In this document: piece after piece, positions 1 to 30,280 of the stretch | Layout: each line of letters opens with the position of its first letter | Position numbering within the stretch: position 1 is the first letter of the stretch | Virus record (IMG/VR): IMGVR_UViG_3300023180_000272 | Location: 1 to 30,280 of that record | Source of the DNA: a virus | DNA length: 30,280 bases | Reading direction: 5' to 3' (one strand) | Translations under genes and position numbers: made by a program | Notes under the pieces: generated by a model | Database searches by the model: none | Told to the model about the DNA's origin: nothing | Seen by the model: the letters and a program-made list of their open reading frames with translations, nothing else

Positions 1-40
1 ACATGATTGACCGGGCGCGGGATTTAAGAAAGGAAGGAAG

Positions 41-721
41 ATGATTGATTTTGAAAAACTAAAGCGCCCATTCCGACCCCATGAGATTGAATGGCGGGTT
101 GGCGCGACAAACAAAGATAAAACCAAAGGCATGGCCTTGGCGTATATGGACGCTCGGGCGGTTATGGACCGACTAGACGCAGTTTGTGGACCTGAAAACT
201 GGCAATGCCGCTATGCTCACGCAGGGGAAAAAACGTGCTGTGACTTGGGGATTGTGGTAAATGACACCTGCATTTGGAAGGCAGATGGAGCCGGTGACAC
301 CGATTTTGAGGGCAGTAAGGGCGCGTTTTCAGACGCATTTAAGCGAGCAGCCGTACGTTGGGGGATCGGCAGGTATCTTTACGACATCGACACCCCTTGG
401 GTGCCAATAGAACCAAGAGGGCGCAGTTTTGCGATAACACAGGAGGGTATAACCACGCTGGAAAAGGTTTACCGCGCTGCGATATGGTTTGGGCCTCTGC
501 CCGTAACTAAACTTAAGCAGGCCGCAAAAGATTTTCACAACGCCCTTAACCAATGTTCGACAAGGGATATGCTTGACGAACTACTCAAGGCTAGTGATGA
601 TATTCTCTCTCAATTAGAGGTTGATCTGCCAAATTGGTATTACCCGGTCGGCGACTCGCGGGGCGCACAGGGCGCGATAGAAGACGCTACAGAAAAACTA
701 GCAGCAAAGGATGAAATGTAA
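41..721 (+). CDS. Rad52/Sak-type single-strand annealing protein
   Basis: 226 residues. Phage Rad52-family proteins anneal complementary single strands and pair with a nuclease or SSB in recombination and replication repair. Residues about 30-115 carry the family core: an aromatic and acidic helix (MALAYMDARAVMDRL), a beta region, then the diagnostic stretch GSKGAFSDAFKRAAVRWGIGR at about 91-111. The C-terminal third (about 130-226) is variable and ends in a charged tail. The start is set by AAGGAAGG seven bases upstream of ATG. It is the first gene of the rightward set, and its TAA overlaps the ATG of the HNH gene (TAATG). The neighbours, an SSB-tailed protein and a NinB-like protein, fit a recombination module. 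Family assignment is by motif recognition; activity is inferred. Confidence 0.87.
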   Translation: MIDFEKLKRPFRPHEIEWRVGATNKDKTKGMALAYMDARAVMDRLDAVCGPENWQCRYAHAGEKTCCDLGIVVNDTCIWKADGAGDTDFEGSKGAFSDAFKRAAVRWGIGRYLYDIDTPWVPIEPRGRSFAITQEGITTLEKVYRAAIWFGPLPVTKLKQAAKDFHNALNQCSTRDMLDELLKASDDILSQLEVDLPNWYYPVGDSRGAQGAIEDATEKLAAKDEM

Positions 722-1278
722 TGGCATATGAAGCAAAGCCGGGGCTGAACCTGAGAACGCTTGGTGGGTGTAAACCAAAGCCAGCCGATGTTAGGTTCCA
801 TAAATCTTATGTAAAAGACAAGTCCTCGGGCTGTTGGTTGTGGGCCGGATCATTGAGGGGCAACGGGTACGGGCGGATTAAAGTGAACGGCCGCGCGGTG
901 GTTGCGAGCCGGTATTCATGGGAATTGCATTATGGCCCCATCCCAGACGGCCTTCTTATTTGCCACACCTGCGATAAGCCGTCATGCGTCAACCCAGAGC
1001 ACCTATTTGTTGGGACACAAAAAGACAATATGGCCGATTGCATAAGAAAGGGTCGGTTCGTGAATAATTCGTCCAATCCAATGTTCCAGAAAAACATTGG
1101 GAGGCCCGGCGAGGAAAATATTTTCGCCAAGTTAAACTCAGGGCAAGTTGTAAAAATACTAGCCGACACACGCAAATATGTAGAAATCGCGGCGGACTAT
1201 AACACTACCCCAGAAAATATCAGCTTTATTAAACGCCGCTTAACCTGGAAAAATGTGGAGATTAAAAATGCCATTTGA
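721..1278 (+). CDS. HNH endonuclease (HNH_3 type) with C-terminal HTH
   Basis: 185 residues. Free-standing HNH proteins of this kind are homing-type or nicking endonucleases that spread in phage genomes. The N-terminal half has GCWLWAGSLRGNGYGRI (about 37-53), then the HNH ββα-metal core ICHTCDKPSCVNPEHLFVGT at about 80-99, with paired cysteines and the NPEHL histidine. A C-terminal segment (about 128-180, AKLNSGQVVKIL ... IAADYNTTPENISFIKRRLTW) looks like the helix-turn-helix often attached to this family. The gene is wedged between the Rad52 gene (TAATG overlap) and the next gene (11-base overlap), so it sits in the operon without extra sequence. It is more likely a mobile passenger than an essential phage gene. 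Confidence 0.85.
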   Translation: MAYEAKPGLNLRTLGGCKPKPADVRFHKSYVKDKSSGCWLWAGSLRGNGYGRIKVNGRAVVASRYSWELHYGPIPDGLLICHTCDKPSCVNPEHLFVGTQKDNMADCIRKGRFVNNSSNPMFQKNIGRPGEENIFAKLNSGQVVKILADTRKYVEIAADYNTTPENISFIKRRLTWKNVEIKNAI

Positions 1279-1558
1279 GCCCCTGCCTGGATCAGGCGCA
1301 CTATTCAAGAACGACAAGCAGGGCAACGAAAAGCGCCCTGACGCAACGGGTTACGTTATAGCCCACCGGGATATTAAATCCGGCGAGAAGCTAAACCTTG
1401 CAGCATGGACAAAAGAAAGTGCGCGGGGGAAATTCCAATCAGTCCGAATGTCCGATATTCGCGGGGCGTCTGAGTCTGAACAAGATTCTGCCACACGGCA
1501 AGATTCGGCCCCGAATGTGCCAAATAGCGATGATTTGGATGACTCTATCCCATTCTAG
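1268..1558 (+). CDS. Small protein with SSB-like acidic tail
   Basis: 96 residues starting at ATG 1268. GGAG at 1257-1260 gives good spacing; an in-frame ATG at 1253 has no such site. The N-terminal part (GSGALFKNDKQGNEKRPDATG) resembles small phage proteins with a 'GSG-LFKN-K' opening and a short beta-rich core ending near KFQSVRMSDIRG. The last residues are NSDDLDDSIPF: a disordered acidic tail ending in Pro-Phe, like the C-terminal tip of bacterial SSB (DDDIPF), which binds RecO, ExoI, PriA and others. No full-length OB-fold SSB is recognisable. The role, a single-strand-binding or SSB-mimic protein in the recombination module, is inferred from the tail and from its place between Rad52 and NinB-like genes. 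Confidence 0.65.
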   Translation: MPFEPLPGSGALFKNDKQGNEKRPDATGYVIAHRDIKSGEKLNLAAWTKESARGKFQSVRMSDIRGASESEQDSATRQDSAPNVPNSDDLDDSIPF

Positions 1559-1649
1559 CGAGGGACCGCCAAGCCCTTCGGCGCGGCTATTAACGGCATG
1601 AAAGACGAAAGGCGAGTGTTAAGGGAATTGTTCACTTTGAGGGTGATTT

Positions 1650-1675
1650 AGCCGCCGCTAACGCGCCGGGCGGCT
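1650..1675 (+). other. Hairpin ahead of NinB-like gene
   Basis: AGCCGCC at 1650-1656 and GGCGGCT at 1669-1675 form a perfect 7-bp stem with a 12-base loop in the 133-base gap between the SSB-tailed gene and the NinB-like gene. No run of U follows, so it does not look like an intrinsic terminator. It could stabilise or space the mRNA. The rest of the gap holds only the ribosome-binding site AAAGGAAA before ATG 1692. Confidence 0.35.
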
Positions 1676-1691
1676 GGCGAAAGGAAACGAA

Positions 1692-2126
1692 ATGACAAGC
1701 CGAATTATCACAACGGAACATGATAGAGAAATGCTCTTTTCCTTTTTAAAGGAAAATAGCCTACCGTTTACCGTGACGATAACAAAGGGGCGGAAGCGTA
1801 GTGTTGAACAGAACGCCCTTCAGAGAAAGTGGACCCAAGAAATAGCGGAACAGCTTGGAGACCAAAAGCCGGAAGAAATCAGGGCTTATAATAAATTAAC
1901 AATCGGCGTCCCAATTTTACGCGAAGAAAATGATGGTTTTCGGGAAAAGTATGATAAAATAATTAAGCCGCTACCATACGAATACAAGATGAATATGATG
2001 GCGGAACCGCTAGATTTCCCGGTTACTAGGTTGATGACAATGAAGCAGAAAAAAAGATACCTAGACGAATTGGTTAGGCACTGGTCAGAAAAGGGAATCC
2101 TTTTAACAATGCCGGAGTCATCGTAA
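1692..2126 (+). CDS. NinB/Orf-like recombination mediator
   Basis: 144 residues. Lambda Orf (NinB) binds DNA and SSB and helps load recombinase or annealing proteins, supplying RecFOR-like function. The diagnostic part is the N-terminal TITKGRKRSVEQNALQRKWTQE (about 29-50), the 'RS-x-x-QN-x-x-W' pattern of NinB proteins. A middle region follows with a conserved-looking helix and a C-terminal segment LTMKQKKRYLDELVRHW-EKGILL (about 112-138). Length matches lambda NinB (about 146). The start has AAAGGAAA upstream. Together with Rad52 and the SSB-tailed protein it forms a compact recombination set. Confidence 0.72.
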   Translation: MTSRIITTEHDREMLFSFLKENSLPFTVTITKGRKRSVEQNALQRKWTQEIAEQLGDQKPEEIRAYNKLTIGVPILREENDGFREKYDKIIKPLPYEYKMNMMAEPLDFPVTRLMTMKQKKRYLDELVRHWSEKGILLTMPESS

Positions 2127-2171
2127 TATGCAAATGTCCCCCATACGCGATAGCGAGACAGGAGAAAAACC

Positions 2172-2423
2172 ATGAGTAAATACGATACTTTTTTTACGTT
2201 TCTTGAAAACGCCGCAGAACAAGGCCACGAAATCCGGCTGGTCCCGATGATTAGCAAGGACGGCGATGTCGAGTTTTATGCACACCACCAAGACCACGAC
2301 AGCAACACATTTGACGGTTGTATTGAGCCTGACGATCTTGCCGTGCGCCTAATGACGCGGGGAGCGCAAGGGCGCCGTGGGCCGTATGGTTTTTCACATG
2401 ATGGGCGCGATTGCTCAATTTGA
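2172..2423 (+). CDS. Hypothetical protein, C-terminus runs into resolvase remnant
   Basis: 83 residues, not recognised. The start is well supported by AGGAG just upstream of ATG 2172. Residues 1-62 look like a small soluble protein, acidic and with several His residues (EFYAHHQDHDSNTFDGCIEPDD). The last 20 or so (RGAQGRRGPYGFSHDGRD) are an out-of-frame reading of the serine-resolvase fragment that begins near 2377, so the original C-terminus was probably lost when that fragment was joined on. Function unknown. Confidence 0.5.
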   Translation: MSKYDTFFTFLENAAEQGHEIRLVPMISKDGDVEFYAHHQDHDSNTFDGCIEPDDLAVRLMTRGAQGRRGPYGFSHDGRDCSI

Positions 2424-2670
2424 ACGTGACCTGATTTCAGAGCGCACCAAGGCAGGTTTGAAAGCTGCAAGGGCGCGAGGCCATAGAGGAGGCCGGAAGC
2501 CTAAACTTGGGCCTAAGCAAATAAGGGCCGCTAAGGCCATGCTTGGCGATCCTACCGTTACCATGCAAGAGGTGGCCGACACGCTCAAGGTGAGTCGCGA
2601 AGCCATCGCTGCAATTCTTGTCTGGCCTGTCGTATTGATAATTTTGGCCTGGAAACAGGCTATTCGCTGA
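2377..2670 (+). pseudogene. Serine resolvase/invertase C-terminal fragment
   Basis: 97 codons from GTG 2377 (AAGGG lies four bases upstream). The sequence GRMVFHMMGAIAQFERDLIS followed by ERTKAGLKAARARG is the long E-helix of Tn3/Hin-type serine recombinases. GGRKPKLGPKQIRAAKAML and VTMQEVADTLKVSRE are the start of the HTH DNA-binding domain. The whole catalytic domain with its active-site serine is missing: two stops (TAA, TGA at 2350-2355) lie just upstream in this frame. After SREA, where the recognition helix should continue, the frame enters a hydrophobic stretch (AIAAILVWPVVLIILAW) unrelated to resolvases. It is a remnant or junction product. If translated it would be a catalytically dead protein with an incomplete HTH and a possible membrane helix. 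Confidence 0.75.
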
Positions 2671-2684
2671 GGAGCGTTTTAGCC
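2658..2684. terminator. Imperfect hairpin at convergent gene ends
   Basis: GGCTA (2658-2662) pairs with TAGCC (2680-2684), and inside it CGCT (2665-2668) pairs with AGCG (2673-2676) around a GAGG loop, with an internal TT/TTT bubble. It lies exactly where the rightward resolvase fragment (stop at 2670) meets the leftward lipase (stop at 2679-2681). There is no good U-run on either strand outside the stem. A bidirectional termination role is plausible from position only. Confidence 0.3.
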
Positions 2685-3329
2685 CGGAACACCCGTTATA
2701 TATTTCTCAATGGCGTGGTCGGTCCAATCCCATAAAACAGGGATTCCCCTGTCGCCTAGTTGCGTCCCATCCCGATCATGGGAATACCAAAGGATTAACT
2801 TCCCCGAATAGGTCGCAGGGGGGATTGTAGGAACGGGGTCAGCCCCGTTTATGTACCTATGCCCCGGAATATCCTTAACCCACCCTCTAAGGCCCTTATA
2901 TCCGACCCTGGGAGCGCCAAAAGTGGTCAATCGGTCTACGGGGCAGCCGACTTGCTTGGAATAAGCCGCTGAAAGGACAGCTAAGGCCCCGCCAAGAGAA
3001 TGACCGGCTAGAATCACACAATAGCCTTCTTCCTTATATTTCCTGATTTCCTTCCAGACATAAGCCCAAACAGACCGCGCAGCCTTTCTGAAACCCGCGT
3101 GGGTCCAGCAATTTAAATGCTTGGAATAGGAAGGATAGGCTTTAAGGTCTGTAAAAACATCTTTCCAGGAAAAATTGCCTTCCGTGACCTCCGTACCCCT
3201 GAATGTAATCAGCGCGATTTTTTCCGCTGCAATATCGACGGAATAAACCTCAGTATCCGTTTCATCATCCCGATAGGTGTGGGAGTGATACCCAAGCCCA
3301 ACGTGTCGCGCTATTTCGTTGTCATTCAT
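2679..3329 (-). CDS. Class 3 (alpha/beta-hydrolase) lipase
   Basis: 216 residues from ATG 3329; the frame is open a few codons further but only with TTG. Lipase_3 enzymes hydrolyse acylglycerol or phospholipid esters. The order of motifs is complete: a strand plus oxyanion region ALITFRGTE (about 40-47), the nucleophile elbow LAGHSLGGALA with Ser111, FGAPRVG (about 136-142), the acid NGADPVPTIPP with Asp164, and the base WTDHAIEKY with His205. There is no signal peptide or membrane segment, so it would stay cytoplasmic until a holin opens the membrane. It is the last leftward gene, after the M15 endolysin and a 63-residue protein. A lysis role on the outer or inner membrane is inferred from position. 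The upstream terminator may lower its expression. Confidence 0.88.
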   Translation of the reverse strand: MNDNEIARHVGLGYHSHTYRDDETDTEVYSVDIAAEKIALITFRGTEVTEGNFSWKDVFTDLKAYPSYSKHLNCWTHAGFRKAARSVWAYVWKEIRKYKEEGYCVILAGHSLGGALAVLSAAYSKQVGCPVDRLTTFGAPRVGYKGLRGWVKDIPGHRYINGADPVPTIPPATYSGKLILWYSHDRDGTQLGDRGIPVLWDWTDHAIEKYITGVPG

Positions 3330-3336
3330 AGGCAAC

Positions 3337-3362
3337 AAAAAAGGCCAGCCAAAAGGCCAGCC
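3337..3362 (-). terminator. Intrinsic terminator just before lipase
   Basis: Read leftward, GGCUGGCC (3362-3355), loop UUUU, GGCUGGCC (3350-3343) folds into an 8-bp stem using two G-U pairs, followed by six U (3342-3337). It lies in the gap between the 63-residue gene and the lipase ATG at 3329, so it should cut lipase expression unless read through. No promoter is visible between it and the lipase. Confidence 0.6.
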
Positions 3363-3395
3363 CTAAAAATAGTATATGCCATGTTTTTATACGCT

Positions 3396-3587
3396 TCATT
3401 TTAACAGACTGATAAGCCCCTCCAATACCTTAATCATATCCGCCTTATCGACACCGAAATAAGCCCCGGCTGCCATAGCGAGATACCCCATAACATTTGT
3501 TTCGCCGGGTTTCTTCTGAGCGTATTGAGCCACAAAAGCGGCACCCTTCCCAACGACTTTCGGTAAAAAACCAAACAATGCTTTCAT
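3396..3587 (-). CDS. Small hypothetical protein in lysis region
   Basis: 63 residues, not recognised. ATG 3587 directly follows the TAG of the endolysin gene and has a near-perfect ribosome site, AAGGAG, six bases upstream within the end of that gene. It is amphipathic, with a moderately hydrophobic stretch NVMGYLAMAAGAYFGV (about 31-46), Lys/Gly-rich flanks and a C-terminal amphipathic helix (MIKVLEGLISLLK). It is too short and too weakly hydrophobic to call a holin with confidence, though a pinholin or accessory lysis role is possible. An intrinsic terminator follows it. Confidence 0.6.
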   Translation of the reverse strand: MKALFGFLPKVVGKGAAFVAQYAQKKPGETNVMGYLAMAAGAYFGVDKADMIKVLEGLISLLK

Positions 3588-3899
3588 CTAAAACTCCTTT
3601 TTAGGGTCTAGTTCTATGTGTAAATGATTGCCTTCGTCAATAACATCAAAAGCCGGACCTAGCGATGTTCTGATTAAGTCCAGAAGACTGGCACGATCCA
3701 CCCCCGATGGTAGGTTTTTCGTTCTAGCATCAAAAGCTAAACCGCAATAATGCAGCGAATTAGGGCTGTGCCGCCCTTCCGACCCTGACGTAATAACCAA
3801 TTCCGCGCCGTATTTCTTGTAAGCATCATCAACAATAACCATCGCCGTGGCTATTGGCGGCTGAATACCAAAAATTCTCACGCCCGGTTTTATCTTCAT
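3588..3899 (-). CDS. Endolysin, M15-type zinc D-Ala-D-Ala peptidase
   Basis: 103 residues from ATG 3899, whose bases overlap the previous stop (ATGA). Peptidase M15 enzymes cleave peptidoglycan cross-bridges. The signature SLHYCGLAFD supplies His50 and Asp57, preceded by ITSGSEGRHS (about 37-45), and NHLHIELD supplies His94, giving the H/D/H zinc site. It is a single-domain enzyme without signal peptide or cell-wall-binding module, shorter than many M15 endolysins but with all metal ligands present. It therefore depends on a holin for release. It lies between a membrane-anchored small protein and the 63-residue gene in a coupled run, which supports a lysis cassette. Confidence 0.85.
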   Translation of the reverse strand: MKIKPGVRIFGIQPPIATAMVIVDDAYKKYGAELVITSGSEGRHSPNSLHYCGLAFDARTKNLPSGVDRASLLDLIRTSLGPAFDVIDEGNHLHIELDPKKEF

Positions 3900-4180
3900 T
3901 TTGAGCAACCCTTTCCCGCAAAGCCTAATTCCTTGGATAATCTGCAATAAATAACCATATCACTCGGCGATAATCCCTTAGTTTTCCTGCGCTGGTCTAG
4001 TATCTGCCATTGAATCAGTTGGACACCCTGTTGATTAGCGGAAACAACGGTTTCAAGCTTATTTAACTCTCGCACCATAACAGGCCGGACGCCCATATAA
4101 TCTGTTGCTGCATAAACAGCCGTCACACACGCAACAATAGCGCCCGGTATACCAAGCCAGTAAAGAAGGCTATTTTTCAC
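3896..4180 (-). CDS. Single-pass membrane protein, spanin- or holin-like candidate
   Basis: 94 residues, GTG start at 4180 inside the end of the preceding gene, with GGAG seven bases upstream. A charged N-terminus (MKN) is followed by one hydrophobic segment (LLYWLGIPGAIVACVTAVYAA, about 5-25, given here in part). A helical hydrophilic region then follows (VRELNKLETVVSANQQ and onward) and a C-terminal motif LSPSDMVIYCRLSKELGF common in small phage proteins. The topology, N-in with a periplasmic helical domain directly upstream of the endolysin, fits an inner-membrane spanin or an accessory holin. No outer-membrane lipoprotein partner is visible in another frame. Function is inferred from topology and place. 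Confidence 0.6.
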   Translation of the reverse strand: MKNSLLYWLGIPGAIVACVTAVYAATDYMGVRPVMVRELNKLETVVSANQQGVQLIQWQILDQRRKTKGLSPSDMVIYCRLSKELGFAGKGCSK

Positions 4181-4346
4181 GCCTCATCTCCGCCATCATA
4201 ACAGACGTATCAACGACCAATTTATTCCATTTTTCAGGGGAAATCGTGAAAGAAACGCTACCGCCGTCATGGTCAACAACCACACGAACCTTGCCGGTTT
4301 CCGGCAAATAAAAAACCTCTATTTTTCTCGATTCATTCATCTTCAT
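4170..4346 (-). CDS. Small hypothetical protein
   Basis: 58 residues if started at ATG 4346; an ATG two codons later (4340) is equally possible, and both overlap the end of the previous gene (stop at 4333). Composition suggests a small all-beta fold followed by a helix: KIEVFYLPETGKVRVVVDHD, then SVSFTISPEKWNKLV and a C-terminal helix. Not recognised. It belongs to the overlapping string of small genes between the metallophosphoesterase and the endolysin. Confidence 0.55.
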   Translation of the reverse strand: MKMNESRKIEVFYLPETGKVRVVVDHDGGSVSFTISPEKWNKLVVDTSVMMAEMRREK

Positions 4347-4605
4347 CAATAACCCCGGCAGCAAGGGCCGAATATCCGGCTTTGTCAACAAAGTGGTCCT
4401 TAATTGGCTTGCCTGATTTAATTCTGGCCGTCTTCACAAGGTCCATAATCATGCAAACATCTACCGGCGTTACCTCCACACCCAAATAAGCAGAAATTAA
4501 CTTTGCCTGTAAATCGAAACACTCTCTAAAGCTGCCGTGTGTTTCGTGCCTATCGCCGTAAATAGCCGATGTCGCATTATTAAGAATTATTTTTGGCTCA
4601 ATCAT
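4333..4605 (-). CDS. DUF6378-like small phage protein
   Basis: 90 residues, ATG 4605 overlapping the stop of the metallophosphoesterase gene (ATGA). The sequence has the pattern of a small phage family related to DUF6378: an N-terminal YGDRHETHGSFRECFDLQAK (about 16-35), a helix around YLGVEVTPVDVCMIMDLVKTARI (given in part), and KDHFVDKAGYSALAAG (about 69-84) with charged and aromatic positions that look catalytic or ligand-binding. No biochemical role is known to me. Its occurrence beside nucleic-acid genes in phages suggests a metabolic or regulatory accessory. Confidence 0.6.
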   Translation of the reverse strand: MIEPKIILNNATSAIYGDRHETHGSFRECFDLQAKLISAYLGVEVTPVDVCMIMDLVKTARIKSGKPIKDHFVDKAGYSALAAGVIDEDE

Positions 4606-5552
4606 ACGTCAATCAACTCCCCGCGAAACGCTATCTTATCGCCATAAACGTGGGCTAATTCAGGCGGCAGCAATTTCCCATCCTTGAACGTAAGAACAGC
4701 AAACCCCGATTGCCAATCCGTTGGGTTGTCTTCGGTGTAATTCACAAACTGAGGCCCGAAGTTATCCGCCAACGTACCACACTCAACGCCATACCTTACA
4801 CCATTATAATCATGGAACGGCCTCACTAAAAGCCTATGCACATGACCCGTGACAATGGTTTTCCCTGATTTTACGACATTATTAAATGCGGCATGTTCCC
4901 CGCCCTTATATCTGTGCTTTATAATTACCTCGTCATTGATCCACACAGACCAACAAGGCGCAAAGTCCGGGAAGTGGTCTTGCAAATGAACGCCCCGAAC
5001 CTTTTCAAATTCACTCGCAACCGTAGCTAATCGCGTTTCAAACCGCGCGTCATGGTTTCCAAGCGGCCACATAAAATCAGCATCAGGAGCGGCTCTTTTG
5101 ATTTCGTTCAACCTCTTGCGAACGGTTTCTAATTCGTCATGTACTGACGGCACATCTTCCCAACCGATCTTAGGATGGCGGGATATACTCGCCCCGTCAA
5201 ACTCATCCCCGTTTTTTATAACAATTCGAGGTTTTAGTTTCTTACATAAGACCACAAAGCCCTTATGCGCCGGAGTAATAAGGTCCGGCCAATAGTGTGA
5301 ATCAGACCCTACAAGGACAACACCATTCTCTATCGTGGCCTGTATTCTTTGTGGATATTCTGTGGGGATGCAGATTTCTGATAAATCAGACTTTTCTTGA
5401 GGGGAGGGGAGTTTAACCCCCAATCTTTCCTCGATCTTTCGCCGCCGCCTGTATACACTTCGCACAGAACAATCTAACTGCTCAGACGTTCTTGCGGGGC
5501 CGATTGTCGTAATTAGTTCAATAAAACGCTTTTCATCACACTTGGCCTTCAT
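4602..5552 (-). CDS. Metallophosphoesterase with N-terminal HTH
   Basis: 316 residues, ATG 5552 with GGAG seven bases upstream. Residues 7-45 form a helix-turn-helix (ELITTIGPARTSEQL followed by CSVRSVYRRRRKIEERLG). Residues 78-300 are a calcineurin-like phosphoesterase with two-metal motifs: GSDSH (82-86), KNGDEFDGASISRH (113-126), PLGNHDARFETR (163-174) and TGHVHR (235-240). The family hydrolyses phosphomonoesters or diesters, including nucleotides or nucleic acid. The attached HTH points to a DNA substrate or autoregulation. It lies between small genes of the lysis region with overlap at its end. The domain calls are firm; the substrate is unknown. Confidence 0.85.
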   Translation of the reverse strand: MKAKCDEKRFIELITTIGPARTSEQLDCSVRSVYRRRRKIEERLGVKLPSPQEKSDLSEICIPTEYPQRIQATIENGVVLVGSDSHYWPDLITPAHKGFVVLCKKLKPRIVIKNGDEFDGASISRHPKIGWEDVPSVHDELETVRKRLNEIKRAAPDADFMWPLGNHDARFETRLATVASEFEKVRGVHLQDHFPDFAPCWSVWINDEVIIKHRYKGGEHAAFNNVVKSGKTIVTGHVHRLLVRPFHDYNGVRYGVECGTLADNFGPQFVNYTEDNPTDWQSGFAVLTFKDGKLLPPELAHVYGDKIAFRGELIDV

Positions 5553-5570
5553 ACGGAGACTCCAAGTTGT

Positions 5571-5789
5571 TTACTTAACCTTTTGAAGTTTCGGCTTTTC
5601 TTCACCCTTAATATACATTTCTATGGATCTTGCAACACTTAATGTGTCTTCCGAACCCGTACCCATTAAGACGGTTGCGGCATAAATACACAAAATCCGC
5701 CTAGCTTCATCGGGCCTAACGCTGTTTGTGTATAAGTATCCGGTAAGGTGAGATGGGAAGAAGCTGCCGTCTTCTTCTTCCTCATCCAT
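5571..5789 (-). CDS. Small acidic hypothetical protein
   Basis: 72 residues from ATG 5789, overlapping the TGA of the upstream gene (TGATG). It opens with an acidic run (MDEEEEDG) and continues with helical segments (DEARRILCIYAATVLMG and EDTLSVARSIEMYIKGEEK) ending in a Lys-rich tail. Not recognised. Translational coupling to the signal-peptide protein is likely from the overlap. Confidence 0.5.
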   Translation of the reverse strand: MDEEEEDGSFFPSHLTGYLYTNSVRPDEARRILCIYAATVLMGTGSEDTLSVARSIEMYIKGEEKPKLQKVK

Positions 5790-6127
5790 CAAACTGGGTC
5801 CTTTTCCTCGCGCGGAAACAAGGCGTAAAACTCTTGCGCCCCCTGGATATTCCAGACTTCAATGTCGCCCTGATTCTTACGGGTAAAAAGCCGATCACCG
5901 ATTATTGCTGTGATCGGGGCTTGCGAAAATCCGCACATTTCACGGCGGACAAAGGTTATTATTGTTTTTTCTAAAGCGCCATCATCTTCATCGTGCGCCT
6001 TCGCTATCGTGACCGCTGCACCTAAATCCTTGCAGAAAAAATGAAACGTCACCATATCGCCACGTTCAAAAGCGTGAACCGGGGGCGAAAGAAAAGCACA
6101 AAGAACCACAGCGAATAGATAGCGCAT
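5789..6127 (-). CDS. Small secreted/periplasmic protein
   Basis: 112 residues from ATG 6127. GGGGG lies five bases upstream; earlier in-frame ATGs lack a ribosome site. The N-terminus MRYLFAVVLCAFLSPPVHA is a clear type I signal peptide with likely cleavage after VHA. The mature part of about 93 residues is beta-rich with two cysteines (FFCKDLG and REMCGF), which could form a disulphide in the periplasm. No family recognised. A phage-encoded exported protein between the holin candidate and the endolysin could act at the envelope during lysis or superinfection exclusion; this is inference. Confidence 0.65.
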   Translation of the reverse strand: MRYLFAVVLCAFLSPPVHAFERGDMVTFHFFCKDLGAAVTIAKAHDEDDGALEKTIITFVRREMCGFSQAPITAIIGDRLFTRKNQGDIEVWNIQGAQEFYALFPREEKDPV

Positions 6128-6167
6128 AAATACCCCCATTAAAAAACTTAACATCGCTGTCAGGTAA

Positions 6168-6512
6168 TCATTTTGGTATTGAATGGATGTACGGAACAAT
6201 TGCCGCCCAAACACCCTTTGCAATCGTCCAAATACCGGAGACAGCAGCAACAATAATCGCACCTATGAATGTTCTTTTTACGAACGGCTTTTGTGTTTCT
6301 TCCTGAGTTCTTTTCTTCCGAACCCACATCTTATCCATTGCCGGTTCGCCCGTATCGTGGCAGACCCTCTTTTTCCGAAGGAAGGCCATATCCTTTTGAA
6401 CTTCAATCGGCTCAGATGCGTTTATCCCAAATCCAAAGGCAAATTTCCGAACAGCCCGGTCTGCCGTTTCGTCTGCTATACGGATGATTTGATCTTCAGT
6501 GATAGTACCCAT
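6168..6512 (-). CDS. Holin-like membrane protein candidate
   Basis: 114 residues from ATG 6512, chosen because GAAGGAAG precedes it. Another ATG at 6539 abuts the tail-fibre stop but has no ribosome site. The N-terminal 85 residues are soluble and charged (TEDQIIRIADETADRAVRK, EPIEVQKDMAFLRKKR). One hydrophobic segment follows near the C-terminus (about 86-106, FIGAIIVAAVSGIWTIAKG and onward). Proteins with this plan, helical cytoplasmic part then a C-terminal membrane helix right after the tail fibre, are common in phages and often labelled holin-like. With the signal-peptide protein and the endolysin downstream, a lysis role is reasonable but unproven. Confidence 0.55.
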   Translation of the reverse strand: MGTITEDQIIRIADETADRAVRKFAFGFGINASEPIEVQKDMAFLRKKRVCHDTGEPAMDKMWVRKKRTQEETQKPFVKRTFIGAIIVAAVSGIWTIAKGVWAAIVPYIHSIPK

Positions 6513-6539
6513 CCGTCTTCCTTCGCCTGTGCGCTCCAT

Positions 6540-7757
6540 TTATTTGTACTGGATATTGATTGAACCGGCGTCGAATGTGTCTGTGCCTGTTCTTGTAATC
6601 CTAACGCGATCAAGGGCGGCGCTAAGTGCCTTAGAACCCGCGCCCCTAGAAGAAGTCCCGGCAGTGCCATAGGTAACTGAATGGTCCTCGATCCACAAGT
6701 TTGTTGAAGAGTTCATTAAGCGCAGCGTTATCACACCCGTTGCCGCGCCCGAAGCGCCAACTGCATTTACAATAAACCCAGATGTGGATGTTCCAGTGGC
6801 AACAGCAGCCCCGCCGTTCGATTCAAATGATTGTGAAACATAAGAGGATGTTTCAAAGCCGCCCGAATCGCCTATTTGCACCAACAAATCGTCGGTGCCT
6901 GAAAGAGAAACGCCCGAAAGAAGGATATTTATTTCCTTAACCCATGAAGGAATCGATGTAAAATCTATCTCCGTCCCGGATGTTGACGCTTGCGCGGTGC
7001 TTAATGTAGGCACTGCGTAGGTATCAACGTATGCTTTTATTGATTGTTGAGAGGCAACCTTCGTTGCGCTATCGGAGGACATATCATCTTCATCAAGCAT
7101 CCAAGCCGCGCCAGACAAAGAGGTCATATCGTGAAGGCCATCAGGTGTAACGGCGCGAGTTGTGTCTGTTCCTGTGGTCGTTTCTGCGGTTGTCGCTAAT
7201 TCGACAATACCCGAGGTAGTATCGGAAGCTGCGGGCTCCAGTCGAAACCGCTGAATTTGGAACTGTGTCCCGTCGTAAATCCCCATATACATCTTATTCG
7301 CGGCGTGATCCCCCGCAGCCAATGCCGCGCCATCGTTCTGGAGTGCTTTAGTACCAAGGCCTGAAATATTGACGGTAGCGGCTCCTGTATTTGGGCTTGC
7401 GCCAGCGATCCAAACGAACCGTTGTCCGGCTGCATAGGCCGAAATTGCGGGAGTTGGTGTTAATGTAATCGCGTCCGCCGTACCGCCCGCCGTGCCACAC
7501 CATGTATAAGCCTCGGCCTGCGCTTGGCCTAAATTAAGGCTATCGCTCGCAGAGGAGCCGGTTGTTAAGCCCGTAAACTTTTTGCTATTCATCGGGATAT
7601 TAGCGGATACGGTCGTTTGCCCGTCTTTCGTGATGCACGTCGATAAACCCGTGGCGATGCCGTCCATCTCGGAATTAACGCTGTCTTGGTCTATTACCGT
7701 TCCTGATGTATATGAGGAAACCGGACGGGAAAAGCCGCCTGAGCCGTCAAAAGCCAT
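6540..7757 (-). CDS. Tail fibre / receptor-binding protein
   Basis: 405 residues, ATG 7757 with GGAG upstream. The N-terminus (MAFDGSGGFSRPVSSYTSGT) and the following helix with GIATGLSTCITKDGQTT and IPMNSKKFTGL (about 33-64) are typical of short-tailed phage fibres that attach to the tail by the N-terminal domain. The middle is low-complexity Ala/Thr/Gly/Ser. The distal part from about 235 onward is beta-rich (TEIDFTSIPSWVKEINILLSG) and ends with a domain seen at many fibre tips (ALDRVRITRTGTDTFDAGSI). It forms trimeric fibres in related phages. It is the last structural gene before the lysis region. Confidence 0.85.
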   Translation of the reverse strand: MAFDGSGGFSRPVSSYTSGTVIDQDSVNSEMDGIATGLSTCITKDGQTTVSANIPMNSKKFTGLTTGSSASDSLNLGQAQAEAYTWCGTAGGTADAITLTPTPAISAYAAGQRFVWIAGASPNTGAATVNISGLGTKALQNDGAALAAGDHAANKMYMGIYDGTQFQIQRFRLEPAASDTTSGIVELATTAETTTGTDTTRAVTPDGLHDMTSLSGAAWMLDEDDMSSDSATKVASQQSIKAYVDTYAVPTLSTAQASTSGTEIDFTSIPSWVKEINILLSGVSLSGTDDLLVQIGDSGGFETSSYVSQSFESNGGAAVATGTSTSGFIVNAVGASGAATGVITLRLMNSSTNLWIEDHSVTYGTAGTSSRGAGSKALSAALDRVRITRTGTDTFDAGSINIQYK

Positions 7758-7781
7758 GTATTACTCCATCTTAGGGCTGTG

Positions 7782-7795
7782 CCGCCTCACGGCGG
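7782..7795 (-). other. GNRA-capped hairpin in tail-fibre 5' leader
   Basis: Leftward RNA reads CCGCC, GUGA, GGCGG: a 5-bp GC stem with a GUGA (GNRA) tetraloop about 25-40 bases before the tail-fibre ATG. No U-run follows on the leftward strand. It might shield the leader or mark an RNA processing site. Confidence 0.35.
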
Positions 7796-7806
7796 GGGTG
7801 TTTTAT

Positions 7807-7835
7807 TTGAAATTTGTCAGATTATTCGCTAATAT
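7807..7835 (+). promoter_or_regulatory. Sigma70-type promoter for small membrane gene
   Basis: TTGAAA (7807-7812) and TAATAT (7830-7835) are separated by 17 bases, a near-consensus pair on the rightward strand within a region otherwise transcribed leftward. The expected start lies about seven bases on, at or next to the ATG 7842 of the following gene, so the mRNA would be leaderless or nearly so. Confidence 0.65.
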
Positions 7836-7841
7836 GCAGAT

Positions 7842-8027
7842 ATGCAGCAAATTATGCCTACGCTAATAGCGGTTCTGGCCGCCAATCTCCTAACCGCCAT
7901 GTTTATTTGTGGTATATATAAAGTGTCTCGGGTTAAGGACGAAAAAGACGCCGGTGCTGACGTTTATATCCTATTCCTTGTCCCGCTATCAATTCTCGGG
8001 CTAGGGCTATATGGATTCCTTAAATAA
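7842..8027 (+). CDS. Small two-helix membrane protein, moron-like
   Basis: 61 residues, on the opposite strand from every gene around it. It has two hydrophobic segments (about 5-24, LIAVLAANLLTAMFICGIY, and about 42-60, VYILFLVPLSILGLGLYGF) joined by a charged loop (KVSRVKDEKDAGAD). It has no ribosome-binding site, but its own near-consensus promoter places the transcript start at the ATG, so leaderless translation is likely. A second ATG lies at 7854. Independent promoter, reverse orientation and membrane location match moron genes, which are often expressed from a prophage to change the host surface or exclude other phages. The function is inferred; a holin or antiholin is an alternative. 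Confidence 0.6.
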   Translation: MQQIMPTLIAVLAANLLTAMFICGIYKVSRVKDEKDAGADVYILFLVPLSILGLGLYGFLK

Positions 8028-8028
8028 C

Positions 8029-9951
8029 CTACCTGCCGGATAAATAGCCCCCGCCAGCCGTGGTCGGTGCTAGTAAAAACCGACTGTATTTCCCCCCGAC
8101 AGTCGGCCCCTTTTTAAGAATATCCATAGCCATTTGTTTATCTGCCGGGCTTTGCGACAAAAGCAATCTAGTTAATTTCTTGGCGACAGCCTCCGGTGGG
8201 GCCTTTAAGGATTCCGTTGCCCTACCGATTATACTTAATGCATGAATCGGGCTACCCTTTGCCGCTAGTGTTGCATCGCCAATATATTCAGCAGCCTTGC
8301 CGAACGTCCCTTCGTCCATCGCCATAGGCGTCGTTCTTGACCCTATATTGACAGAGGCGTTTGTTTCCGCCATTGAAACTTCATTGAGAATTGTTTTTTC
8401 GAAATTTTTATAGGCTTTTTCATTCCCGCCAAAAGCGGCCTTTAGGCGCTCTCGAGCAAGATGGTTGCCAAAGATTCTCTTGGTTGCATCCGCGCCATCG
8501 GGAGCCGATAAAACCTTGTACTTTAGCGCATCCGCAACACCGACAAGAAAGGACTCTCTTTCGTGTTCTCCCATCTTTTTAATAGTGTTCGCGCTAACAG
8601 ATCGAGGGGTCATAATAAACTTCGAACCAAGTTCCGCCGCTTCCATTGAAGCAGAGTGACCGGCATACGTAGACCGGACCTGGGCATATTCAGGGACTAG
8701 CTCATCTAGGTGGTCTCTAAAATCATCGCGTAAATTCTTTAGAGCGTTGCCTAATTTGGGCTTGGGACTTGAGCCCCTGTAAGACGAATCAACCATATCG
8801 TCTAAAGATTGCTTGATATAGTCGAGCGTCCTCATGTTTGGCTTTAAGTACGAAACGCCACCATCTAACTGCTGGAACAATGGCGGCAAATCAACGCCGT
8901 CCGCGTCCGCAATATCCTTGGCGGCCCCATACGCTTTTTGAACCGCCTTATTCTCCATGAATTTTTTAAGCTCTGGCGTTAATTCTATCTCGGCATCGTA
9001 AATATGCCCATAATCTTTATTCGCCATAGCCCGCCGAGACTTGCCGACCTGCTCAATATAATCATCAAGCGGAACATCCGATAAATCCTTATTCACGGCC
9101 TGCGCGATTCTCGGTCCCTGTCCAACATTTCTATCGCGGAGCATTTCTTGGGCCTGCTTCCCGCCAAACTTATTGGCAGAATACCGGGCAAGATCCCTGG
9201 TGTTTTGCCCACCAACATCCGCTATAACCGACTCATCACCCATACCCGAAAGACGCCGTTCAATGGTTTGTGGTGTTAGCCCATCCTCATCGGCAATATT
9301 TCTCAATAGGTTTTTGGCTTGGCGATTTGCCCCGCCGGGAATCATCCGAGTTGCGGCGTTGTACACTTTTTTACCGCCAGCAGCGGCAACGGGGATTGCC
9401 GCCCCCACCGTAGCCCCCAAAACCGCACCGCTTGCCGCTGGAAGGGCACGTTCTGTAACGCCGCCTTCTGCCGTGCCCGCCCCGGTGACGCCACCGACAC
9501 CACCACCGACACCCGCGCCCCTCATCACTTTCTGGCCCATTGTCAGGCCCTTCGCTGATAAAGCGCGAGCGCCGCCAGCAACGCCCGTTAGAAGTCCGCC
9601 GCCAATCTGTAAGGCTAGAGCTGACTTGGGGTTTTGCTCTTCAAAAGCCTTATTTTGGGCTCTGGCGTAATCAATTCCTTTATTTATGGCATCTTTGTAA
9701 CTTCCCCCGGTCGTCGCGGCCTCGTAAACACCACGAACAAGCCCCTCTATCTCATCCCCGAAACCTAGAGCAAGCCCCTGGCCCAAAGATTGCCTGAGAA
9801 CATTCCCGACACTCCATTGGTCGGGCTCATCGGGCATTGGTATACTTGCCCTCTGTCGGGGATTGTCGAAAGGGTCATTAAATTGGCCGCCTGCCGGTTG
9901 GGGTGCCTGCGGTGACCCTGAGTCGAACGGGTCTACAAAGTTATCCGCCAT
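8029..9951 (-). CDS. Large virion protein, probable ejection/internal protein
   Basis: 640 residues, ATG 9951 overlapping the upstream stop by 11 bases. The N-terminus has short repeated motifs (FVDPFDSG, FNDPFDNP). Residues about 100-200 are very Gly/Ala-rich with membrane-like segments (LQIGGGLLTGVAGGARAL, GAVLGATVGAAIPVAAAGG), and the remainder is helical and charged. Such proteins, large with a glycine-rich membrane-active stretch at the end of the structural operon, are ejected with the DNA in podoviruses to form a channel across the envelope. No enzyme motif is visible. It follows two other candidate ejection proteins, as in P22 (gp7, gp20, gp16) and T7 (gp14-16). The role rests on position and composition. 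Confidence 0.6.
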   Translation of the reverse strand: MADNFVDPFDSGSPQAPQPAGGQFNDPFDNPRQRASIPMPDEPDQWSVGNVLRQSLGQGLALGFGDEIEGLVRGVYEAATTGGSYKDAINKGIDYARAQNKAFEEQNPKSALALQIGGGLLTGVAGGARALSAKGLTMGQKVMRGAGVGGGVGGVTGAGTAEGGVTERALPAASGAVLGATVGAAIPVAAAGGKKVYNAATRMIPGGANRQAKNLLRNIADEDGLTPQTIERRLSGMGDESVIADVGGQNTRDLARYSANKFGGKQAQEMLRDRNVGQGPRIAQAVNKDLSDVPLDDYIEQVGKSRRAMANKDYGHIYDAEIELTPELKKFMENKAVQKAYGAAKDIADADGVDLPPLFQQLDGGVSYLKPNMRTLDYIKQSLDDMVDSSYRGSSPKPKLGNALKNLRDDFRDHLDELVPEYAQVRSTYAGHSASMEAAELGSKFIMTPRSVSANTIKKMGEHERESFLVGVADALKYKVLSAPDGADATKRIFGNHLARERLKAAFGGNEKAYKNFEKTILNEVSMAETNASVNIGSRTTPMAMDEGTFGKAAEYIGDATLAAKGSPIHALSIIGRATESLKAPPEAVAKKLTRLLLSQSPADKQMAMDILKKGPTVGGKYSRFLLAPTTAGGGYLSGR

Positions 9952-11191
9952 AGCGTTTTACCCACTGCGCCTCAATTTCTTCATTGGTCATGCCGGGATT
10001 AGCCTGTTTTGCCGCATCCATAAATTGATCGTAAAAGACGGGAAGGTTTGAATTTTTGTTAACACCAAATAAGGGAACCTTGCTGATCTTCTCATTCCAA
10101 GCCTTTTCAGCCCCGGCAATCGACCCTTTATTAGCCGGGTTTGCCCGCCAGTTTCTATAAAAGTCCGCCTTTTTAATATCCCTATTTGCTAAAGCACTCG
10201 CCGCATCAAGCAAGAATATTTTGGCCTGGGGTGTGTTTTTAAGGGTAGCCAACGTCTGCGCCATGCGATCCGCGTCCTTGTCGGTTTGCGGACCTTTTTG
10301 AGCGGCGAGTTTCTCCGCTAAAATATTACCCATCAATCCTTCAAAGGCTTGGCCCGTTGTTACCCTAGACTCAAAACCTTTCGGCATTGGAACCCCTAGC
10401 ATGTTAGCCGTTGAACCCAAGACATTAGCTAGGTTTGACGGCACCGCTCTCGGGTCTGAAACAATCTTTTTTGCCATCCCTAAATAGGCTTTTGTTTTTC
10501 TGGCGCTGTCAGACGCCTCATAAACAGCGCCTTCCCTTTTAACCAATAGGTCGCCGTACTTTTTTTGTTCTTCTTTTTCCATAGGCGGCATGTTGACGCT
10601 AGTTGATGCCGCTTTTGGAACACTACCAAGGCGAACACCACGGGACCCATCCGGGTTTTGTAAGAACACGCCTTCCCCTGTTTTTATAGTCCCGGGAACT
10701 CTGGGGATTCGATTAGCGTAATCCATTTTCTTTAATTCAATGGCCCGCTGGTGCTGTTTATCGGCCATTTCACCTTTATACCCCCTCGCGTCGTCCCGAT
10801 CCGCGATTTCCCGCTGCCTGTTCATTTGATCGAACATTAAAGAACGGGCCAGCCGTCCGGCGTATTCATTGCCGCCTTCAACAAGGGGGTTTAAGGCGTT
10901 TATAGCCGTTTCTGGCGTTCCTGGACTTGGAGGGCCTTGAACGCCTTCGGGTAGGTGCTGTAATCCAGAACCTTTACTGAACGCTCTATTGGCCTCTTGA
11001 AAGTCTCTCGCATCCGCCCCCTGAATATAGCCCTGTAGGCCCATATTAAGAGCGTGAGCGATCCCGCCTGTAGTTGTCCCGTTATTCAATCCCTTATTGT
11101 TAGCCAGTAGCAACTTTAAAAACCGGCTGTTAGACGACAAAACGGGAGCGTCACGAAACTGTCCCGAGAGTGCTAATGCGCGTCTGCTCAT
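9941..11191 (-). CDS. Helical virion protein, probable ejection protein
   Basis: 416 residues, ATG 11191 just after the previous TAG (TAGATG) with GGGG upstream. Mostly alpha-helical, Ala/Gln/Lys-rich, with an N-terminal segment GGIAHALNMGLQGYIQGADARD typical of internal virion proteins. A middle coiled-coil-like part follows (EMADKQHQRAIELKKMDYANR, given in part) and the C-terminal region ends NPGMTNEEIEAQWVKRYGG. No catalytic motif seen. It is placed between two other candidate internal proteins and overlaps the downstream 640-residue gene. Likely ejected or tail-associated; family not recognised by name. Confidence 0.55.
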   Translation of the reverse strand: MSRRALALSGQFRDAPVLSSNSRFLKLLLANNKGLNNGTTTGGIAHALNMGLQGYIQGADARDFQEANRAFSKGSGLQHLPEGVQGPPSPGTPETAINALNPLVEGGNEYAGRLARSLMFDQMNRQREIADRDDARGYKGEMADKQHQRAIELKKMDYANRIPRVPGTIKTGEGVFLQNPDGSRGVRLGSVPKAASTSVNMPPMEKEEQKKYGDLLVKREGAVYEASDSARKTKAYLGMAKKIVSDPRAVPSNLANVLGSTANMLGVPMPKGFESRVTTGQAFEGLMGNILAEKLAAQKGPQTDKDADRMAQTLATLKNTPQAKIFLLDAASALANRDIKKADFYRNWRANPANKGSIAGAEKAWNEKISKVPLFGVNKNSNLPVFYDQFMDAAKQANPGMTNEEIEAQWVKRYGG

Positions 11192-12061
11192 CTATTTTCC
11201 CCACTTAAACGGATTAAAACTGCCCTGCCTACCAGCGCCGTATAAATACCCCTGAGTACCCGCCCCCAATAACCCGTACATGCCCTGTGTTTGTGCGTTA
11301 GCGGCTTGCGATGCCGTATTGTATCCCTGATATGTCGCGCCGAGGTAGTCGGGAGCCGCAACGCCCGCTTGTGGCGTATTGGTGAATGACGGGTTTTGAA
11401 CCTGAGCGCCCGAAATCATCGCCGCCAATTCGTTAATCGGAACGCTTCGTTGCTGAAGCATTTCATTGATGTTTTGGTTCCTGGCCGCAGACTCCAGGCC
11501 GTACATGCGGGCCATTTCATCGCCTGCCTGCGCGTCAATACCTAGCCTTAAATCGTTCTTTTGCCGGGCGAATCTATCCATTTCCGAATTGTAAGCATCG
11601 GAACCGATCATAATCCCCTGATTAGCCAGTTGCGTTTGAAGCGCCGCCTCATCCCTTTGTAATTGAGGGTCAATGCGCTGGTAAAGACTATCCGCAACCG
11701 AGCCTCTGACGTCCTCATTAGCTTGGGGAGCCGCACCTAGCGAACCAAAATTAAGCGGGCTCGATAACGCCCCGGAAACGCTATCAAGCTGATTGTTCGC
11801 CGTTTGACCGTACTTAATCCCCGCTTGAGATGTTAAATCATAAAGCTGCTGTTGCTCCGGGGATAATTCTTGCTTGGCCGTGTATTGCGGCGTTCCGTAT
11901 TCGGACTTGCCGGTTTGCTCATACGTCAACGACCCGTATGGCGTTGACTGGTTAATCATGTTGATTTCGTTTTGTGTAATCGCGGCGTCTTTATTGTAGG
12001 CCGCCTGAGCCTGCGCGGTTGCAGCCGGGTCCGGCTGTGCGGGTTGTGATTTCTTACCCAT
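11192..12061 (-). CDS. Virion protein, probable DNA-transfer/internal protein
   Basis: 289 residues from ATG 12061, with GGGA seven bases upstream; ATG 12073 is an alternative without a site. The opening MGKKSQPAQPDPAATAQAQA and the following region with INQSTPYGSLTYEQTG are a widespread phage structural pattern seen next to tail genes in short-tailed and other phages. The middle (about 110-190) is helical (QLQRDEAALQTQLANQGI, YNSEMDRFARQK). The C-terminus is Gly/Tyr/Gln-rich and ends FNPFKWGK. Its position before the other two large proteins suggests an ejection-complex component. No catalytic residues are evident. Confidence 0.6.
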   Translation of the reverse strand: MGKKSQPAQPDPAATAQAQAAYNKDAAITQNEINMINQSTPYGSLTYEQTGKSEYGTPQYTAKQELSPEQQQLYDLTSQAGIKYGQTANNQLDSVSGALSSPLNFGSLGAAPQANEDVRGSVADSLYQRIDPQLQRDEAALQTQLANQGIMIGSDAYNSEMDRFARQKNDLRLGIDAQAGDEMARMYGLESAARNQNINEMLQQRSVPINELAAMISGAQVQNPSFTNTPQAGVAAPDYLGATYQGYNTASQAANAQTQGMYGLLGAGTQGYLYGAGRQGSFNPFKWGK

Positions 12062-12494
12062 AATATTTCCCATAAAGTCGCTTGTAGACCGGCAATTCCA
12101 TTTTCGCCCTTACGCAATGATTGCCGGGGCCGAACTCGCTACCGAGAACCGCCTCTTGTTTAAAACCAACGTGAAAAAACGTCTTTAGGGCGTGGCGGCT
12201 CTTAAGGGGAGTCGCGATCCACGCCTTGAAAACATTTAAATGAATGAACGGATAGCCTAGTAAACCGGCTATGTTCCGTTTTGTCGCCCATATCGGGCTA
12301 TCCGCCGCCATACTTAATTGTATGGTGCGAAAATTCTTTTGATATTCGTGATAGACAACCCCGGCGATCAACTTGCTATCCGTAGCGACACCGATTGCCG
12401 TTGAGGGTCCGAAATCAATATTCGGGATGAAGTCTATTCTCTCTTTGACCCAATTCTTAACCTGATCGTCGCAACCGTATATAAGGCCACTCAA
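12054..12494 (-). CDS. GNAT-family N-acetyltransferase
   Basis: 146 residues starting at TTG 12494, which overlaps the previous stop (TTGA) and is preceded by a GGGGGG ribosome site. The open frame continues upstream only as overlap with the preceding gene. The core has GPSTAIGVATDSKLIAGVVY (about 29-48), then a beta strand and helix with ATKRNIAGLLGYPF (about 69-82) and a C-terminal half FKAWIATPLKSRHALKTFFH (given in part). This matches the small phage GNAT proteins that sit among structural genes. The acceptor is unknown; modification of a virion or host protein is possible. Start choice rests on the overlap and the SD. Confidence 0.72.
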   Translation of the reverse strand: MSGLIYGCDDQVKNWVKERIDFIPNIDFGPSTAIGVATDSKLIAGVVYHEYQKNFRTIQLSMAADSPIWATKRNIAGLLGYPFIHLNVFKAWIATPLKSRHALKTFFHVGFKQEAVLGSEFGPGNHCVRAKMELPVYKRLYGKYYG

Positions 12495-13999
12495 ATCTGC
12501 CCCCCCGGAACATATATAAAGTTGGTGGAAATCCAAGACGGAATTGTCGTCGTCGTATTGATGCGAATTCTCAGGGAAGCGGCGCGACCAATCCCCCTAA
12601 CACCCCGCCAACCCTTATAAACCTCATCTGCCGAGCCCCAAAGCCCGGTCCCCCATAAATCAGTCCCCCACAACGCCCCGTTTGACGCTGAAGCGGAAGC
12701 AACAGCCGAGGGTGCTTCTATCGAAAAATCCGTATTAAGTTCAAGTGCGGCGTTAGGACTACCGGCACCCTGGAAAATGGGCTCAACAAGTTTAAAAGCC
12801 TTTTTCCTGCCTGGCGATCCGAAGTAGCTAAACGCCTGCAGGGCGTCTGCCTCGATATTCGTTCCGTTATCTGAAGTCCCCGAATCGAATTTATAAACGG
12901 TCCCGTCCGTTCCGCCAAAATAAGCATCGTCGTTTAATAGGCCCCAACATACTGCGCCTATCCCCGTAAATCTACATGGCGCGTTTGTGATAGTGTTGAA
13001 AACATATTGGTGATATGTCCCGCCCGCTTGCGGGACATTGAAAATCAACATCGTGCCTTTAGGGTATAATATCGGCTGCCAGCCATAGGTACTTGCCGTC
13101 GATTGAACCGCGTCGTTAACAGCTTTATCAATCTGAGACGATATCGCGACCCTGCCGGTTTGCGACCGATCCGCCCCGATAACACTTGATAATGATATAA
13201 AACCGTCTTGAGTGATGATAATTAAATCAGCGCCCGCCTTAATCATGCACCGCCTGCCGATAGGTTTACCGATTCTAAACACGCCGACAAGCGCCCACGT
13301 TGCGGCGGCAGATGGGTCCGTACCCTGATAAGCGATAACCTCGCCCTCTGAGGTAATAAACACGGCAACATCATCCGAGCCATCTCCCGCGTCCCGAGTC
13401 CACGTTCCCATCGCCATAATATATCCACCAAGCGAAGCAAGCCCCGCTAACGGAAATTCTACTGCGGTCCCTGTAATGGAGTTAACCGCTAAATACCAAG
13501 CCGATAAACTGTCTTCCTCACCGAACCAGAGTCTTCGTTGGTGAAGATTGCACCAAATAAGATTGGCAATCGTCGGGCCACTCATCGTTGCGTTGGCCCA
13601 GGCCGAACCGTTGTATGTTCTCGGCGTATCGGCCCCGTTCATAATTAAAAGAAACTGCCCGCCAGACGTTCCGATTTGAACTGACTGAAATCTATTATTA
13701 GACAGCCCGGAAACCGCCGCCGCACCTACGGCTCCCGCAGAGGATACATCATAAATCTTGCCGTCATTCGCCGCGAATATTTTTGCGCTCCCGGAAACCG
13801 AAGTATATTCCAGAATACTTTCAACTGAGCCGCTCATGCCTGTAGCGTGAGATGAGTACCCGTTCCTCACCGTCACTTTATCGGTTGATGGAAACCAATT
13901 GTCTAAAATAACCGCGTTTTCTTCCGGCATGTCCGCGAGCGCGTTTCTTGCGTCCCATCCTCCTACAGGCGGGGGCAGAGACTTCGATACTGAATACAT
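12491..13999 (-). CDS. Tail/connector structural protein, beta-propeller-like
   Basis: 502 residues, ATG 13999 overlapping the upstream TAA (TAATG). The N-terminus (PPPVGGWDARNALADMPEEN, about 9-28, then ILDNWFPSTDKVTVRNGYS) is a common phage pattern. After it comes a chain of short beta repeats (AKIFAANDGKIYDV, QFLLIMNGADTPRTYNGSAW, DVAVFITSEGEVIAYQG, DAYFGGTDGTVYKFDSG) that suggests a propeller. Position after the adaptor and fibre genes is comparable to P22 gp10, the tail-hub stabilising protein. The homology to gp10 is by position and architecture only. There is no enzyme signature. Confidence 0.65.
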   Translation of the reverse strand: MYSVSKSLPPPVGGWDARNALADMPEENAVILDNWFPSTDKVTVRNGYSSHATGMSGSVESILEYTSVSGSAKIFAANDGKIYDVSSAGAVGAAAVSGLSNNRFQSVQIGTSGGQFLLIMNGADTPRTYNGSAWANATMSGPTIANLIWCNLHQRRLWFGEEDSLSAWYLAVNSITGTAVEFPLAGLASLGGYIMAMGTWTRDAGDGSDDVAVFITSEGEVIAYQGTDPSAAATWALVGVFRIGKPIGRRCMIKAGADLIIITQDGFISLSSVIGADRSQTGRVAISSQIDKAVNDAVQSTASTYGWQPILYPKGTMLIFNVPQAGGTYHQYVFNTITNAPCRFTGIGAVCWGLLNDDAYFGGTDGTVYKFDSGTSDNGTNIEADALQAFSYFGSPGRKKAFKLVEPIFQGAGSPNAALELNTDFSIEAPSAVASASASNGALWGTDLWGTGLWGSADEVYKGWRGVRGIGRAASLRIRINTTTTIPSWISTNFIYVPGGQI

Positions 14000-14403
14000 T
14001 ACCAGTGTATTCCGTCGCTTACGTCGAGCGCCTTAAGCTGCGCCGTGTTCATGCCGTCGATGGCCGTTTTTAACATATCCCTCGATGCCTTTATATCGTT
14101 AAGGCCACTGATTGCGATCAAAACACCGACCGCTATATCCGTTTCCATGTTCCATAATTCACAAACATCTTCCGCCGTAAACTCAATGTCTGCATCAATG
14201 AACATTAGTTTTTCGTTTTCGGTTTCCCAAAATTGCTTAACGAGATTGTTCCTCGCTCTTTGAACAAGAGACTCGTTCCACATTAAAAGCCAATCATGCT
14301 CGACTTCGCGTTGCGTTAGAACTTCTTTAAGATCAAGACAAGACTGAAAATGATGGGTCGTCACCTGTCCACCGTAACAGGGTGTGCAAAATAAAATACT
14401 CAT
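13999..14403 (-). CDS. Short glycosyltransferase-like (GT-A) protein
   Basis: 134 residues from ATG 14403, overlapping the previous stop (ATGA). The N-terminal part is a Rossmann-like GT-A fold start: SILFCTPCYGGQVTTHHFQS, then WNESLVQRARNNLVKQFWE and the metal-binding FIDADIEFTAEDV (DxD-type, about 74-86). The usual second half of phage GT2-like proteins is missing. After TDIAVGV the sequence changes to an unrelated helical tail (LNDIKASRDMLKTAIDGMN, given in part) ending in LKALDVSDGIHW. It may be a truncated enzyme with a replaced C-terminus. The likely substrate would be a sugar nucleotide; activity is uncertain. Confidence 0.65.
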   Translation of the reverse strand: MSILFCTPCYGGQVTTHHFQSCLDLKEVLTQREVEHDWLLMWNESLVQRARNNLVKQFWETENEKLMFIDADIEFTAEDVCELWNMETDIAVGVLIAISGLNDIKASRDMLKTAIDGMNTAQLKALDVSDGIHW

Positions 14404-14663
14404 TCGGTTGGGAACGTCCAATCTTCAGGGAACTCGGAATATATATCCACCCAATCCAAATTATTCTGCACGATGTAGGCCGCAACGCGCGTGAAGTCTT
14501 CCTGAGTCGCCCGTCCCGTTCCGACGATAATTTTAGTTCCTTCTAAATTAAACTGCGGAACACCCATCTTTTCAAAGCCTTCATCGGCGGGTATCATGGC
14601 TAGGTCGTACAAGGCCCTCAATTCAGTTTCTTTGTCAGATGGCGCGACAATCCAAAACATCAT
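14400..14663 (-). CDS. Hypothetical protein
   Basis: 87 residues, ATG 14663 overlapping the LamG gene stop (ATGA). Predicted alpha/beta: FWIVAPSDKETELRALYDLA, then KIIVGTGRATQEDFTRVAAY and a C-terminal DIYSEFPEDWTF. Not recognised. Tight coupling on both sides suggests a partner of the LamG protein or glycosyltransferase. Confidence 0.6.
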   Translation of the reverse strand: MMFWIVAPSDKETELRALYDLAMIPADEGFEKMGVPQFNLEGTKIIVGTGRATQEDFTRVAAYIVQNNLDWVDIYSEFPEDWTFPTE

Positions 14664-15490
14664 AACCCGAACCGGCCTTTCTGTTGTGTCCAGATCGAAT
14701 CCATATTAGTCTTCGTTAAAGCGGTTCCTTCCCAGGCCATCACACCGGCAATCTGCGTTCCAGATTTAAGGGGGAGACTTGCGCCGCCGCGGGCGCCGAT
14801 CTCAAGAGCGTTTGTTGCACTTCCGGTAGCCGGGGAGGAATACGTTGCGTCGAACGTGTTTGACGCGGAAACTTGATTGTATCCACCATCCAAGTACAAG
14901 AACCCGCCACCGGCCCCCGTGGCTTCGTCAATCGAAATCCCGATCATGTGCCACGCGGCGGTTGTAATCGTCGTGTCACCAGTTACGGAAATAGCATTGC
15001 TTCCGCCGTTTTGCGCCCGAAAATCCTGCTTTCCGACAGAAAGGGAGTCTTTTCCGAAGATAATACCAGTCGTCCCACCGGAAGAACCCATAATGTTGTT
15101 ATCGGAAGTCGTTCCTGAAGGGTAATACCAAAAGACCAAGGAAAACAGCGCATTATTTTTATGGATGTTCTCCATCCACGTTTCATTCGTCGTATCGTAC
15201 CGAAAATAATCCCCGCCGTCGAAAGACCAATACTCAGACGAGCTTAAATTACCAGGCGTCCCGTTGTGGGTCGGGTCGTCCGTCGTTGCCGACCCAGTGG
15301 CCCCCAGGAAGAAATCATACCCATTCGACGTTAAATCCAGCCACTTTTGGCCACTTGAATAGGAATCGCTCGACCCCGCATCTAGGCAGAGTTTCAAGTT
15401 CGTATCCAATCCCAAAGTCACCAAATCGCCATAAAAGGAACCATCGGCGGCGGCAGAAAAGGAATAGGGATTGATTAGAAAATTACTCAC
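14660..15490 (-). CDS. LamG/concanavalin-A-like domain virion protein
   Basis: 276 residues, GTG start at 15490 overlapping the previous TGA (GTGA). The sequence has the spaced motifs of LamG/pentraxin-like jelly rolls: LKLCLDAGSSDSY, YWSFDGGDYFRYD (about 87-99), FSLVFWYYPSG, WHMIGISIDEATGAGGGFLYLD (given in part) and IAGVMAWEGTALT near the end. Such domains bind glycans and appear in phage tail and decoration proteins. It lies directly behind a Ser/Thr/Ala-rich fibre-like protein. It probably adheres to host or environmental polysaccharide; no catalytic residues of a glycosidase are obvious. Confidence 0.75.
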   Translation of the reverse strand: MSNFLINPYSFSAAADGSFYGDLVTLGLDTNLKLCLDAGSSDSYSSGQKWLDLTSNGYDFFLGATGSATTDDPTHNGTPGNLSSSEYWSFDGGDYFRYDTTNETWMENIHKNNALFSLVFWYYPSGTTSDNNIMGSSGGTTGIIFGKDSLSVGKQDFRAQNGGSNAISVTGDTTITTAAWHMIGISIDEATGAGGGFLYLDGGYNQVSASNTFDATYSSPATGSATNALEIGARGGASLPLKSGTQIAGVMAWEGTALTKTNMDSIWTQQKGRFGL

Positions 15491-16500
15491 GTTTGATAGC
15501 CGATCAGGTAAACCTTCAAACCGGCACCAGCCACCGTTGAACCAATTTGATCTATGTCAATCGTTATTTCAGCGTCATCAGCAAGGGATGAATCGGAAAT
15601 CACCGCAGCCGTGGCAGCGGTTGTTGACGTTTTTTCACTAACATCAATGGTTAATTTCGTGGAAAGAATCGTCGTCCCGGATTCGTTAATATCCACCGTT
15701 AAAGTAGTCCCTGTGGGAGCCGTGGTTACACTCGCCCGAACGCCCGTAAGGGTGAAGGCGTAAGGCATCCTAAACGTGACCTTCGCCGTACCTATCGTCA
15801 AATCTGTCGTTTCGTCGGAAACAGCCACAACGAAACTTTCAACAGCGGAATTAGCCCCCGTTAAAGCGGCTACGTCTGTTCCTATAACAAGACCAAGGTT
15901 CGTTCTTGCTCCAGAAGCCGTGGAAGAACCCGTGCCGCCGTCCGCGACCGCTAAATCTCCCGCGCTCGTTACGGCGGACAAATCAATTGTGGCGGTTGTT
16001 ATAGTCGGAGATGTTAGCGTCTTATTGGTTAATGTCTCCGAACCCGCCAACGTAGCAAAACTGCCATCGGATAGAGCTGTATTAAATTGCGCCGTTGTTC
16101 CGGTCAGTGTATTGGAGGCAAGGTTAACGGTTTTATTTGTTAATGTGTCCGTGCTTGACGCTGTTATCCCGGTAGAAAGCGCGGTAATGGCCTGGGAAAC
16201 ACGCTCGGCGGTCCAGGCACGAACTGTAGTTGACGTTCCCGCCTCGGCTTCCGCCTGAGAAACCGTATCGGCGGTTGCATTCAGGTTCGCCGCTGTCGCA
16301 CTAACCGCCACCCCGCCGATCTGAAAGCCTGAATCGATATTTACCGCTGTGGTCGATAGCTTTAGGGGCGTTTCCGTGCCCTCGCCGTCCTGGACAGCCC
16401 GCGCCGTCGCATCAATTCCATCATTGGAATTGGGGACCTGTAATAAGTCCTTATAGGTTGTGGTCCAAGGTTTCCCCTCTAATGAATCAGACGCCGCCAT
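15487..16500 (-). CDS. Fibre-like virion protein with repeat segments
   Basis: 337 residues, ATG 16500 overlapping the previous TAA (TAATG). Very Thr/Ala/Ser-rich with two related repeat blocks, [18 protein letters not shown] and [17 protein letters not shown] (about 118-175), a signature of collagen- or fibre-like phage proteins. Then [20 protein letters not shown], a common fibre linker. The C-terminal part (about 220-337) is beta-rich and ends in a small domain ([20 protein letters not shown]). It probably forms an elongated trimer at the tail or capsid surface, working with the adjacent LamG protein as a second adhesion device besides the 405-residue tail fibre. Confidence 0.72.
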
Positions 16501-17255
16501 TAGCTACCCCATACATTGCTGTTATCATCCCAGGTCGAAGCCGTGCCGTCTCCGGCAATATCGCCGGATTGCGAACCGGGCTCCCCGGTGAAGTGACGCC
16601 CACCGCCGAATATATCTCCGGCTACCATAATCCCGGAATCCGGCTGATCGTTTTCAAGAATAATGTCAAAGTAATCGTTAAATTCTTGTTTGGCCTCCAA
16701 ATAAGGAAGCCCCTCGCCCTGTAGAAACGCCCAAATCACGCCTTTGGTTATTAGTTCCTCATCAATGCGAGATGTGTCGGTGTCTACCGTAAAACTTGCC
16801 TTAGCAACGCTACTCGCGTTTAAAACCCAATTTTCAGTGACGTATTCAAACGCTAGAACCTGTCCGCCGCTCATTATCGGGTAGATATGAACCTGATCGG
16901 CGCGAAGGATAAACTTTCTACCCCCCACAGTGTTTGCCGATTTTATACTATTCCATTCGACAGGAGTGACGGGGCCACTCAATAAATGCCGGTTCGTTCT
17001 GTCCCAAAACGTCTCGGGAATAAAGCGGTCAAATCCGCTCGGTAAGATGCCCGTTTGAATCTCTTGGTTTAGCGCGGTAAAGGTTTCCTCGGCCCGCAAG
17101 ACGCCCCACGGAACCTTTTTCATCAACCTTGTGCCGACACGGTTTGAATATCTAAGGAGCTTCCGCGCCTCGGAGTCGGTGTTGCCGACAATCGTGCTCG
17201 GTTGGCTTATGCCGATTTCATCCGCTGCATTCTGACAAATCGTTAAAAGGCTCAA
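16500..17255 (-). CDS. Head-tail adaptor (SU10/P22 gp4-like)
   Basis: 251 residues, TTG start at 17255 overlapping the upstream TGA (TTGA) with AGGTGG a few bases before; no nearby ATG exists. The N-terminus LLTICQNAADEIGISQPSTI (about 3-22) and EARKLLRYSNRVGTRLMKKV (about 29-48) are typical of phage adaptor proteins that bind below the portal ring. The middle FIPETFWDRTNRHLL and the C-terminal half with VTENWVL and ELITKGVIWAFLQGEGLP agree. A disordered Gly/Asp/Ser tail ends the protein. Adaptors of this family close the portal and begin the tail; its place after the coat block is the P22 order. Confidence 0.8.
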   Translation of the reverse strand: MSLLTICQNAADEIGISQPSTIVGNTDSEARKLLRYSNRVGTRLMKKVPWGVLRAEETFTALNQEIQTGILPSGFDRFIPETFWDRTNRHLLSGPVTPVEWNSIKSANTVGGRKFILRADQVHIYPIMSGGQVLAFEYVTENWVLNASSVAKASFTVDTDTSRIDEELITKGVIWAFLQGEGLPYLEAKQEFNDYFDIILENDQPDSGIMVAGDIFGGGRHFTGEPGSQSGDIAGDGTASTWDDNSNVWGS

Positions 17256-18073
17256 GCCGCCACCTGATTTTGTCTGATAACGTCACTCATTTCGGTTACT
17301 TCCCATGTGTCAAAATGCTCGACCATCCCCGCGAGAAGCCCCCCGGAGCGGTCCTTGTAAATGTTTGGAAATCTCTTGATAAAAGACGCGAGATTATGGC
17401 TTTGCGTCATCAATTCGACGCAAGTATTAAAATTTTCCCCCGCCACAATTTTTAACTTATGCCAATCGGGAACCTCATCCTTGTAAAGATGGGATTGCCC
17501 CGAGAAACTCCCCTCTAAGCCGAAAAAGTGAACTTCCTTATACCCAAGTTTTAAGGCAAGGACGGCAGCTCTTGAAGCTGTCGTCGTTCCACCTGGAATA
17601 TAATCTTCATCATCGGGCAAACAGTTAAACGTCTTAACGTCCTTACCTTTTAGAAAATCGAATAAAATAGGGTTGCTGTGCCGGGCTAATATTGCTCTTT
17701 CAACATCCTTGAAAATCGTTCTAATAATCCGCTCGCAGTCATAGTGAAACGGGTCAATAGAAACCATTGTAAACGGTATTTTATGGTGTGCTAACACCAT
17801 AGCCGTTCCATTGACGGCCCATATATCGCCGTCAAATTTTTTCAGTGCTTCTATATCTAGGTTTGGGCTACTCCCGCACACGGCCAATCTCTCGACCGTG
17901 GCGGGGTAATCCAAAACACGCGGCAAGTTTAAACTCTCGCAATACCGCGCGTTATTTTCTGCTTCCTCCCGGTTACACGCCCCATGAATGTTGACGTTAA
18001 CCCGGAAAGGTTTACGAGCCAGCGATAAGGCCCTTTTCGTTAAGAACGTGCACGATGTAATCGAGCTGTGCAA
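17252..18073 (-). CDS. DUF115/MptE-like (glycosyltransferase-like) protein
   Basis: 273 residues if TTG 18073 is used, although that start lies 62 bases inside the previous gene. CTG 18022, with AAGGG eight bases upstream, would give a more natural start, and there is no ATG near the beginning. A conserved opening (VNVNIHGACNREEAENNARY) is followed by ERLAVCGSSPNLDIEALKKF (about 62-81), a nucleotide-binding-like loop, then DIWAVNGTAMVLAHHKIPF and LALKLGYKEVHFFGLEGSF. This is the DUF115 fold seen in motility-associated and sialyltransferase-like proteins. In phages it sits among structural genes and may modify virion or host glycans. The fold call is good; the reaction is unknown. Confidence 0.7.
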   Translation of the reverse strand: MHSSITSCTFLTKRALSLARKPFRVNVNIHGACNREEAENNARYCESLNLPRVLDYPATVERLAVCGSSPNLDIEALKKFDGDIWAVNGTAMVLAHHKIPFTMVSIDPFHYDCERIIRTIFKDVERAILARHSNPILFDFLKGKDVKTFNCLPDDEDYIPGGTTTASRAAVLALKLGYKEVHFFGLEGSFSGQSHLYKDEVPDWHKLKIVAGENFNTCVELMTQSHNLASFIKRFPNIYKDRSGGLLAGMVEHFDTWEVTEMSDVIRQNQVAA

Positions 18074-18266
18074 GCACGGACTCCATCTCGGCGGAAGTCG
18101 TGAAGCCGAAACCGTTGCTGGCCGTGTACGTCACGGATAGAGTTGTGCCAGCCGAACCGCTTGATTGCGCGGTAGGTGTGGCACCGTGAAAACCAACGAG
18201 CTCGGTGCTAGTCAATCCAACACATTGCCCATCGGGGTTGTTGTCACCCAAATAAGTAACAGCCAT
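18012..18266 (-). CDS. Conserved small protein after the coat gene
   Basis: 84 residues, ATG 18266 with AAGGAG upstream. The opening MAVTYLGDNNPDGQCVGL and the sequence GFHGATPTAQ with a Ser/Gly/Thr linker are a recurring pattern of small proteins encoded just behind the major coat protein. The C-terminal helix (MESVLAQLDYIVHVLNEKGL) is amphipathic. Capsid decoration or adaptor assembly is a guess from position. An intrinsic terminator separates it from the coat gene, so it may be made at a lower level. Confidence 0.65.
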   Translation of the reverse strand: MAVTYLGDNNPDGQCVGLTSTELVGFHGATPTAQSSGSAGTTLSVTYTASNGFGFTTSAEMESVLAQLDYIVHVLNEKGLIAGS

Positions 18267-18280
18267 TTTATTTTCTCCTT

Positions 18281-18309
18281 AAAAAAACAGGGAGAGCCGA
18301 AGCCCTCCC
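18281..18309 (-). terminator. Intrinsic terminator after coat gene, UUCG loop
   Basis: Leftward RNA: GGGAGGGC (18309-18302), loop UUCG, GCUCUCCC (18297-18290), then CUG-type transition and seven U (18287-18281). It is an 8-bp stem with one G-U pair and the very stable C(UUCG)G cap. It sits between the coat stop and the ribosome site of the 84-residue gene, so it likely sets a step down in expression behind the coat gene. Confidence 0.75.
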
Positions 18310-18314
18310 CGCTA

Positions 18315-18328
18315 AAGCCTTACGGCTT
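18315..18328 (-). other. GNRA hairpin at coat-gene stop
   Basis: AAGCC, GUAA, GGCUU (leftward RNA, 18328-18315) gives a 5-bp stem with a GUAA tetraloop that includes bases of the coat stop codon. It stacks just upstream of the UUCG terminator and may protect the coat mRNA 3' end. Confidence 0.4.
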
Positions 18329-19541
18329 AGTTAAGCCCCAAGCGGCAAGCCAACTCAGGCCGGATTGCTTTGTAGCCGTATAGAACATCAATACGGCAAG
18401 GCAGCTTGTCGTTGTTGATGTCGTAATCACGAACGATCCGCATCGAAATGCCGTCCATGACCTCACGGGCGCAAAAATCAACACCCTTCGGCTTAACCAA
18501 GTCGGCGGTAGCAAACGCGAACGCATCTTTATGGAAGCCCATAGAGATTTTATAGTCCGCTGCGTTTCCAATAGCCGTCGAGTTGTCGGATTCGCGCTTG
18601 TAGATCGCGCCGCCGTTGGTCGGTGATGCGGAGACGTTTTGAGTCGCCCCCGAAGTCACGATTGATGGGCTGATCGAAACGCTCGTATCCGTTGCCGACA
18701 TATCCGCAGTTACGACGAACTGCATCAATACGCCGGTATCGGCTTTGGTTTCGGGATGGACGCGATTACAACCGACAAAGCTGATAATATCGCCCTTCTT
18801 AAACGTACCCGAACCCTCCGAGCCGTGGTTGATGGTTGCGCCGGTTTGATCGGCGGAGCTAACCAAATGATCGCCCGTGCCGTCATCCGTTCCCGTGGTG
18901 TGGATCGGCCAAAGCGTATTTTGATACACACTGGAAAAGCCCAGGAAGTCGTTAGCAACCATGCCTTCACGGTATTGCTTGCTGATTTTCGCCGGATCAT
19001 TAAACAGACCGGAGACAGCGGATACCAAATCGGCGTTAGCCTGAGTATCCATGTTTAAGCAACGCTGTGAAGTCGGCGTCAGGTTGTCGGTGAGACGTTT
19101 CGCCGTGTTAAGAACAAGCGCCAACGAGGCAGACGCACCAACGTCTGAAATCTCGTTGTAAACGTCCTTATACATCGACATAGCGTCCGATTCGATGTTT
19201 GCAGCCAAAACGCTCATGGCGGGCTCAAGGATGCGATCCGAGAAGTCGTCCAAGTCAAGCGTCAACTCGGCGGAGGTGAAATTAACATCCACGCCCTTTT
19301 GAGTCGCCACTTGCAGCGTTGTGCTGGTTTCTGCGGTGTCTTGTGCGTTGATCGTCGCGCCGCTACGAACCGTGTATTGATTCGGAAGGCGGATTTTCAA
19401 GCTATCACCGATTTTTGCGCCCGATTGCGCGAAGCTCGAATCGTATTGCCGGTTGATGTTGCCGACAAAGTTTAGCTTTTGGTGCAGAATACGCAAAGCC
19501 TCTCGCGTCACTGCGGTGGGAGTGAGAATGGTATTAGCCAT
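18327..19541 (-). CDS. Major capsid protein, P22 coat family
   Basis: 404 residues, ATG 19541 with AAGGA upstream. The N-terminal ILTPTAVTREALRILHQKLN (about 4-23) and VGNINRQYDSSFAQSGAKIGD (given in part) followed by LKIRLPNQYTVRSG are the standard opening of P22-type coat proteins (HK97 fold). LDLDDFSDRILEPAMSVLA (about 104-122) is the spine-helix region, and the insertion-like middle and C-terminal VRDYDINNDKLPCRIDVLYG agree. Length is near P22 gp5 (430). It follows the scaffold gene directly, the conserved head-gene order. Expression is probably high, consistent with the strong terminator right behind it. Confidence 0.9.
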   Translation of the reverse strand: MANTILTPTAVTREALRILHQKLNFVGNINRQYDSSFAQSGAKIGDSLKIRLPNQYTVRSGATINAQDTAETSTTLQVATQKGVDVNFTSAELTLDLDDFSDRILEPAMSVLAANIESDAMSMYKDVYNEISDVGASASLALVLNTAKRLTDNLTPTSQRCLNMDTQANADLVSAVSGLFNDPAKISKQYREGMVANDFLGFSSVYQNTLWPIHTTGTDDGTGDHLVSSADQTGATINHGSEGSGTFKKGDIISFVGCNRVHPETKADTGVLMQFVVTADMSATDTSVSISPSIVTSGATQNVSASPTNGGAIYKRESDNSTAIGNAADYKISMGFHKDAFAFATADLVKPKGVDFCAREVMDGISMRIVRDYDINNDKLPCRIDVLYGYKAIRPELACRLGLN

Positions 19542-19588
19542 TGTATTTCCTTCAAAGGGATTCGGGCTGCCTCACGACAGTCCAGGGC

Positions 19589-20521
19589 CTATCGTCCGGC
19601 CCTTTTCGATATTTGTGCATTGCGCCTACGCAACCACTCATCAGAAGACATCTTTTCAGCGTCCTTGATAATATCCTTGGCTGCGGTGGCCTTGCCTTTG
19701 GGCTTGATTGCCTTAACGGGCTTGGCTTGCGCGGGTTTAGGTTTGGGCTTAGAAACCCCGGCTTGAGCGCGGTCATAAAGCATTGCCTTATGGGCCATTT
19801 CAGTGAAGACGGGATTCAGCGACCAATTACCAGCATCAGCTTCATTGATACCGGCCTTAATCGCGTAGTCTACAACTTCCTTTTCGTTGAAGCCCTTGAT
19901 TCGGCGCTCGATAAGTTGCCTACCCTCTTCCTTGCGCCGAGAGATTTCATCCTCTTGCGCTTTGGTTAGGGCTTGCTCGCTTTGAGCGACCTTATTAACA
20001 ATACTTTGGAATTCAGCCTGCTTTGCCGATAACGCATCACTAACACGGCGGGCCTGGTCCGGGTCGGACTGCCACAACTCGTTTAGATCAACGCTCGAAA
20101 GCTGCTCAATTTCCGCTTTAACTCTCAAGCCATGTGAATAGTTTTCCAGCGATTCGCCTTGCAAGCTCTCAAACTTCTCGACTGCGCTTTCACGCGCTTC
20201 GATAGTTTTAGCCCGCTCGGATAAATCCTGCTTTCCCTTGGTGTAGTCGGACCAAGTGCCGTCTGAGAACTTCTGGATAGCCTCTTTTAGTTCCTCGGGA
20301 ACAGCGCCCTTCGGAATTTCGACCTTATTGCCACCGAAGTTGAACTCATCAACCTCGATTTCTTCCTCGTCCTCTTCTTCGGACTCATCCTCAGATTCAT
20401 CATCGGACTCGTCCACCTCGTCAGCTTCATCAGCCTCAACCTCTTCGGCCTCAACCTCCTCAGCTTCTTCGGTTTCTACTTCTTCAACTTCCCCCTCGGG
20501 GACGGTTGCATCTTCTGCCAT
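19589..20521 (-). CDS. Capsid scaffolding protein
   Basis: 310 residues from ATG 20521, set by GGAG six bases upstream; an earlier ATG (20533) has no site. The first 65 residues are almost entirely Glu/Asp/Val/Ala with Ser (for example EEVETEEAEEVEAEEVEAD). A helical, charged core follows (AKTIEARESAVEKFESLQ, QEDEISRRKEEGRQLIERR) and the C-terminus is a basic helix-rich segment (SSDEWLRRRNAQISKRAG) like the coat-binding helix-turn-helix of P22 scaffold (303 residues). Position between portal and coat fits exactly. The extreme acidic head may keep it soluble and speed its exit from the procapsid. Confidence 0.8.
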   Translation of the reverse strand: MAEDATVPEGEVEEVETEEAEEVEAEEVEADEADEVDESDDESEDESEEEDEEEIEVDEFNFGGNKVEIPKGAVPEELKEAIQKFSDGTWSDYTKGKQDLSERAKTIEARESAVEKFESLQGESLENYSHGLRVKAEIEQLSSVDLNELWQSDPDQARRVSDALSAKQAEFQSIVNKVAQSEQALTKAQEDEISRRKEEGRQLIERRIKGFNEKEVVDYAIKAGINEADAGNWSLNPVFTEMAHKAMLYDRAQAGVSKPKPKPAQAKPVKAIKPKGKATAAKDIIKDAEKMSSDEWLRRRNAQISKRAGR

Positions 20522-20637
20522 TTTTTGCTCCATCTATGGGAACGGGGCGCAATCTCTGCGCTCCTACCCCTCAAGTCCTGTCTTTCAACCGACTGTTAGG
20601 GCGATGACCCTGCTACGCTGCCGCGCTCAGAGAATCT

Positions 20638-22788
20638 CTAAATATCTATATCCCTGTCATCCGGGGGGCCGTAAGCTTCTTCGTTGGGATATTCAGCGTT
20701 TGTTATTTCATACGCGGTCTTAACCGCTTCATTCTCTTGGTCAACAAGGTCAACGTCAGCATTATGTTCAGCAATGGCTTCTTTTAAATCCATATCTCTC
20801 TCAGACACCGCAACCTTGCGTTCCTCTAAATCCAAGCGCCTCGCATCATTAGCAGCTCTGGCCTGCGTCTCTTGCGTCTTATCATTAACCGCCTGCTCGG
20901 ACTGCTGCAATCTGCCTATCAACTCCTGCATTTGCTGTTGCATTTGTTGAACCTGTTGCTGAGATTGTGCCAAGGCCATCTTTGCCTCTGGCGGCATTGC
21001 ATCACCATCATTCTCCGCGTCCCTTACGGCCTGCGGTAGAAGCATCTGCAAGCGTTTAGAAACCTTATCAGCGCCCTGGAAATCCATGTGCTCCATGAGA
21101 ACGTCACCGATATATTGGGCGGAGTCAGGAATATTCCGCATAATCTCAATCAATGCTTCACGGGTTTCCTCTCGCTGAGTCGCGAATGACGGCCCCGTTG
21201 ATACCGTTACGTCATACCGCCCAACCGACAAGTTGTAGAGCTTATCCTGCCCGTTAATGCCTTCATCATCAGCCCCGCCCGCCTCTTGGGTTAGCTGAAC
21301 CACTTCTTCCTTCATATCTTCGCCAAGAATACGGATGGATTCGCGCGGGGAATACACCGAGGGGATAATCTCAACCAGAACCCGCCCGGCGTATTGAATA
21401 GCGCGGGCAAGGTTATCGATGAAATGGAAGTTGGAAACGTCACCTTGACGCTCTCTAGCAAGAATCGCCTTGCCGGATGTTTCGTTTGACCGAGCACCAA
21501 TAGAGGACGGGTAAATGCCCATAATGTCCTGCATGTCTTCAGCGGCGTTCATGGCCTCTTGCAATGCGCCCGCAGGAACACCGGCGAAGGGCTGCCGCTG
21601 CGGCATATTAGAACCCTTGGCATACTCAAGATAAGGATGGGAACGGGTATTAGCCGTTTGCCACTTAGCTTCCTTACCTTTAGGAATAGCGCCTTCTTCA
21701 ACAACCCAAGGCGCTCTTGGTGCCAATGCAACCAATTCCGTACTAGCAGACCGCCAGAAGTTTGTCATTTGTTGCGGGTCTTTAGCGTCCCGAATCATCG
21801 ACCGGAAATGCCTGCGTCCATCCGAATAAACCTCCTCACCCCAAACAGGGCAAATCGGGATTGTCGAACCCGGCCAGTCTTCTTCTTCTAAAACATCAGC
21901 GCCCGAAATAACCCGGCGCTTAACCTCGTGATACGCAGCTTCACGGCGGCGCACTTCCGATAAACCTTGTTCCGCCATAAACCAGCGAATCAGTTCTTCC
22001 TCGGCCCCCGCAAATTCCTTGCCCAAGTCTTCAAGGAACCGCTTTGCTATGTTAAAAAGGTTATCTTCACGAACAACCCTTCCGTCCGATAATTGGATAA
22101 TAGTGCGCTTATTCTCTTCGCGGGTCCAATACTCAGCAACCCGAACTTGTTCATTATCAAGCCAATTCTCAGTTAAGGCCTCGTCCTCGCCTTCAAAGTC
22201 AACAGCGTCAGCGCCGGGATATGTTTTTTCATACTCATCCAGCCGCACCATTTCAGACACGAAGGCATAATCCCAATCGGAAGCGTCGAATTCAGTTGAA
22301 CTCGTGTCCCAATGGACCATTAAAGGATTAGGAATCCGGTTTATCTGCGCTTCTAAGTCAAACGAATCAGGGTGAGCGTAGTCAATATCAATCCGAAAGA
22401 ACCCGAAGCCACCCGTAACTGAATGGTCAATAGCCGTATCGTAAGCAACCTCGGCGTTGCTCTTGCGCTCGACAGACCGGACCAAACCGCCGATAACCTC
22501 AGCAGTTTTAACGTCAGCCCCGTTATCTACAGGGGAAACTTTAATCGCAGGCTTGTTCTGCCTCGATTCATTAACAACTTGGCGAATGTACGCAGGCAGC
22601 CGGTTAATCGTTAAAAAGGGGCGGCCTTCCTCTTTCCGTATCTTTGCAATATCGTCCGGCCATTGGTCAGACAACCGAGCAAAGCGAATATCATCCTCTG
22701 CCGCCTGCCGGTTAAACTCTGAGCCGTCTTGAGACTCCTTGAACTTCTCAAGGGCCTCTTTCAGAATGGGATCAGATGTTTCGGGCAT
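20638..22788 (-). CDS. Portal protein, P22 gp1-like
   Basis: 716 residues from ATG 22788 (a TTG precedes it). Portal dodecamers form the DNA gate of the head. The N-terminal EFNRQAAEDDIRFARLSDQW, the strongly conserved GRPFLTINRLPAYIRQVVNE (about 55-74), the next motif NKPAIKVSPVDNGAD, and HSVTGGFGFFRIDIDY are P22-type. The last 130 residues are Gln/Glu/Arg coiled coil (QQQVQQMQQQMQELIGRLQQ, given in part), corresponding to the P22 barrel helix. Length is almost that of P22 gp1 (725). The gene overlaps the preceding 60-residue gene by 17 bases. Confidence 0.9.
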   Translation of the reverse strand: MPETSDPILKEALEKFKESQDGSEFNRQAAEDDIRFARLSDQWPDDIAKIRKEEGRPFLTINRLPAYIRQVVNESRQNKPAIKVSPVDNGADVKTAEVIGGLVRSVERKSNAEVAYDTAIDHSVTGGFGFFRIDIDYAHPDSFDLEAQINRIPNPLMVHWDTSSTEFDASDWDYAFVSEMVRLDEYEKTYPGADAVDFEGEDEALTENWLDNEQVRVAEYWTREENKRTIIQLSDGRVVREDNLFNIAKRFLEDLGKEFAGAEEELIRWFMAEQGLSEVRRREAAYHEVKRRVISGADVLEEEDWPGSTIPICPVWGEEVYSDGRRHFRSMIRDAKDPQQMTNFWRSASTELVALAPRAPWVVEEGAIPKGKEAKWQTANTRSHPYLEYAKGSNMPQRQPFAGVPAGALQEAMNAAEDMQDIMGIYPSSIGARSNETSGKAILARERQGDVSNFHFIDNLARAIQYAGRVLVEIIPSVYSPRESIRILGEDMKEEVVQLTQEAGGADDEGINGQDKLYNLSVGRYDVTVSTGPSFATQREETREALIEIMRNIPDSAQYIGDVLMEHMDFQGADKVSKRLQMLLPQAVRDAENDGDAMPPEAKMALAQSQQQVQQMQQQMQELIGRLQQSEQAVNDKTQETQARAANDARRLDLEERKVAVSERDMDLKEAIAEHNADVDLVDQENEAVKTAYEITNAEYPNEEAYGPPDDRDIDI

Positions 22789-22954
22789 CAAAAACCATCG
22801 GTAGTGGTTGGTGCGGCCTTAATACTTGCATACGGCCCGTTCGTTTATACTGGTCCAATTCTTTCCTAACATCATCAATGTCGCGGCTTTTTGCGATTTC
22901 CCGCAAGTTCTGTGCCGCCTCTGTGAATCCTAATTGCTCGTATAACTGTTTCAT
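22772..22954 (-). CDS. Small helical protein before portal
   Basis: 60 residues, ATG 22954 with GGATG-type site. Helical, charged (YEQLGFTEAAQNLREIAKSR, then VRKELDQYKRTGRM) with a Pro-rich end. Not recognised. Overlap with the portal gene suggests coupling and a head-assembly role. Confidence 0.55.
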   Translation of the reverse strand: MKQLYEQLGFTEAAQNLREIAKSRDIDDVRKELDQYKRTGRMQVLRPHQPLPMVFDARNI

Positions 22955-23016
22955 TTATTCAACATCCAATATCTTTGTGCGGTGTGGCCCACCTAAACTA
23001 TCTGCTAAAGCGCCCA

Positions 23017-23478
23017 CTAAAATGGAACTCTTAATTTTAGCATATGGCCGCTATTTCCTGGGGTATATTCATACGATAGTCGTTTTTCCCCAAGCCCGTT
23101 CCCCATGCCATTAAGCGCCGCTCCGATTGAATCTATATTACCCCAATCGTAAACGGATTTTTCCCTTACCCCATAGTCCCGAACAGCCTGATCCGGGGCC
23201 GTTACTTTGGCCCTACCTATATTACCGGCAATGCTTAAGTCTAAAGAATTTAGATTAAGCGGGTTCTCAGGAAGGGGGAGTGTTGTAGCAGCCTGGCCAC
23301 CAAATTGTACGACATCATTCTTCCAGCCGTTATTCGAATTTGAGGATATGCCGCCTCCGCCCTGTAGTTGAGTCCTTCGCGCCTGGAGCAGAATATTTTC
23401 CAATACTCGGCCAAGAACAGAATCGCTATCGCTCCAATCTTTGCGGCCTCCGCGTAACTCATCCGAAAGTCTACCCAT
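23017..23478 (-). CDS. Hypothetical head-region protein
   Basis: 153 residues; ATG 23478 starts at the base after the large-terminase stop (TAAATG arrangement). N-terminal helix (DSDSVLGRVLENILLQARR), then a Gly/Asn/Ser-rich linker (GGGGISSNSNNG) and a beta-rich C-terminal half that includes SLDLSIAGNIGRAKV and LSYEYTPGNSGHMLKLRVPF. The final hydrophobic Phe resembles C-termini that dock in structural assemblies. No family recognised. It lies between terminase and portal. Confidence 0.6.
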   Translation of the reverse strand: MGRLSDELRGGRKDWSDSDSVLGRVLENILLQARRTQLQGGGGISSNSNNGWKNDVVQFGGQAATTLPLPENPLNLNSLDLSIAGNIGRAKVTAPDQAVRDYGVREKSVYDWGNIDSIGAALNGMGNGLGEKRLSYEYTPGNSGHMLKLRVPF

Positions 23479-24732
23479 TTAAGCCATCCAACCGCCCTCA
23501 GCGGGCATATCTATATGAACCTCGGCCTGTTTAGACCGGTTAATTTGTGGAAATAATTCAGTAAAACCCCATACTAATGCGTCAACACGGTCAGGCGAAC
23601 CTTCACCTTCAAACCCCGCTGCCGTCATTTGACACATCTGATCTTCTAACTTAGAAAACGTCCCTATATGGCTTATCCGGCCAAGCGCATACAAAGCACT
23701 AATCGGTTCCGCTCTAACGTGCTTGCCGCGAGTTGCGCGAACCTCGATTATCGGTAAGCCGGGCCGGACACTCTCTAACGTATGCCTAACCATATCACCG
23801 CCCTGGTTGACCTCAATCACAACGGCGTCAGCTTCTAAGCGGTCATACAAAGCAACAGCCCTGTCAGCCCATTGCCTCGGGGAACCCTTCATTGATACAT
23901 CATCAACGACATAGCCCCGATTATCGGCACCAAGCGCACAAGCTATAATACCGTGCTCATCTGAGTTTTCTTCGCTCGATACGGCGGGATCAACAGAGAC
24001 AACGATCCTCTCTAGTTCAGGTGCTTCTTTTCTACGTAGGTCGTTGATCGTCTGTCGATCCCAAATCGCGCCCACAGCCATCGGCTCATATTCACCAAGC
24101 CAAACATGGGCATATCTATCAGGATTGTGCTGCTTATCGTGTAATCGCTCCGCCTCTAATTCAGCGGGGAACCTTAAATTCTGGTCGTAGTTTATTTTCC
24201 GTATGATTGCATCTTCAGGCGGACTTTCACCCCTAAAGAACTTATCAACTGAATCGCTGGCTAACCTCGGATTCCATGAGAACCATAGTTCCGAACCCGG
24301 TGCGCGAATAGTAGGCCGCAGCATCTCTAAGGAACGAGAGGAAAGCGTCTGACCTTCCTCAACCCAGGCAATATTAAACCCCTCAAGTGACTTGATTGAC
24401 TCAGCAGTATGGTCCTGCATACCCTGAAAGATGATAACGCCATTCCCAGGCGTTACGATCCTGTCAGCCTGAACATCAAAGAAATTAGAGAACCCTAACT
24501 GCGCTATCTTGTCCTCTAAGAGCCGCTTGGCCGATTCCTTTAGGCTCTTTTGAACCTCGCGAATACAGACAGCACGAAAGCCAGTGTTTAACTTAGCGTT
24601 GGCCGCCATTGCCTCAGCGAAGAAATGTGACTTGCCCGAACCACGCCCGCCATAGAGCGCCTTATATCGTGATGGTTTAAGTAGATCGTTAAAAACGGGG
24701 CTTGCCGCCCCTATTCTTGCGACGTTCCCCAT
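23479..24732 (-). CDS. terL: Terminase large subunit
   Basis: 417 residues, ATG 24732 overlapping the small-subunit gene by 22 bases. ATPase motor: Walker A GGRGSGKS (28-35), Walker B with catalytic acid IAWVEEG (121-127), and the coupling motif near SWNP (about 152-155). Nuclease (RNase H fold): VVSVDPAVS with Asp248, AVVIEVNQGG with Glu307, and PDRVDALVWG with Asp384. This is a PBSX-type (Terminase_3) large subunit, shorter than P22 gp2 (499). It packages DNA into the portal; the nuclease makes the cut. Confidence 0.92.
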   Translation of the reverse strand: MGNVARIGAASPVFNDLLKPSRYKALYGGRGSGKSHFFAEAMAANAKLNTGFRAVCIREVQKSLKESAKRLLEDKIAQLGFSNFFDVQADRIVTPGNGVIIFQGMQDHTAESIKSLEGFNIAWVEEGQTLSSRSLEMLRPTIRAPGSELWFSWNPRLASDSVDKFFRGESPPEDAIIRKINYDQNLRFPAELEAERLHDKQHNPDRYAHVWLGEYEPMAVGAIWDRQTINDLRRKEAPELERIVVSVDPAVSSEENSDEHGIIACALGADNRGYVVDDVSMKGSPRQWADRAVALYDRLEADAVVIEVNQGGDMVRHTLESVRPGLPIIEVRATRGKHVRAEPISALYALGRISHIGTFSKLEDQMCQMTAAGFEGEGSPDRVDALVWGFTELFPQINRSKQAEVHIDMPAEGGWMA

Positions 24733-25061
24733 AAAATAATTGGGCCGCCGTTTTCTCCAACCAATTCCCTTCGGTCAACCTCTTTCCAACCCATTTGAGT
24801 CTTGGCCCAAAAGATAGCTGCCGTAGTGTCACCGTTTATAGCCTTATTGAATAACGTGCCGCCAATCTTTGCGTTAGCCTTAATCTTAGCCGTATCTAAT
24901 TCCTTACGGAAATGCTTGCGAAGCGTCTTATCGTCAATACCGTCACGGACAACCTTGCAAACAGATTCCTGGGGGATACCCACCGCCGTCATCTGCTCGA
25001 CCAACTTACGCTCTTCCTCAGTTGGCTTAAATGAGGGCTTTGTTACCATTTTAGGCGGCAT
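24711..25061 (-). CDS. terS: Terminase small subunit-like DNA-binding protein
   Basis: 116 residues from ATG 25061, overlapping the methyltransferase stop; ATG 25049 is an alternative. It opens with a helical DNA-binding region (EERKLVEQMTAVGIPQESVC, about 16-35), then a second helix (DDKTLRKHFRKELDTAKIKA) typical of small-terminase helix-turn-helix, and IGGTLFNKAINGDTTAAIFW, a recurrent small-subunit motif. The C-terminus (GPIILWGTSQE) may contact the large subunit. It recognises the packaging site and stimulates the large subunit. Coupled to terL. Confidence 0.75.
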   Translation of the reverse strand: MPPKMVTKPSFKPTEEERKLVEQMTAVGIPQESVCKVVRDGIDDKTLRKHFRKELDTAKIKANAKIGGTLFNKAINGDTTAAIFWAKTQMGWKEVDRRELVGENGGPIILWGTSQE

Positions 25062-26310
25062 CTGCTTTTATAGTGGGGAATTTCTCTCCACTACCCTCTA
25101 AAACAGCCTGTTCACCAGTAAAATCCTGCCAGCGTTTAATAATTACATCGCAATAGGGCGGATGTAACTCTAATCCGTGGCAACTTCGCCCGGTCATTTC
25201 CGCGGCAATAATGGTCGTTCCTGATCCCAAAAACGGATCATAAACCGCTTGGCCGGGGCTCGAATTATTCTCAATGGGGCGCCTCATGCACTCGACGGGC
25301 TTCTGGGTGCTGTGGCCAGTCTCTGATTTCATGGGCTTGTCGATGTCCCAGACCGTTGTTTGCTTGCGCCCCCCGCAGTAATGGCCTTTTTTGTTCTTTC
25401 TTACGGCATACCAGCAGGGCTCATGCTTCGGGTGATAATCCCCGCGGCCTATAACTATATTACTCTTCACCCAAATGATCTGCGCCCGGATATTAAGACC
25501 GCAAGAAATCAGGCCATCAGCAACAATATTTGCCATATTTCCAGCATGCCACACGTAAGCCACGTCACCAGGGAATAGCGCCCAAGCATCTCGCCAGTCT
25601 GACTTATTATCATTCTGCACCACGCCTACGGCGCGTGCGCCGTTGGGCTTGCCATTGGCCCTATCCATTCGATTCCGCCAATCCGCATCATACTCAACCC
25701 CATATGGCGGGTCTGTAACCATTAAATGAGGCTCTACGCCGCCTAAACAAGCCGACACAGCGCCTTCGTCGGTAGAATCCCCGCAAACCAGCCTATGCTT
25801 ACCCAATAGCCACACATCGCCCAATTTTGTTACCGGGTCTTCGGGCGTTTCAGGCACTTCATCAGGATCGGTTAAACCATCATTCTTATCAAGCAAGCCC
25901 GCGATTTCACTCTCGCCAAAGCCTATCAGGCTTAAGTCAAAGTCCATCTCAGCTAAAGCGCCTAATTCAAGGCTTAGTAACTCAGTATCCCATCCCGCAT
26001 TCTCAGCTAGTTTATTATCCGCGAGGATATAAGCCTTTCTCTGCGCTTCCGATAAATAGGCCAACTCAATGCAGGGAACATTGGTTAGCCCAAGCTGCCT
26101 TGCAGCAAGGATTCGACCATGGCCAGCAACCACTCCGCCATCCCCGTCAATAAGGACCGGATTCGTCCAGCCAAATTCCTTAATGCTTGCGGCTATTTGC
26201 GCCACTTGTTCGTCTGTATGGGTCCGGGCATTGTTTACATATGGGACAAGGCTGTTAATCTCTCTATTCTCAATGTTTAGACCGGATATAGGTGGGCGAC
26301 CAGCTGGCAT
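25051..26310 (-). CDS. ParB-like/DNA methyltransferase fusion (beta class)
   Basis: 419 residues from ATG 26310, with GGAGGA just upstream; an earlier ATG at 26325 is less likely. Residues about 13-105 are a ParB/Srx-like domain (NARTHTDEQVAQIAASIKEF, VVAGHGRILAARQLG, KAYILADNKLAE). Residues about 165-410 are an amino-methyltransferase with motif IV DPPY (200-203) first and motif I DPFLGSGTT (358-366) last, the beta order of N6-adenine or N4-cytosine enzymes, and TQKPVE (about 335-340). It likely methylates phage DNA, protecting it from restriction or marking packaging or replication state. It is the first gene after the leftward promoter-terminator module and ahead of the terminase genes. 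Confidence 0.88.
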   Translation of the reverse strand: MPAGRPPISGLNIENREINSLVPYVNNARTHTDEQVAQIAASIKEFGWTNPVLIDGDGGVVAGHGRILAARQLGLTNVPCIELAYLSEAQRKAYILADNKLAENAGWDTELLSLELGALAEMDFDLSLIGFGESEIAGLLDKNDGLTDPDEVPETPEDPVTKLGDVWLLGKHRLVCGDSTDEGAVSACLGGVEPHLMVTDPPYGVEYDADWRNRMDRANGKPNGARAVGVVQNDNKSDWRDAWALFPGDVAYVWHAGNMANIVADGLISCGLNIRAQIIWVKSNIVIGRGDYHPKHEPCWYAVRKNKKGHYCGGRKQTTVWDIDKPMKSETGHSTQKPVECMRRPIENNSSPGQAVYDPFLGSGTTIIAAEMTGRSCHGLELHPPYCDVIIKRWQDFTGEQAVLEGSGEKFPTIKADAA

Positions 26311-26348
26311 AAATCCTCCGTGCATTCCTGAATGGCGATGCGGGTAAT

Positions 26349-26379
26349 AAAAAACGCCTCGCGGATTCCTCCGGGGCGC
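26349..26379 (-). terminator. Intrinsic terminator immediately after late promoter
   Basis: Leftward RNA begins a hairpin at 26378: outer CGCC with GGCG (26358-26355), inner CGGA with UCCG around a GGAA (GNRA) loop, with a 1/3-base bulge between, then six U (26354-26349). The predicted start of the promoter just upstream (near 26391) would give a transcript of about 42 bases ending here. It lies about 40 bases before the methyltransferase ATG, so late genes need read-through or another promoter. Confidence 0.7.
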
Positions 26380-26388
26380 AAATAATAG

Positions 26389-26427
26389 ATTATAGCGATT
26401 ATACTCTAACTATTTCGCGTCTGTCAA
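26389..26427 (-). promoter_or_regulatory. Consensus sigma70 promoter with second -10-like element
   Basis: TTGACA (26427-26422), 18-base spacer, TATAAT (26403-26398), both hexamers perfect. A second TATAAT (26394-26389) falls across the expected start near 26391. It is the position where lambdoid P_R' has a -10-like sigma70 pause element used by the Q antiterminator. It lies in the gap behind the DUF6456-like gene (stop 26435) and points into the terminator at 26379-26349 and the late genes. Confidence 0.75.
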
Positions 26428-26434
26428 CCCCTTA

Positions 26435-26941
26435 TTATTTATATCCATAAGACGCAGCTAAAAGAGGTAATGCCTTCAAAAGAACCCTTTTCGCGCGGTC
26501 CTTGGGAACCCTGCATTGATACAGCGGTTTATCTTCACCAATAACCTCGATGATAACAGGCGTAGCTATCTGCCCAACAGCGGCATAAGCAGCATTTAGA
26601 CGCTTTCTAGCCCGTTCTTTCAGGTGTCCCAATGATTCCACATCCGCCGACCCCCTGCCGCCATCAACGTAAACCATTGAACTAGATGAATATTTTGGCT
26701 GTCTATTGTATGTGATAAAATCAGAATGAAAGTTTCTCGCGGCGTTTACGTCTTTTTTCCCTATTGTCCCGGCTAAGAACCATTTTTCCAGCAAACCAAG
26801 GATACGCGCTCGGTGAATACCGGCCCTCATCGTTTCCTCGATCATCACTAAGGAGCCATCTGACCGCCGCGCCAGTGTTCCTTTACCTACGGCCATAATG
26901 GCCTTTATGTCTAACGCGCCAAAATCAGAGTGTTCACTCAC
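26435..26941 (-). CDS. DUF6456-like protein, candidate late antiterminator
   Basis: 168 residues from GTG 26941. GGAGG lies six bases upstream and the GTG overlaps the previous TGA (GTGAGTGA); an ATG 33 bases further upstream lacks a site. The C-terminal 120 residues resemble DUF6456 of alphaproteobacteria: AARNFHSDFITYNRQPKYSS (given in part), SLGHLKERARKRLNAAYAAVG, TPVIIEVIGEDKPL, then RVPKDRAKRVLLKALPLLAASYG. The N-terminal part (ALDIKAIMAVGKGTLARRSD) is unassigned. The gene ends eight bases before the -35 box of the promoter, the place of Q in lambdoid phages. Family call moderate; antiterminator role is inference from position. Confidence 0.65.
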   Translation of the reverse strand: MSEHSDFGALDIKAIMAVGKGTLARRSDGSLVMIEETMRAGIHRARILGLLEKWFLAGTIGKKDVNAARNFHSDFITYNRQPKYSSSSMVYVDGGRGSADVESLGHLKERARKRLNAAYAAVGQIATPVIIEVIGEDKPLYQCRVPKDRAKRVLLKALPLLAASYGYK

Positions 26942-27113
26942 TAAGCGCCTCCAGTATCTTACGGGCTGTTTCAATATCTGAATCGAATATATATTGATCC
27001 TTAAATTGTATAGGCTTCATACCAACCTTGCCGCGTGTTGCGTTTATCTGCTCGGCGCGGTTGTTAGCAATGATCTGCGCTACCAATTGGGTTTGCTCTA
27101 TCATTTTAGACAT
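26934..27113 (-). CDS. Small hypothetical protein (59 aa)
   Basis: ATG 27113 to TGA 26936-26934, 59 residues beginning MSKMIEQTQLVAQIIANNRA and ending EALSE, with a middle stretch (KVGMKPIQFKDQYIFDSDIE). It is supported by tight overlaps with neighbours at both ends and by the ribosome site GGAGG for the next gene being placed in its end. Predicted helical; no family recognised. Overlaps the small membrane gene's stop by 13 bases. Confidence 0.55.
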   Translation of the reverse strand: MSKMIEQTQLVAQIIANNRAEQINATRGKVGMKPIQFKDQYIFDSDIETARKILEALSE

Positions 27114-27253
27114 TCTTCACCCTGTTCATCAATGAATTGACAGTGAAGCGCGTTTCTTTCTCTCTCATACGCCTTTCTAACCTTAATTTCACGGTCAAGC
27201 ATGGAATACAAGAACACGCAAAAAACGGTTACAATGAAAGCGTATATTTTCAA
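27101..27253 (-). CDS. Small membrane protein (50 aa)
   Basis: TTG 27253 overlaps the DnaA-like gene stop (TTGA), with GGGCGGG upstream. The 50-residue product has one N-terminal hydrophobic segment (KIYAFIVTVFCVFLYSML) followed by a charged tail (DREIKVRKAYERERNALHCQ) and ends in GEECLK. Its place inside an otherwise gapless operon supports it as a gene. Unknown function. Confidence 0.5.
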   Translation of the reverse strand: MKIYAFIVTVFCVFLYSMLDREIKVRKAYERERNALHCQFIDEQGEECLK

Positions 27254-27627
27254 TACACCCGCCCGTCATACATCTCATCAAGTTTCTTAATCGCGCCGGG
27301 AATATAGCCATAATCAACGGGACGCACTTGTTTATCGGCCTTAACTGCGGTATAAAATCGGGCAGTATAAAGCGGCGGCAATCCGCGCCTTTTCCTGTTG
27401 TAATTATCAGCTTTTTCGTATTGCCGGTGCGAATGTGTTATAGCGGATTCCCCTCGATTAAAAATCTCAGCTAAACTTTTAATGGAAACTTTGGTATCCT
27501 TAACACAAAGCCATATAGCATATTGACGGGGTTTAATAAACCTCTGACTTCGGCTTGAAACCAAATCATCCATCGAAATATTAAATTCTTCACAAACCCT
27601 TTTAAGTATCTCAAAAACTTCTTTCAT
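27250..27627 (-). CDS. Orphan DnaA domain IV-like DNA-binding protein
   Basis: 125 residues from ATG 27627 with GAGGA six bases upstream, two bases after the helicase stop. Residues about 2-75 resemble the C-terminal DNA-binding domain of DnaA: an N-terminal helix pair (VFEILKRVCEEFNISMDDLV), SSRSQRFIKPRQYAIWLC, and the helix-turn-helix SIKSLAEIFNRGESAITHSH followed by RQYEKAD, matching the DnaA signature region only loosely. The AAA+ and DnaB-loading domains are absent. The C-terminal 45 residues are unassigned. It may bind DnaA boxes to regulate host or phage replication, or load the nearby helicase. The domain call is moderate. Confidence 0.68.
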   Translation of the reverse strand: MKEVFEILKRVCEEFNISMDDLVSSRSQRFIKPRQYAIWLCVKDTKVSIKSLAEIFNRGESAITHSHRQYEKADNYNRKRRGLPPLYTARFYTAVKADKQVRPVDYGYIPGAIKKLDEMYDGRVY

Positions 27628-27628
27628 A

Positions 27629-29134
27629 TTATTCCTCATAATCCTGTTTAAAATCAACTGACCGATAACGCCCTGTTTTTAATTCAAAATCCATATTTAA
27701 CATACAGGGATAACCAAGTTCTTCAAACCGCGCTTTCCTGTGGTAAAATTCCGCCTCTGTTTGCCGTTCCCCATCCTTAAAAACACTTGGCCGGTGAACC
27801 GCAAAGCCTTGATCTGGTCTATTCTCCCAATGCTGTGAGCCATGAATATCGGACAAAGCGGGCGCATCCTTGCGAAATTGCTTTTCACCCTTCGACGGAT
27901 GAGCGATAACCTGAATATGCATATTTAACCCTCTGGCGGCGTCCATAAGGTCATCAATACATTCACCAATCCAATCTGTTTCTGTTTTATCCCTTGGCTT
28001 CTGAGTGTCTAATTTGTTCCAAGGGTCAATAACAACCGCCCGGCAATTAAACCTAGCGTGAGCCGCTTCAATCATATCCAGGAGCCAACCAAATGTCGGC
28101 CTAGCGTTTGGATGTGAAATAAACTTAACGTTTTCCTCTGTCCAATCGTCGGCGGTTTTGATCTGCTGCTCCGTTAGTTCATCCTCATACTTACCAAACA
28201 TCCAGCGCCGAAAATTACGCCGATGATGAGGCTTAACCCTTGTTTCCGCCGAAAATACAGCAAAGCTAAAATCATAAGATTTTGCCATTTGATACCATAA
28301 CTGCATCATTAACATAGTTTTACCGTGACCCGGCCAGCCAGTAGCGACGGAAAACATTTTAGGTGAAAATTTAACCTTGTTTTCCCATTCATAAAAACCC
28401 GGATTCCACAACTCCATTGGTTCCGGTTCGGGGATTTCGGATAAGGAATACAAACCAATGACCGGGCAAGGTATTGATTTATTTAAAACAAAATCTAGTA
28501 AGCGTTCCGGCCCGTACTGCATTAAATGTTCATTCGCGTCCTTGTCGGGCCAATTTATATACGAACATTTAACAGTTCCAAGGATTTCTGCTAAATCTTC
28601 CCTTAAATTATCGCCCTTTTCATCAGAATCGACGGCTAAAATGAATTTCTTAACATCGTTCAACCCTTCATCTAAGGCAGAATATACATACTGATACTTG
28701 GCTGAATTTTCCTTATCGGCTACTCGCTCAGGAGGCGCACCATTAGGAACGCTCAGTACTTGGTTTTTAGGCACCCCACACTCAATTAAGCTTAAAGCGT
28801 CCATCTCCCCCTCAGTAATATACACAACGTCCCTAGACCCCCTTAAAACGGCTTCTAGGCCATAAAAACACTGCTCCCCGCCTTTTTTCTGTTTATATAG
28901 CTTTTCATCAAAAGCCCTAGCCTTGTAATTAACAACCAGACCATCACGGTAATAATTAAAAATCGCCGCTTCGGTCTTAATGTCACCAAATACCGCCATA
29001 CCGCTGCCGACGCCCATTTCCTTGAGTGTTTTCTCGCCGATTCCCCTGTCTTTGAACCATTCCAGGGCTTTCGCTGTAAGTTTTAAACCCGAATTTCCAT
29101 TCGCAGTGGAAGCATTTTCCAACGGCTCCGTCAT
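27629..29134 (-). CDS. Toprim-DnaB-like primase/helicase (helicase part)
   Basis: 501 residues if started at ATG 29134, which has no ribosome site. True homology to primase-helicases begins at LKLTAKALEWFKDRGIGEKT, about 18 residues in. A Toprim domain follows (VYITEGEMDALSL about 105-117, FILAVDSDEKGD about 164-175) and a RecA-fold hexameric helicase with Walker A GWPGHGKT (about 266-273), Walker B AVVIDPWNKLD (about 367-377) and IQVIAHPSKGEK (about 407-418). This is T7 gp4/Twinkle architecture minus the zinc domain. The zinc ribbon is encoded just upstream in another frame, so the two may be one protein joined by a +1 shift. It unwinds the fork and may prime. Confidence 0.88.
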   Translation of the reverse strand: MTEPLENASTANGNSGLKLTAKALEWFKDRGIGEKTLKEMGVGSGMAVFGDIKTEAAIFNYYRDGLVVNYKARAFDEKLYKQKKGGEQCFYGLEAVLRGSRDVVYITEGEMDALSLIECGVPKNQVLSVPNGAPPERVADKENSAKYQYVYSALDEGLNDVKKFILAVDSDEKGDNLREDLAEILGTVKCSYINWPDKDANEHLMQYGPERLLDFVLNKSIPCPVIGLYSLSEIPEPEPMELWNPGFYEWENKVKFSPKMFSVATGWPGHGKTMLMMQLWYQMAKSYDFSFAVFSAETRVKPHHRRNFRRWMFGKYEDELTEQQIKTADDWTEENVKFISHPNARPTFGWLLDMIEAAHARFNCRAVVIDPWNKLDTQKPRDKTETDWIGECIDDLMDAARGLNMHIQVIAHPSKGEKQFRKDAPALSDIHGSQHWENRPDQGFAVHRPSVFKDGERQTEAEFYHRKARFEELGYPCMLNMDFELKTGRYRSVDFKQDYEE

Positions 29135-29276
29135 GTTCAATCGTTACCCACAAAGGCTTATCGTGCTTGTTTTTCCGCCGTGTACTCTGGCACTTTGGAC
29201 ACTTCGCCTTATGGTCTCCCTTTTCATGGTTGTTTAAATAAACGCCTAACTTTTCAAGTTCCGATACTAATTCCAT
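28983..29276 (-). CDS. Primase zinc-ribbon domain, alternate frame
   Basis: 97 residues, ATG 29276 overlapping the initiator stop by 10 bases. Residues 1-65 contain a zinc ribbon: HKAKCPKCQST (CxxC, about 22-32) and GKCFHCEWKFGF (CxxC, about 53-64), as in T7 gp4 and DnaG, which recognise the priming site. The remaining 32 residues (TYSESPGMVQRQGNRRENTQ, given in part) look non-conserved and are the out-of-frame reading of the helicase gene. The domain normally continues straight into the Toprim region; here that continuation lies in the +1 frame from GGGTTTAAAAC (29090-29080). Either a separate small protein, a frameshift product, or a broken gene. Confidence 0.78.
   Translation of the reverse strand: MELVSELEKLGVYLNNHEKGDHKAKCPKCQSTRRKNKHDKPLWVTIEHDGAVGKCFHCEWKFGFKTYSESPGMVQRQGNRRENTQGNGRRQRYGGIW
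29080..29090 (-). other. Putative +1 frameshift site in primase-helicase
   Basis: Leftward RNA GGG UUU AAA ACU in the zinc-ribbon frame becomes GGU UUA AAA CUU in the helicase frame. Skipping one A at AAAA would join CEWKFGFK to LTAKALEW, which restores the usual zinc-to-Toprim linker. The run is short and the event is not proven; a one-base sequence error would look the same. Confidence 0.4.
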
Positions 29277-29911
29277 GATGCCCGATCCGGTTGCTGCGCC
29301 ACCTCCTTGGCCTGCCTATTCCTTAAAGCTGCCGCCGCCCTCATAAACCACCCTTTAGATTCATTCGGCGGTAATGACGCATAGTACGAATCAAGCGATT
29401 CCAATTCAGCGTCAAGGTTCAAACTTGGAAATGATTTTTGCCACCGTTGATAATCGGTTTTTTCAAGCTTAATCACCTTCCCTATATATAAATATTCTTT
29501 CTTCTTTCTTTCATCCTTCTTGTTCTGTGGCTTCGGGGTGGCTTCACCCTGGCTTCGGAGGTGGCTTCCATCCTGGCTTCGCTCATCATTTTCATACTGA
29601 TAACTGTCGTAATTACAGATACTTATGATGTTAACACCTGGCTTCGAGGTGGCTTCAATCATGGCTTCATTTTTGAGCCTTTTTAGAAGCTTTTCTACCT
29701 TTCCGCGTGAAAACCCCGTCTTAATTGCGAGGTCCCTTTGCGAAATAGCTAACTGGCCGCGCTTTAGATTTAAGATTAAATCTTTATAGCGAACCGTTCT
29801 AGGCTTCCATGAAGCTTGAGAAATCATGTACGCAAAAACTCCAGCTTCCAATATATTCGAAAATACTGGATGGGTCCATAATTTCCGGTGAATTTTAACG
29901 TAACCATTCAT
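29267..29911 (-). CDS. Winged-helix replication initiator with internal iterons
   Basis: 214 residues from ATG 29911, overlapping the previous stop (ATGA). N-terminal GYVKIHRKLWTHPVFSN and VRYKDLILNLKRGQLAISQR are the typical opening of phage replication-initiation proteins. The winged helix follows (SQRDLAIKTGFSRGKVEKLL and KRLKNEAMIEATSKPGVNII, about 61-100, given in part). A Gln/Lys-rich linker (about 113-140) coincides with the iteron cluster, and the C-terminal region has DYQRWQKSFPSLNL and GWFMRAAAALRNRQAK. By position and fold it is comparable to lambda O: bind origin iterons and recruit the helicase encoded just downstream. Confidence 0.75.
   Translation of the reverse strand: MNGYVKIHRKLWTHPVFSNILEAGVFAYMISQASWKPRTVRYKDLILNLKRGQLAISQRDLAIKTGFSRGKVEKLLKRLKNEAMIEATSKPGVNIISICNYDSYQYENDERSQDGSHLRSQGEATPKPQNKKDERKKKEYLYIGKVIKLEKTDYQRWQKSFPSLNLDAELESLDSYYASLPPNESKGWFMRAAAALRNRQAKEVAQQPDRASWN
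29480..29527. other. AT-rich stretch beside iterons (possible unwinding element)
   Basis: A run rich in A/T, with a TATATATAAATATT-like section and a pyrimidine-rich tract (CTTTCTTCTTTCTTTC on the plus strand), lies directly beside the iteron cluster inside the initiator gene. In lambda ori an A+T-rich unwinding region likewise adjoins the O-binding iterons. Role inferred from this arrangement. Confidence 0.45.
29528..29668. repeat. Eight GAAGCCA iterons in two clusters, putative origin
   Basis: On the plus strand TGGCTTC starts at 29528, 29539, 29550, 29562, 29574 (steps 11, 11, 12, 12) and at 29639, 29650, 29662 (steps 11, 12), about one helical turn apart. A further copy lies at the gene start (29911). 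Within the initiator the copies are translated in different frames (RSQ, GSH, RSQ, EAT, KPQ, and EAM, EAT, SKP), so the DNA repeat, not a protein motif, is conserved. This is the arrangement of lambda ori within O. Confidence 0.75.
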
Positions 29912-30123
29912 GGCTTCCAATCCGCCTTAACACTGGACATTACACTCCAAAGATTTACGCTTGGATCGGGCTGATATTGAACCGCTTTTGCGTCCTTGCC
30001 ACGCTCAGCCCAATACCGATTTATCGCGCTTGCCTGTTGAATCGCCATTTCACATTCAGATAAATTATCGCTGTTTTTAAACAGTAAGTGAACGTTAGAC
30101 GCAGGTTGCCATTTTTCAGTCAT
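29908..30123 (-). CDS. Small hypothetical replication-region protein
   Basis: 71 residues from ATG 30123 (GTG 30129 possible) with GGGG upstream. Helical (SNVHLLFKNSDNLSECEMAI, then QQASAINRYWAERGKDAK), ending VMSSVKADWKP. Not recognised. It overlaps the initiator start and the small membrane gene, which suggests coupled expression. Confidence 0.55.
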   Translation of the reverse strand: MTEKWQPASNVHLLFKNSDNLSECEMAIQQASAINRYWAERGKDAKAVQYQPDPSVNLWSVMSSVKADWKP

Positions 30124-30220
30124 CCTCACCCCATTTGTTAATGATTAAAGTGGCGCACCATACAGCCACACAAAGAACGGCTATGCAAATTAACCCAAGA
30201 ATAGCCTCATCAAATGTCAT
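30116..30220 (-). CDS. Small single-pass membrane protein (34 aa)
   Basis: ATG 30220, overlapping a possible upstream stop (ATGA), to TGA 30118-30116. The 34 residues begin MTFDEAILGLICIAVLCVAV, a single hydrophobic helix, and end in the charged tail INKWGEDD. An ATG 12 bases upstream (30232) is an alternative. Such micro membrane proteins are frequent in early phage operons. Existence is supported by overlaps on both sides; function unknown. Confidence 0.5.
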   Translation of the reverse strand: MTFDEAILGLICIAVLCVAVWCATLIINKWGEDD

Positions 30221-30280
30221 GCCGCCATCCATGTTCTACCGGGCCGCCCGCTATCAAGTAGCGTCGTCCCCGCTTCCACA
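30217..30280 (-). CDS. Possible C-terminal end of a gene cut by window edge
   Basis: The leftward frame reading VEAGTTLLDSGRPGRTWMAA ends in TGA at 30219-30217, overlapping the ATG at 30220. The overlap fits the operon style, but 20 codons are too few to identify. Another frame ends at 30254. Confidence 0.3.
   Translation of the reverse strand, partial: VEAGTTLLDSGRPGRTWMAA

Follow-up and report, generated by a model that had tools for sequence, protein, structure and literature searches.

The window, a 30,280-base virus contig from IMG/VR (IMGVR_UViG_3300023180_000272), raises the question of what is controlled by a consensus promoter that fires into a terminator between the early and the late genes, and whether the DUF6456-like gene directly in front of it takes part in this control. 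The contig probably represents an uncultured tailed phage of alphaproteobacteria, the host being suggested by the closest relatives of its terminase large subunit (TerL) in cellular genomes, which are mostly alphaproteobacterial prophages. On the minus strand, the early side comprises a DnaD-like helicase loader, a primase-helicase, a DnaA-domain gene and the DUF6456-like gene, followed by the promoter and terminator. The first gene past this putative switch encodes a fusion of ParB_N and N6_N4 methyltransferase domains (25051–26325, minus strand), and is followed on the same strand by the terminase small subunit TerS (24711–25061), TerL (23479–24732) and the late-operon genes for the portal (20638–22791), the scaffold (19589–20533) and the major head protein (18327–19541). 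The gene order described in the first-pass annotation, with the DUF6456-like gene upstream and the methyltransferase, terminase and head genes downstream, is therefore correct, and the promoter-terminator unit sits exactly at the early/late boundary.

Read on the minus strand from the stop codon of the DUF6456-like gene, the sequence runs TAATAAGGGG TTGACA GACGCGAAATAGTTAGAG TATAAT CGC TATAAT CTATTATTT GCGCCCCGGAGGAATCCGCGAGGCG TTTTTT. It contains a putative late promoter of the P_R' type, with a -35 element (TTGACA, 26427–26422) that begins 7 bases past the stop codon and a -10 element (TATAAT, 26403–26398) separated from it by a spacer of 18 bases. All 12 hexamer positions match the consensus, and such 12/12 sites are expected 0.010 times per dinucleotide-shuffled whole window on both strands, which bears out the leftward sigma70 promoter claimed previously; over the whole minus strand, no other site reaches at least 10 of 12 matches. 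The promoter is followed by an intrinsic terminator resembling t_R' (26379–26349, minus strand), which consists of a hairpin (26379–26354, -14.3 kcal/mol) and six T residues (26354–26349). Counted from the predicted start (26391), the first base of the hairpin is at about +13, as the first-pass annotation had placed it (about 12 bases past the start), and the RNA is predicted to end near +40. The hairpin is by itself unexceptional, as its folding energy is only modestly better than that of shuffled sequences (z -1.7; 13 of 200 shuffles equally good), so that the case is made by the combination of promoter and terminator, its place and the comparisons given below.

Two further -10-like hexamers lie on the minus strand around the start, TATAAT (26394–26389; spanning about -3 to +3 around the predicted start), a possible sigma-pause element, and TATTAT (26387–26382; +5 to +10). 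The pause element of lambda P_R' is located at about +1 to +6; the second TATAAT, which had been likened to it, is indeed present in the start region but sits a few bases upstream of the exact lambda position, with which the TATTAT does not coincide either. A sigma pause at one of these repeats is possible, while -10-like elements in the initial transcribed region are not consistent among the relatives. A further, strong intrinsic terminator is located directly past the major head protein gene (18313–18286, minus strand; -19.3 kcal/mol, T7) and, being inside the late operon, would be a second place needing read-through.

The gene in front of the promoter (26435–26941, minus strand) encodes a protein of 168 amino acids, which is proposed as the antiterminator from Pfam, HMM, hhalign and AlphaFold comparisons. 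The DUF6456 match claimed for it is present (PF20057; E 4.2e-5, 24.1 bits), slightly under the Pfam cut-off of 26.3, and is its sole Pfam match at E up to 1, none of the antiterminator Q models giving a match. DUF6456 is the annotation name of GafA relatives (Sherlock & Fogg 2022, PMC9638019), and in alphaproteobacterial genomes the same model scores as high as 218 bits against genes of the GafZ/GafA type. The proposal of a new antiterminator family must accordingly be withdrawn, as DUF6456 is the GafZ/GafA family. An HMM of GafZ/GafA proteins built without the window protein retrieved this protein at E 1.5e-3 and that of the viral relative L123 at 5e-6 (20,526 ORFs, first iteration). By hhalign, seven phage proteins encoded at this position (gene Z) gave an alignment of 122 columns to 14 GafZ/GafA proteins (probability 97.4, E 1.5e-11), a result that supports the group more than the window protein alone, as the phage profile takes in the window protein together with clear DUF6456 members. 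Searches with the window protein gave no match in INPHARED phages, only a near-identical copy (L002) in IMG/VR and nothing useful in PHROGs and NCBIfam, and a PDB sequence search gave no match for gene Z. PHROG 21451 and PHROG 31762 match the protein of the relative L272, and the former also matches that of L123.

About 310 bases upstream of the GafZ-like gene lies a gene that the first-pass annotation passed over (27250–27657, minus strand). It encodes a GafY-like protein of 135 amino acids with the helix-turn-helix of DnaA domain IV (Pfam Bac_DnaA_C, PF08299; E 4e-13), for which a search of IMG/VR gave no match. As GafA corresponds to two separate proteins in Caulobacter, GafY forming one half of it and GafZ the other (Tran & Le 2024, PMC11150451), this DnaA-domain gene completes a GafYZ-like pair, and a GafY-like gene also accompanies gene Z in L123, L161, L271, L272, L276 and L278. 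Two small possible ORFs (26942–27250, minus strand) part the two genes in the window, in contrast to Caulobacter, where the pair is adjacent.

The comparison loci were gathered by similarity of the methyltransferase, TerL or gene Z. A search for the same arrangement behind DUF6456-like genes, as proposed in the first-pass annotation, found it behind the gene at this position in several related phages and prophages, one of which carries a clear DUF6456 gene. In this contig (L272/L273), the DUF6456 gene (L272, E 1.6e-11, above the Pfam cut-off) is accompanied by a GafY-like gene (8e-16), and 41 bases past the DUF6456 stop codon lies TTGACG-GCCCAGCCGCTGGGTGA-TAGGGT with a spacer of 17, followed by a terminator of -22 kcal/mol and then the late genes. 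The unit also occurs behind gene Z in L007, L161/L285, L164, L165 (a prophage of Roseococcus pinisoli) and L277–L279. L007, in which the methyltransferase is 65% identical to that of the window and a truncated gene retains a similar C-terminus, carries TTGACA-16-TATTGT and, at about +1 to +6, TATAAA; its terminator near the methyltransferase gene has the core CCGGAGCAATCC, similar to CCGGAGGAATCC of the window. TTGACA overlaps the stop codon of gene Z in L164 and L161 and starts 2–6 bases past it in L165 and L277–L279. Of 14 gene-Z loci, several of which were picked after the promoter was known, 7 carry TTGAC[AG] at most 8 bases from the stop codon of gene Z, compared with 2.2% of 6,759 ORF stops; the count is 4 of 8 with relatives collapsed and 2 of 5 groups among the blind-fetched loci (p ~0.005).

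Closely related loci show that the unit is kept as a block. L161 and L285, whose gene-Z products are 94% identical, share the -35 element, the start region and the terminator nearly base for base, while the spacer varies and the DNA diverges past the T run. In L276 an extra gene is inserted behind gene Z and the unit is nevertheless kept, with TTGACA, a spacer palindrome (CCACG-N6-CGTGG) and the terminator shared with L278/L279; the -35 element, spacer palindrome and terminator are common to L276–L279. The late-leader terminators of the window, L007, L105, L161 and L276–L279 have a common CCGGAG core with varying stems. By a strict scan, about 14 of about 225 further loci have the unit close to the late operon, compared with 4 loci when the reverse strand was scanned, and it is thus recurrent, not general: most TerL relatives have no such unit, TerS directly follows gene Z in L123 and L271 (clear DUF6456 gene), and the unit of L272 is not conserved in the intergenic region of L282. 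The PF20057 model matched only one further record, L123, among 50 TerL- or methyltransferase-related viral records, so that in most relatives the slot is taken by a different or a more diverged gene.

The slot may indeed hold unrelated families, as the gene-Z products of L165, L168 and L098, considered as GafZ relatives, gave no match in profile comparison and are used here for position only. In L165, L168, L098 and L276–L279, proteins of about 150–165 amino acids without a GafZ profile match precede promoter-terminator units, and those of L165, L168 and L278 have no convincing Pfam or PHROG match; they possibly constitute another unrecognised antiterminator family. A further unit in L105 (about 5078–5180) lies behind an ORF that does not appear GafZ-like, its C-terminus appearing helix-turn-helix-like by eye.

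The structures predicted by AlphaFold for the proteins of the window (pLDDT 69, pTM 0.62; ordered core 46–79 and 100–168) and L272 (74 and 0.65, respectively) are helical, and in both a flexible loop joins long helix 2 to long helix 3. The top PDB matches of the window model are Q21 (6p1a, Z 6.8; 6p18, 6.0) and sigma-28 (6.3), together with other sigma region 4 domains and AlpA (5.4), while the L272 model matches sigma region 4 first (up to 7.7) and Q21 thereafter (6.5–6.0), the Q21 alignment spanning its ordered length and extending beyond the helix-turn-helix alone. As Z scores below 8 can reflect common helical arrangements, this likeness to Q21 and sigma region 4 is a hint only. Foldseek against the PDB alone gave no match at E <0.001, and the second match in BFVD is a phage protein named DUF6456. 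The 21Q protein is in itself a sigma-region-4-like domain with its first helix as a cap, and a loop-helix-loop of it makes up the ring inside the exit channel (PMC6606751); the structure of AlpA resembles 21Q (PMC9371919). GafZ was described as having no structural similarity to known antiterminators (PMC11150451).

Caulobacter GafZ is needed for terminator read-through, including that of a foreign terminator, is associated with NusA, NusG, NusE and RNA polymerase (RNAP), and requires a palindrome between the -35 and -10 elements (Tran & Le 2024, PMC11150451). The window resembles the Caulobacter crescentus GTA with GafYZ and Rhodobacter capsulatus with GafA in pairing a DUF6456-type with a DnaA-domain-IV protein, and would, as read from its gene order, likewise have the pair control a phage-type structural cluster. 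Its genes differ from the GTA genes in belonging to a phage, its promoter is at full consensus while that of the Caulobacter GTA (CcGTA) is weak and GafY/IHF-dependent, and its terminator lies at most about 40 bases from the start, whereas that of CcGTA follows the first gene. The spacer in the window also lacks the GafZ-type palindrome of CcGTA, the best arm of any inverted repeat being 2 bases. Only a single GTA promoter is known to have the GafZ element, so the missing palindrome lowers the probability of family membership without excluding it. Among the relatives, the spacer of L272 contains a palindrome of 6+6 bases (CCCAGC-C-GCTGGG; shuffle P 0.02) and is the only one that clearly beats shuffles in this test, which is weak for GC-rich spacers; the spacer palindromes of L168 and L276–L279 are not clearly above chance.

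With lambda Q/P_R'/t_R' and the Q system of phage 21, the window shares a putative antiterminator gene at the early/late boundary, a strong promoter directly behind it, a promoter-proximal intrinsic terminator and the late genes downstream, and its protein is predicted to have a fold weakly similar to that of phage 21 Q. It differs from both in that no Pfam sequence relation to the Q families and no Q binding element were found, direct repeats in the spacer as candidates for the latter having been inspected by eye only. The lambda t_R' terminator lies much farther from the P_R' start than the terminator of the window does from its own. AlpA of Pseudomonas aeruginosa is a helix-turn-helix antiterminator with its element between -35 and -10, whose terminators begin 26–54 bases past the start (PMC7969949); it is a host regulator and not a phage Q, and no sequence relation to it was found. 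In Sinorhizobium phage phiLM21, a DnaA-domain gene (gp33) similarly adjoins an annotated antiterminator (gp34) at the early/late boundary. The gp34 protein is of the NusG/UpxY type and was rejected as a GafZ; in this phage (L280; NC_029046, 17000–24000), another family of antiterminator occupies the same slot.

Promoter, terminator, gene order, family relation and recurrence, all of which are seen directly in the sequence, are probably best explained by a late switch of the phage GafYZ type with lambda-like P_R'/t_R' logic, in which the GafZ-like protein would act as antiterminator in the role of Q, much as the Q proteins of lambda and phage 21 do and as AlpA does. We infer from the comparison that the strong sigma-70 promoter directly past the GafZ-like gene would fire constitutively and that RNA polymerase would halt at the intrinsic terminator about 40 bases on, giving a short RNA and leaving the late operon silent. 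As the early operon is expressed, the GafZ-like protein would accumulate, perhaps aided by the GafY-like DnaA-domain protein, load onto polymerase at the promoter (26427–26398) and travel with it. The modified polymerase would then pass the leader terminator and later ones and transcribe the methyltransferase, terminase, head and tail genes. The Q-type antitermination logic suggested by the first-pass annotation is well supported by comparison, as the unit recurs and the GTA member GafZ is an antiterminator with experimental support.

The terminator might instead merely insulate the early from the late operon, with the late genes fed by leaky read-through and no antiterminator involved, which we consider improbable. 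Inter-operon terminators are common, the hairpin of the window is moderate (-14.3 kcal/mol) and several relatives lack the unit; however, the promoter lies upstream and not downstream of the terminator and is the sole consensus promoter on its strand, the order of gene Z, -35, -10 and terminator recurs in relatives as a conserved block, and the adjoining gene probably belongs to an antiterminator family. Less probable still is that the terminator is incidental and that the GafY/GafZ-like pair mainly activates initiation, as proposed for Rhodobacter GafA, which binds the omega subunit of RNAP and activates GTA promoters (PMC9638019), and in keeping with the recruitment of RNAP through RpoD by GafY (PMC11150451). 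The full-consensus promoter of the window should need no activator, in contrast to the weak CcGTA promoter (AATCAT, TATCTTT), and a terminator about 13 bases past the start demands read-through.

It is very unlikely that the terminated transcript of about 40 bases serves as a regulatory small RNA. A small RNA gene would likewise show a terminator immediately behind a strong promoter, but an Rfam search gave no credible match, the RNA sequence is not conserved between phage groups except for the CCGGAG-type terminator motifs, and the place before the late operon fits read-through. The least probable of these explanations is a role of the DUF6456-like gene in replication or packaging, with its place before the promoter due to chance; the gene does follow replication genes and the family match of the window protein is weak, against which stand the GafZ profile match and the recurrence of the unit behind gene Z.

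The GafYZ-type late switch, if present as read here from sequence, would combine a GafYZ-type pair in a phage with a lambda-like promoter-terminator unit, a combination that appears to be new as far as the literature surveyed shows. It suggests a phage Q-like protein as the ancestor of the GTA regulator, so that GTAs would have inherited their control protein from phages. It is plausible, though somewhat short of probable, that GafZ-type proteins are a widespread, unannotated Q class in phages of alphaproteobacteria, which act at P_R'/t_R' units of their own and share with Q21 a sigma-region-4 fold with a flexible nozzle loop, and that GafZ and GafA were domesticated from such late antiterminators. 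If the switch proposed for the window is real, the ancestral role of the GTA regulator GafZ would be that of a phage Q protein, and the unannotated phage families PHROG 21451 and PHROG 31762 would gain a likely function. The compact cassette of promoter, terminator and protein would isolate antitermination by GafZ, as its consensus promoter should need no activator, and the hint from the predicted fold bears on the question of Tran & Le whether GafZ may act as a nozzle like Q21 and AlpA.
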